Shown here piece after piece: positions 1 to 49,279 of a stretch of DNA of 49,279 nt. The DNA is from Actinomycetota bacterium (GTDB lineage Bacteria; Actinomycetota; Thermoleophilia; RBG-16-64-13): NCBI GenBank assembly GCA_018830645.1, contig JAHJSA010000080.1, forward strand, positions 1 to 49,279, read 5' to 3'. Each line of letters opens with the position of its first letter. The stretch's first letter is position 1. The position numbers and the translations under genes are program-made. The notes beneath the pieces were generated by a model. It was not told where the DNA came from, did not search any database, and was given only the letters and a program-made list of their open reading frames with translations.

Positions 1-347
<347 letters not shown>

Positions 348-799
348 GTATTTGCGAAACGAGCCGAAGCTCGGTTCTTTCTTCGGAAAGAGCTCGATAT
401 AGCTCTCAAAAGATGTCAGTTTTCTCGGTCTTGCGACCGATCGACTGACGGGGTCGGCCCTCATCGCCTCAACAGGTGATGAGAACCTAGTTTCATTGGT
501 GCTGGCAGGTTAGATCCTGTGAGCAGCAAGCTGCCCGAAAGATCTTTCCCTACACGCTACTCAGTTTTCAAAGACCATCACGCTCTTAGGCGCGACCGAG
601 TAGACTACCACCAGTGCTTCGGCTCGTCAACCCGGTTCGAACGATGTTCCCACATCCGACTCGGCCCAAACAAAAGGACCCTCCCAGCATCCCGGGACGG
701 CCCACGATCGGGGCGGCTTTCCTTCGCCTACCCTACGTGTGTACCCTCCGTGGAGAGTTGGGGCTGTTGGACGTAGTACGCATCCTTTCAGGAACCCTT
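348..799 (-). other. rRNA operon leader
   Basis: This stretch of about 450 nt lies between the rRNA promoters and the mature 16S end and shows no coding signature. It contains the boxA element near 561-577. It presumably also holds one arm of the 16S processing stem, whose partner lies outside the window. Small reading frames here show no plausible protein. Confidence 0.7.
561..577 (-). promoter_or_regulatory. boxA antitermination element of the rRNA leader
   Basis: On the minus strand the sequence is TGGTCTTTGAAAACTGA, very close to the boxA of Gram-positive and actinobacterial rRNA leaders (TGCTCTTTGAAAAC). BoxA RNA recruits NusB/S10 to make rRNA transcription resistant to Rho. It lies about 215 nt before the 16S start, as expected. 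Confidence 0.8.
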
Positions 800-828
800 A
801 TTCTATCCCGATACGACCCTGGTGTCAA
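800..828 (-). promoter_or_regulatory. rRNA promoter, proximal
   Basis: The -35 is TTGACA (828-823), the spacer is 17 bp and the -10 is TAGAAT (805-800), a near-consensus housekeeping sigma promoter. It directs minus-strand transcription into the boxA leader and 16S, with a predicted start near 793. Confidence 0.8.
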
Positions 829-887
829 CGGACACCGCCGGGCTTTTGAGCGCTGATCGTTCCGCGCTGACTCATCGGGACCGCGGT

Positions 888-915
888 AGTCTAACACCTC
901 TCGCGCCGATGACAA
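888..915 (-). promoter_or_regulatory. rRNA promoter, distal (candidate)
   Basis: TTGTCA (915-910), a 16-bp spacer and TAGACT (893-888) form a second good promoter about 88 bp upstream of the proximal one. Tandem promoters are usual for rRNA operons. No operator was recognised between them. Confidence 0.55.
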
Positions 916-961
916 GGCTCAGCCGGCATTTCTTGCCGATACTGTCTTGCATGCCCGATGC

Positions 962-1492
962 CTATCGGCCGCGCTTCATCGATAGAGCAACTCTGATCAC
1001 TGACTCCGACGGCATGTCAAGACCGAAGACGGCATACCACTCCCCCTCATCTTCCCACTGCACGAGGTGGCCACCGGAGACCTCGAACACCTTCGCCGGG
1101 CGGCCGGCGACGCTGCCACAGGGGATCCCCTGTACGTCGCCCAAGTCCCCTTGAACGCCTTGGAGTACATCGAGACGCCCCTGCCCCACTGCCAACGATA
1201 CGACCGACTCCACGCTCACCGCCTCGAGCACCATCGGTGCCTGGCCCTCGGGGGCCAGCTGGGTGCCTTCAGGAAGCTCCGCCGGCACGTAGACTGAGCG
1301 CCCCAAAGTCACAGCCGCCTCATCGAATGCGGCTAGAACGGCCGGAGCCGGCGCGGCCCAGCGCCCGGTGGAGTCCGAGGCGGAAGGTGGCGAGTCGCCA
1401 CAACCCGTCGCGGCCGGCAAGACGGCTGCGAGAACCAGACCAAGACCCAAGCACAAGACAGACCTTCTCCCAAAGTGCGAACCCTCGCTCAC
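962..1492 (-). CDS. putative lipoprotein, DUF4367-like
   Basis: The protein has about 176 residues and starts at a GTG with AGGAGG five bases upstream. An adjacent GTG at 1495 is also possible, but its spacing is only 2 nt. A longer frame to 1630 lacks a comparable site. The N-terminus has a basic patch, a hydrophobic stretch of about 20 residues, and a lipobox ending in Ala-Ala-Thr-Gly-Cys, so the mature protein is probably lipid-anchored outside the membrane. The C-terminal half (YVPAELPEGT, then EWYAVFGLDMPSESVIRVA) resembles DUF4367 domains of Gram-positive surface and anti-sigma-associated proteins. No sigma factor gene is adjacent. It is the first coding gene upstream of the rRNA promoters. 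The specific function is unknown. Confidence 0.8.
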   Translation of the reverse strand: MSEGSHFGRRSVLCLGLGLVLAAVLPAATGCGDSPPSASDSTGRWAAPAPAVLAAFDEAAVTLGRSVYVPAELPEGTQLAPEGQAPMVLEAVSVESVVSLAVGQGRLDVLQGVQGDLGDVQGIPCGSVAGRPAKVFEVSGGHLVQWEDEGEWYAVFGLDMPSESVIRVALSMKRGR

Positions 1493-1615
1493 CACGGCCT
1501 CCTCCCAGGGATGCGTATACCGTCCAGCATCGTACGGAAGAGTGCTACGGCATGGAATCAGACTTTGGTCTGAGTCCACCGGCCCAGTGATCCCGAAAGG
1601 AAAGGCACCTGTCAG

Positions 1616-1917
1616 ATGCAATCTTCCCACAGGCTCTCCCGTCTGTCGGTAACCTTCTCAGATCGGCACGCCGTGGCGGATGCGGGCTTCTTTTGCCGGC
1701 GACGCCGAGAAACTGGGGCTGCGGGACCTCATCGACCAGCATGTGTGCCTGGGGGGGTGCTCCCGGCTCGGGCAACGCCGATGTGAAGGGGATGACCCTC
1801 ATCTTCTCCGTGCTTGCCGGGGGTGAGTGCATCGATGACGCCGCTCTTCTGCGGGCGGACCGCACCCCGGCTGTACTCGGGCAGGACGTGCGTGCCCCCT
1901 CCACCTTGGGCACGTGA
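1616..1917 (+). pseudogene. IS1380-like transposase N-terminal fragment, frameshifted
   Basis: Reading across frames gives a continuous transposase-like N-terminus. It begins MQSSHRLSRLSVTFSDRHAV in the frame of the ATG at 1616, steps to LPATP (1693), then to AEKLGLRDLIDQHVCLG (frame of 1701), then back to GGAPGSGNADVKGMTLIFSV through LAGGECIDDAALLRADRTPA and APSTLGT, and stops at 1915-1917. The order of motifs (LLPAT, KLGLRDLID, LAGGECIDDA, LRA, APSTLGT) matches the N-terminus of IS1380-type transposases from Actinobacteria. At least three frame changes and loss of everything after APSTLGT, including the catalytic domain, make it a dead remnant. A purine-rich stretch sits before the ATG. No terminal inverted repeats were identified. 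The family assignment is from memory of the motif pattern. Confidence 0.6.
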
Positions 1918-1954
1918 GACGAGACGGGACTCGCGCAGCGCAAGCGACGCCCCC

Positions 1955-2617
1955 CTACACTCGCACCACCACACACCCACTCATGAAGTCGTGTAGCGCT
2001 CGCTTCTGGCTGTTCCAGCCCGCTAGGAGGAAGCCGATCATCATCGGCGCGGCGGAGATCGCCTTGAACGCCGTGCGCGCCATTGAGCGGCCGATACCAG
2101 TGCGACCGTGATCGTGACGGGCCACACGCAAGCGCATCAGCCGCTTGCCGAGCGAGGCGCCTCGGCTGGAGGCCTCGGCCAACACGAAGTACCCGAACAC
2201 CACCAACGCGAACAGCAGCCACCTGCCTGCGGATAGTACGTTGAGCGTGCGCACGAGACCCACGCCATCCGGCGAGAAGACCATGCGCTCGAGAGTCATC
2301 GCGCTGGCGAACTCGTAGAGACCCGAGAGCAGGATCCAGAGCGGCGCCACGATAAGCCCGTCGATGACCGCTGCCACGAACCGGCGCCAGAAGCCCGCGT
2401 AGCGCACCGCGGGCGCAGCAGGCACTGCCGGCGCGGCGGCCGGTGCGGCAGGCGCGGCGGCCGGTGCGGCAGGCATCGTTACGGGCACGTTGTACCTCGC
2501 CGTTCCGCAACCTTGACAGAACCTCTCGGCGGCAGTGAGCCTAGCACCGCACTTGACGCAGAAAGCCGCCTGCACCGCGCCTGCGCCTTGATCGGGCGTG
2601 GGTGATTCGTGCGTCAC
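1955..2617 (-). CDS. RDD-family membrane protein with N-terminal zinc ribbon
   Basis: The protein has 220 residues. An N-terminal zinc ribbon (CVKCGARL at about 21-28, CQGCG at about 34-38) is followed by an Ala/Pro-rich linker with imperfect PAAPAA repeats (about 48-72). An RDD domain follows from about residue 74 (RYAGFWRRFVAAVIDGLIV), with hydrophobic helices near 80-102 and 130-148 and the typical SLGKRLMRLRV motif after the second. RDD proteins are polytopic membrane proteins whose roles are mostly unknown, and some are proposed transporters. It starts at a GTG whose last bases form the TGA of the upstream GYF_2/metallopeptidase-like gene (GTGA overlap). The two are therefore probably translationally coupled and may work together at the membrane. 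Confidence 0.88.
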   Translation of the reverse strand: MTHESPTPDQGAGAVQAAFCVKCGARLTAAERFCQGCGTARYNVPVTMPAAPAAAPAAPAAAPAVPAAPAVRYAGFWRRFVAAVIDGLIVAPLWILLSGLYEFASAMTLERMVFSPDGVGLVRTLNVLSAGRWLLFALVVFGYFVLAEASSRGASLGKRLMRLRVARHDHGRTGIGRSMARTAFKAISAAPMMIGFLLAGWNSQKRALHDFMSGCVVVRV

Positions 2618-5600
2618 GGCGCCACTTCCTGACCAGGCGACTGCATCTGCTCCAATTCGTACTGCAACTGTTCGAGTACGTTCTTCAGGTCGGTATCCTC
2701 CGGCTCTGGTTGCCAGCCGAGATCAGGTGTCGCCTTGTCGACCCGAGAAAGAAGAGCTGGTGGGGCGAACATGTAGAGCCTGTCTCCGGGCAGCTTCTGC
2801 AGATGGCCGTTGAAGACAAGGAACATCGGCAGCCACACGTTGGACTCGCGACCCTCCAACGACCACGACTTGCTGGTGGAGTTCCATGTGCCCCTGAAGG
2901 GGATCTCATCACCCCAGTGCATCGTGCCGCGTATGTTCCCGCCACCGGTCTCGATGATGTCGAGGCGCATGAGGTTGCCCTCGCTGAACGGGACGCTACC
3001 GCCCCACGTCCCCGTCACGTCGCCGGTTGCCCTGTCCTCATCGCCGTACTCGAACTCAGCGACCTTGCTCAGCGGACCCGTAGGCGCGCCCGGTATCGCC
3101 GCGACCTCGCGATACGCGACCTTTATCTTGGGCTTCTCGCCCTCGCCCAAAGCCTCGGCCATTTGGATCAGCGTGATCTGGTCTCGCTCACCGATCAGAC
3201 GCAGGTACTTGAAGATATGGTTCTTGTTCGTGCGTTCGGCGGCGGTGACGATCTTGTCGAGCATCGCCACTGACATCTCCACACGCGGCTCGTTGGCCAC
3301 GAAGTGCGTCTGACGGCCGCCAGGCATGGTGAACGTCACACGGTACTGGGAGATCAGCGCCCGCGTCCCATCCGGCCTCTTCACGTTCGCAGCCGCACTC
3401 GGCTTCCAGGTGATGACCAACGTCTCGTCTTCGATCTCGACGGTAGGCGCTTCCTGTACGAACATGCCGAAGACGACCGGGCCGTTAGCTCCGAGACCCT
3501 CGCCAGCGCTGCTCAGCTCGCTCGGCGTCTTGACGTAGGTCTCGGCACGCATCACATGCATCCGGCGCTCGGCGGGCAGTACACATCCGCCTCTGATCTC
3601 GTCCCACGTCTCTGCGTTGTTCGTGCGCGCACTGACGCGAACGATCGCGCCAAGCTCCTCGATGCCATTGGTGGAAAGCACGTAGACGGGGTCGGAGTCT
3701 GCTGACGGAGCTGAGGAGACCCCCGCGGTCCGTACCTCAAGCATACCCACCGACAGCGGAGTACCCCCATCGGCGAAGCGCATGATGTGCGGGGGCGTCG
3801 TGCTCTCTAGGCTCACCATCGTCTTCGCGGGGCCGGGAGCCAATCCTATGTTAGCGGTCTGCAGGTCGTCCGCCGTCGAATACGAGAACGCGTAGAAGGC
3901 TTTCGTGAGCGCCTCCGGAGTGCCGCCCGTCGTACGATACAGGCTATCGAGGGTGCCGCCCCTGAGCCTGGAGAAGTCCTCGTAGAGCTGAACGAGAAAC
4001 GCCTCCTTGGAGCCCGACAAGGTGAAGTAATAGTCGCACAGGAACTCCCAGAAATACGACTGGCCGTACCCGTGCTGCTGGTTCGGCCCGTTGCCTCTCG
4101 AGTCGAAGAAGTCCATGGCTTGGAAGAACGAATCGTACGACCTTTTCGTCGTCTTCCAGCTCTGGGCATAGGACTTCTTGGTCGTGTAGTACTCTTGCGC
4201 CTCGTGCTCGAGCAGCACCGCGGCGGCCTCGTCGAACCACGTGTACTTGTTCCGGGCGTGGAACACGTAAGCGCATTGCACTACGTGGAACAGCTCGTGC
4301 AGCGCTGTCGTCTGGTACTCGTCGAATACGACCTTTTGCGCCGGGTCGAGCTTGTCGAGATCCGCGTCGGGTATCTTGGTGCCGTCAAGGACTACGAACG
4401 GCATCGTGGTCCACGTGTTGCGTACCTCGCCGAAGCCCTCCCGCCCGAGCGACTTGTCCACCAAGTACACGTCCGTCGTCGTCTCGAACTTCGCTATCCC
4501 GGGCTTCCTGAATCCTCGTTCGTCCAAGTAGTCCCACGCCCGATCCAGACCCACGATCGCGTTCGTGACCCTTGGAGGCAAGAAGTTCTCCTTGAGCCAC
4601 TGTTCGCTTCGCACTGTATCGCGGAGTTTCTTATACTCCGGCTCGGAGCAGAGCCGCTCGAGCCGCTCGAGCCGCTCAGCCATCTGCTGCCCAGCGTCCG
4701 TCTTGAGATCGTCCTTGGTCAGCTTGTGCTTCTTGAGTAGTTGCCCATACTCAGCCTCGACGCGTTCCACTTCCGCCTCATTGCGAGCTGGCCACGAGGG
4801 CGAGTACAAGATGCGGTATCGGATCCCATCGGGCTTCCAGTAGATCGCGGAGAAGTCTCCCTTGGGCAGCTCGGCACGATCCACGGTCCACCCGTAGTAC
4901 ATCGTGCCGAGGAGTGCCGGAACGAGCACCGGCAACCATGCGCCGTTGTGCCGGGTCTCGATTGAGAGCTTCGAGCCCTTGTGCTGGGAGTGCAGGAGCG
5001 CGACGGTACCTTCCGAGTCGATGTTGGCTATGCCGACCTGACCCCAGAGGTCCTCGGGAATGCCCAGTTCCTCATGATCGAACGTCATCGTGACGGGATC
5101 GAAGAACAGGTCGGTCTCGGACATCCCGGCGTCGATGTCCCAACCACCTAGCGCTATCAGACCTTGGTCGAGCAGCTTCTGGTCGGCCGAGATCAACTGC
5201 TCGCCGCCGAGGGGCGCGGCCGTGAAAGTCCTTGGCTGATCCAGTGCCCCGGCGGCCGCTTCGATCTCGATGCCGGGCACCGGATTCTCCCGCACGGCTG
5301 GTGCGGCGGAGCCGATCGGCGCCGCCGGGTGGGGAGTTGCTCCGCCGCTGCCCCGAAAGCCGCTCATCACGACATCCGGGAACAGCCCTATGCGGCCCGA
5401 CGGCGCAAGCGGCACTCCCGCGACGACGAGCGCGACAATCAGCGCGCCCGTGACCACGGCGCCAGCGATGAGCGCCATGTGCTTCGTCTTGAGGCGGCGT
5501 CGCGTCCGGATGACGTGAGCAGCCCCCGGGGCCCGCACCTCCGTGCCGTCCGCCCCAGGATCCGCGACCTGCTCTGTAGGAGAAACGGGTTCCTCGGCAG

Positions 5601-5757
5601 GGAAACCGGGATGTTGCGATAGCGAGATCCACTCGGAGCTGGCGCCGCCGTAGACCAGTGTCGCGGCGTCCACGCGCCCGTCGGCGATCCACGCCCGCAG
5701 GGTGGATGCGTCGATAGGGCCGTAAACGACTCCGTCGGATCCCGTGACGTGATACAT
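2614..5757 (-). CDS. GYF_2-domain membrane protein with gluzincin-like HExxH motif
   Basis: The protein has 1047 residues. Residues 1-52 (DGVVYGPIDASTLRAWIADG, then EWISLSQHPGF) form a GYF_2/DUF4339 domain. A basic stretch precedes one transmembrane helix (about 93-118), so the large C-terminal part should be extracytoplasmic. A charged segment at about 325-395 may be helical. The sequence HELFH (487-491) with Glu510 in WFDEAAA gives HExxH-18 residues-E, the zinc-ligand spacing of gluzincin metallopeptidases. The following EHEAQEYY strengthens this. A Fn3-like beta segment (VEIEDETLVITWKP) lies near 770, and the C-terminus (TGDVTGTWGGSVPFSEG onward) resembles a beta-rich binding domain. Peptidase activity is inferred from the motif only. 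The stop overlaps the start of the RDD gene (GTGA). Confidence 0.8.
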   Translation of the reverse strand: MYHVTGSDGVVYGPIDASTLRAWIADGRVDAATLVYGGASSEWISLSQHPGFPAEEPVSPTEQVADPGADGTEVRAPGAAHVIRTRRRLKTKHMALIAGAVVTGALIVALVVAGVPLAPSGRIGLFPDVVMSGFRGSGGATPHPAAPIGSAAPAVRENPVPGIEIEAAAGALDQPRTFTAAPLGGEQLISADQKLLDQGLIALGGWDIDAGMSETDLFFDPVTMTFDHEELGIPEDLWGQVGIANIDSEGTVALLHSQHKGSKLSIETRHNGAWLPVLVPALLGTMYYGWTVDRAELPKGDFSAIYWKPDGIRYRILYSPSWPARNEAEVERVEAEYGQLLKKHKLTKDDLKTDAGQQMAERLERLERLCSEPEYKKLRDTVRSEQWLKENFLPPRVTNAIVGLDRAWDYLDERGFRKPGIAKFETTTDVYLVDKSLGREGFGEVRNTWTTMPFVVLDGTKIPDADLDKLDPAQKVVFDEYQTTALHELFHVVQCAYVFHARNKYTWFDEAAAVLLEHEAQEYYTTKKSYAQSWKTTKRSYDSFFQAMDFFDSRGNGPNQQHGYGQSYFWEFLCDYYFTLSGSKEAFLVQLYEDFSRLRGGTLDSLYRTTGGTPEALTKAFYAFSYSTADDLQTANIGLAPGPAKTMVSLESTTPPHIMRFADGGTPLSVGMLEVRTAGVSSAPSADSDPVYVLSTNGIEELGAIVRVSARTNNAETWDEIRGGCVLPAERRMHVMRAETYVKTPSELSSAGEGLGANGPVVFGMFVQEAPTVEIEDETLVITWKPSAAANVKRPDGTRALISQYRVTFTMPGGRQTHFVANEPRVEMSVAMLDKIVTAAERTNKNHIFKYLRLIGERDQITLIQMAEALGEGEKPKIKVAYREVAAIPGAPTGPLSKVAEFEYGDEDRATGDVTGTWGGSVPFSEGNLMRLDIIETGGGNIRGTMHWGDEIPFRGTWNSTSKSWSLEGRESNVWLPMFLVFNGHLQKLPGDRLYMFAPPALLSRVDKATPDLGWQPEPEDTDLKNVLEQLQYELEQMQSPGQEVAP

Positions 5758-5796
5758 GAACCGTTCAAGCCCTCCCCCGGGTTATGCGTCCCCGGG

Positions 5797-7077
5797 CTAT
5801 CGCAGTCGAAGGAAGCGTCGGCGACCCACCTGCACCACAGAGCCACGCAGCTCCTCAGGCGAAAACTCCGCGGACGACTCGGTGACGACCACGTCCTCGA
5901 CGCGGACCCCACCCTGCGCGATCAGGCGACGCGCTTCGCTGTTCGACGAGGCCATGCCGGTCTCGACCAACAGCCTCGGCAGCCAGATGCGTCCTTCTTG
6001 CACGGCCGAGAGAGGGATCGGCATCTCCTCGATCTCCTCGGGGCGGTCCTTCCCTTTGAACACCCTGTCGAAATGAGCGGCCGCTGCATCTGCGCCCTCC
6101 GGCCCGTGATACAAGGTCACGATCCGGGCGGCCAGGTCACGCTTCGCCTGGGCGGGGTGGTACGTGCCGGAGGCGAGACGCTCGAGGATGTCTTCGACCT
6201 CACGATGACCGGCACCTGTCAGAAGAGTCCAGTACGAGCCCATGAGCGAATCGGGGATCGACATGATCTTCCCATACATGTCTTCCGCGACGTCGTCCAC
6301 GCCCACGTAGTTGCCGTAAGTCTTGGACATCTTCTGCACCCCGTCGGTGCCCACGAGCAGTGGCATGGTCATGATGCTCTGCGGCTGCTGACCGTAGGCC
6401 TCCATGACGGTACGGCCCATGAAGAGGTTGAACATCTGGTCGGTGCCCCCGAGTTCCACATCGGCCCTCACCGCCACGCTGTCGTAACCCTGGAGCAGTG
6501 GATACATGAACTCGACCATCGAAATGGTCTCGTTCTGCTCGTACCTCTTCGAGAAGTCGTCGCGCTCCAGCATGCGGGCGACCGTCGTCACCGACGTGAG
6601 CCTGAGTACTTCGTTCATGCGCAGAGGCGCGAGCCAGTCACTGTTCCGCACGAGCTCGACGCGATCCATGTCGAGCACCTTCCCGGCCTGTGCGATGTAG
6701 GTCTGGGCGTTCTCCGCTATCTCCTCGTCGGCCAGCCGGGGCCGCGTCTTCGATCGGCCGGACGGATCCCCCACCTTGGCGGTGTAGTCTCCGATGATCA
6801 GCACAGCCGTGTGGCCCAGATCTTGAAACTGCCGCAGTTTGCGCAACACGACCGTGTGGCCCAGGTGGATATCAGGAGCTGTCGGATCCACGCCGAGTTT
6901 GGCGCGCAAGGGACGTCCCTCCGCCTGGGCGGCGCAGAGTCGGTGGAGGAGGTCGTCGGACGGGAGGGCATCCACGCACCCGGTACGCAGATCCTCGTAC
7001 TGCTCTCTCATCTCGGCAGGGATCGAGGACGCTGCACCTACTTCGGGGTTGAGCTGACCACCGGGGACCTCATTCAT
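5797..7077 (-). CDS. tyrS: tyrosine--tRNA ligase
   Basis: This enzyme charges tRNA-Tyr with tyrosine in the cytoplasm. The class I signatures are HLGH (71-74, the HIGH motif) and KMSKT (249-253, the KMSKS motif). Tyrosine-binding segments (GDYTAKVGDPSGRSKTRP, QGYDSVAVRADVELGGTDQ) are intact. An S4 RNA-binding domain fills the C-terminus from about 360. The 426-residue length and the HLGHTVVLRKLRQFQDLGH context fit the TyrS2/TyrZ type better than the E. coli type. The ATG at 7077 was chosen because it precedes the family N-terminus and overlaps the TGA of a small upstream reading frame (ATGA). A frame extending to 7140 adds a non-conserved segment. Confidence 0.96.
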   Translation of the reverse strand: MNEVPGGQLNPEVGAASSIPAEMREQYEDLRTGCVDALPSDDLLHRLCAAQAEGRPLRAKLGVDPTAPDIHLGHTVVLRKLRQFQDLGHTAVLIIGDYTAKVGDPSGRSKTRPRLADEEIAENAQTYIAQAGKVLDMDRVELVRNSDWLAPLRMNEVLRLTSVTTVARMLERDDFSKRYEQNETISMVEFMYPLLQGYDSVAVRADVELGGTDQMFNLFMGRTVMEAYGQQPQSIMTMPLLVGTDGVQKMSKTYGNYVGVDDVAEDMYGKIMSIPDSLMGSYWTLLTGAGHREVEDILERLASGTYHPAQAKRDLAARIVTLYHGPEGADAAAAHFDRVFKGKDRPEEIEEMPIPLSAVQEGRIWLPRLLVETGMASSNSEARRLIAQGGVRVEDVVVTESSAEFSPEELRGSVVQVGRRRFLRLR

Positions 7078-7292
7078 GGTATTCGACCCACCTCTGACGG
7101 CAACAACGAAGGGGACGGCGGGCCTTGGCGCCGCCGGCACCGGGACTCGCGCAGAATACCACAGGCCTTGGACTCGCCGTCCGGCGGCGCGGTTTGCCCC
7201 CCGGTCGCGCGGACGCCGGTCCCGATACGCGCTAACATTGACCCGAACCCGAAGATGAAGGTGACACCGATCCAGGCGCCGACGCCGTCCAT
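7074..7292 (-). CDS. possible small membrane protein upstream of tyrS
   Basis: This 72-codon frame starts at an ATG preceded by AGGAGAGGCAG, a good ribosome-binding site, and ends in a TGA overlapping the tyrS start (ATGA). The first 25 residues (MDGVGAWIGVTFIFGFGSML) could form one membrane helix. The remainder is Pro/Gly/Arg-rich and looks unconstrained. It may be a true small gene coupled to tyrS, a leader peptide, or chance. No homologue is recognised. Its start lies only 49 bp from the divergent PBP gene. Confidence 0.4.
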   Translation of the reverse strand: MDGVGAWIGVTFIFGFGSMLARIGTGVRATGGQTAPPDGESKACGILRESRCRRRQGPPSPSLLPSEVGRIP

Positions 7293-7341
7293 CTGCCTCT
7301 CCTCGTCGGACTCACGGATCTCTACCACTGAGGGCTCCTGA

Positions 7342-10017
7342 ATGGGGAACACAACGCGTCGCACGCCTCGCAAGGGCCCGTCTCTGCTCGTGCGTGCACT
7401 CAGACTGTTGCTCTTGCTCGGCCTGCTCACCATGATCGCCGCGCTTGCCGGAGCTACCGGCGTGTGGGTGGGCATCTCCTCGAACCTGCCGTCACTCGAG
7501 GCACAGGGCGACTACGAGGCCGCCCAGACTTCGAAGATCTTCGACTCGGCCGACCCCCCCAACCTCCTCGCCGAGCTCCATGGCATCGAGAACCGCGAGG
7601 TGGTCTCAGAGGATCAGATACCCCAAGTGGTGCGTGACGCGGTCGTGGCCATCGAAGACGCGCGCTTCTACGAGCACCGCGGCGTCGACCCCATCGGCAT
7701 CGCTCGGGCGCTCTGGGCGGACCTACGACAGCGGAGCTTCGTGCAGGGTGGCTCGACGATCACCCAGCAGTTCATCAAGAACGCCTTCATCTCCGACGAG
7801 AAGACCTTGGACCGCAAGGTCAAGGAGGCCGCACTCGCCTATCAACTCGAGAGGAAGTGGTCCAAGGACAAGATCCTCAACGAGTACCTGAACATCATCT
7901 ATTTCGGCGAGGGAGCGTACGGGATCCAGGCCGCCGCCCGCACCTACTTCGGCATCCCCGCCTCAGAACTCGACCTCGCACAAGCCGCCCTTCTCGTGGG
8001 CGTCCCGAAGTCCCCCTCCAACTACTCCCCCCGCAGGAATCCGGAGGCGGCTCGTGGGCGCCGCGACCTGATCCTGAATGTCATGTACCAGCAGGGACTG
8101 ATCGCGAGCGACGAACTCCAGGCAGCGCTCGCCGAAGACCCGGTGCTCACACCTCAGACCGACCGGCTCGAAGGCCCGGTACCCTACTGGGTCGAGATGG
8201 TGCGCGAACAGCTGGTGGCCCGGTACGGCTCCACCACGGTGCTCCAGGGTGGTTTGAGGGTCTACACGTCGATCGACCTGCGCCTGCAGGAGATCGCGGA
8301 ACGGGCGATCGCCGATACTCTCGACGAGCCGGGCGATCCCAGCGCCGCCCTCGTGTCGATAGACCTTCGCACAGGCGCCATCGTCGCTATGGTCGGGGGT
8401 GCCGACTTCGGCGTTCAGCAGTTCAACCTCGCCACCCAGGGTCGCAGGCAACCCGGCTCGGCCTTCAAGACCTTCGTGCTCGCCACGGCCCTCGAGCAGG
8501 GAGTGAGCCCGGGCAACACGTACGACTCGGGACCGATCACGATCGAACTGCCCGGCGACGACTGGAACGTGAAGTCGAACGACTCCGGCCGCATCAGCCT
8601 CGCGGAAGCGACCGCGATCTCCAGTAACGGCGTGTTCGCCCGTCTGATCATGGATGTGGGCCCGGAGCAGGTGATCGAGACGGCGCGGCGCCTCGGCATC
8701 GAGGCACCCCTGGAACCGAATCCAGCCATCGCCTTGGGTGGTCTCCGCACCGGCGTGAGCCCTCTTGAGATGGCCGTCGCCTACGGCAGCATCGCCACCG
8801 GAGGAGAGCGACTTTCGGGTAGCGTGGTGTTCGACCCGGATCACCCGGTGACCCCCATATCCATATTCCGGGTGGAGACCGCGGACGGTGTCGCGGTCGA
8901 CGAGAACCGGCTGGTGCGCACCCCCGTAATCGACTCGCTCGTCGCCTACCAGACGACTCAGGCCCTGAAAGACGTGATCACCCGTGGCACGGGCCGCAAG
9001 GCGGACATCTCCCGGCCCGCAGCGGGCAAGACTGGTACGACCCAGTCGTATCAGGACGCCTGGTTCGTCGGCTACACGCCGGATGTGGTCACCTCAGTAT
9101 GGGTTGGCTACCCCGACGAACAGAAGCCCATGACGGACGTGCACGGCATCTCGGTGACGGGTGGCTCGTTCCCCGCACAGATCTGGGCAGCATATATGAA
9201 GGAAGCGCTCGACGGCGTCGAACCTCGGGACTTCCCCGAGCCCCCGGGCTCGGAGTGGGTCACAGTGTTCATCGACCCGGAGAGCGGACTGCTCGCCACC
9301 GAGTGGTGCCCGGACAGCATCCCCGCCCGCTTCCTCAAGGGCACAGCCCCCACGGACACGTGCCCCTTGCACTCCCCCCAGGAGACGCCCGTGCCCGACG
9401 TGACGGGCTTGACCCTCGCCGCCGCGCGCACGGCGCTCGAAGAGGCGCGGTTCGTAGTAGAGGTTGTGGAGATCAGCGACGCCTCGTACCCGGACGGCAT
9501 CGTCATCTCCCAAGACCCTTCGCCCGGGACATCGCACCTGCAGGGCAGCAAGGTGCGCATCACGTACGTCGTGGGCGGAACGCCCCCAGGCGTGGTGCCC
9601 ACTGTGGTGGGTCTCGACGTGACTGCAGCCGGGAAGAGCCTCAAGGCCGCAGGCTACGCGGTGAGCACCACGGAGGTCACGTCGGAGGCCCCCGTCGGCA
9701 TCGTCCTTGAACAAACGCCCCACGGGGGCGCCGGGCTCGAAAAAGGCGGCTCCGTAGCTCTGGTGGTGAGTTCCGGACCGCCGGCGGACACCACCACGAC
9801 CACACGGGAGAGCGTCGCGGTGCCTGACGTCGTCGGCCTGAAACTCGCCCGTGCACTGAAGGCGCTCGAGACCGCCGGCCTACTGGCCGAGGTGACCGAG
9901 CGCATCGCGACGGAAGACCCACAGAAAGCCGACACGATCGCCACGCAGACCCCCGACCCCGGAGCCTCGCTGCGACGCGGCGGTACGGTGTCCCTCGGCG
10001 TGTACGCGCTCCCTTGA
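7342..10017 (+). CDS. class A penicillin-binding protein with PASTA repeats
   Basis: This bifunctional peptidoglycan synthase is anchored by one N-terminal helix (about 17-43) and faces the cell wall. The glycosyltransferase (GT51) domain spans about 60-240, with catalytic Glu105 in IEDARFYEHRGVD and the GGSTITQQ motif. The transpeptidase domain follows, with Ser373 in SAFK, the SSN motif at 427-429 and KTG at 563-565. Three PASTA repeats occupy about 687-891 (VPDVTGLTLAAARTALEEA, VPTVVGLDVTAAGKSLKAAG, VPDVVGLKLARALKALETAG). All active-site motifs are intact. The ATG follows GAGGG by about 8 nt. It is transcribed away from tyrS and converges on the NIF3-like gene. The architecture is that of the PonA-type PBPs of Gram-positive bacteria. 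Confidence 0.95.
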   Translation: MGNTTRRTPRKGPSLLVRALRLLLLLGLLTMIAALAGATGVWVGISSNLPSLEAQGDYEAAQTSKIFDSADPPNLLAELHGIENREVVSEDQIPQVVRDAVVAIEDARFYEHRGVDPIGIARALWADLRQRSFVQGGSTITQQFIKNAFISDEKTLDRKVKEAALAYQLERKWSKDKILNEYLNIIYFGEGAYGIQAAARTYFGIPASELDLAQAALLVGVPKSPSNYSPRRNPEAARGRRDLILNVMYQQGLIASDELQAALAEDPVLTPQTDRLEGPVPYWVEMVREQLVARYGSTTVLQGGLRVYTSIDLRLQEIAERAIADTLDEPGDPSAALVSIDLRTGAIVAMVGGADFGVQQFNLATQGRRQPGSAFKTFVLATALEQGVSPGNTYDSGPITIELPGDDWNVKSNDSGRISLAEATAISSNGVFARLIMDVGPEQVIETARRLGIEAPLEPNPAIALGGLRTGVSPLEMAVAYGSIATGGERLSGSVVFDPDHPVTPISIFRVETADGVAVDENRLVRTPVIDSLVAYQTTQALKDVITRGTGRKADISRPAAGKTGTTQSYQDAWFVGYTPDVVTSVWVGYPDEQKPMTDVHGISVTGGSFPAQIWAAYMKEALDGVEPRDFPEPPGSEWVTVFIDPESGLLATEWCPDSIPARFLKGTAPTDTCPLHSPQETPVPDVTGLTLAAARTALEEARFVVEVVEISDASYPDGIVISQDPSPGTSHLQGSKVRITYVVGGTPPGVVPTVVGLDVTAAGKSLKAAGYAVSTTEVTSEAPVGIVLEQTPHGGAGLEKGGSVALVVSSGPPADTTTTTRESVAVPDVVGLKLARALKALETAGLLAEVTERIATEDPQKADTIATQTPDPGASLRRGGTVSLGVYALP

Positions 10018-10055
10018 CCGAGGGCGGAAACGGTCCGCGACTTCCCGACCGGTAG

Positions 10056-11015
10056 CTACTGCGTGCGGGAGACCCGACTGAAGCTGGAGCAACTCACCAC
10101 GTCGACACCCGCGGATTCGAGGCGATCGATCACAAGGTTCATGCCCAGCGAATCGGAAGCGTGATGACCGGCGATGACCACGTTGATGTGGGCTTCCTCC
10201 GCCTTCTTCCGGTGCTCTTCGGACATATGCATGCCCAGGATGGTGCCCACTCCCGCCGCCGCCAGCCGTTGGATAGCCTCCTCCGGGCCGCTGGTGCCGC
10301 CCGTCATATCCACCATCACCTTGCCGGCACGGTACGTGGGCTCGCCCTGGAAGATCGTCGGCCCCACCCCCTGACCGACCGCCTCCCGATACTCGGGGAT
10401 CTCTTTCAGCATGTCCATGATGTCTTCAAGAGTGGCGTCCTCGTCGAGCTCGTCGCACGACTTCTGCAGGAAGGTGTTCACGCTGTTGTCCGCGGGAGTG
10501 TGGCAGCACATGAACGGCACGTCGAGGATGCGGGCCGCCGAGATCGATTGGTCCATATTCGCGGCATGTAGGTGGCGATCGACCTCTGCGGCGCGCCCGG
10601 CCATGAGCGTGTCACCGTAGGCGATGGGTACGCCGAAACGGCGCCAGATGTCGGCCTGCACCCCCATCACGGCACCAAGATCGGCCAAGGCTCGACCTTC
10701 CGGATGGTGGGCCAGGACCAAGTCGACAACCTGCCCCTTCTCGCGCAGGCGATCAGCCAAGAGGATCTCGCCGATCGAGATGTCGATGCCCACCAGCATG
10801 CGCCTGACCTCGGTATCGGGGTCGCCGACGAGGATGCGGGTGTCGCTGAAGGGATTGGTGAGAGACTCGCGGTCGAACTCCCACTTGTCTTTCTGCGGCA
10901 GGTCGGAGAGCGTCTTGCGCGCCTGCTCCAACACCCGCTCGAGACCACGGGGACCGCGCGGGTCGTTCTCCATGCCTACCTTCACGGCCTCCGAATACAG
11001 CGTACTGAGCTTCAT
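10056..11015 (-). CDS. NIF3-like dinuclear metal-centre family protein
   Basis: The protein has 319 residues and belongs to a divergent NIF3 branch. Family features are the LAHHPEGRAL segment (metal-binding His pair, about 102-103), the HTPADNSVNTFL segment, and GHHASDSLGMN near the C-terminus, which resembles the second pair of NIF3 metal ligands. NIF3 proteins bind two metal ions, and their physiological substrate is uncertain. GTP cyclohydrolase or hydrolase activity has been proposed for some. It is not the same type as the RNase H-fused NIF3 protein at 33091-34734. It lies alone, convergent with the PBP gene (about 38 bp apart), with about 95 bp of non-coding sequence upstream. The ATG at 11015 follows AGAAGGGACGCC. 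Confidence 0.85.
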   Translation of the reverse strand: MKLSTLYSEAVKVGMENDPRGPRGLERVLEQARKTLSDLPQKDKWEFDRESLTNPFSDTRILVGDPDTEVRRMLVGIDISIGEILLADRLREKGQVVDLVLAHHPEGRALADLGAVMGVQADIWRRFGVPIAYGDTLMAGRAAEVDRHLHAANMDQSISAARILDVPFMCCHTPADNSVNTFLQKSCDELDEDATLEDIMDMLKEIPEYREAVGQGVGPTIFQGEPTYRAGKVMVDMTGGTSGPEEAIQRLAAAGVGTILGMHMSEEHRKKAEEAHINVVIAGHHASDSLGMNLVIDRLESAGVDVVSCSSFSRVSRTQ

Positions 11016-11111
11016 GGCGTCCCTTCTTGGTCACCGACTCTGACAGAAGTAGTGTAGCCCAGCCTTCAGGAGACTATCCATCGGCACCCGAGATCATTCA
11101 AGAGCAAGACT

Positions 11112-11771
11112 TCAAGAGCGAGACGGTCGGCCAACGGCTCCGCCGCGGCGAGGCCCTCGAGAGAGCGCCAGGCTGCCCGGCATGACGAAGCGGAGGGGGA
11201 GCGAGCGACCTACCGATATCCCGATGCGCTCCGTGGCCTCCACGATCGGTTCATGACCGTCGTCGAACACACTCAGGCCGCTCTCTGTACCGAGCAGAGC
11301 TCCGTTCCACGAAAGATCGAGATCCAAGGCCCTCCCCACCAGACCGGGCCCGGCCGCCGAACGCACGTCGGGCGGCGTCTCCCCCGGGGGCGCAAGGGGC
11401 TCGAACGCCCGCACCAGGACGGCGGCGGCCACACCCTCCGGCCCGCACACCAGGTTCAGCAGTACGTGGATGCCGTAGCTCAGATATACATACACGGTGC
11501 CGGGCCGCCCGAACATCGCATCGTTCCGACGGGTCCTCCCTCGAGCCGCGTGGCAGGCCGGGTCCTCGGAGGGCAGGTAGGCCTCGGTCTCGACCAGCCG
11601 CCCGCCACCTGTGCCGTCGCGCCACAGGATCTTTCCCACCAGGCCGGCCGCGACTTGATCCGCCGAACGCTCGAAGAAGTCTGGGTGCAGCGGCACACCT
11701 GACGGTCGCCACCACCCGGGCAAGCCGGCCGGCGTGCGTACCTCCCGGGCCTGCCCCGCCCCTTCGCTCAT
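11112..11771 (-). CDS. 3-methyladenine DNA glycosylase (AAG/MPG family)
   Basis: This base-excision repair enzyme removes alkylated purines. The 219-residue protein shows the family pattern: FFERSADQVAAGLVGKILWR, then GGRLVETEAYLPSEDPACHA with the presumed catalytic Glu in VETEAY, then RNDAMFGRPGTVYVYLSYGI with the HVLLNLVCG strand. The C-terminal tail after about residue 195 is basic and not conserved. Its ATG overlaps the argH stop (ATGA), so it is the last gene of the arginine operon and is likely co-translated with argH. A DNA repair gene here has no evident metabolic link to arginine. The placement may simply use the operon for expression. Confidence 0.9.
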   Translation of the reverse strand: MSEGAGQAREVRTPAGLPGWWRPSGVPLHPDFFERSADQVAAGLVGKILWRDGTGGGRLVETEAYLPSEDPACHAARGRTRRNDAMFGRPGTVYVYLSYGIHVLLNLVCGPEGVAAAVLVRAFEPLAPPGETPPDVRSAAGPGLVGRALDLDLSWNGALLGTESGLSVFDDGHEPIVEATERIGISVGRSLPLRFVMPGSLALSRGPRRGGAVGRPSRS

Positions 11772-13201
11772 CCCGGCGGCACCCAGACCCCGTCCACCGC
11801 GCGGTGGAGATCGGCCAAGCGGGCGCGGGCGCCTCGAAGTTGCTCATCGACCCGCTCGGGCGCGGTGCCTCCGGGCGAGATCTTCGCGGCCACGACACTA
11901 TCGAGGTCCACCACAGCGAAGTACCCCTCGTCGAACAGCGGGCTGAGCGCGTGCAGCTCCGCCAGTGGTACCTGCGACAGATCCCAGCTCATCTCCAGAG
12001 CACGCCCCACGAGGCGTCCAGCGACGTGGTGAGCCTCCCGGAATGCCAGACCCTTCTCGACGAGGTAGTCGGCCACGTCGGTGGCCTGGGCGTACCCGCC
12101 CTCGGCCGCGCGGCGCGCGCGTTCCGAATCCACCGAGAGCACGGCTATCATCGCCTCCATCGCCTGCAAACAGAGATCGAGCTCTTCCCTGGTCTGGAAC
12201 ACGTAGAGCTTGTCTTCCTGAAGGTCCTTGTTGTACGCCAAAGGCAGCCCCTTCACCAAGGCACCCAGTGAGGCGAGGCGACCGATGAATCCTGCGGCCT
12301 TGCCGCGCACGAGCTCCGCCGCGTCGGGGTTCTTCTTCTGCGGCATGATGCTCGATCCCGACGTCCAGGAATCGGGGAGCGCGAACAGCCCGAACTCCTG
12401 TGACGACCACAGCACCAACTCCTCGGCCAAGCGCGACAGGTGGAGGGCGCAGTTCGTCGCCACGGCCACGTATTCGAAGGCCGCGTCACGCGCCGCGACG
12501 GCATCCATCGCGTTGGGCGCCACCATCGCGAACCCGAGTTCGGCCGCCACCATCTCGCGATCGAGCGGGTAGTTCACCCCGGCAAGGGCGCCCGCCCCCA
12601 GCGGCATCCACGAGCTCTCGAACCACCTCAGCAGGCGGCCTGCATCCCGCTCCAGCATCGAGCCGTAGGCGAGCAGATGGTGAGCGAGCGACACCGGTTG
12701 TGCACGCTGCAGATGGGTGTAACCGGGCACGATCACCCCGCGCCACTCCTCCGCTCGGGCCAGGAGAGTCTCGAGCAGAGCAAGTACGCCTTGCAGGTGG
12801 CCGTGGACCGCCTCACGCAGGTAGAGCTGGGAATCGAGGGCCACCTGGTCATTGCGGCTGCGCCCGGTGTGCACCTTCCCCCCCACAGGCCCGACGATCT
12901 CGGTGAGACGACGCTCCATAGCCATGTGCACGTCTTCGTCGCGAAGATCCCACGGGACCGTGCCGGAGGCCACCTCCTTCGCCAACTGAGCCAGCCCGTC
13001 GAGGAGCGTCACCACCTCGTCCACCGCGAGCACCCCGACGGCACCCAACATGCGCACGTGCGCCATCGACCCGCGCAGATCGTGCGGTGCGAGCACGTGG
13101 TCGAACGGGAGTGACGCGTTCAGCCGCTCGAACAGCGGAGTCTGCACCTCCGAGAAGCGTCCTCCCCACGGCTTCGGGCGAGCTGTGCCCCCCTCTTCCA
13201 T
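11768..13201 (-). CDS. argH: argininosuccinate lyase
   Basis: This enzyme catalyses the last arginine step, argininosuccinate to arginine plus fumarate. The 477-residue protein carries the superfamily signature GSSIMPQKKNPDAAELVRG with the catalytic serine loop, the HTGRSRNDQVALD segment and GYTHLQRAQPVSL. The start MEEGGTARPKPWGGRFSE was chosen because its ATG overlaps the argG stop (TGATG) and the KPWGGRF motif is the normal ArgH N-terminus. The frame to 13252 is only upstream read-through. Its own stop overlaps the glycosylase start. It is an operon gene. Confidence 0.97.
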   Translation of the reverse strand: MEEGGTARPKPWGGRFSEVQTPLFERLNASLPFDHVLAPHDLRGSMAHVRMLGAVGVLAVDEVVTLLDGLAQLAKEVASGTVPWDLRDEDVHMAMERRLTEIVGPVGGKVHTGRSRNDQVALDSQLYLREAVHGHLQGVLALLETLLARAEEWRGVIVPGYTHLQRAQPVSLAHHLLAYGSMLERDAGRLLRWFESSWMPLGAGALAGVNYPLDREMVAAELGFAMVAPNAMDAVAARDAAFEYVAVATNCALHLSRLAEELVLWSSQEFGLFALPDSWTSGSSIMPQKKNPDAAELVRGKAAGFIGRLASLGALVKGLPLAYNKDLQEDKLYVFQTREELDLCLQAMEAMIAVLSVDSERARRAAEGGYAQATDVADYLVEKGLAFREAHHVAGRLVGRALEMSWDLSQVPLAELHALSPLFDEGYFAVVDLDSVVAAKISPGGTAPERVDEQLRGARARLADLHRAVDGVWVPPG

Positions 13202-14403
13202 CAACTGTCGCCTGGAGCGCGACGGGCCCAGACCTCCAGGGGAAGGCCCCACAGATCCACGAAACCCTTGGCCGATTCGTGACTGAACCGGTCACCCGCT
13301 CCATACGTGGCCAACTCCTCCACGTACATCGAGTTGGGCGAGCGGCGACCGCGCACGGTGCAGGAACCCTTGTAGAAGAGCAGTCGCGCCTCCCCCGTGA
13401 CCCGTATCTGCGTGTGCGCGACGAATGCCTTCAGAGCGTCCGCCAGGGGGCTGAACCACTGCCCGTCGTAGATCATGTCGGCGAGGCGTTGCTCGACCCC
13501 CCGCTTGAAATGAAGCAGGTCGCGCGTGAGAACGAGGTCTTCGATCTCTTTGTGGGCGAGGATCAGAGCCAATGCACCCGGCGTCTCGTAGATCTCGCGG
13601 CTCTTGATGCCTACGAGCCGGTTCTCGATCATGTCGATGCGCCCGAAGCCGTGGCGTCCACCCAGCTCATCGATGGTGTCGATGAGCGTGAGCGGTTCCA
13701 TCCAGACACCGTCGAGCGATACCGGGATGCCCCGTTCGAACCCTACGACCACCTCCGCCCCGTCATCGGGAGCCAGTCTCGGGTCCACGGTCACCGTGAA
13801 CGCCTCGTCCGGCGGCGATTCCCACGGGTCCTCGAGCTCGCCGCACTCGATCGTGCGTCCCCAGACGTTCTCGTCGATGGAGAACGGGTTCTTCTTCGTG
13901 AGCGGGATCTCGATGCCGCGCGAAGCCACGTAGTCGAGGATCTCGGGCCTGGTCATGTTCCACTCTCGCGCCGGCCCGAGCACGTCGATCGTTGGGTCGA
14001 GGCAGCGGATCGAAACGTCGAACCGCACTTGGTCGTTCCCCTTAGCCGTACAGCCATGCGCGATCGACCGGGCACCCTTCTCCTGGGCGAGTTCGACCAT
14101 CTTCTTTGAGATCAAGGGACGCGACAGCGCCGAGACCAGCGGGTACCTCTCCTCGTAGAGCGCGTTCGCCGCAAGAGCGGGGAGCACGAACTCGCGCACG
14201 AACTCCTCTTTGGCGTCGATGATCACCGCGTCCACGGCCCCCGCGGCCAACGCCCGCTCTCGGAGCATCTCCAGGTCCTTCGCGCGGCCGACGTCCACCA
14301 GCGCCGCCACCACGTCGACCCCGTGGTTCTCCATGAGGTACGGGATCAGTGCCGAGGTGTCCAAGCCGCCCGAGTAGGCGAGCACGCATAGGTCACGGGT
14401 CAT
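13201..14403 (-). CDS. argG: argininosuccinate synthase
   Basis: This enzyme joins citrulline and aspartate using ATP to give argininosuccinate. The 400-residue protein begins near the pyrophosphatase-type P-loop AYSGGLDTSALIPYL (9-23). It contains IAHGCTAKGNDQVRFD and the conserved ENVWGR segment. Length and motifs are complete. It is preceded by argR with a 3-nt gap and followed by argH with overlapping codons. Confidence 0.97.
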   Translation of the reverse strand: MTRDLCVLAYSGGLDTSALIPYLMENHGVDVVAALVDVGRAKDLEMLRERALAAGAVDAVIIDAKEEFVREFVLPALAANALYEERYPLVSALSRPLISKKMVELAQEKGARSIAHGCTAKGNDQVRFDVSIRCLDPTIDVLGPAREWNMTRPEILDYVASRGIEIPLTKKNPFSIDENVWGRTIECGELEDPWESPPDEAFTVTVDPRLAPDDGAEVVVGFERGIPVSLDGVWMEPLTLIDTIDELGGRHGFGRIDMIENRLVGIKSREIYETPGALALILAHKEIEDLVLTRDLLHFKRGVEQRLADMIYDGQWFSPLADALKAFVAHTQIRVTGEARLLFYKGSCTVRGRRSPNSMYVEELATYGAGDRFSHESAKGFVDLWGLPLEVWARRAPGDS

Positions 14404-14406
14404 GAG

Positions 14407-14865
14407 TCAGCCTCCTAGTTCGATGAAGTAGTCAGCCACGGCCAGCGCCGCGGCATCGTCCGTGGTCACCACCAACACGGTGTCGTCTCCGGCCACGCAC
14501 CCCAGGACATCCGGGTGCCCGAGTTCGTCGATCACGCGCCCCATCCCTGGAGCCGTTCCGGGCTCTGACTTCACCAGCACGATGTTGCGGGCGGCCAGCA
14601 CCGCGGTGCTGAACTCCTCCAGCATACGAGAGCATGCGAGCTCTGGATCGCGCCGGTCCTCGGCGGTCCCGAGTACGTACCGGAAGCCGCCCTTCTCATC
14701 CCGCTTCCTCTCGACCCCGAGTTCACGGAGGTCGCGGCTGATCGTGGCCTGAGTGACGTCGCACCCGAGGGCGTGCAGAGCCCGCACCAACCCTGCCTGC
14801 GTGCCCACCCGTGATGCGGTCACCACATCGCGTATCAGATGCTGGCGCTGTCTCTTGTTCAGCAC
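14407..14865 (-). CDS. argR: arginine repressor ArgR
   Basis: This arginine-sensing regulator has 152 residues. The N-terminal winged helix (about 1-70) contains TQATISRDLRELGVERKR, the DNA-recognition helix typical of ArgR. The C-terminal oligomerisation and arginine-binding domain has GTAPGMGRVIDELGHPDVLG and AGDDTVLVV. It is encoded within the operon it should control, between argF (7-bp overlap) and argG, as in many actinobacteria. The expected target is the pair of ARG boxes at 20333-20370 in front of argC, which would make the operon, including argR, autoregulated. Confidence 0.95.
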   Translation of the reverse strand: MLNKRQRQHLIRDVVTASRVGTQAGLVRALHALGCDVTQATISRDLRELGVERKRDEKGGFRYVLGTAEDRRDPELACSRMLEEFSTAVLAARNIVLVKSEPGTAPGMGRVIDELGHPDVLGCVAGDDTVLVVTTDDAAALAVADYFIELGG

Positions 14866-15782
14866 TCGTCAGCCCCCAGCAGGAAGGCGAGAAGCGCCTT
14901 CTGCACATGCAGACGATTCTCCGCCTGGTCGAAGACCACCGACCGCGCGCCGTCCATGACCGCGTCGGAGATCTCCATGCCCCTGTGCGCCGGTAGGCAG
15001 TGCATGACCACGGCGTGCGGCGAGGCGAACTCCAGCAGCCGCTCGTCGATGGCGTACGGCCGGAGAGCGCTCAGCTTCTCCTCGTCTTCCGCCTGACCCA
15101 TGCTGATCCAGACATCGGTGTACAGCGCCGACGCGCCGGTCACGGCTGTGTGCGGGTCGCGTTCTTGCCAGACCCGCACCCCGTGAGCGGTGGCCGCCTT
15201 CTGGGTCTCGGCCCACATGTCCGCGGGAAGATCGTATCCCTCCGGCGTCGACAGGCACACGTTCACACCGGTCATCGCACCGGCGATCGCCAGCGAGGCC
15301 GCCACGTTGTTGCCGTCGCCTAGGTAGGTGATCGTGCGACCCCGAGGGTCGGGAAAGCACTCTTCGAACGTGAAGATGTCGGTGAGCGCCTGACAGGGGT
15401 GGCGCTCGTCGGTGAGGGCGTTGATCACGGGTACAGAAGCGCTCGCCGCTAGATCATCCACGTCCTGCTGGGCGAAGGTGCGGATCACGATCGCGTCTAC
15501 GTATCGGGAGAGCACCCGGGCGGTGTCTTCGATGGTCTCGGAGGAGCGCATCTGCAACTCCTTCTCACCCAGGAAGAGCGGCATGCCTCCGAGTTGATAC
15601 ACACCAACGCTGAACGACACCCTGGTGCGTGTCGACGGCTTGCTGAAGATCAGGGCTACGGTCTTACCGGCGAGCACATCGCGTCGGGGCTCGAGTTTCA
15701 GTCGCGCGGCGTCGTCCAGCACCAGACGGATCTCCTTAGCCGAGAGATCCGAGACCTTCCGAAAGTGTCGCACGTCACTCAT
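14859..15782 (-). CDS. argF: ornithine carbamoyltransferase
   Basis: This enzyme transfers carbamoyl from carbamoyl phosphate to ornithine, giving citrulline. The 307-residue protein has the carbamoyl-phosphate loop STRTRVSF (about 55-62), HPCQALTDI and the ornithine-binding HCLPAHRG. The ATG at 15782 (MSDVRHFRKVSDLS) was preferred over an upstream frame start because ArgF proteins begin about here and the ATG lies eight bases inside the end of argD. It is an operon gene followed by argR. Confidence 0.97.
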   Translation of the reverse strand: MSDVRHFRKVSDLSAKEIRLVLDDAARLKLEPRRDVLAGKTVALIFSKPSTRTRVSFSVGVYQLGGMPLFLGEKELQMRSSETIEDTARVLSRYVDAIVIRTFAQQDVDDLAASASVPVINALTDERHPCQALTDIFTFEECFPDPRGRTITYLGDGNNVAASLAIAGAMTGVNVCLSTPEGYDLPADMWAETQKAATAHGVRVWQERDPHTAVTGASALYTDVWISMGQAEDEEKLSALRPYAIDERLLEFASPHAVVMHCLPAHRGMEISDAVMDGARSVVFDQAENRLHVQKALLAFLLGADEC

Positions 15783-17049
15783 CAAGCCCCTTCCTCGGGC
15801 CAAGCCCCTTCTCGGGCGGTTCGGCGGACAAGCGTGCGGCAAGGAAGCTGCCCACGCGGTCGATCTGTTCATCGCTCACGTTCAAGGGAGGAAGGAAGCG
15901 CAGAGTCACGTCGGAAGTCGCATTGAGCAGGATCCGGGCCTCGAGCGCGTCGAGCACCACCTGCTTGGCCGACACACGTACTAGGTCCACCGCCGCCATC
16001 AGACCGAGCCTGCGGACCTCACACGCCATTCCCCTTTCAACAAGCGGGGTGAGCCAACCTTCCAACCTGGCTCCCGCCTCCTCCACTCGGTGGAACAGCC
16101 CATCCCCTTCGACGAGATCGAGTACCGCGTTGGCGGCTGCAGCGACAACCGGGCCGCCGCCGAACGTAGAGCCGTGGTCGCCCGCCACCAGCACGTTCTC
16201 AGCCCGACCCCCGACGATGGCGGCCCCCATCGGAAGTCCCCCCGCGAGGGTCTTGGCCACAGTCACCACGTCGGGCGAGAGCCCGAAGCGCTGGTACGCG
16301 AAGGGCGCCCCGCAGCGGCCGAGGCCGGTCTGCACCTCGTCGAGCATGAACAGCGCGTCGTGTTCTTCACACAAAGCCTGAGCGGCTTTCAGGAACCCTT
16401 CGCGCACGAGCACGACCCCGCTCTCGCCCAACACGGGCTCCATGAGTACGGCCGCCACCTTCTGCCGGCGGAAGACTGCTTCGAGTGCGGCCTGGTCACC
16501 CACGGCCACGTGCACGAACCCCCCGAGGACGGGGGCGAACGGTGCCTGCTTCTCCGGCTGGCCGGTGGCGGAGAGCGTGGCCATGGTTCGCCCGTGGAAC
16601 GAACGGTCCAAGGTGACGATCACTGCGCTCGCACCGCCCTCCGCCGCCGCACCCGACCGCTTCTTGGCCACCTTGATCGCCACTTCGTTGGCCTCAGCCC
16701 CGCTGTTCGCGAAGAAGACCCGGCCTCCGTTGGCCATCGCAGAGAGACGTGAGGCCAGCTCGGCCTGCGGGCGCGTGACGTACAGATTCGAGCAGTGGAT
16801 CAGCGTCGAAGCCTGGGTCTGTATGGCAGCAACGATGTGAGGGTGGCAATGCCCGAAGTTGCTCACCGACAGGCCGGTGACGAAGTCCAGGTACTGGACC
16901 CCGTCGGCGCCCACGACCTCCGCCCCCGCGCCCGACACGAGTTCCAGCGGATTCCGGGCGTACGTGGGCAGCACATACCGGGCGTCCAGAGTCGCCACGT
17001 CGGGCGAAACGCGGGGGTCGGCGCTGGTCTCGTGAACCGTGCAGCTCAT
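15775..17049 (-). CDS. argD: acetylornithine aminotransferase
   Basis: This PLP-dependent class III aminotransferase converts N-acetylglutamate semialdehyde to N-acetylornithine. It has 424 residues. Signatures are the phosphate-binding NSGAEANEVAIKVAKK segment, LFMLDEVQTGLGRCG, and the PLP-lysine region VTVAKTLAGGLPMGAA. The ATG at 17049 overlaps the argB stop (TGATG). The longer frame to 17265 reads into argB in another frame and was discarded. It could also accept succinyl-diaminopimelate, as some ArgD proteins do. Confidence 0.97.
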   Translation of the reverse strand: MSCTVHETSADPRVSPDVATLDARYVLPTYARNPLELVSGAGAEVVGADGVQYLDFVTGLSVSNFGHCHPHIVAAIQTQASTLIHCSNLYVTRPQAELASRLSAMANGGRVFFANSGAEANEVAIKVAKKRSGAAAEGGASAVIVTLDRSFHGRTMATLSATGQPEKQAPFAPVLGGFVHVAVGDQAALEAVFRRQKVAAVLMEPVLGESGVVLVREGFLKAAQALCEEHDALFMLDEVQTGLGRCGAPFAYQRFGLSPDVVTVAKTLAGGLPMGAAIVGGRAENVLVAGDHGSTFGGGPVVAAAANAVLDLVEGDGLFHRVEEAGARLEGWLTPLVERGMACEVRRLGLMAAVDLVRVSAKQVVLDALEARILLNATSDVTLRFLPPLNVSDEQIDRVGSFLAARLSAEPPEKGLGPRKGLDE

Positions 17050-17945
17050 CAGGATGCTCCTTCGACGCCGGAACGGATCATCGTGCCCACGCCGGAGTCC
17101 TCGGTGAGGATCTCGAGCAGGATCGAGTGGGCCACCCGCCCGTCGATGATGTGTGCGGCCCTCACGCCCGCGTCGAGGGCGCTGAGCACCGCCTCCAGTT
17201 TCGGGAGCATGCCCCTGGAGATCGTGCCCGACTCCATCAGCGCACGTACTTCGTCGGCGAAGCACTCTGAGATGAGGCTGTTCTCGTCTTCGAAGTCGGC
17301 ATAGAGACCAGCCACATCGGTGAGGAACACCAGCTTCTCCGCCTTCAAGGCGGTCGCCAGTGCGGCGGCAACGGAATCTGCATTGATGTTGTAGCTCTCG
17401 CCATCCGGGCCGGCGCCCACCGATGCCACGACGGGCACGTACTCGCTCTCGAGGAGGTTGAGGAGGTCGGTGTTCACGCTCACCACCTCACCCACCCGAC
17501 CAAGGTCGAGCAGAGCGCCGTCGGGCCCGCGGCGCTCGAGGCGGCGGGCCTCGAGCAGGAGACCGTCGTCGCCGGAAAGGCCCACGGCACGCACGCCCTT
17601 CTGGTTGATTAAGGCAACGATCTCCTTGTTGACCTTGCCCACGAGCACCATCTTGGCCACTTCCATCGCCGCGGCGTCGGTGACACGAAGACCGTCCACG
17701 AACTCGACAGGCATGTTGAGACGACCCATGAAGCTCGACACCTCGCCCCCACCCCCGTGCACGATGATGGGCCGTATGCCCACGTATCGGAGCAGGGCGA
17801 TGTCGGTAGCGAACTCATCCTTCAGGTCGGCGGAGCTCATGGCCGCCCCCCCATACTTGATCACCACGGTCTTCCCGCTGAACAGGCGGATGTACGGCAG
17901 TGCTTCGAGCAGGGTCTCGACGCGCTTTCGGTAGACCTCGCGCAT
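17049..17945 (-). CDS. argB: acetylglutamate kinase
   Basis: This enzyme phosphorylates N-acetylglutamate, the step usually feedback-inhibited by arginine. The 298-residue protein has the amino acid kinase signature KTVVIKYGGAAM (about 25-36), IIVHGGGGEVS, and the C-terminal lysine region SALDAGVRAAHIIDGRVAHS. The extended N-terminal helix before KYGGAAM (YRKRVETLLEALPYIRLFSG) is typical of arginine-sensitive hexameric enzymes, so feedback control by arginine is likely. It lies 14 bp after argJ and overlaps argD. Confidence 0.97.
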   Translation of the reverse strand: MREVYRKRVETLLEALPYIRLFSGKTVVIKYGGAAMSSADLKDEFATDIALLRYVGIRPIIVHGGGGEVSSFMGRLNMPVEFVDGLRVTDAAAMEVAKMVLVGKVNKEIVALINQKGVRAVGLSGDDGLLLEARRLERRGPDGALLDLGRVGEVVSVNTDLLNLLESEYVPVVASVGAGPDGESYNINADSVAAALATALKAEKLVFLTDVAGLYADFEDENSLISECFADEVRALMESGTISRGMLPKLEAVLSALDAGVRAAHIIDGRVAHSILLEILTEDSGVGTMIRSGVEGAS

Positions 17946-17959
17946 GCGTCCGCGCCCTC

Positions 17960-19267
17960 CTAGGTGTGGTATTCGGCGTTGATGGTCACGTATTCGTGTC
18001 CCAGGTCGGAGAAGAACACCTCGTCCTTGCCGCCGCCCTGATCCAGGTGCAAGACGATCTCTATCTCGCCTTCGCTCATGATCTCCTGGAGCCGAGTCTT
18101 CCCGTCGGCGCCCGGGTCTACCGGCGAGCCCGACTTCACCAGGGTGACGTCGCCGATGCGCAGTGCCACGGCGGGGAAGGCCCGGCCGGGCAAGGCGGCG
18201 CCGACCGCGCTCAGGATGCGTCCCCAGTTCGGATCCCCGCCATACATAGCCGTCTTCACGAGGGTGGAGTCGGCCACGGCGCGGCAGGCGATGCGCGCCG
18301 ACTGCTCGTCGGGCGCTCCCTCGACGACGAGGTGCACCACCTTGGTGGCCCCCTCCCCGTCGGCTACCATCATGAGTGCCAAGCGCAGCAGCGCGTAACG
18401 CAGGGCGAAGCCCACTTGGCGCGCCGCCTCCACCGACAACTCCACGCCCGATGCGCCGCTGGCCATGAGGAACACGCAGTCGTTCGTGCTCATCTGACCA
18501 TCGACCGAGATCAGGTTGAAGGAGTGCCCGACCTCGCGATCAAGCATGGTGCGCGCCAATTTGGGCGGTATCACGGCATCAGTGGTGGCCACGCACAGCA
18601 TCGTCGCCATGCCCGGCGCGATCATGCCGGCGCCCTTGGCGCACGCGCCCAACCGCACGACTCCTCCATCGGTGCGCACGTCGAGGGCCAACGACTTGGA
18701 GAACCGATCGGTGGTCATGATGCACTCCGCAAACGCCGCTCCGCCGGCACGGTCCAGGCGTTCGGTGGCTGACGCGATCCCGGCCACGACGGACCCCTGG
18801 TCAAGGGGTACCCCGATGACGCCGGTGGACGCGATACCCACCCGATCGGCGCCGAGACCCAGGCGCGCCGCGCACGCCGCTCGAGTGGCGCGCGCCACCG
18901 CGAGACCCTCGGAGCCCGTGCAGGCGTTGGCATTGCCGCTGTTCATCAACACGGCCGCGAGGCCGCTGAGCGTGGTCTCGGCGCGACTGACCACTATGGG
19001 CGCGGCTGCGAACGAGTTCCGAGTGAAGACGGCGGCTCCGACGACCGACGAGCGATACGCCGGCTCGACCGCGACGATGCCGACGTCGGGGCGACCGCTG
19101 GCCTTGATGCCCGCCGCCACGCCGGCGGCCACGAACCCCGCGGGATACGTGACTCCGGTCTCTCGACCTTCCCCCGCGGCGTGAGTGATCCCATCCGGTA
19201 GGATGAGGAACCTCGAGGTCGGCGGCTGGACGACCACCGGATGAGCGGAGCCGGATATGCCGCTCAC
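17960..19267 (-). CDS. argJ: bifunctional ornithine acetyltransferase / N-acetylglutamate synthase
   Basis: ArgJ transfers the acetyl group from N-acetylornithine to glutamate, allowing a cyclic pathway, and in some species also makes N-acetylglutamate from acetyl-CoA. The 435-residue precursor contains the self-cleavage region ASTGVIGVPLDQ with the nucleophilic threonine, plus NSGNANACTG and the C-terminal NINAEYHT found in ArgJ proteins. The GTG start overlaps the argC stop (GTGA). About 30 N-terminal residues before GVTYPAGFVAAGV exceed the usual length, so a shorter start is possible. No separate argE or argA is present in the window, consistent with the cyclic route. Confidence 0.95.
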   Translation of the reverse strand: MSGISGSAHPVVVQPPTSRFLILPDGITHAAGEGRETGVTYPAGFVAAGVAAGIKASGRPDVGIVAVEPAYRSSVVGAAVFTRNSFAAAPIVVSRAETTLSGLAAVLMNSGNANACTGSEGLAVARATRAACAARLGLGADRVGIASTGVIGVPLDQGSVVAGIASATERLDRAGGAAFAECIMTTDRFSKSLALDVRTDGGVVRLGACAKGAGMIAPGMATMLCVATTDAVIPPKLARTMLDREVGHSFNLISVDGQMSTNDCVFLMASGASGVELSVEAARQVGFALRYALLRLALMMVADGEGATKVVHLVVEGAPDEQSARIACRAVADSTLVKTAMYGGDPNWGRILSAVGAALPGRAFPAVALRIGDVTLVKSGSPVDPGADGKTRLQEIMSEGEIEIVLHLDQGGGKDEVFFSDLGHEYVTINAEYHT

Positions 19268-20283
19268 CCTTGCGCTCCCAAACCGAGCGTCTCGGGGAAA
19301 CCCGCCATGATGTTCAGATTCTGGACCGCCTGCCCCGAAGCACCCTTCAGCAGGTTGTCGATGACGGAAACCACCTTATAAAGTCCGGCGGCCTCGTCCA
19401 CCCGCGGTGAGATGCGGCAGTAGTTCGTGCACTGCACTTCACTCAGCGCAGGCGCAGCCGCCACCACCTCCACGAACGGTTCGTCCACATAGGCTCCCTC
19501 ATACAGATGCATCAGGGCGTCCTGCGACAGAAGCTCCGCCCCGACCGCAGGGAGGCAATACACCGTCGCCAGGATTCCACGATCCAGCGGGAGAAGGTGG
19601 GGAGTGAAGCTCACCCCGACAGGCGTGCCCGCGACGCGCCCAAGCTCCTGAAGCATCTCGGAGGTGTGCCTGTGGCCCACCTCGCCGTAGGCCCGGAAGT
19701 CGTCGTGCACCCGGCTGAAGTGGGTGGTAGCGGAGGGGGCGCGGCCCGCGCCCGACACGCCCGATTTCGCGTCCACGATCACAGTAGCGATGCCGAGGTC
19801 CCGAACCAGCGGCAGCGCGGCAAGGATCGTGGCCGTCGGGTAGCACCCGGGGTTCGCCACGAGGTCGGCCGCGGCGATCCGTTCACGGTGCAGTTCGGGG
19901 AGCCCGTACACCGCCTTCGGCACGAGATCCGCGCGGCCGTGCTGGAAACCGTACCAGTGTTGATATGCATCCTCGTCGGCAAGCCGGAAATCGGCGCTCA
20001 GGTCGATCACGCGATGCCCGCGGTCGATTAGCTCCCCCACCACAGGATGCGAGGCGGCGTGCGGGTAGCAGACGAACACGAACTCGCAATCGGCGACCGC
20101 CTCGGGAGAGTACTCGACGTACGTGCCCGGCACGCGCACATGTGGGAATACATCACTCACCTGTTGATCCACGTAGCTGGACGAAGTCAGGGGCCCCAGA
20201 CGGACCTCCGGATGAGCCCAGAGCAACTCGGTGAGCACCATCCCGGTGAAACCGGTCGCCCCCACAATACCGGCCTGGATCAC
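19264..20283 (-). CDS. argC: N-acetyl-gamma-glutamyl-phosphate reductase
   Basis: This enzyme reduces N-acetylglutamyl phosphate with NADPH to the semialdehyde. The 339-residue protein has the nucleotide-binding AGIVGATGFTGMVL at its very N-terminus, the catalytic cysteine motif VANPGCYPTATIL, and VDAKSGVSGAGRAP. The GTG at 20283 was chosen because AGIVGATG begins three residues later and a GGGAG site precedes it. The ATG at 20379 lies upstream of the predicted promoter, so it cannot be used. It is the first gene of the arginine operon. Confidence 0.96.
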   Translation of the reverse strand: MIQAGIVGATGFTGMVLTELLWAHPEVRLGPLTSSSYVDQQVSDVFPHVRVPGTYVEYSPEAVADCEFVFVCYPHAASHPVVGELIDRGHRVIDLSADFRLADEDAYQHWYGFQHGRADLVPKAVYGLPELHRERIAAADLVANPGCYPTATILAALPLVRDLGIATVIVDAKSGVSGAGRAPSATTHFSRVHDDFRAYGEVGHRHTSEMLQELGRVAGTPVGVSFTPHLLPLDRGILATVYCLPAVGAELLSQDALMHLYEGAYVDEPFVEVVAAAPALSEVQCTNYCRISPRVDEAAGLYKVVSVIDNLLKGASGQAVQNLNIMAGFPETLGLGAQG

Positions 20284-20332
20284 TCCCCCACTCCCTTCGC
20301 TCCCTGTTTCGGCCGCGCGCGCCAGTTGATTG

Positions 20333-20370
20333 ACTGCATAATCATACAGTCCTCTGCAATAACATACAAG
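20333..20370 (-). promoter_or_regulatory. two tandem ArgR (ARG) boxes and the arg operon promoter
   Basis: Two similar 18-bp imperfect palindromes, ACTGCATAATCATACAGT (20333-20350) and TCTGCAATAACATACAAG (20353-20370), are separated by 2 bp. This is the paired arrangement used by ArgR hexamers. On the minus strand a promoter lies inside them: -35 TTGTAT (20369-20364), 17-bp spacer, -10 TATGAT (20346-20341), with a start near 20334. Box one covers the -35 and box two the -10, so ArgR-arginine binding should exclude RNA polymerase. The leader to argC is about 50 nt. Confidence 0.8.
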
Positions 20371-20437
20371 CCAATGCAACAGGGAGCTGAATCGCCGCCC
20401 TACACAACCCGTGGTGATCTCGAACGCTACGGCTGCG

Positions 20438-22864
20438 TCAGGCCCTGATGGTCGCCCCGATGGTGGTCTTGAGTTCGGCCAGCATCGTGTCGCGCAGCTG
20501 GTTGACCTCGTTCTCGGAGAGCGTGCGATCGGGTGAACGATAGGTCAGCCGCAAGGCCAGGCTCTTGCTCCCCTCCGCGACCTGCCGCCCGGTGTACACG
20601 TCGAACACCTCGACATCGCGCAAGAGCTCGCCTCCAGCGGCCCGAACCGCCCCGACCACAGCAGTAGCCGGCACATCCTCGGCCACCACCAGCGCCACGT
20701 CCTGCTCCAGCACCGGATGCGTGAGGAGATCCTCGAAGAGCGTCACCCCGCGCGCGGCCGGCAGGACCACCTCGAGATCGATCTCCGCCGCGACTACATG
20801 GCCCGAGATATCGAACGCTCGACTCACCAGTGGGTGCACCTCCCCCAGCCACCCCGCGGCCACGCCGTTCACGGTGATCGCCGCGGAGCGACCCGGGTGG
20901 AGGAACCCCTCTCTGTTCACCTCGAAGGCGACCTGGACTCCGAGAAGAGCGAACACCCGCTCCAGCAGGCCTTTGCAAAGATAGTAGTCGGGGGGTGACG
21001 CCTTCGCGGTCCAGGATTCCGCTTCCCACGGACCGTACAGAGCGACGCCCAGTCGGCGGTGTTCGTTCGGAAGACCACTCTCCCGGGCGTGGAACGTGTT
21101 CCCGGTCTCAAACAGGTGCACGCGCTCTTCCCGCACGGCCACGTTGCGGCGGGTGGCCGCGAGGAGACCGGGCAACAGCATCGTGCGCATCACGGACTGA
21201 TCCTGGCTCAACGGATTGGTGAGCGGAATCGGCTCCGATCGCGGGTCGGCCGGCTCGAGGCGCAGGTGGCCCATCCATCCGGGCTCGATGAACGAGTAGG
21301 TGACCACTTCATCGAGGCCGGCACCGACGAGAGCGTCGGCGATGCGCCGCACCGCCAGCTGATCCTGAGTTAGGCCTCCTCGACCTTCGGTGCGGGGCGG
21401 GAGTGTCGAGGGCAGCTGCCCGAGGCCGTGGATGCGGGCGATCTCTTCCACGAGGTCGATCTCGCGCTCCAGGTCGGCCCTCCAGGTGGGCACGGTCACC
21501 AGCAGACACGCGTCGTCGCCGGGGCACTCGTCGACCTCGCAGCCGAGCCGGCCCAGGATGGTCTCGATCTCAGCCGTGGGCACGATAGCGCCGAGTATCT
21601 GTTCCACCCGGTGGGGCCTCAGAGTCAATTTGGAGGGGTAGGTCTCCGCCGCGAGCACGTCGACAGTGCCCTCGGAGACGACCCCGCCGCAGATCTCGGT
21701 GAGCATCGCACAGGCCATGTCGAGCGCGAGCGGGATCAGGTTGCGGTCGAGGCCCTTCTCGAAGCGCGTGGACGACTCGCTGCGAAGACCGAGCGCGCCG
21801 GAGGTACGCATGATGGAGGGCCCGTGGAAGTTGGCGGCTTCGAGGAGCAGGTTCGTGGTGGAGTCTGTGACCTCGCTGTCGACGCTGCCCATGATCCCCG
21901 CGATGACCGACGGCTTCACCGCGTCGGCGATCACGAGCATGTCTTCGGTGAGCACCCGCTTGGTGTCGTCCAGGGTGACGATCGTCTCGCCGGCCTGTGC
22001 CCGGCGGGCTATCACCCGCGCTCCCTCCACCATCGCGAGGTCGAACGCATGCAACGGCTGCCCGACGGACCACATGACGTAGTTCGTGACGTCAACCACG
22101 TTGTTGACCGGTCGCATGCCGGCGTGGGTGATGCGCGCCTTCAGCCACGGAGGCGACTCGGCTACGGTCACACCGGTGATCACGCGGGCCGCATACCGCG
22201 GACACAGGTCTGGATCCCACACCTCCACCGAGATGTCGTCAGCCGCCTGCCGGGACGACACCGGGTACAGGTATTCGGTCTCCTCGCAGAAGGTCTCGTC
22301 TGTGACCGCGGCTATCTCACGAGCAAGGCCCCGTATGGAAAGACAGTCAGGACGGTTCGGGGTGACCTCGACCTCCAGGACGGACTCCGCCAACTCGAGG
22401 CGGTCGCCCAGCGGTTCCCCGGCTTCCCACTCATCGGGAAGGACCATGATGCCGGGGCTCTTGGCCTCGAACCCCACTTCGGCCTCGGAGAGGATCATGC
22501 CGGACGACGTGACCCCTCGGAGTTTGGCCTTGGCGATCGTCATGCCGTTGGGTAGCACCGCTCCGGGCAGACTCACCGCGACCGTCTGGCCCGCCCTCAC
22601 GTTCGGGGCACCACAGACGATCGTGCGGGACTGGTCTTCTCCCACATCGACCGTACAGACGGAGAGTTTGTCGGCGTCGGGATGCTTCTCACACGCCAGT
22701 ACCTTGCCGACCACGAACCACTTGAGAACGTCACCCTCCGACGAGACCCCCACGGCCGCGACACGCTCCACCTCAGTGCCCGTGAGGGCAAGCCTGGAGG
22801 CAAGTTCGTCCACGGGGAGACCGATGACAACGTGCTCGCTCAACCACGACAGGGGGGCCTTCAT
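20438..22864 (-). CDS. pheT: phenylalanine--tRNA ligase beta subunit
   Basis: This is the large subunit of the alpha2-beta2 enzyme that charges tRNA-Phe. The 808-residue protein has the expected order: a short N-terminal domain, an EMAPII-like tRNA-binding domain at about 40-150 (VGKVLACEKHPDADKLSVC), B3/B4 editing domains (TPNRPDCLSIRGLAREIAAV), B5 (RPHRVEQILGAIVPTAEIET), the catalytic-like core, and a C-terminal FDX-ACB anticodon domain (LTHPVLEQDVALVVAEDVPA, ending in SENEVNQLRDTMLAELKTTI). Nothing is missing. It follows pheS by 55 nt. The arg promoter lies downstream of its stop. Confidence 0.97.
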   Translation of the reverse strand: MKAPLSWLSEHVVIGLPVDELASRLALTGTEVERVAAVGVSSEGDVLKWFVVGKVLACEKHPDADKLSVCTVDVGEDQSRTIVCGAPNVRAGQTVAVSLPGAVLPNGMTIAKAKLRGVTSSGMILSEAEVGFEAKSPGIMVLPDEWEAGEPLGDRLELAESVLEVEVTPNRPDCLSIRGLAREIAAVTDETFCEETEYLYPVSSRQAADDISVEVWDPDLCPRYAARVITGVTVAESPPWLKARITHAGMRPVNNVVDVTNYVMWSVGQPLHAFDLAMVEGARVIARRAQAGETIVTLDDTKRVLTEDMLVIADAVKPSVIAGIMGSVDSEVTDSTTNLLLEAANFHGPSIMRTSGALGLRSESSTRFEKGLDRNLIPLALDMACAMLTEICGGVVSEGTVDVLAAETYPSKLTLRPHRVEQILGAIVPTAEIETILGRLGCEVDECPGDDACLLVTVPTWRADLEREIDLVEEIARIHGLGQLPSTLPPRTEGRGGLTQDQLAVRRIADALVGAGLDEVVTYSFIEPGWMGHLRLEPADPRSEPIPLTNPLSQDQSVMRTMLLPGLLAATRRNVAVREERVHLFETGNTFHARESGLPNEHRRLGVALYGPWEAESWTAKASPPDYYLCKGLLERVFALLGVQVAFEVNREGFLHPGRSAAITVNGVAAGWLGEVHPLVSRAFDISGHVVAAEIDLEVVLPAARGVTLFEDLLTHPVLEQDVALVVAEDVPATAVVGAVRAAGGELLRDVEVFDVYTGRQVAEGSKSLALRLTYRSPDRTLSENEVNQLRDTMLAELKTTIGATIRA

Positions 22865-22919
22865 GCCTGCTCCATCCTCAAGATCGCTCGCGTAGTAGGT
22901 ACATACCGCACGCCAGATG

Positions 22920-23969
22920 CTAGAACTGCCGCACGAACCTCAGGTCGTTCTCGTAGAAGAGACGGAGATCGGTGACCCCGTGCTTCAACATGGCGATGCG
23001 CTCGATGCCCATGCCGAACGCGAAGCCCGTGTACTTCTCGGAGTCGTAGCCGACGAACGCGAAGACGTTGGGGTCGACCATGCCCGCGCCAAGGATCTCG
23101 AGCCATCCACTCCTCTTGCAGAGCCGGCACCCGACTCCGTCGCAGATCATGCACGACACATCCACCTCCACCGATGGCTCGGTGAACGGGAAGAAGTGGG
23201 GGCGCAGGCGGATCTGCCGGTCCGAACCGAACATCGCCCGGGCGAACACTTCAAGCGTGCCCTTCAGATCGGCGAGGGTGACACCTTCATCCACGACCAG
23301 ACCCTCCACTTGGTGGAACATCGGGGTGTGCGTGGCGTCGGAATCCCGCCGGTAGGCCTTGCCGGGAGCGATCACGTACACCGGCGGGCGCTTCTTCTCC
23401 ATGACCCGCACCTGCACCGGTGACGTATGGGTGCGAAGCAGGATGTCGTCGGACACGAAGAAGGTGTCGTGCAGAGACCGCGCCGGGTGGTCGGCCGGGT
23501 GGTTCAGAGCCTCGAAGTTGTAGTAGTCGGTCTCGATCTCCGGACCCTCCGCCACCGAATACCCCATGGAGACGAAGATGTCTTCGATCTCACGGCGGGT
23601 GGAAGTGATCAGGTGGAGATGCCCGAGCGGCAGCGTCCGTCCGGGCAGAGTGACATCCAACCTGTCGTGCTCGAGCGCGTCGACTAGTTCCCCGGCCTCA
23701 AGGACTGCCTGACGCGCCTCCAGTGCAGCCTCCAGCTCCCTCTTCACTAGGTTGCCGAACCTACCCACGTTCGGGCGATCGGCAGCCGGGAGTTCCGGGA
23801 TGCTCCGAAGCAAGGTAGTAAGGGCGGCTTTCCGCCCAAGGAATCGCACCCGAGTCTCTTCGAGCCCGGCGAGGTCGGCGACTGCTTCCACAGCTTCGAT
23901 CCCCGACGAGTAGATGTCGCGCAGGTCGGCTCTCTGGATCTGCTGAAGGATGGATTGATCGGCTGGGAT
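22920..23969 (-). CDS. pheS: phenylalanine--tRNA ligase alpha subunit
   Basis: This is the catalytic subunit of the class II phenylalanyl-tRNA synthetase. Motifs are TDYYNFEALNHPADHPARSL (motif 2 region), FHQVEGLVVDEGVTLADLKG and GFAFGMGIERIAMLKHGV (motif 3). The only conventional in-frame start is a GTG at 23891. It would begin the protein at EAVADLAGLEETRVRFLGRK, about 15 residues short of the usual N-terminal helix. The frame stays open and helix-like upstream (DQSILQQIQRADLRDIYSSG) back to the TAG of the preceding gene, but contains no ATG, GTG or TTG. An AUC at 23969, four bases after GGAGG, is the best-placed initiation codon, giving 349 residues. The coordinates use that codon. If the GTG is used, the gene ends at 23891. 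Confidence 0.93.
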   Translation of the reverse strand: MPADQSILQQIQRADLRDIYSSGIEAVEAVADLAGLEETRVRFLGRKAALTTLLRSIPELPAADRPNVGRFGNLVKRELEAALEARQAVLEAGELVDALEHDRLDVTLPGRTLPLGHLHLITSTRREIEDIFVSMGYSVAEGPEIETDYYNFEALNHPADHPARSLHDTFFVSDDILLRTHTSPVQVRVMEKKRPPVYVIAPGKAYRRDSDATHTPMFHQVEGLVVDEGVTLADLKGTLEVFARAMFGSDRQIRLRPHFFPFTEPSVEVDVSCMICDGVGCRLCKRSGWLEILGAGMVDPNVFAFVGYDSEKYTGFAFGMGIERIAMLKHGVTDLRLFYENDLRFVRQF

Positions 23970-23993
23970 GACCCCTCCCTTCGGGTGGATGAC

Positions 23994-24824
23994 CTACGCT
24001 AGCAGACCCCCGCGAGGTTTGCCACGCTCTGGGCGGCTGAGCTCGTAAAGCAGCACGGTGGCCGCCATTGCTACGTTGAGTGAGTCGAGGCCCACTTGGG
24101 GGATGGCCACCCGCAGCACTGGGCCCGGGATCTCGGCCGGGCCCTCGCGCTCGGCCCCCATCACCAACACGACAGGTCCGTCCACAGCGAGCCCCGAACT
24201 GCTCATCTCGGCAGCCGGATCCGCGCACACGACCGTCGGCCGCACCACGCCACGCCTCTCGTCGGCCTCGATCTTGGCCACGAGATCCGACGGCGATACC
24301 TCCACCATGACCCTCGTGAAGAACTGCGCCCCCATGCCGGCCCGAAGAGCCTTGGGTCCGAAGGGATCTGCGGTGCCCGGGCTGCACACCACCCCCACGG
24401 CGCCGAATGCGACCGCGCTGCGGATGATGGTGCCCACGTTACCGGGGTCGCCGACCCCGGACAGGTACACGCATACCCCCGCCTCCAGGGGAAGGTCTGC
24501 CAGGGACCATTCGATGAGCTCGAACAGAGCGACGACGTCCGCCGCACCCCCAAGGCCACTCGCGTGCTCGAGCACCTCGGCCGAACATACCCCGATGTCA
24601 AGCTCGTCCTCTTCGGCTTCCTCGAGCAGCTCGGGCGGGAGACGATCAAGCAGGTCGTCGCGCACGAGCACTTCCACTGGAGACTCACCAGCCTGGATCG
24701 CCGCTTCGAGAAGATCGAGGCCCTCGCATACGAAGAGCCCCTTGTCGCGACGGTGCTTCTTCTTCTGCAACTTCTGGGCCAGCTTCACGCTCTCATTGTG
24801 CCGGCCGGCGATGGTACGGATCAT
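23994..24824 (-). CDS. TrmH/SpoU-family RNA 2'-O-methyltransferase
   Basis: This is a 276-residue SPOUT methyltransferase acting on rRNA or tRNA. An N-terminal substrate-binding domain (KLAQKLQKKKHRRDKGLFVC) is followed by the knotted catalytic domain with GVGDPGNVGTIIRSAVAFGA, VLVMGAEREGP and VAIPQVGLDSLNVAMAATVL, the three SpoU motifs. The ATG (MIRTIAGRHNESVK) follows GAGGTG. The longer frame to 24905 has no conserved sequence. It sits between rplT and pheS, its usual place in many Gram-positive bacteria. The target nucleotide cannot be read from the sequence. Confidence 0.93.
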   Translation of the reverse strand: MIRTIAGRHNESVKLAQKLQKKKHRRDKGLFVCEGLDLLEAAIQAGESPVEVLVRDDLLDRLPPELLEEAEEDELDIGVCSAEVLEHASGLGGAADVVALFELIEWSLADLPLEAGVCVYLSGVGDPGNVGTIIRSAVAFGAVGVVCSPGTADPFGPKALRAGMGAQFFTRVMVEVSPSDLVAKIEADERRGVVRPTVVCADPAAEMSSSGLAVDGPVVLVMGAEREGPAEIPGPVLRVAIPQVGLDSLNVAMAATVLLYELSRPERGKPRGGLLA

Positions 24825-24978
24825 GAGCACCTCGCAGAGGCGAAGGGTCTCGAGGACGACGGAAGCGGACCTCGCGGGGACCAGAACGACGACGACGCCG
24901 CCCAATGGGCCACGCCACGGGTGGATATCACACCCATCGCGCAGCGCCTCGGCGACGCCGTCGTACAGATTCCATCGG

Positions 24979-25341
24979 TCAGACCGCGGAGAGAGCCGCC
25001 TTCGCCTTCCCCGCTATCTCCGCGAACACCTGCGGCTCCTTGACGGCGAGGTCGGCCAGCATCTTCCGGTTCAGGTCGATGTCAGCCTGCTTCAGCCCGT
25101 GGATGAACTGGTTGTAGTTCATGCCGTGCAGCCGGGCAGCCGCGTTGATACGCGTGATCCACAACTTCCGGAAGTCGCGCTTGCGCACCCTGCGGTCGCG
25201 GTACGCGTACGTGTGCGACTTGAGCAACTGCTCTTTGGCCTGGCGGTAGTTGGTGCTCTTGAGGCCCCAATACCCCTTCGCCTCGTCCAGGACCTTGCGC
25301 CGCTTCTTCTTCGCGTTGATACTGCGCTTGATACGTGCCAT
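24979..25341 (-). CDS. rplT: 50S ribosomal protein L20
   Basis: L20 has 120 residues, is highly basic in its N-terminal half ([20 protein letters not shown]) and carries the conserved [20 protein letters not shown] segment. It binds 23S rRNA early in assembly. In both E. coli and B. subtilis it also represses its own operon by binding a leader or inter-gene RNA, which is relevant to the infC leader upstream here. It lies 12 bp after rpmI. Length is normal. Confidence 0.98.
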
Positions 25342-25353
25342 CGTCCAGCCCTC

Positions 25354-25545
25354 CTACGAACCTATGAGACGCCGGCAATGGCGCGCATCGCGGCCGTCGA
25401 TCGCGGTGTCCTTACGGAACTTCCGCTTCCGCTTGCTCGGCTTCTTGGTGAGGATGTGACTGCTGAACGCACGTCGCCGCATCAGCTTCCCGGTGGCCGT
25501 CACCTTCACCCGCTTCTTCATACCCTTGTGTGTCTTGTTCTTCAT
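25354..25545 (-). CDS. rpmI: 50S ribosomal protein L35
   Basis: This small basic ribosomal protein has 63 residues with the family core [20 protein letters not shown] and [18 protein letters not shown]. It lies between infC (128 bp upstream) and rplT (12 bp downstream), the standard infC-rpmI-rplT order. It is complete. Confidence 0.98.
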
Positions 25546-25673
25546 CGCGTCCCTACTGTCTGTGCTTCCAGTGGCCTATCTCCGAACAGCCGCCAAGGGC
25601 CGCCCGAAAGCTCCCGCACCCACACGGGGCGGGGCCCGGCGATCGGATCAAGATGGTTCCGCTCTGCAGGCGC

Positions 25674-26186
25674 CTAACGCTTCTTTGGTCCGAGCATCAT
25701 CACCATGTTGCGGCCGTCGAGGTTCGGTTGGCTCTCTACGTCACCGAGTTCCTGCAGTTCTTCGGCCATCCTTCTGAGGAGTCGCTCGCCGAGGTGCGGA
25801 TGCACCAGCTCGCGTCCTCGGAACATGATGGTGAGCTTGACCTTGTCGCCGTTCTTCAGGAAACGCTCGACGTGACCGCGCTTCGTGGCGAAGTCATGGT
25901 CGTCGATCTTCGGCCGCAGCTTGATCTCTTTGATGCTGATGGTCGTCTGCCGCTTGCGCGCTTCCTTGGTCTTCTGCTCCTGCTCGTACCTGTACTTGCC
26001 GTAATCCATCACCTTGCACACCGGCGGCTGGGCCATTGGCGCCACTTCCACCAGATCAAGGTTCAGACGGTCGGCGAAGTCCAAGGCCTCGCGGATAGGC
26101 ACTATGCCTACCTGCTCTCCGTCGGGACCGATCAATCTGACCGACTCCACTCGGATCCTATCGTTGATTCGAACGCTCTCAGCTAT
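25674..26186 (-). CDS. infC: translation initiation factor IF-3
   Basis: IF-3 binds the 30S subunit, keeps subunits apart and rejects wrong start codons. The protein has both domains: the N-domain RINDRIRVESVRLIGPDGEQ and the C-domain EIKLRPKIDDHDFATKRGHV with VKLTIMFRGRELVHPHLGER. The start is unusual. A GTG (26198) and a TTG (26195) overlap or abut the ribosome-binding site GGGGAGGT (26204-26197), so neither is properly spaced. An AUA at 26186, ten bases after GGAGGT, aligns with the start of IF-3 in other bacteria (seven residues before the first Asn), where AUU is often used. About 170 residues result. The coordinates use the AUA. With the GTG the gene ends at 26198. Confidence 0.95.
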   Translation of the reverse strand: MAESVRINDRIRVESVRLIGPDGEQVGIVPIREALDFADRLNLDLVEVAPMAQPPVCKVMDYGKYRYEQEQKTKEARKRQTTISIKEIKLRPKIDDHDFATKRGHVERFLKNGDKVKLTIMFRGRELVHPHLGERLLRRMAEELQELGDVESQPNLDGRNMVMMLGPKKR

Positions 26187-26235
26187 CTCGCTCAACACCT
26201 CCCCGGTCGACCCGGATCGACTCGTTTGCCTGCAC

Positions 26236-26264
26236 AAAAAAAGCAGTAGCCATAAGCCACCGCT
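26236..26264 (-). terminator. intrinsic terminator in the infC leader (candidate attenuator)
   Basis: On the minus strand AGCGGTGGC (26264-26256) pairs with GCTACTGCT (26250-26242). The stem is 9 bp including two G-U pairs, with a five-base loop, and is followed by a run of seven T (26242-26236). It lies downstream of the infC promoter and about 50 nt before the infC start. It should therefore stop leader transcripts unless an alternative structure forms, and may also end thrS read-through. Confidence 0.65.
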
Positions 26265-26399
26265 CGCCAGCCGCCAGGTGCGCGGCCGCGCCGGCGCTCG
26301 GCTCCAGGGCCGATGCGCTCCAGCGCTCTCATTGCTCAACCCCGACACCACATGTGGCGTGAGGTGGGAAGAGTGGCTTCCGCTTCATGTGCTCGCGGG

Positions 26400-26428
26400 A
26401 GTATAGCTGAGTAACCGCGCCTACTCAA
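26400..26428 (-). promoter_or_regulatory. infC-rpmI-rplT promoter
   Basis: TTGAGT (26428-26423), a 17-bp spacer and TATACT (26405-26400) lie across the end of thrS on the minus strand. The predicted start near 26393 gives a leader of about 207 nt before infC. The translation genes can thus be transcribed apart from thrS. Confidence 0.75.
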
Positions 26429-28331
26429 GAACGGGCACGGGGACACCTGCTCCGTCTGCTACCTCCCGAACCGCGTCGCCACGCTCCCGATGGCCGAGAT
26501 CACCCTCCGCCCGCGACCGAAGCGACACGGCGGCCACCTCGACCTCCCGGTCGCCGACCACGAGCATGTAGGGCACCTTCGCCACTTCGTTGTCGCGGAT
26601 CTTGCGGCCCACCGACTCTGTGCGGTCGTCGACTTCGGCTCGGACTCCGGCGGCGCCCAGGGCGGCTGCCACCTCGGCTGCGTAGTCGTTGTGCCGGTCG
26701 GCCACCGGGATCACCACCGCTTGCAAGGGTGCTAGCCAGGCCGGGAAGGCCCCGCCGTAGTGTTCGATCAGGATGCCCAAGAACCGCTCGATGCTGCCGA
26801 GGACTGTGCGATGGATCATGACCGGACGGTGACGCTGGTTGTCTACACCCACGTACTCCAGGTCGAATCTCTCGGGCATGGCAAAATCGAGCTGACAGGT
26901 GGCGCACTGCCAGGTGCGCCCCATCACGTCTTCGATGTGGAAGTCTATCTTCGGTCCGTAGAAGGCTCCGTCGCCAGGATTGAGCCGGTACTCGAGTCCC
27001 GTGCGGTCGAGGGCGACGGCCAAAGATCGCTCCGCCGCCTCCCACATCTCCGAGGAACCGATGGACTTCTCTGGCCTCGTGGAGAGTTCCAGATGAACCT
27101 TCTGGAATCCGAACGTGCGGTATATGCGCATGACCAGTTCAATGACGCCCACCACTTCGTCCTCGATCTGCTCGGGCAGGCAGTAGATATGCGCGTCGTC
27201 CTGAGTGAACGTGCGCACGCGGAACAGCCCGTGAAGCACACCTGAGAGTTCGTGCCGATGGACCAGACCGAGCTCGGCCATACGGAGAGGGAACTCCCGG
27301 TACGAATGCTGCGCCGACCGGTAGACGAGGATACCGCCGGGGCAGTTCATGGGCTTCACCGCGAAGTCGCCCTCATCGATGCGGGTGAAGTACATGTTGT
27401 CTTTGTAGTTATCCCAGTGACCGGAACGTTCCCAGAGGGCCCGATCGAGGATGATGGGTGTCTTGATCTCCTCGTAGCCGGCGACCCGATGCTCAGCCCG
27501 CCAGTACTCGAGGAGCGCGTTGACCACCCGCATGCCCTTCGCGTGGAAGAACGGGAAACCCGGGCCCTCGTCATGGAAGCTGAAGAGGTCGAGTTCCCGC
27601 CCCAGCTTGCGATGGTCGCGCTGACGGGCCATCTCGAGTCGTTCCAGATGCTCTTGCAGCTCCTTCTTCGAAGGGAAGGAGGTGCCGTAGACGCGGGTAA
27701 GCATCGCGTTGTCGGAGTCGCCGCGCCAATAGGCGCCGGCGGTGGAGAGCACTTTGACGGCAGGGATGCGCCCGGTGTCGGGCAGATGGGGCCCGCGACA
27801 CAGGTCGACGAAGTCCCCGTGACGGTAGAGGGAGATGGTCTCTCCCTCGGGTAGCTCGCGGATGAGTTCCACCTTGTAAGGCTCGTCGGCGAATCGAGAG
27901 AGAGCTTCCTCCCGGGTGATCTCCTCGCGGGTGAAGGGCACGGCCTCCTTGATCGAACGCTCCATCTCGGCCTGGAACCTGGCAAGAGCGTCCTCGGTGA
28001 TGGGTTCGGGGAACTCGAAGTCGTAGTAGAAGCCATCCTTGATGGCCGGCCCGATGGCCACTTTGGTGCCGGGGTACACGCGGGTGGCCGCCTGGGCGAG
28101 TACGTGCGCACTCGAGTGGCGGAGTACCTCGACGCCTTCCTCAGAGGCCAACGTGACCACGCTCACCTGGTCGCCCTCGTGTACGGGCGTCGCCAGGTCG
28201 ACCAGCCGGTCGCCGATCTTGGCGGCGACTGCCGCCTTGGCCAACCGCGCCCCGATGGCCTCGGCCACGGCCAACGCCGTCGCCCCCTCGGGCACGGAGA
28301 GCTGTGATCCATCGGGCAGGATGACGTTCAT
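26421..28331 (-). CDS. thrS: threonine--tRNA ligase
   Basis: This class II synthetase charges and edits tRNA-Thr. It has 636 residues. Domains in order are TGS (1-62), the editing domain with HSSAHVLAQA (about 72-81) and the SAD region (YRHGDFVDLCRGPHLPDTGR), the catalytic core with MNCPGGILVYRS (zinc Cys), RMAELGLVHRHELSG (motif 2), RTFTQDDAHIYC, and GSIERFLGILIEHYGG (motif 3), and the C-terminal anticodon domain. All active-site segments are intact. It starts MNVILPDGSQL, the family N-terminus. It is divergent from the Rph-like gene and upstream of infC. Confidence 0.97.
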   Translation of the reverse strand: MNVILPDGSQLSVPEGATALAVAEAIGARLAKAAVAAKIGDRLVDLATPVHEGDQVSVVTLASEEGVEVLRHSSAHVLAQAATRVYPGTKVAIGPAIKDGFYYDFEFPEPITEDALARFQAEMERSIKEAVPFTREEITREEALSRFADEPYKVELIRELPEGETISLYRHGDFVDLCRGPHLPDTGRIPAVKVLSTAGAYWRGDSDNAMLTRVYGTSFPSKKELQEHLERLEMARQRDHRKLGRELDLFSFHDEGPGFPFFHAKGMRVVNALLEYWRAEHRVAGYEEIKTPIILDRALWERSGHWDNYKDNMYFTRIDEGDFAVKPMNCPGGILVYRSAQHSYREFPLRMAELGLVHRHELSGVLHGLFRVRTFTQDDAHIYCLPEQIEDEVVGVIELVMRIYRTFGFQKVHLELSTRPEKSIGSSEMWEAAERSLAVALDRTGLEYRLNPGDGAFYGPKIDFHIEDVMGRTWQCATCQLDFAMPERFDLEYVGVDNQRHRPVMIHRTVLGSIERFLGILIEHYGGAFPAWLAPLQAVVIPVADRHNDYAAEVAAALGAAGVRAEVDDRTESVGRKIRDNEVAKVPYMLVVGDREVEVAAVSLRSRAEGDLGHRERGDAVREVADGAGVPVPVLE

Positions 28332-28388
28332 GAAACCTCACTCGCAGCCGCTACCAGACAGCGACGGTCTTGCCCGCCGCGACTTCAG

Positions 28389-28394
28389 AGTATA
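28389..28394 (-). promoter_or_regulatory. thrS promoter -10 (candidate)
   Basis: TATACT lies on the minus strand about 58 bp before the thrS ATG. No good -35 is seen 16-18 bp upstream (GGTCGG/GTCGGG). The implied leader of about 50 nt is too short for a T-box riboswitch. Confidence 0.4.
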
Positions 28395-28478
28395 GCAACC
28401 GACCGCCCATCCCCGACCGCCTGCCTCCGATCCACCGGGCTTGCGCGACGAGCTTCGCTCATCCAGAATGCGAAGTAC

Positions 28479-31358
28479 GTGACACACAGCATCTATACAC
28501 TGGTCTCCCTGCCGCACGGCGCGGGCGCCCTTGTAGGACCGAAGGCCGAGAACCTCGCCCGGCTGCGACGCATGGGTCTGCCCGTTCCGCCGGCGGGACT
28601 TATCACGACTACAGCCTACCGGGAGCACCTGGCTATGCCCGTGCCCGCGGCAGCGCTGGGTCGGACGCTGGCAGGCCCCGATCCGAAGGCTCTGCTCGAC
28701 CTTCGCCGCAGCATCATCGAACAACCGCTCTCTCTTGAACTCGCCGACCAATTGGCGGAACTACACGCGTCCCTCGGTGGTGGCACCATGGCGGTGCGCT
28801 CCAGCGCCACAGCCGAGGACCTGCCCGGCCGCTCCTTCGCGGGGCAGCACGGCACGTACTTCCGCTCGGAACTGAAGGGCTGTCTCCTGGCCGTCAAGCA
28901 TTGCTGGGCGTCTCTGTGGAGCGACTCAGCCTTCGCCTATCGAGCGCATGCCGAGCTCGCGCACGACGACGTGGCGATGGCGGTGATCGTGCAACCTCTC
29001 GTGGCCGCCGAGTCCGCCGGCGTGGCCTTCACGGTCGACCCGCTCACCGGCGCAACCGACCGGGTGGTCGTGGAATCCTGCTTCGGCCTCGGTGAAGCGT
29101 TGGTATCGGGCAAGGTGCCCCCCGATCGGTTCGTGTTCTCCCTCCCTGGTTTCGAACTGCTCGAGCGCACCATCAGCCGGAAGGAGGTGGAGGTGCTCGC
29201 CGGGTTCGACGGACACGTGTACGAGTGGCCCACCCCGCACGATCGCGCCCGGTCGCCTTCGGTGGGCGACGCTACCGCGAAGGAGCTGGCCCGGCACGCG
29301 GTGGCCGCGGCCGACGGGTTCGGACATCCGGTGGACGTGGAGTGGGCGCTGGAAGGCGGCCGGATCTATCTGCTGCAGGCTCGGCCCATCACCGCCCTCC
29401 CCGGGAACCCCGTCAATGCTCCTGACGAGGCTGCGGTCGCTGACGAGGGTCCGGTCAATGACGCGGCCAGGGCCATCCACCTGGCACTCGCAAGCGGGGA
29501 CCCGGGGCCTTCCGAGGACATCGACCAAGCGCCCGCCGAACCCTCCGGTCCAGACGAGTCCTCCACGGCCTCCGCGCCCTGGATCGGCGTCACCCCCTTC
29601 GCGCGTCACGACCGGTCGAAGACGGTATGGAGCAACATGAACACCGGCGAGGTACTTCCCGGGGTCGTGACGCCGGCCACCTACTCCGTGATCGTCAAGG
29701 TGGGCGACATCATGCTGAACACACTCTTCGCACGCCTTGGGGTGCGTTTCGGCGACGAGCCGCTCTTCGGCCGCTTCGCCGGACGTGTGTATTTCAACGT
29801 GTCTGCGCTCACCAGAGGCTTCGCCGCGATCCCCGCCTTCAGTCGACCCGACGTGAACAAGCTTCTGGGAGGCATGCAAGAGCGCCACGACTTCGGGTAT
29901 CTCGGGGACGAACTCCAAGAGACGCAGGCGAGCCTCAGAGGCACGCTCCGCTTCTTCGCGGGCGCCCCCGGCTTTCTCTCGTTCGCTTTCTCCCACCGAT
30001 CGACGAAGGCTCCCGCCTTCGCGAAGCGGCTCCGCGCCGAGACCGCCTCTCTCCTGCCAGCAGACCTGGAGAGCGCCACCGAGGAAGACCTCGCTCGGAG
30101 TCTGCGCGCTCTGGTTGCGAGTCTTGACGGGCTCACCGACGTCCTGGCCTTCGCCGGAATGGCCATGGCCAACTACACGAATCTTCAGTCGATCTGCCGT
30201 CGCTGGTTCGCGGATGACGGGCCCACGCTTGCCAACCGGCTGGTCACCGGCCTCGGCGATCTCGACTCCGCCCGTACGGCGATGGACTTGTGGAAGCTCG
30301 CCCGCCTGGCGGGCTCCGAACCGGCACTGAAGGCCGCTCTCCTCGAGGCGCCGCCTGGGTCGGACCCCCGCGCTATCGCAAGAGATCTCGCCGCACACGG
30401 AGACGCCTTCCTTCAAGGATGGGACGCCTTCCTCAACGAGCACGGTCACCACGCACGCGGCGAGATCGAACTCTTCACCAGACGCTGGCGCGAAGACCCC
30501 GGGTATCTGCATATCCTACTCACGAACTACCTTCGCACCGAAGCCGCTCCCGATCCGATCGCCCGGGAGGATGCCACCGCCCGACACCGGCTTGCCCTCA
30601 CAGTCGATCTGAGGAAGCGCTTGTGGGACCCCGTGCGCCGCGGTGTCTTCGACTACGTGTTGAAACACGCCCAATCGGGGTCCGCAGCGCGCGAGAATCT
30701 GAAGAGCGAAGCGGTGAGACGTATGGCCGCCATGCGTACGGTGATGCTCGCCCTGGGACGCCGGCTCGCCGAGCGAGGCGTGCTCATCGAAGCGGATGAC
30801 ATCTTCTTCTTCGGGCTGGACGAGATCGAGGAGTTGCTGGAGGCCGAACGGCCGGTCGATCTCGGCGACGCCACAGGTGTGGGCGGCACCATGCGCGCAC
30901 CGCTGGAGTCGGTGCCGATAGGAGAACGCCGAGCCGAGTTCGAGCGCGACCGCCTGGTCGAGCCACCCGCCGTCTTCGTGGGCCGCCTACCCACCAAGAC
31001 GGCAGCGGACGCGTCGCACGACGCCCCGGCCGCTGGGCCGGTGCTCCGCGGCCTCGCCGTGAGTTCCGGAGTCGTAGTGGGACCGGCCCGCGTGATACCC
31101 ACCGTTGACTCCGTGGATAGGGTCCTGCCGGGCGAGGTTCTGGTGGTGCCCTTCACAGACCCCGGCTGGGCGCCATACCTACTGCCCGCCGCCGCGGTCG
31201 TGATGAACATGGGCGGGTTGCTGAGTCACGGCAGCATCATCGCCCGCGAGTATGGTGTGCCCGCCGTGGTGAACGTGGGGCCCGCGACTACGATCATCAG
31301 GACCGGGCAACGGGTCCGGGTCGATGGCGACCACGGCGTCGTGACGATCCTCGACTGA
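28479..31358 (+). CDS. PEP-utilising enzyme, rifampicin phosphotransferase (Rph)-like
   Basis: The protein has 959 residues in the three-part layout of PEP synthase/Rph enzymes. An N-terminal ATP-grasp (PPDK_N) domain (about 1-310) has VGPKAENLARLRRMGLPVPP, AVRSSATAEDLPGRSFAGQH and GVAFTVDPLTG. A large helical middle domain starts with VWSNMNTGEVLPGVVTPATY, the segment typical of Rph-type proteins. The C-terminal swivelling domain has the phosphohistidine motif GGLLSHGSIIAREYGVPAVV (His917). Rph enzymes transfer the beta-phosphate of ATP to rifamycin through this histidine, while many relatives have unknown substrates. The middle domain is the substrate determinant and cannot be judged by eye. 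The start is a GTG with a weak upstream site. It is monocistronic and divergent from thrS. Confidence 0.8.
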   Translation: MTHSIYTLVSLPHGAGALVGPKAENLARLRRMGLPVPPAGLITTTAYREHLAMPVPAAALGRTLAGPDPKALLDLRRSIIEQPLSLELADQLAELHASLGGGTMAVRSSATAEDLPGRSFAGQHGTYFRSELKGCLLAVKHCWASLWSDSAFAYRAHAELAHDDVAMAVIVQPLVAAESAGVAFTVDPLTGATDRVVVESCFGLGEALVSGKVPPDRFVFSLPGFELLERTISRKEVEVLAGFDGHVYEWPTPHDRARSPSVGDATAKELARHAVAAADGFGHPVDVEWALEGGRIYLLQARPITALPGNPVNAPDEAAVADEGPVNDAARAIHLALASGDPGPSEDIDQAPAEPSGPDESSTASAPWIGVTPFARHDRSKTVWSNMNTGEVLPGVVTPATYSVIVKVGDIMLNTLFARLGVRFGDEPLFGRFAGRVYFNVSALTRGFAAIPAFSRPDVNKLLGGMQERHDFGYLGDELQETQASLRGTLRFFAGAPGFLSFAFSHRSTKAPAFAKRLRAETASLLPADLESATEEDLARSLRALVASLDGLTDVLAFAGMAMANYTNLQSICRRWFADDGPTLANRLVTGLGDLDSARTAMDLWKLARLAGSEPALKAALLEAPPGSDPRAIARDLAAHGDAFLQGWDAFLNEHGHHARGEIELFTRRWREDPGYLHILLTNYLRTEAAPDPIAREDATARHRLALTVDLRKRLWDPVRRGVFDYVLKHAQSGSAARENLKSEAVRRMAAMRTVMLALGRRLAERGVLIEADDIFFFGLDEIEELLEAERPVDLGDATGVGGTMRAPLESVPIGERRAEFERDRLVEPPAVFVGRLPTKTAADASHDAPAAGPVLRGLAVSSGVVVGPARVIPTVDSVDRVLPGEVLVVPFTDPGWAPYLLPAAAVVMNMGGLLSHGSIIAREYGVPAVVNVGPATTIIRTGQRVRVDGDHGVVTILD

Positions 31359-31396
31359 CCTGCGCCACGGGCCCACCCGCGGCACGCTTCTTTCGT

Positions 31397-31765
31397 CTAC
31401 CAGCGACCGCCGCCGCCGCCGTAACCGCCGCCGCCGCCACCGCCACCGCCACCGTAGCCGCCACCGCCGCCGCGACCGCCACCGTAGCCGCCGCCGCCAC
31501 CGCTGCGCCGAGGCTGCTGCTCCTTGGCGGAGTCGACCTTGATCGCCCGACCGTCCACTTCGGTGCCGTCGAGAGCCGCCTTGGCGGCTTGGGCCTGCTC
31601 AGGAGTGGCCATCTCCACGAACCCGAAGCCCTTGGGGCGACCGGTGTCGCGATCATTGATCAGGTTGACCGAAGTCACCTCACCGTGGGCCTCGAACAGC
31701 GCCCTGATCGCCGTGTCCGTCGTGGAGTACGCCAGATTGCCCACATACAGTTTCGCCGAACTCAT
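31397..31765 (-). CDS. glycine-rich RRM RNA-binding protein
   Basis: The protein has 122 residues: one RNA-recognition motif (2-80) with RNP2 LYVGNL and RNP1 KGFGFVEM, then a tail of about 38 residues made almost only of Gly, Tyr and Arg (GGGGYGGG repeats). Such small single-RRM proteins occur in cyanobacteria and some other bacteria, where they are often cold-induced and proposed to act as RNA chaperones. The ATG (MSSAKLYVGNL) follows GGAGAAGATCGA. The frame to 31957 is upstream read-through. The leader is about 115 nt if the promoter near 31890 is used. It converges with the Rph-like gene. Confidence 0.93.
   Translation of the reverse strand: MSSAKLYVGNLAYSTTDTAIRALFEAHGEVTSVNLINDRDTGRPKGFGFVEMATPEQAQAAKAALDGTEVDGRAIKVDSAKEQQPRRSGGGGGYGGGRGGGGGYGGGGGGGGGGYGGGGGRW
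31405..31503. repeat. GGC/GGT-rich repeats encoding the Gly-rich tail
   Basis: The plus strand shows runs of ccgccgccgccg and ccgccaccgccacc, the complement of Gly codons interrupted by Tyr. It is a low-complexity coding repeat that is probably length-variable between strains. It has no separate function of its own. Confidence 0.7.
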
Positions 31766-32138
31766 TCGATCTTCTCCATGCCCGAAGTGGATGGCCGCAT
31801 CCGACGAGGTCGCGACCCAAACGGGCGGGAGAACGTGAACGGTTCGGCGCTTCGCCTGAAGGCAGGCCAGACCGGATGCGTATCGAAGCATAACACACGG
31901 CATCGGGCGCCCAAAAGTGTTCGGCTTGGGTCGAGGGCGAGCCCGGATGAGGCTCACCGACAGGCCGTCGTCTTCTGCCGCAGTCGGCGATTCTCCCCTT
32001 CCGCGAGCAGTGGAAACCCACTATCATTGCCCGGCGACAGCACCTCGAGAGGAGGTCGTCGGCGAGACGGGCACCCGAGGTGCCGGAGGAACATGCGGCC
32101 TTCGCATTGTGCGAGGGAACGGGAAGCGGGTACGTCGC
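31766..32138. other. divergent intergenic region
   Basis: About 370 bp lie between the RRM gene and the hypothetical gene. A candidate minus-strand promoter for the RRM gene is TTGGGC (31914-31909), 16 bp, TATGCT (31892-31887). A plus-strand TATCAT at 32022-32027 could be the -10 of the hypothetical gene, but its -35 (TTCCGC) is poor. A 28-codon plus-strand frame (32093-32179) has a strong GGAGGA site only two bases from its ATG and overlaps the next gene. No protein family is seen. Confidence 0.4.
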
Positions 32139-32477
32139 GTGAAGGCGCTCTTGGGCTACGACACGAACGAAGACGGTGATCCGGTGGGGGAAAGCGACCA
32201 GATAATCGCCGCCAGGGTAGCGGCGGAAGGGTACAAGGCAGCCGGACTGGAAGGCGACCCAGGCGTGTCGGAGAACGTGCGTGTCCAAGGTAGTGGCGCC
32301 GGCGTGAATCCCGACCATGAGTACACCGCGATGTTCATCTTGCAGCAGAAAGGCATGAACAGCGATCTGTCGACATACAAGAGTGTCGACGTGCTCACGA
32401 TGAAGCGCCCGGACGGATCGGAGATCTTCGTCATCGTCCTCGATGGGAAGCAGGCCGTGGTACCGGGGGGTAAGTAG
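32139..32477 (+). CDS. hypothetical protein, about 112 residues
   Basis: This gene is not recognised. The frame is open from 31917, but composition becomes protein-like only from about 32139 (GTG), giving VKALLGYDTNEDGDPVGESD and a C-terminal half (DVLTMKRPDGSEIFVIVLDG, KQAVVPGGK) with good codon bias and alternating beta-like pattern. It is soluble, with no signal peptide or membrane segment, Asp/Glu-rich in the first half and ending in basic residues. The start is uncertain: an in-frame GTG at 32109 is an alternative. It is followed by a perfect 9-bp terminator hairpin, supporting a real single-gene transcript. The overlapping minus-strand frame (31680-32555) lacks protein character. Confidence 0.6.
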   Translation: MKALLGYDTNEDGDPVGESDQIIAARVAAEGYKAAGLEGDPGVSENVRVQGSGAGVNPDHEYTAMFILQQKGMNSDLSTYKSVDVLTMKRPDGSEIFVIVLDGKQAVVPGGK

Positions 32478-32541
32478 CCGGGTGAGCCTGACGTACTCGA
32501 GGTCCGCGACGAAATGCGGGGACCGGACCCAGGAATCAGAT

Positions 32542-32565
32542 AAGGCCGCCTTCACGGGCGGCCTT
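32542..32565. terminator. bidirectional terminator hairpin
   Basis: AAGGCCGCC and GGCGGCCTT form a perfect 9-bp stem with a six-base loop. The hypothetical gene ends upstream on the plus strand and the tRNA cluster ends here on the minus strand, so it can serve both. The T-tracts are short (TTCTTC on the plus strand). Confidence 0.6.
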
Positions 32566-32577
32566 CTTCATGAAAAG

Positions 32578-32649
32578 TGGGCGCTACAGGATTTGAACCT
32601 GTGGCCTCTTCCGTGTCAAGGAAGCGCTCTCCCCCTGAGCTAAGCGCCC
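32578..32649 (-). tRNA. tRNA-Val (anticodon GAC)
   Basis: A 72-nt cloverleaf: acceptor GGGCGCT/AGCGCCC, anticodon stem CTTCC/GGAAG with loop TTGACAC (anticodon GAC), and T-arm ACAGGTTCAAATCCTGT. Discriminator A, CCA not encoded. It is last in the tRNA-Gly/Cys/Val cluster. Confidence 0.95.
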
Positions 32650-32709
32650 GATCAAGCCGGCCAATGATACCTTGGTGCGCGTTCATGAGACAAGGTTCGG
32701 CAGGAGAGG

Positions 32710-32781
32710 AGGCGCCGACCGGAATCGAACCGGTGTATCGGGTTTTGCAGACCCGTGCCTCAGCCTCTCGGCCACGGCGCC
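32710..32781 (-). tRNA. tRNA-Cys (anticodon GCA)
   Basis: Acceptor GGCGCCG/CGGCGCC with discriminator T (U73, the cysteine identity base), anticodon loop CTGCAAA (GCA), and T-arm ACCGGTTCGATTCCGGT. CCA is not encoded. It lies between tRNA-Val and tRNA-Gly in one minus-strand cluster. Confidence 0.95.
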
Positions 32782-32796
32782 CTGCCATCACGAGAA

Positions 32797-32816
32797 ACGG
32801 GGCCCGAAAGCCCCGT
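32797..32816 (-). terminator. hairpin between tRNA-Gly and tRNA-Cys
   Basis: ACGGGGC/GCCCCGT stem of 7 bp with a six-base loop, followed on the minus strand by TTCTC. It could be a weak terminator or a processing structure between the two tRNAs. Confidence 0.35.
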
Positions 32817-32834
32817 GACGACCACGGTGGTTTT

Positions 32835-32911
32835 TGGAGCGGATGAAGGGATTCGAACCCTCGACCTTCTGCATGGCAAGCAGACGCTCTAGCCAACTGA
32901 GCTACATCCGC
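32835..32911 (-). tRNA. tRNA-Gly (anticodon GCC)
   Basis: Acceptor GCGGATG/CATCCGC, D-arm AGCTCAGTTGGCTAGAGC, anticodon stem TCTGC/GCAGA with loop TTGCCAT (GCC), and T-arm GAGGGTTCGAATCCCTT. CCA is encoded. It is first in the cluster, about 55 bp after a strong promoter. Confidence 0.95.
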
Positions 32912-32965
32912 CCGCTCCGCACCACGATCTTCGCGGTCTCGCCGGGGAACCCCCAGCGGCTGAGG

Positions 32966-32994
32966 ATTATAGCCGAGCCTTCTAGCAGATGCAA
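32966..32994 (-). promoter_or_regulatory. promoter of the tRNA-Gly/Cys/Val cluster
   Basis: TTGCAT (32994-32989), a 17-bp spacer and a perfect TATAAT (32971-32966) on the minus strand, with a start near 32959, just upstream of tRNA-Gly and downstream of the NIF3-RNase H gene. Confidence 0.75.
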
Positions 32995-33090
32995 ACCAGG
33001 TCCGGCACGTACGCGCAGTTGCCGGGCGCACCTTCGGCCGGCCCCCGGAACCAGTCGCGCGCGGCGCCCAGCGGGCTCACCCTCACCGCC

Positions 33091-34734
33091 TCAGATCAGC
33101 CCGTCCAGAGCCTGGTTGGCCAGGGCATCGGCACGTTGGTTGTCTTCCCTCCGGACGTGCTTCACGTCCACCCGCTCGAAGTCCTGGATCAGAGCGCGAG
33201 CCTGAAGGTAGAGTTCCTTGAGCTGCTCGTTCTTCACCCTGTACTCCTGGCGCAACTGTCGCACCAGTAGCTCCGAATCCGACGAGATCAGCAAGCGGGC
33301 GACGCCCCGATCCAGCGCGGTCTCGAGGCCGGTGAGCAGCGCCTGGTATTCGGCCTGGTTGTTCGTGGCCGTGCCTATTCGGGCACCGATCTCCTCGAGC
33401 ACGTTGCCGTCCGGGTCTTCGAGCACAACGCCGATAGCCGCCGGCCCAGGATTCCCCCGCGAGGCCCCATCGGTGCGCAGGACGAAGGCTTCACCGTCGA
33501 TCGAATCACGCACGCCCAGCTGCAAGGCGCGTTCACGCACCTCTCCTCCCGCCTCCTCCAGATCGAAGAGCCGCGAGACCCCGCCGCGGATTCCCGCGTG
33601 CGATACAGGCCTAGCCTTGCGCCACGGCGAGCGGGCGCCCTCGGAGAACTGAACGGCGACATTCAAGCCCAGCAGGCGGGCCGCCAGCACCTCGGACCAC
33701 CGCGTCATGGCCCACGTCTCCAAATGGTCGTGGGGAACCACGATCAGCGCGAGCCCCAACGCGGCCGCACGGTCTGCGTCGTGGTACTTCAAATCGCCCG
33801 TGACATACGCGTCGGCCACGGCCGCCGCATGCTCGATGAGGCCGCCTCCACTGCCGGTGACAACAGCCACCCGGTCGATAGTACGTTCGGCGTCACCGGC
33901 GTAGCACACTTCCGGAAGCCCGAAGACCTCAGCCGCGGTCTCCGCCAACGATACCAACGAGATGGGTGTGCGGGTCTTCCCGACTCGACCTATCCCGCCG
34001 CTGGAGACGACGTTCTCGACCGGATAGACGTCGAAGGCCGGTTCTTCGTACGGATGAGACTCGATGTACGCCTGCACGACCGAGGCGACCTTGCCGGCCG
34101 GTACCACCGTCTCGAACCTGATCTCCGCGATCCTCTCCGCGCGACCGGGAGCACCCACGCTCGGTCGCGCCTCGGATCCGGGAAGGAACGTACCCTCTCC
34201 CCCCACCTCGAAGGCACAACGCTCGTACTGGCCGATGCGACCTCCGCCGGCGGCGAAGACGGCTTCCGCCACACTTGCGAGCGCCTCCTCGGGCACGAAC
34301 CCAACAAGCTTCTTCACCCCTGCGGTCGCCCGCACCAATGGCCACATGTCGGCCAACCCGAGTTCCCGGGCAACGATGTCGTTGAGACCTCCAGGAGCCG
34401 CGTCCAGGTTCGTGTGGCAGGCGAAGACCGCGATGTCCGCGGCGATGAGTTGGGTCACGATGACGCCGACCCGGTCCTTGTCGGTGACACGGGCCAGCGG
34501 CGAGAAGATGAGCGGGTGATGGGTGATGATCGCCTGGTAGCCCCCGGTGACCGCTTCGACCACGACGTCCTCGCTGAGGTCCAGTGCTACCAGTATCTTC
34601 CGCACCACCGTGCCGCGGCGGCCAACTAAGAGACCGATATTGTCCCAGGGCTCGGCGAGAGCGCGGGGCAGTATCCCCTCGAGGCTACGCTCGAGATCCT
34701 CCACAAGCATGGGGGTCTTCTGGTCTCGACTCAC
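33091..34734 (-). CDS. NIF3/YqfO-family protein fused to RNase HI domain
   Basis: The protein has 547 residues. Residues 1-370 are a complete NIF3/YqfO-type module. Metal ligands are HH at 72-73 (ITHHPLIF), Asp111 (HTNLDAAPGG), and the C-terminal pair in VVPHDHLETWA (His335, Glu339). A YqfO-type insert lies between, containing VQAYIESHPYEEPAFDVYPV. After a linker of about 45 residues, residues 416-547 form an RNase HI fold with all four acidic residues: Asp422 (RTDGASRGNPG), Glu462 (NNQAEYQALL), Asp486 (SSDSELLVRQ) and Asp536 (DNQRADALANQAL). His526 is a possible extra catalytic residue. The predicted activities are RNA cleavage in RNA-DNA hybrids plus an undefined metal-centre function. The ATG follows tRNA-free sequence. 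No partner gene is adjacent. Confidence 0.92.
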   Translation of the reverse strand: MSRDQKTPMLVEDLERSLEGILPRALAEPWDNIGLLVGRRGTVVRKILVALDLSEDVVVEAVTGGYQAIITHHPLIFSPLARVTDKDRVGVIVTQLIAADIAVFACHTNLDAAPGGLNDIVARELGLADMWPLVRATAGVKKLVGFVPEEALASVAEAVFAAGGGRIGQYERCAFEVGGEGTFLPGSEARPSVGAPGRAERIAEIRFETVVPAGKVASVVQAYIESHPYEEPAFDVYPVENVVSSGGIGRVGKTRTPISLVSLAETAAEVFGLPEVCYAGDAERTIDRVAVVTGSGGGLIEHAAAVADAYVTGDLKYHDADRAAALGLALIVVPHDHLETWAMTRWSEVLAARLLGLNVAVQFSEGARSPWRKARPVSHAGIRGGVSRLFDLEEAGGEVRERALQLGVRDSIDGEAFVLRTDGASRGNPGPAAIGVVLEDPDGNVLEEIGARIGTATNNQAEYQALLTGLETALDRGVARLLISSDSELLVRQLRQEYRVKNEQLKELYLQARALIQDFERVDVKHVRREDNQRADALANQALDGLI

Positions 34735-34966
34735 AACTCCAGCCTAACAGTAGCGGGTGTCCGGAGCAACAGGCGCGCAGGGGCGACTGACCCGCCAAAG
34801 ACCACGCTCCACACCGACTAGCCACTCGGCACGGGCGGCCCACCGAAGGCGCGGCATGCCCTGCCCAACCGCCGAGCGGACCCCGTGATGTCGCTTGACT
34901 TCCCAAGACGTCAGTCATACGCTCTCTTTGGGGAAAGGTTCGTGCGAAGGCTATTGACTGGACGGC

Positions 34967-34995
34967 TTGAGGAGCAAGCCCTGGTGCCGTATACG
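34967..34995 (+). promoter_or_regulatory. promoter of the SRPBCC gene
   Basis: TTGAGG (34967-34972), a 17-bp spacer and TATACG (34990-34995) place the start near 35002, 18 nt before the ATG at 35020. The preceding region from 34735 shows no gene. Confidence 0.55.
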
Positions 34996-35019
34996 CTGCA
35001 AACACGAGGGAGAACAGAA

Positions 35020-35466
35020 ATGGCACATATCCACCACACGAGCAGGATCGGAGCGACTGTGGATCAAGTCTACCGAGTCGCCCGCGATCCCCAAACGTGG
35101 TCCACCTGGTATGTGGGGCTCGAAGGCCCCGAGAGCCTGACCGGGTCGGGCGAAGCAGGCACCGTCGGGAACTTCGCCTTCATGTTGGCCGGGATGAGGT
35201 TTCCTGTGACCGTAGAGGTACTGGAAGACGCGCAGTCGTCGGATGGAGCTAGCTGGACGGGCAGGATCGGCGGGCCTCTCGAAGGAGAGCACCATTGGAC
35301 CTATCGACCCCACGGCGACGAGACCGAGGTGACGCTTGACGTGACCTACACGGTACCCGGCTCGGCCCTCGGGCGACTCGCGGACAAGATCGTCTTGGAG
35401 AAGATGATGGAACGGAACATGCACAATAGCGTGGAGAACCTTAGGACGGTCTGCGAGAACTGCTGA
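35020..35466 (+). CDS. SRPBCC/START-like small protein
   Basis: The protein has 148 residues with the helix-grip pattern of polyketide-cyclase/SRPBCC proteins: an N-terminal strand (HIHHTSRIGATVDQVYRVAR), WSTWYVGLEGPESLTGSG, central beta-strands (GEHHWTYRPHGDETEVTLDV) and a long C-terminal helix (LADKIVLEKMMERNMHNSVE). Such proteins bind hydrophobic ligands in a deep cavity, and the ligand here is unknown. There is no signal peptide. The ATG follows GAGGGAGAACAGAA. The frame to 34885 lies upstream of the predicted promoter. It is monocistronic, facing the tRNA on the opposite strand. Confidence 0.85.
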   Translation: MAHIHHTSRIGATVDQVYRVARDPQTWSTWYVGLEGPESLTGSGEAGTVGNFAFMLAGMRFPVTVEVLEDAQSSDGASWTGRIGGPLEGEHHWTYRPHGDETEVTLDVTYTVPGSALGRLADKIVLEKMMERNMHNSVENLRTVCENC

Positions 35467-35537
35467 TACGGAAGGACCGCGAGGGGGCGCGACCGTCATG
35501 TCGGCGGAGTCCTGCGGGAGGGACGATCGATCTCGAG

Positions 35538-35611
35538 TGGGCCCAGCAGGACTCGAACCTGCGACCGGCCGATTATGAGTCGGCAGCTCTAACCAACTGA
35601 GCTATGGGCCC
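35538..35611 (-). tRNA. tRNA with CAU anticodon (tRNA-Ile2 or elongator tRNA-Met)
   Basis: Acceptor GGGCCCA/TGGGCCC with discriminator A, D-arm AGCTCAGTTGGTTAGAGC, anticodon loop CTCATAA (CAT), and T-arm GCAGGTTCGAGTCCTGC. CCA is not encoded. The CGACTCATAATCG core occurs in both tRNA-Ile2 (lysidine-modified) and elongator tRNA-Met, so the identity is undecided. It is not an initiator tRNA, because the anticodon stem lacks the three G-C pairs. Confidence 0.9.
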
Positions 35612-35625
35612 CGACAAGCTGCGTC

Positions 35626-35631
35626 ATTGTA
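35626..35631 (-). promoter_or_regulatory. extended -10 of the CAU tRNA
   Basis: TGGTACAAT on the minus strand gives an extended -10 (TGN-TACAAT) 15 bp upstream of the tRNA. No clear -35 is seen. Confidence 0.45.
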
Positions 35632-35724
35632 CCAAGACGGAGGGCTGGTTCGACGGGTTCAAGCGCGCGGCCCACGGCCCGCGGCCTGCCGCCTGCTCCG
35701 CGGCAGCGCGCCGGCCCGCGCCGT

Positions 35725-36342
35725 TCAGGCCTTCGTCAGCACGAAGACTCCGTGCTCCGCGAACAGATTGGGAAGGAAGGTCACCGGCCTGCGAGGTCCC
35801 AGGTGGAGGCTCCGCGTGATACGGAACCCCTGCTCACGGGCGAAGACCTGGAAGTCCTTGACGCTCAGGCTCCTGATGTTCGGCGTGTTATACCACTCGT
35901 AGGGTAACGCCTTGGTCACCGGGGCCCTTCCGGCGAAGAGCAGGTGGGTGCGCGCCCGCCAGTTGGCGAAGTTCGGCAAACTCACGATCACGTTCCGCCC
36001 CACGCGCAGGCACTCTTGAAGAACGAACTCGGTCTCCCGAGATTGCTGCAGCGTCTGCCCGATGATGACGTAGTCGAACATGCCGTCGGGGTAGTAGGAG
36101 AGCCCCTCATTGATGTCGCCGTGATACACCGAGAGCCCCTTGCCCACGGCGTCGTACACCTTCTCCTCCATGATCTCCACGCCGGTGCCGCGCACGTCCT
36201 TGCGGTCCACGAGCATCTTCAGGAGCACACCGCGGCCACAGCCGAGGTCGAGCACGCGGGACTCCTGCTCGACAACGTCTACGATGAAGAGATGGTCGAG
36301 GCGCTCTCCACTGGGAGCACGGGCGATGATGCTGCTAGGCAC
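35725..36342 (-). CDS. metW: MetW-like methionine biosynthesis methyltransferase-fold protein
   Basis: The 205-residue protein has a SAM-type Rossmann fold: [19 protein letters not shown] (motif I), [23 protein letters not shown] and [20 protein letters not shown], the last two characteristic of MetW. MetW pairs with MetX in many bacteria and is required for full homoserine acyltransferase activity. Its first bases overlap the end of metX by 8 bp, so the two are translationally coupled. The ORF is complete. It is the last gene of the metY-metX-metW unit. Confidence 0.93.
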
Positions 36343-37504
36343 GGCGACGGGCCTCCCTATGGGCGGTGACCTCGAGGAAGTGCTTGATCACGTGAGTCTG
36401 CTGGTCGGTCTCAACGAGGAACGCGTCGTGTCCGAACGTGGAGTGGATCTCGACGTACGTGGTGTCGAGCCCGTTCCCTTTGAGCGCCCGCACGATCTCC
36501 TTCGACTGATAGGGCGGGTACAGCCAGTCACTGCTGAAAGCGATCACCAGGAACCGGGTGTCCGCCGGCACCTCGCGCAGGGCTTCCACGACAGTGCCGT
36601 GGCCGTCGGCCAGGTCGAAGTAATCGAGGGCCTTGGTGATGTAGAGGTAGGTGTTGGCGTCGAAGCGGCGGATGAACACGTCGCCCTGGTAGCGCAGGTA
36701 GCTCTCCACCTCGAAGTCGGTAGTGAAATCGTAGCCGAGCACCTCCTTGCCGCGCAGCCGCCGGCCGAACTTGAAGTGCATCGACTCATCCGACAAGTAG
36801 GTGACGTGGCCGATCATACGAGCTACCGAGAGCCCCGCGTCGGGGTGGTCATGCTCGTAGTAGTCGCCGCCGCGCCAGTTGGTGTCGCGCATGATGGCCT
36901 GACGACCCACCTCGTTGAAGGCGATCTGCATGGGCGAGTGCCTATGGGTGGAGGCGATGGGGATGACCGAGGCCACCATCTCTGGGTAGGTGGTGACCCA
37001 CTCCAGGGCCTGCATCCCCCCCATCGAGCCGCCGGTGACCGTCAGCAGACGCTCGATGCCCAGATGCTCGAGAAGCAACTTCTGGGCACGCACCATGTCG
37101 GGGACGGTCACCACGGGGAAGCGCAGGCCGTACGGTCGACCGGTCGCCGGGTCGGTGGTGGAGGGGCCGCTCGACCCTCGACAGCCGCCGATGACGTTCG
37201 AGCAGATCATGAAGTACTTGTCGGTGTCGAAGGCCCGACCGGCGCCCACCATCATGTCCCACCACCCTGGCTTGCTGTCGCCCTCGTGGAAGCCCGCGGC
37301 GTGGGCGTCGCCCGACAGTGCGTGCAGCAGCAGGATGGCGTTCGACCGCTCGTCGTTCAGCGTGCCGTAGGTCTCGAAGGCCAACGTGAGCGGCGCGAGG
37401 GTGAGCCCCGAGTCCAGAGGCAGCGAATCGAACTCGGCGTAGCGAGTCTCCACCCAGCCCACCGAGCTGTCGAATGTCTGCCCATCTATATGGTAGTCGC
37501 TCAC
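36335..37504 (-). CDS. metX: homoserine O-acyltransferase
   Basis: This enzyme transfers an acyl group (acetyl most often) to homoserine, the committed step to methionine. The 389-residue alpha/beta hydrolase has the nucleophile elbow [15 protein letters not shown] (Ser160), the acid SSDWLYPP and the catalytic His in [10 protein letters not shown]. The N-terminal [11 protein letters not shown] and [20 protein letters not shown] segments are diagnostic. Acetyl versus succinyl specificity is not certain from the sequence, but the MetY partner suggests acetyl. It is downstream of metY across a 97-bp spacer holding a strong hairpin and overlaps metW. Confidence 0.96.
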
Positions 37505-37548
37505 CCGACCTCCTCTGCCGGGGGCGGCCCGGCTTCACCGAGCGCCGA

Positions 37549-37575
37549 GCCGCCGCGCCTTCCGGGCGCGGCGGC
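37549..37575. other. GC-rich hairpin between metY and metX
   Basis: GCCGCCGCGCC and GGCGCGGCGGC form a perfect 11-bp stem with a five-base loop. No U-tract follows on the minus strand, so it is more likely an mRNA-stabilising or processing structure between metY and metX than a terminator. Confidence 0.5.
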
Positions 37576-37601
37576 CTCACGGCCCGGCACCGCCGCCCGG
37601 C

Positions 37602-38981
<1,380 letters not shown>

Positions 38982-39050
38982 TCAACAAAATACTACACGT
39001 GCGGCCTTCCGGCAAGGGTGAACCCGGCGACCGTAGCGAGTGGGGCCGTG

Positions 39051-40856
39051 TCAACCTCGGTAACGATTCGTGATCGGCAGCCTTCGGTCCTTGCCGAACC
39101 CTTTGGACGTGATGCGCACTCCGGGGGCTGCCTGGCGGCGCTTGTACTCGTTGCGGTCGATCATGGCCACCACACGTTCCACCTCGGCCGCATCGAGCCC
39201 CGCAGCCTTCATCTCGGCCACGCTCTGGTCGTGCACGACGTAAGCCTCGATGATGCGGTCGAGGAGGTCGTAGGGGGGTAGGCTGTCCTGATCGGTCTGA
39301 TCGGGTCGGAGTTCGGCGGACGGAGCCCGCTCGATGGTGGAGACCGGGATCGGCGTCGAAGTATCCGACTCCCGCGAGTTCCGATACCGCGCCAGTTCGT
39401 ACACCATGGTCTTGGGAGTGTCCTTGATGACCGCGAAACCACCCGCCATGTCTCCGTACAAGGTGGCATAGCCCACCGCCATCTCGCTCTTGTTCCCCGT
39501 GGCGAGCACCATCCAGCCGAACTTGTTCGAAAGAGCCATGAGTAGGTTGCCGCGGATACGTGCCTGCAGGTTCTCTTCGGTGGCGTCGGCGGGGAGGTCT
39601 CCGAAGATGGGGGCAAGGGTCTCGAGATAGGGTACCAGGAGGCCCTCGATGGGCAGTTCGAGGCACTCCATGCCCAGGTTTGCGGCGAGCACGAGGGCGT
39701 CTGAGCGGGTCCCCTCGCTGGAATAGCGCGACGGCATCGTGACACCGGTGACAGCCTCGGCGCCAAGGGCGTCGACGGCGATGCAGGCCGTGAGAGCGGA
39801 GTCGATGCCGCCGCTCAGGCCGATCACGACGCGCTCGAAGCCGTTCTTCCTTACGTAGTCGTGCACCCCGAGGCAGAGGGCGCCGTAGACCTCGGCCGCC
39901 CGCGAGAGGAGCGGTGCCATGGGCGGCTCGACGGCGGCCGGCCACCCGGCCGCGGAAGAACCATCGGTGGCGCCCTTGCCCGGTTGGCCGGCCGCAGAGA
40001 GGTCTACGAGAGGGAGGCCGGCCGCAGGAAGGTCGACCGTCCGAAGATGCAACGAGCCGGGGGCCGTGCCCGTGCCCGGATATCGATCTGCGGCATCCAG
40101 ATCGAGGTCGATCACGATCAGTTGCTCCTCGAACTGGACACCCCGGGCCACGACTGTGCCATCGGGGCCGACGACGACGCTATGCCCGTCGAAGACAAGT
40201 TCGTCCTGGCCCCCCACTCCGTTCACGTACGCCACGAAGGCTCCGGCGTCCTTCGCCCTGCGGCGGATCATGGCTTCCCGTTCGGCCCCCTTGCCCACGT
40301 GGTACGGCGACATACTGATGTTCACCACGAGGCGCGCTCCTCCCCGCAAGGCCGCCGCCTCCGTGGGCCCGCAGGGATTCCAGATGTCCTCGCACACGTT
40401 CACCGCGAACCGTGCGTCACCTTGCGCGAGCACCAAGACCGATTCCCCTGGCGAGAAATAGCGCTCCTCGTCGAACACCGCGTAGTTGGGCAGGTGGATC
40501 TTCTCGTACAGGGCAGCCACACGACCCTGGGCCAGAACGGCGGCACCGTTCGCCACAGGCGGGCCGGCCGGCGCGACGCTCCCCCCGCGGGGCCTCACCG
40601 GGGCGCCAACAACGGCCACCATCCCGCGACTGCCTGCGGCAACCTCCTCGAGAGCCGCCTCACATCGCTCCACGAAATGGCTGCGCAGAAGCAGGTCTTC
40701 GGGCGGGTAGCCCGAGATGACCATCTCGGGGAAGGCCACGAGGTCGGCGCCCGCCGCCCGCGCCCGCTCGAGCCACTCGAGCACGAGGCCGATATTGCCG
40801 GCGACGTCGCCCACCGTCGGATTCACCTGTGCCAGGGCCAAGCGCACTCCCGTCAC
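39051..40856 (-). CDS. nadE: glutamine-dependent NAD+ synthetase
   Basis: This enzyme amidates nicotinate adenine dinucleotide to NAD using glutamine. It has 601 residues. The nitrilase-type glutaminase domain (1-270) has the Glu-Lys-Cys triad: Glu44 (FPEMVISGYP), Lys119 (YEKIHLPNY) and Cys155 (VNVCEDIWNP). A linker at about 273-312 contains two imperfect ten-residue repeats (VDLPAAGLPL, VDLSAAGQPG). The synthetase domain follows with the P-loop GLSGGIDSAL (348-353 core) and ATGNKSEMAVGYATLYGD. The GTG start overlaps the manB stop (GTGA), coupling it to manB. All catalytic residues are present. Confidence 0.97.
   Translation of the reverse strand: MTGVRLALAQVNPTVGDVAGNIGLVLEWLERARAAGADLVAFPEMVISGYPPEDLLLRSHFVERCEAALEEVAAGSRGMVAVVGAPVRPRGGSVAPAGPPVANGAAVLAQGRVAALYEKIHLPNYAVFDEERYFSPGESVLVLAQGDARFAVNVCEDIWNPCGPTEAAALRGGARLVVNISMSPYHVGKGAEREAMIRRRAKDAGAFVAYVNGVGGQDELVFDGHSVVVGPDGTVVARGVQFEEQLIVIDLDLDAADRYPGTGTAPGSLHLRTVDLPAAGLPLVDLSAAGQPGKGATDGSSAAGWPAAVEPPMAPLLSRAAEVYGALCLGVHDYVRKNGFERVVIGLSGGIDSALTACIAVDALGAEAVTGVTMPSRYSSEGTRSDALVLAANLGMECLELPIEGLLVPYLETLAPIFGDLPADATEENLQARIRGNLLMALSNKFGWMVLATGNKSEMAVGYATLYGDMAGGFAVIKDTPKTMVYELARYRNSRESDTSTPIPVSTIERAPSAELRPDQTDQDSLPPYDLLDRIIEAYVVHDQSVAEMKAAGLDAAEVERVVAMIDRNEYKRRQAAPGVRITSKGFGKDRRLPITNRYRG
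39978..40037. repeat. imperfect 30-bp tandem repeat in the nadE linker
   Basis: Two adjacent copies of a roughly 30-bp unit (plus-strand core GGCCGGCCGCAG) encode VDLPAAGLPL and VDLSAAGQPG between the two nadE domains. Further related GGCCGG sequence lies just beyond. It is a coding microsatellite-like expansion with no sign of a separate function. Confidence 0.5.
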
Positions 40857-42247
40857 TCTCCGCCCGAGCCGGCCTGCCGCAGCAGGGCAAGCACTTCGTC
40901 GGTCTTCTCATGGAGCAGGTCTTGGTCTGCCCGGGTCTCGATGTTCACGCGAAGCACGGGCTCGGTGTTCGACATGCGCACGTTCACCCGCCACCGCGCG
41001 AACTCCAGGCTGACACCGTCGATCTCGTCTATCGCCGGATCGTCTGAGGCATAGTGCTGCCGCAGTGCCGCAAGCGCGGCCGCCGGGTCGGCCAGCTCCA
41101 GATTGATCTCGCCGCTCACCGGATACCGCGCCACCCTCTCACCCACGAGTTCCGAGAGCGTCTTGCCGCTGGCGCAGATGAGTTCGGCCACCAGCAGCCA
41201 CGGGATCATGCCGCTGTCGGCGTACGAGAAGTCGGCGAAGTAGTGATGGGCCGACATCTCGCCCCCGTAGGCGGCCTCCTCCTGCCGCATGCGGGCCTTG
41301 ATGAACGCGTGGCCGCTCTTGTTCGCGACCGGCCGCCCGCCGGCTGCCTCCACGAGCTCCACCGTGTTCCAGACCAAGCGAGGGTCGTGCACGATGGCGG
41401 CACCCGGACGACGCCGGAGCGCCTGCTCCGCCAGCAGCCCCACCAGGTAGTAGCCCTCGACGAACTCCCCGCGCTCGTCGAAGAAGAAGCAGCGGTCGAA
41501 GTCGCCGTCCCAGGCCAGACCAAAATCGGCCTCGTTGGCGAGCACGGCTTCGGCGGTGGCGGCCCTCTTCTCGGGCAGCAGGGGGTTCGGCACTCCCCGC
41601 GGGAACGAACCGTCGGGCTCGGGGAAGAGCGGGATGATCTCGAAGGGGAGGTGGGCACGCAGCCGCTCGATGACGGGCCCCGCCATCCCGTCGCCTCCGT
41701 TCGCCACGATGCGAAGCGGAGTGAGCTTCCGCTGATCTACGTACGACAGCAGATGATCCACGTACGCCGACGCGATATCGACGTGCTCAACCGAACCGGG
41801 CACCTGGGCGTCCTGAAAGACCTCTTCTCCCCCCAGGGCGGTGCCGACCATGTCCCTGATCTGCATCAGGCCGGTGTCGCCGGAGATAGGCACCGCCTTC
41901 TCGCGCACGAACTTCATGCCGTTGTACTCGGCCGGGTTGTGGCTGGCCGTGACCATGATGCCCCCGTCAAGCGCCAACGAGAACGTGGCGAAGTACACCT
42001 GCTCCGTCCCCACCTCGCCGATATCCACCACGTTCACGCCTGAAGCCGTGAGCCCGGCGATCAGGGAGTCGGTCAACGCAGCTCCGCTCAGGCGCATGTC
42101 CCTGCCCACCACAACCTTCTTCGGCGCCAGGAAGCGCGCGTACGCTCGACCGATCAGGCCGGCCATCTCTTCGTCGAGCTCATCGGGCACCTTGCCACGA
42201 AGGTCGTAGGCCTTGAAGCCGGCCAGTCGGCGGTCGATCTCGCTCAC
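40853..42247 (-). CDS. manB: phosphomannomutase / phosphoglucomutase
   Basis: This enzyme interconverts hexose 6- and 1-phosphates. It has 464 residues in the four-domain alpha-D-phosphohexomutase fold: FKAYDLRGKVPDEL at the N-terminus, the phosphoserine loop MVTASHNPAEYNGMKF (Ser102), the metal loop WDGDFDRCFFFD, and the sugar-binding loop GGEMSAHHYFADF. Length and motifs match ManB/AlgC-type enzymes. It starts at a GTG overlapping the manC stop, forming with manC a GDP-mannose-making pair. Confidence 0.93.
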   Translation of the reverse strand: MSEIDRRLAGFKAYDLRGKVPDELDEEMAGLIGRAYARFLAPKKVVVGRDMRLSGAALTDSLIAGLTASGVNVVDIGEVGTEQVYFATFSLALDGGIMVTASHNPAEYNGMKFVREKAVPISGDTGLMQIRDMVGTALGGEEVFQDAQVPGSVEHVDIASAYVDHLLSYVDQRKLTPLRIVANGGDGMAGPVIERLRAHLPFEIIPLFPEPDGSFPRGVPNPLLPEKRAATAEAVLANEADFGLAWDGDFDRCFFFDERGEFVEGYYLVGLLAEQALRRRPGAAIVHDPRLVWNTVELVEAAGGRPVANKSGHAFIKARMRQEEAAYGGEMSAHHYFADFSYADSGMIPWLLVAELICASGKTLSELVGERVARYPVSGEINLELADPAAALAALRQHYASDDPAIDEIDGVSLEFARWRVNVRMSNTEPVLRVNIETRADQDLLHEKTDEVLALLRQAGSGGE

Positions 42248-43356
42248 GTGTCTTGCCCTCCCAGGTTCTTCACCAATTCCTTGACCTCCTCAGCCCGCTC
42301 GAGCGGCACCACCAATGTGCGCTTGCCAGCCCGGACCACCGCCAGCCCGCTCACCCCGACCAGAGCCACCAGCTCCTCGGCGTCTTCCGAGAACACCACG
42401 TTGCCCTCGGCCGCCAGCGAGGCGATCCTCGCCGTGCCCCGGTTACCCGCGCCGTCATCCGGCAGGAAGGCGCTCAAAGCCTCCCAGCCACCGATGTCGC
42501 TCCACGAGAAGGACGCCTCCACCACTCGGGCTCCTGTTGCTTTCTCCATGATGCCGTAGTCTACCGAGATGGGGACGAGATCGGCGAACGCGCGCTCCAA
42601 CGCGGTCTCGTCGAGGCGACCGTCGGCCCCCAGGACCGGCCTGAGAGCCTCCACGTGCCGCGGCAGGTACTGCTCGAACCGGTCGAGGATTGCCGCGGCG
42701 GACCAGACGAACATGCCGCTGTTCCACAAGAAACCGCCCGAGGCGACGAACTCCTCCGCGGTCTTCCGGTCCGGCTTCTCCCGGAAACGGAGGAGTCCAA
42801 AGTGGGCCGCCCCCCCGCTGTCGACGACGGGAGCCCCCCGCTCGAGGTACCCGTAGCCCGTGGCTGGATAGGTGGGCCGCACTCCGAGCGTGTAAAGCGC
42901 GGACGACCCCGCCGCCGCCTCGACGACCGAACTCATGGTGCGGACGAACTCCTCGGCGGGTTCGATGTGGTGGTCGGAGGTCAGAGTGACCACCACGCAT
43001 TCCCCAAAACGGGACTGGGCGATCAGGGCGGCGAGGCACACTGCCGCGGCGGTGTCGCGCCGAACCGGCTCGCCGATGACCTGCCCCGCGGAGAGATCGG
43101 GCAATTGCTCGCGAACCAGCGATACCAGCCTGCGCCCGGTGAGCACCAGGACCCGCTCTCGCGAGGTGAGCAGGAGCGCGCGCTCGTAGCTCTCCTGAAG
43201 AAGCGACTGCCCCCCGAGTAGCCTCAGGAACTGTTTCGGGCGCTCCTCGGTGCTCGCGGGCCAGAATCGAGTGCCCGCGCCGCCCGCCATTATCACCACT
43301 GCCGGAGCTTCGACGACGGCCCCGTCGTGACCGCTTGATTCGCCCGCTACACTCAT
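42244..43356 (-). CDS. manC: mannose-1-phosphate guanylyltransferase
   Basis: This nucleotidyltransferase makes GDP-mannose from GTP and mannose 1-phosphate. It has 370 residues. The Rossmann-like domain begins VVIMAGGAGTRFWPAS (about 20-35), followed by RPKQFLRL, EPVRRDTAAAVCLAALIAQ and DHHI. The C-terminal part has NSGMFVWSAAAIL and VDYGIMEKATGA, the kinase/GMP signature. Unlike the long ManC type, it ends without a cupin isomerase domain. A separate cupin gene at 45825 may supply it. The gene overlaps manB (GTGA). Confidence 0.95.
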   Translation of the reverse strand: MSVAGESSGHDGAVVEAPAVVIMAGGAGTRFWPASTEERPKQFLRLLGGQSLLQESYERALLLTSRERVLVLTGRRLVSLVREQLPDLSAGQVIGEPVRRDTAAAVCLAALIAQSRFGECVVVTLTSDHHIEPAEEFVRTMSSVVEAAAGSSALYTLGVRPTYPATGYGYLERGAPVVDSGGAAHFGLLRFREKPDRKTAEEFVASGGFLWNSGMFVWSAAAILDRFEQYLPRHVEALRPVLGADGRLDETALERAFADLVPISVDYGIMEKATGARVVEASFSWSDIGGWEALSAFLPDDGAGNRGTARIASLAAEGNVVFSEDAEELVALVGVSGLAVVRAGKRTLVVPLERAEEVKELVKNLGGQDT

Positions 43357-43389
43357 GGGGTGCTCGACCTCCTCATGCTGTTCCAGAGC

Positions 43390-44631
43390 TCATTGTATAG
43401 CGCCGGCGGGGCGCGACCCTACGGTGAGGGCTCGGTGCAGGCCGATGACCGCCAGAAGACCTCCCACGGCGAACGCCGCCAGCATCCCGTACCCGGCTCC
43501 ATATCCCCAGCCGCGGTCGATGAAGATACCGAAGAGCCAGGGGCCGAAGAGGGCGCCCACGAACCCGAACGCGTTCAGGTAGCCTCCGGCCAGGCCTACC
43601 AGACGTATCTCGACCACGACCGGGATCAGCGCGAAGCTCGGGGCGAAGGCGACCATCGTGAGAAGTCCCACGAGCATCACGACCAGCAAGGTCGAGATCA
43701 GCCCCGGAAGGAAGGGGATAAGGGCCATGGACGCCGCCATCCCGGCGAACACCACCGCCAGAAGCGGTAGATAGCCCACCTTGGTCAGCAGGTAGGCGAC
43801 CACAGGTGCGCCGGCGAGTTGCGCGGCGGCGAAACCGGCCGTCACGGCGGCGGCGACGCCAAGACTGGCACCGAGGTCGTCGTGGAGGTACGAGGGGGTC
43901 CACGTGAGCGTACCTACCGAGACACTGATACCTCCCACGTTGGCCAACCCCAGCAGCGTCACCCGCCGGGAGCGCATCAGCGTCCAGAGGTCGGTGGCCA
44001 GGACGGATGCGGTCAATCGCGACGACCCAGCCGGTGGGCCGGATCGCACCTGCCGGGACGTGAACGTGAGTACTCCGGCCGCGAGAGTGATACCCGCGAC
44101 CACCAGGAAGAACGGACGCTGCCCGCCGGCCTCCACGATGCGCGCCAACACAAGTAGCAGGAGCAGGTACCCCATCCCTGAAGCGCCGCCGTAGATGGAC
44201 CAGGCCCGGCCCAGTCTCTGCAGGGGAAGGTGGCGCACGAGGAGGACTCCGGCGGAAGGGAGCATGGTTCCGGCCCCCAGGCCCTGGAGGCCCCTGGCCA
44301 ACGCGTACCAGCCGAAGGAGGACGACGCCGCGAACAGCAGCGACCCGAGGACCATGCCGGCGAAGCCGACGGCCATGACCCGCCCCGGGAACCGCGCTGC
44401 GACGGCCCCGGCAGGCACCTGAGTGATCGCGTAGGCGAGAAGGAACGCCGACATGAGCAGCCCCACCTGCGCCGAACTCAGCCCCTCATCGGCCCTCAGA
44501 CCCGGTGCGAGCACCGGGATGGCTCCCTGCAGGATAGCGGTGGCGAAGAAGCCCAGCGCGAGCAGCACGCTGAGTCGATCCGCTGGGCGGGGCGCGAGTC
44601 TTGTGTCAGGTTCAATCATGGCCGGGGACAT
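43390..44631 (-). CDS. MFS transporter
   Basis: This 413-residue major facilitator transporter has twelve predicted hydrophobic segments. The cytoplasmic motif A-like AARFPGRVMAVGFAGMVLGS follows helix 2, and QVPAGAVAARF is typical. Substrate is unknown. There is no periplasmic domain. It is 33 bp upstream of manC on the same strand, so possibly cotranscribed. Confidence 0.88.
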   Translation of the reverse strand: MSPAMIEPDTRLAPRPADRLSVLLALGFFATAILQGAIPVLAPGLRADEGLSSAQVGLLMSAFLLAYAITQVPAGAVAARFPGRVMAVGFAGMVLGSLLFAASSSFGWYALARGLQGLGAGTMLPSAGVLLVRHLPLQRLGRAWSIYGGASGMGYLLLLLVLARIVEAGGQRPFFLVVAGITLAAGVLTFTSRQVRSGPPAGSSRLTASVLATDLWTLMRSRRVTLLGLANVGGISVSVGTLTWTPSYLHDDLGASLGVAAAVTAGFAAAQLAGAPVVAYLLTKVGYLPLLAVVFAGMAASMALIPFLPGLISTLLVVMLVGLLTMVAFAPSFALIPVVVEIRLVGLAGGYLNAFGFVGALFGPWLFGIFIDRGWGYGAGYGMLAAFAVGGLLAVIGLHRALTVGSRPAGAIQ

Positions 44632-44710
44632 GGTACCCCAGGCGGCACCTCACCCGTCCCCACGGCAGCGGCCGGTTTCAGCTCCGGCCGAACCAGCGCC
44701 CGCGACAGCC

Positions 44711-45697
44711 CTACTCCCGCGCCGTCGCGACTCCTCGGCCCCGGTACGCGCTCTCGGCCTCGCTCACAAGCCTATCCATGAGTTCCTTCACCGTGGGCTC
44801 GTCGTCGTAGCGCCACACTTCCGAACCCGAGAACACGAGGCCGCCTACCACGTCGCCCTCGCGTGACTGGTCGAGACGATCGATGATGCAGAACGATTTC
44901 GTGCACTTCTTCAGGCACACACGCTTGCAGCGGCCATCGCCCACAACGCCGAACTCGGCCAGCTCATCGAGGAAGGGGTTGCGGATGGCCCTCCCCGGAA
45001 GCCCCACGGGCGACTGCATCTCGACCACGTCGTCCCGCCCCGCCTTCCGGTACATGTCCTTGAAAGCATCAGCCACGTCACACTCCTGGGTCAACACGAA
45101 GCGCGTGGCCATCTGGACCCCGTCGGCGCCGTAGTCGCCCATCATCTCGGCGATGTCGTAGCCGTCGCTGATGCCCCCGGCCGCTATCAGCGGCACGCCG
45201 GTGACCAACTCTCTCACCCGAGGGAACAGCTCGCGCAGAGGCTCGTCGGTGCCGAGGTGGCCGCCGGCCTCGGTGGATTCCACCACGATGGCGGCCGCCC
45301 CGCTCTTCTCGGCCAACCTGGCCAGCTGCGGCGAGGAGACGATGGAGACCACGGGCACTCCGTGTTCCTCGCCCACTGCGAACACGTCGCGCGAGAATCC
45401 CGCGCCTGTGACGATCATGTCAACGCCCGCCTCGATCGAGGCGAGCACGGCGGCGGCGAAGTCACGTATCGCGAACATGATGTTCACGGCGATGATGCCC
45501 TGCGTCATCTCCTTCGCCCGTCTGATGTCGGCCTTCAACTCTTCCAGCGGGATACCAGACCCACCGATGGTGCCGATCCCACCGCACTCAGCGACCGCCG
45601 CCGCGAGCGAAGAACGACTCACCCTCACCGACATGCCTCCCTGCACGATCGGCACACGCGCCGTGAAGCCACCAATCTTCAGCTCTGGGAGTCGCAC
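44711..45697 (-). CDS. nitronate monooxygenase / FabK-like FMN protein
   Basis: This 328-residue TIM-barrel flavoprotein has IVQGGMSVRVSRSSLAAAVA and GGIGTIGGSG at the N-terminus, VTGAGFSR, the catalytic-type motif ESTEAGGHLGTDEPL with its His, and AAGGISDG with the FMN-phosphate loop GADGVQMATRFV. The active-site layout fits nitronate monooxygenases or 2-nitropropane dioxygenases, but FabK-type enoyl reductases share it. A C-terminal cluster of four cysteines (RCKRVCLKKCTKSFC) is unusual in the family core and may bind a metal or be redox active. It is divergent from the cupin gene. Confidence 0.85.
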   Translation of the reverse strand: MRLPELKIGGFTARVPIVQGGMSVRVSRSSLAAAVAECGGIGTIGGSGIPLEELKADIRRAKEMTQGIIAVNIMFAIRDFAAAVLASIEAGVDMIVTGAGFSRDVFAVGEEHGVPVVSIVSSPQLARLAEKSGAAAIVVESTEAGGHLGTDEPLRELFPRVRELVTGVPLIAAGGISDGYDIAEMMGDYGADGVQMATRFVLTQECDVADAFKDMYRKAGRDDVVEMQSPVGLPGRAIRNPFLDELAEFGVVGDGRCKRVCLKKCTKSFCIIDRLDQSREGDVVGGLVFSGSEVWRYDDEPTVKELMDRLVSEAESAYRGRGVATARE

Positions 45698-45824
45698 ATT
45701 TCCTCCAAGGGATCCCGTAGATGTCCGGACATTGTACCTGCAAGTGCCTGGATGCGCAGACAGCTTCCCTTTCTCGTCTGTTACTCTAGGTGTGGATCGC
45801 GCCCGGGGCCTGAGGGCCCGCGAC

Positions 45825-46262
45825 GTGGAGGACCGACCGGCGGCAGTGCACAGCGCAGGCTCACACCATCATCCAGGAGACGGCTCCGCCGCGCGCGTCG
45901 AGAAGCCCGAGCATCCCGCTCTCGAGAACGACACCCGCCCTTGGGGCGGCTACCAAGTCCTCGAAGATGCCCACACCCACAAGGTCAAGCGTATCGAGGT
46001 GCTGCCCGGAGCGCGACTCAGCCTCCAACGTCACCGTCATCGGTCGGAGCACTGGTTCGTCATTGCCGGGACCGGCGCCGCCACCCGCGACAAAGACATC
46101 ATCCCCTTGAAGGCCGGCGATTCCCTGGATGTGCCGGCCGGCGCCGCGCACCGCATCTCGAACCCGGGCGAAGACATGTTGGTGCTCATAGAGGTACAGC
46201 ACGGCTCCTACTTCGGCGAAGACGACATCGAGCGCCTGGAGGACGATTATGGGCGCGAATGA
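45825..46262 (+). CDS. cupin, mannose-6-phosphate isomerase type II-like
   Basis: This protein of about 145 residues carries the C-terminal cupin of ManC-type bifunctional enzymes as a free protein. The segment RPWGGYQVLEDAHTHKVKRI is the family start, metal-ligand motif HRHRSEHWFVIAGTG follows, then GDSLDVPAGAAHRISNPGED. The GTG at 45825 is preceded by GAGGG eight bases upstream. Alternatives are a GTG at 45846 and a GTG at 45792 five bases after a TACTCT -10, which would be leaderless. The Glu and His metal ligands are present. It probably serves GDP-mannose synthesis with manB/manC. It precedes mscS by 57 bp. Confidence 0.85.
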   Translation: MEDRPAAVHSAGSHHHPGDGSAARVEKPEHPALENDTRPWGGYQVLEDAHTHKVKRIEVLPGARLSLQRHRHRSEHWFVIAGTGAATRDKDIIPLKAGDSLDVPAGAAHRISNPGEDMLVLIEVQHGSYFGEDDIERLEDDYGRE

Positions 46263-46319
46263 CACCCGTCGCCCCAGGATCGGGAACTCGCCCGCACGGC
46301 GCCCACCTCGGGGGAGATC

Positions 46320-47348
46320 GTGAGTACGGCCGAGGAGAAGCGGTCGTTCCTGAACTCGTGGACCTTCCGCGCGCTGGGCGTCGTGGCATTGGTGATCGCA
46401 GCTCTGGGCGCCTGGAGGCTGTGGAATCCCTACAGCCTGCCTAGGGTCGTGGAGATACTCAGTCGGAGCATAGGCGAGGGGGCCGCCGATCTTTGGGCCG
46501 AACCGTACTTCAAGCTCGGCACTCTCGCGATCACACCGTCGTTCCTCTTCAAGTCCTTCGTGTTCATCGTCCTCTTGCTCCTGTTGGCCCGCATCATTCA
46601 GAGGGTGACCCGCCGGACCTTGGCCCGCACCGCACTTGAGAAGGGCACCGCCTTCGCTCTCGAACGGGGAGCCGGCTACGTCTTCTTCGTGTTCGGTCTG
46701 GTCCTCGGGATCCAGTCTGTCGGGCTCGACCTCTCCACGCTCGCCGTGCTCGGAGGGGCGGTGGGCATCGGGATCGGCTTCGGGCTGCAGAACATAGCCA
46801 AGAACTTCGCCTCGGGACTCGTGCTCCTCGTGGAGAGACCGATCAAGGTGGGTGACCGAGTGGAGGTCGGAGAACTCGTGGGAGACGTGACCCACATCGG
46901 CGGCCGCGGTACGTGGATCCGCACGAACGACAACGTGGTCATGATCGTCCCGAACTCGGAGTTCGTGGAGCAGCGTGTGACGAACTGGACGGCGAACGAC
47001 CGCCAGATCCGCATTCACGTCCCGGTGGGCGTGTCCTACGACAGCGACCCGGAGGTCGTCACGCGCATCCTCATCCAAACGGCTCTCGCCAACACCCACG
47101 TGCTGAAGTCGCCGGCGCCTGAGGTGATCTTCACGGGGTTCGGAGAGAGCTCCTTGGACTTCGCGCTCCGCGCCTGGACGATCACCCAGGTGCGCACTCC
47201 TCCCGTCCTGCGAAGCCAGCTCTACTACGCGATCTTCGCTGCATTCCGTTCGGAGGGGATCACCATCCCGTTCCCGCAGCGTGACCTGCACCTCAAGTCG
47301 GCCGACTCAGACAACCACCCGGGGATGCTCCGCTCCGACGGCGAATGA
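46320..47348 (+). CDS. mechanosensitive channel, MscS family
   Basis: This 342-residue inner-membrane channel has N-terminal hydrophobic helices (about 18-34, 74-92, 118-133) and the pore helix with GGAVGIGIGFGLQNIAKNFA (TM3), the MscS hallmark. The beta domain KVGDRVEVGELVGDVTHIG and the C-terminal IRIHVPVGVSYDSDPEVV region follow. The GTG follows GGGGGAG. It would relieve turgor on osmotic downshock. No partner is needed. It is likely cotranscribed with the cupin gene. Confidence 0.93.
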   Translation: MSTAEEKRSFLNSWTFRALGVVALVIAALGAWRLWNPYSLPRVVEILSRSIGEGAADLWAEPYFKLGTLAITPSFLFKSFVFIVLLLLLARIIQRVTRRTLARTALEKGTAFALERGAGYVFFVFGLVLGIQSVGLDLSTLAVLGGAVGIGIGFGLQNIAKNFASGLVLLVERPIKVGDRVEVGELVGDVTHIGGRGTWIRTNDNVVMIVPNSEFVEQRVTNWTANDRQIRIHVPVGVSYDSDPEVVTRILIQTALANTHVLKSPAPEVIFTGFGESSLDFALRAWTITQVRTPPVLRSQLYYAIFAAFRSEGITIPFPQRDLHLKSADSDNHPGMLRSDGE

Positions 47349-47412
47349 CTCGAGGCGCGATGGCGCCGGCCGCAGGTGGGTGTGCGCGGAAACGTGTGCA
47401 CAGGAAGAGAAA

Positions 47413-47487
47413 TGGCTCCCCGGGCAGGACTCGAACCTGCAACACCCTGGTTAACAGCCAGGTGCTCTACCATTGAGCTACCGAGGA
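47413..47487 (-). tRNA. tRNA-Asn (anticodon GTT)
   Basis: A 75-nt tRNA with encoded CCA. Acceptor TCCTCGG/CCGGGGA (one T-G pair) with discriminator G, D-arm AGCTCAATGGTAGAGC, anticodon loop CTGTTAA (GTT), and T-arm GCAGGTTCGAGTCCTGC. Confidence 0.95.
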
Positions 47488-47502
47488 GCGCGACGGATGG
47501 GT

Positions 47503-47530
47503 AGTATAGCGGACCTCTTGGGCGTTGCAA
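47503..47530 (-). promoter_or_regulatory. tRNA-Asn promoter
   Basis: TTGCAA (47530-47525), a 16-bp spacer and TATACT (47508-47503) on the minus strand, giving a start about 8 nt before the tRNA. It lies directly after the end of the zinc-ribbon gene. Confidence 0.7.
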
Positions 47531-47537
47531 ACCGACC

Positions 47538-47876
47538 CTACGAGTGCGCCTCGCGCTCGACCTCGGCTTCACATACGGGACAAACCAACCGTCCCCCGCG
47601 CGCGCCGCCTACATGACCGGCTTCGCCCGGCACGAGAGTCTCGCCGCAAGAGAAACACGGACTACCCGCCCCCAAGCCCAGGACGTATGCGGCCAGGGTG
47701 ACGACCGCTCCACTGCGTCCGTCTTCCTCGACGCACACGTGCTCCTCACGGGCCGACGGAGGGACCGTCTGCGGCTGTTCAGCGGGAACGAGCCTCAGCT
47801 GCCTCACGTCGTGAGAGCGCCCCTCGTCGGCCATGTCTCGACAGGCTTCCCTCGCCGACCCCCCGCCGCCCATCAT
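47538..47876 (-). CDS. small zinc-ribbon protein coupled to lexA
   Basis: This protein of about 112 residues is not recognised as a named family. The first 50 residues are charged and disorder-like. The second half has two Cys pairs, CFSCGETLVPG and LVCPVCEAEVE, forming a zinc ribbon with an Ala/Gly-rich insert (GEAGHVGGARGG). The ATG overlaps the lexA stop (ATGA) and follows GAGGAGGG, so it is translated with lexA and should be SOS-induced. It may be nucleic-acid-binding or a regulatory partner, but no function can be assigned. A short run of tRNA-Asn promoter sequence follows its stop. Confidence 0.75.
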   Translation of the reverse strand: MMGGGGSAREACRDMADEGRSHDVRQLRLVPAEQPQTVPPSAREEHVCVEEDGRSGAVVTLAAYVLGLGAGSPCFSCGETLVPGEAGHVGGARGGRLVCPVCEAEVEREAHS

Positions 47877-48502
47877 ACCCTCCTCATCACACCCGTGACC
47901 TTACCCACGATGCGAGGATCACGGGTGAAGATGGGCTCCATCGAGTCGTTCTCGGGCTGAAGACGCACGTGGTCTTTCTCGCGATAGAAGCGCTTCAAAG
48001 TGGCGTCGTCGCCGAGAAGGGCCACGACGATATCGCCGTTCTGCGCGTCATCCTGGTGCCGCACCACCACTAGATCTCCGTCGAGGATGCCCGCGTTGGT
48101 CATGCTGCTCCCGCGCACTCGAAGCACGAAACACTCACGGCCGTTCGCCAGGAAGCCCGGTACCTGCATCAACTCCTCTATGTTCTCGTCGGCCAGCAAC
48201 GGCTCGCCGGCCGCGACCCTGCCCACGAGAGGCAACCGGCGTGGCTGCCCCTCGGGCGACCCACCATCGGATCCGGGCATTCCGTCTCTGTGCGTGCGCA
48301 CCAACTCGAGAGCCCGTCGCTTGGCCACCCCCCGCTTGATGTAGCCGAGTTGCTCCAGCGTGGTGAGGTGATTCTGCACGGAAGCGGGCGACGATAACCC
48401 GGCGGCGAGGCCGATCTCTCGGACCGTGGGTGGATACCCCTGCTCGTTCAGCGTCTTCTCGATGATCCCCAGGATCTCGTGCTGCCGCGGAGTGAGTTCC
48501 AT
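47873..48502 (-). CDS. lexA: LexA repressor
   Basis: This SOS-response repressor self-cleaves when RecA is activated. It has 209 residues. The winged-helix N-domain ends at about 65 (ELTPRQHEILGIIEKTLNEQ, PTVREIGLAAGLSSPASVQN). The cleavage site is Ala98-Gly99 (VGRVAAGEP), catalytic Ser133 is in RGSSMTNAGI and Lys170 in ATLKRFY. The ATG at 48502 was chosen because upstream in-frame starts would place the SOS box (48523-48536) inside the coding region. It shares a transcript with the zinc-ribbon gene. Confidence 0.96.
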   Translation of the reverse strand: MELTPRQHEILGIIEKTLNEQGYPPTVREIGLAAGLSSPASVQNHLTTLEQLGYIKRGVAKRRALELVRTHRDGMPGSDGGSPEGQPRRLPLVGRVAAGEPLLADENIEELMQVPGFLANGRECFVLRVRGSSMTNAGILDGDLVVVRHQDDAQNGDIVVALLGDDATLKRFYREKDHVRLQPENDSMEPIFTRDPRIVGKVTGVMRRV

Positions 48503-48522
48503 ATCCAGGCCCCCTGACGGAG

Positions 48523-48571
48523 TGAACATTTGTTCGTACGTCAGTATAGCTGACCCCTCGGACGGAACCAA
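48523..48571 (-). promoter_or_regulatory. lexA promoter with SOS box
   Basis: -35 TTGGTT (48571-48566), a 17-bp spacer and -10 TATACT (48548-48543). Just downstream, over the start site, lies CGAACAAATGTTCA (48536-48523), matching 13 of 14 positions of the Gram-positive LexA box CGAACRNRYGTTYG. This indicates LexA autorepression. Confidence 0.85.
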
Positions 48572-48623
48572 GTTTCCAGCCGCGACCACACAGGCGGGTG
48601 TCGGCATCAGGGCGTCCGGCTTG

Positions 48624-48652
48624 TTGACGGCCTCTGGGGCACCCTCTATACT
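48624..48652 (+). promoter_or_regulatory. tRNA-Leu promoter
   Basis: TTGACG (48624-48629), a 17-bp spacer and TATACT (48647-48652) on the plus strand, about 25 bp before the mature tRNA. It is divergent from the lexA promoter. Confidence 0.8.
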
Positions 48653-48677
48653 CACCAGGCTTTCCGGCGACGCCCGT

Positions 48678-48765
<88 letters not shown>

Positions 48766-48891
48766 TCCCTCCCATGCGTCGGAGCCGGAGTCACTGGGGC
48801 AGGGCGCATCCCCGCTCCAACCACGTGTTTGAGAACCGCCGTTCCTTTGGGTATCTCTCCTCGCACCGAGACCCGGCTCGAGGAGTCCATG

Positions 48892-49279
48892 ATGCCCGAC
48901 ACCATGCTGGCCCTCACCTACGACCGCATCCAAGACCCGTGGGACTCCACGGTCGGGCTGCGTATGCAACGGGTGACCCGTCCTACTCTCGACATCTCAC
49001 GTGATTTCCGTGACGCCGGGATGGCGCTCATCCGGACGCTCCTCTCCGGGTTCTGCGGGTCGGACCGAGGCATCTGGCACCGCCGGGCCTTCGGCGACAT
49101 GATCGCGGACTCCCTCGACGCCGAAGGCCGCGACGTGCGCATCATCGGTCACGAGTTACTGGGCCAAGTCCTCGAGGTCGGCCCCGAGGCCACGCGCGAT
49201 TTCGGGTTGCGCCCGGGTGACATCGTGAGCGCCGAGAGCCATATCGTCGACGACACGTGCTACCAGTGCCGCGTGGGCG
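48892..49279 (+). CDS. zinc-dependent alcohol dehydrogenase (MDR family), 5' part
   Basis: The gene runs off the window end, so only about the first 129 residues are seen. The MDR pattern is clear: catalytic-zinc Cys in SGFCGSDRGIWHR, GHELLGQVLEVGPEA with the zinc His-Glu, and LRPGDIVSAESHI with the following TCYQCRVG, likely the start of the structural-zinc loop. The second ATG (48892) has AGGAG at six bases, better than the ATG one codon earlier. CGSDRGIW and the TCYQCR loop resemble threonine dehydrogenase and sorbitol/glucose dehydrogenase relatives. The substrate is unknown. It lies about 125 bp after tRNA-Leu. Confidence 0.85.
   Translation, partial: MPDTMLALTYDRIQDPWDSTVGLRMQRVTRPTLDISRDFRDAGMALIRTLLSGFCGSDRGIWHRRAFGDMIADSLDAEGRDVRIIGHELLGQVLEVGPEATRDFGLRPGDIVSAESHIVDDTCYQCRVG

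Follow-up and report, generated by a model that had tools for sequence, protein, structure and literature searches.

In this study we describe a protein that joins a YqfO-type NIF3 (DUF34) module and an RNase HI domain in a single chain, encoded in a stretch of 49,279 nucleotides from an Actinomycetota bacterium (the window, in what follows). Most likely it functions as an RNase HI of the RnhC type, held by a tether on a NIF3 oligomer with PII-like caps. The reading that we prefer, and to which we give a probability of roughly 45%, is that of a two-part protein in which the RNase HI is tied to the PII-like domain, the NIF3 metal site is a separable element, and the fusion arose by loss of a DUF164 gene. 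It draws on a series of related loci in the same class in which the parts of the protein have come apart in different ways.

Architecture and conservation of the fusion

The gene at 33091-34734 on the minus strand is one uninterrupted open reading frame of 547 amino acids with no internal stop; it starts with a GTG at 34734, an alternative ATG lying at 34710. The features of the gene and of the region just downstream are as follows.

33091..34734, minus strand: NIF3 (YqfO-type)-RNase HI fusion, 547 aa; single ORF, Pfam and NCBIfam matches, frame kept in 35 class genomes, dN/dS 0.09
34342..34710, minus strand: NIF3 N-terminal half, residues 9-131 (H72, H73, H107, D111); Pfam, alignment to 2gx8/3lnl, invariance, confident model
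34015..34323, minus strand: PII-like insert (COG3323, HPYEEPAFD motif), residues 138-240; profile hit on the PII-like part of 2gx8/2nyd, alignment with standalone genes of family f6
33619..33987, minus strand: NIF3 C-terminal half, residues 250-372 (D314, H318, H335, E339); Pfam, alignments
33493..33618, minus strand: linker, residues 373-414, of varying length among relatives; low pLDDT, gapped in the alignment
33100..33492, minus strand: RNase HI domain of Rv2228c/RnhC type, residues 415-545 (D422, E462, D486, D536); Pfam, structure alignment, Foldseek
32835..32911, minus strand: tRNA-Gly(GCC), downstream of the fusion; within the class it marks the position of fused loci, of PII plus RNase HI loci and of some loci with RNase HI only
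32708..32781, minus strand: tRNA-Cys(GCA), mostly adjoining tRNA-Gly at fused loci; tRNA calls

The initial annotation had read the gene as a two-domain protein with both active sites intact, and this holds. Pfam assigns residues 9-369 to DUF34_NIF3 (PF01784; E 9.6e-69, 232.3 bits against a cut-off of 23.4) and residues 421-542 to RVT_3/RNase H (E 2.4e-30), and the protein passes NCBIfam TIGR00486 with 186.9 bits against a cut-off of 130.55. Across 20 aligned fused relatives all eight NIF3 ligands (H72, H73, H107, D111, D314, H318, H335 and E339) are unchanged, as are the four RNase acids D422, E462, D486 and D536, which align with acidic residues of Rv2228c (3hst), 4e19 and 3u3g. The nearest solved structures are, for NIF3, Bacillus cereus YqfO (2gx8) and Staphylococcus aureus SA1388 (3lnl/2nyd); the RNase HI domain comes closest to Halobacterium RNase H1 (4e19) and Mycobacterium tuberculosis Rv2228c (3hst). 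YqfO and SA1388 share the NIF3 core, the PII-like insert and the metal motifs with our protein and differ from it in having no RNase HI domain. With its metal-site residues and a PII-like insert carrying the HPYE motif, the NIF3 part is of the YqfO form, subgroup G of Reed 2021 (PMC8469502). The RNase part shows the RNase H fold together with the D-E-D-D acids, and its site is probably active. Against the equivalog model for RNase H plus acid phosphatase (NF005567) the fusion reaches 119.3 bits, below the cut-off of 326, and the match is confined to the RNase H part; hence we regard the fused module as an RnhC-type domain and not as an RnhC.

Both halves of the fusion are under purifying selection. 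Compared with a genome of the same genus (G316), dN/dS is 0.063/0.696 = 0.09 for the whole gene, 0.07 for the NIF3 halves, 0.08 for the RNase H and 0.15 for the linker, the highest of the parts. In an AlphaFold2 model (mean pLDDT 86.9) both domains are confident and residues 371-414 fall below 50, which suggests that the RNase H sits on a flexible tether. Foldseek recovered both folds from the model, with target-normalised TM-scores (TMt) of 0.96 to 4e19 and 0.91-0.96 to 3hst for the RNase part.

The surroundings of the gene offer two further observations. On its 3' side lies a tRNA-Gly(GCC)-Cys(GCA)-Val(GAC) cluster (32577-32911, minus strand), of which the Gly gene, often with the Cys gene, recurs beside RnhC-type RNase HI throughout the class. 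Upstream, at 35725-38954 on the minus strand, MetW, a MetX-like acyltransferase of the alpha/beta hydrolase fold and a PLP enzyme of Cys/Met metabolism stand in a row, probably a methionine biosynthesis cluster.

Other NIF3 and RNase H genes of the genome

Contrary to the initial annotation, which had mentioned a second NIF3 in the window, there is none: the 3.87-Mb assembly holds a single PF01784 match, namely the fusion gene. Nor does the genome lack a free rnhA, as had been thought possible. A canonical RNase HI gene separate from the fusion is located on contig C74 (L223:1294-1914, minus strand) and scores 207.8 bits with NF001236 against a cut-off of 160; a PF13456 search by itself does not pick it up. 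RNase HII is encoded on contig C89. The fused domain thus adds to the genome a second RNase HI, one of the Rv2228c/RnhC type, and the view that it is the sole RNase HI of the cell was dropped once a weak second match on C74 turned out to be the canonical rnhA. Mycobacteria likewise have more than one RNase H (PMC7466739).

Distribution of the fusion and of its neighbouring genes

How widespread the fusion might be had been raised as a point to check. Among the matches listed, the full fusion in one frame occurs in 35 of 249 genomes of the same class, the window's own genome and 34 others, distributed over three families: f1, the family of the window's genome (13), f3 (13) and f71 (9). It is also present in four named genomes, three labelled Thermoleophilia and one 'Actinomycetes bacterium'. 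In trees the named L034 is nested within f3 and L035 is paired with an f71 member, a placement from which we infer that the fused families belong to the Thermoleophilia, Actinomycetota. An origin in the Chloroflexota, considered at first, was given up on account of the named loci. No fusion match was found in four f1/f3 genomes of 96-99% completeness (G250, G333, G305 and G317), be it through loss or an assembly gap.

In other families of the phylum (e.g. f21, f24 and f35) separate adjacent genes occur in the order NIF3, DUF164, RNase HI, and the Bacillota contig L091 has the same arrangement. L091 and L061 (Clostridiaceae) had been candidates for fusions on account of full-query matches; both were rejected since the matches fall on adjacent genes. 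DUF164 consists of a coiled coil plus a C4 zinc ribbon. It was not found in the window's genome (G000), and neither do the four named fused genomes have it; DUF164 matches were obtained in ten genomes of the class, none of them from the fused families. We sought a remnant of the zinc ribbon in the linker and saw none in the alignment of fused relatives.

DUF164 and RNase HI are previously known neighbours of NIF3 (PMC8469502, PMC3372290), RNase HI ranking in the top ten (PMC8469502). The mycobacterial operon has the order Rv2230c (NIF3)-Rv2229c (DUF164)-Rv2228c (RnhC) (PMC7466739), that is, the same gene neighbours and an RNase HI of the type that is fused here; unlike our locus, it encodes NIF3 separately, includes DUF164 and has the RNase HI fused to CobC. 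WS2117 of Wolinella succinogenes (PMC3372290) is also a fusion of cluster neighbours, but one of NIF3 and DUF164 without RNase HI. The NIF3-RNase HI type of fusion is itself already on record: Reed 2021 (PMC8469502) lists NIF3-COG0328 (RNase HI) among the high-confidence bacterial DUF34 fusions, joining the same two families as here, and our protein with its two domains on a single chain belongs to that class. The main text of Reed 2021 is without Thermoleophilia, DUF164 loss, a ligand-less version or a PII-RNase HI gene pair.

Loci in which the NIF3 core is eroded or absent

In family f75 the fused frame is kept in three genomes (L144:1098-2756, L162:1202-2839 and L224:1762-3426). All eight NIF3 ligands are replaced in these proteins (0/8) and all four D-E-D-D acids of the RNase are retained (4/4). 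Searches recognise their PII-like and RNase HI domains but yield nothing significant for the NIF3 halves, which, although eroded, have stayed conserved among the three genomes. Each of the three encodes separately a free YbgI-type NIF3 without the PII-like insert.

Family f6 has taken a different form. Here, at 27 of 28 loci, RNase HI is immediately preceded by a standalone PII-like gene of some 105 codons, and in 24 of these 27 the stop and start overlap by 4 bp. Examples of the pair are listed below.

L132:3319-4034, PII-like gene plus RNase HI (f6)
L133:2582-3297, PII-like gene plus RNase HI (f6)
L135:2515-3227, PII-like gene plus RNase HI (f6)
L150:2723-3462, PII-like gene plus RNase HI (f6)
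L164, PII-like gene plus RNase HI (f6)

None of the Pfam and NCBIfam models scored above its cut-off on the PII-like gene. PF01784 is absent from six of the ten f6 genomes tested, one of them a single contig at 97% completeness. Outside the class nearly all PII-like domains among the matches listed in a wider sample of the phylum lie in frames of NIF3 length, so that in this sample the link to RNase HI is specific to the class. The partnership is also dispensable, given that at the loci examined in f4, f5, f72 and f73 an RnhC-type RNase HI stands without an adjoining PII-like domain.

Several fused, PII plus RNase HI and RNase HI-only loci are alike in being closely followed by a tRNA-Gly(GCC), an argument for their positional orthology. 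In trees built from 129 and 103 columns, f6, f75 and the group with RNase HI alone fall among the fused families; in the AU test a single clade of fused proteins is not rejected (p 0.197 and 0.292). That f6 and f75 derived from the fusion is thus no more than moderately supported, and the shape of the trees favours a fusion ancestral to the whole class that was dismantled later.

Discussion

In the mechanism that we propose, the C-terminal part would function as a type 1 RNase H like that of Rv2228c/RnhC, presumably cutting RNA-DNA hybrids as an endonuclease, and would be joined by a flexible linker of some 44 residues to a YqfO-type NIF3. By homology to 2gx8 and 3lnl the latter should assemble into a toroidal hexamer whose metal sites are dinuclear and whose lids are PII-like trimers. 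The PII-like (COG3323) domain may then multimerise the nuclease and perhaps gate it by a ligand or position it, and the NIF3 dimetal site would provide an activity separable from the rest, open to loss or to transfer to a free gene. As to its origin, the fusion most likely came from the widespread NIF3-DUF164-RNase HI cluster by removal of the DUF164 gene. The patterns of retention in f75 and f6 point to the PII-like domain, and not to the NIF3 metal site, as the conserved partner of RNase HI. It might be possible to go further and regard the PII-like domain of many NIF3 proteins as a dedicated partner and multimerising or ligand-sensing regulator of an RnhC-type RNase HI. The NIF3 of Thermoleophilia would then have been taken apart step by step, leaving scaffolds devoid of ligands in some genomes and PII-like and RNase HI genes with coupled translation in others; we consider this idea rather less likely than not.

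The main rival to the preferred reading is passive co-expression, according to which the domains work independently and the pairing of PII-like domain and RNase HI is a leftover of the old cluster. We find this somewhat doubtful and still a serious contender: the long linker predicted to be disordered would suit it, the RNase H and CobC domains of RnhC are a precedent for functional dissociation (PMC7466739), and at the loci examined in f4, f5, f72 and f73 the RNase HI does without a neighbouring PII-like domain. However, many genera of f6 have kept the PII-like gene beside RNase HI, with the 4-bp overlap, after NIF3 was lost, and f75 has conserved a NIF3 scaffold despite the loss of its metal site, neither of which would be expected of a passive leftover. 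The same two families bear on the explanations that give the NIF3 metal site a direct part. A role of NIF3 as metal chaperone or insertase was proposed by Reed 2021 (PMC8469502), and the neighbours and fusion partners of DUF34 are enriched in metal-binding proteins (PMC8469502); NIF3 might accordingly load Mg/Mn onto the attached RNase HI or protect it. This seems improbable to us in view of f75 fusions with no ligand left and of f6 RNase HI genes without an adjoining NIF3 core.

The initial annotation had suggested a role in nucleotide or nucleic-acid metabolism, with the NIF3 site and RNase HI acting in series on R-loops, oligoribonucleotides or nucleotides. The general link to nucleic-acid metabolism is reasonable. 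The coupled, NIF3-catalysed step is, like metal loading, disfavoured by f75 and f6, and we hold it to be hardly likely: two intact active sites in a single chain and the DNA binding of the NIF3 proteins TTHA1606 and MJ0927 (PMC4163360) speak for it, but the literature searched yielded no instance of NIF3 acting as a nuclease or on oligoribonucleotides, and the f75 fusion lacks the NIF3 site altogether. There is next to no chance that the protein is degenerate or results from a frameshift or an assembly error; an artefact is ruled out by the identical frame in the 34 further genomes of the class and by the dN/dS of 0.09, and in the fused proteins aligned the catalytic residues are all kept. The possibility had been raised that the domains are encoded separately in relatives and joined here by a frameshift; separate neighbours do exist in other classes, but there is no frameshift in this gene.

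The natural series of separation, from the intact fusion through the ligand-less fusion to a PII-like gene with RNase HI, looks new: in the main texts searched we found no report of ligand-less fusions or of an overlapping COG3323-RNase HI pair. Among COG3323-bearing forms the NIF3-COG3323 fusion alone has been described as occurring without a separate NIF3, with a mimivirus as the single exception (PMC8469502). The f6 genomes are thus bacterial exceptions to the rule that a standalone COG3323 needs a NIF3 core gene (PMC8469502).

In conclusion, we characterized a NIF3-RNase HI fusion together with the forms into which it separates. NIF3/DUF34 proteins are nearly universal and many of their structures have been solved, and we know of no agreed function for them. 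The separation series in Thermoleophilia makes it testable which module of NIF3 relates to RNA-DNA hybrid metabolism, and it highlights COG3323 and RNase HI as a specific candidate pair.
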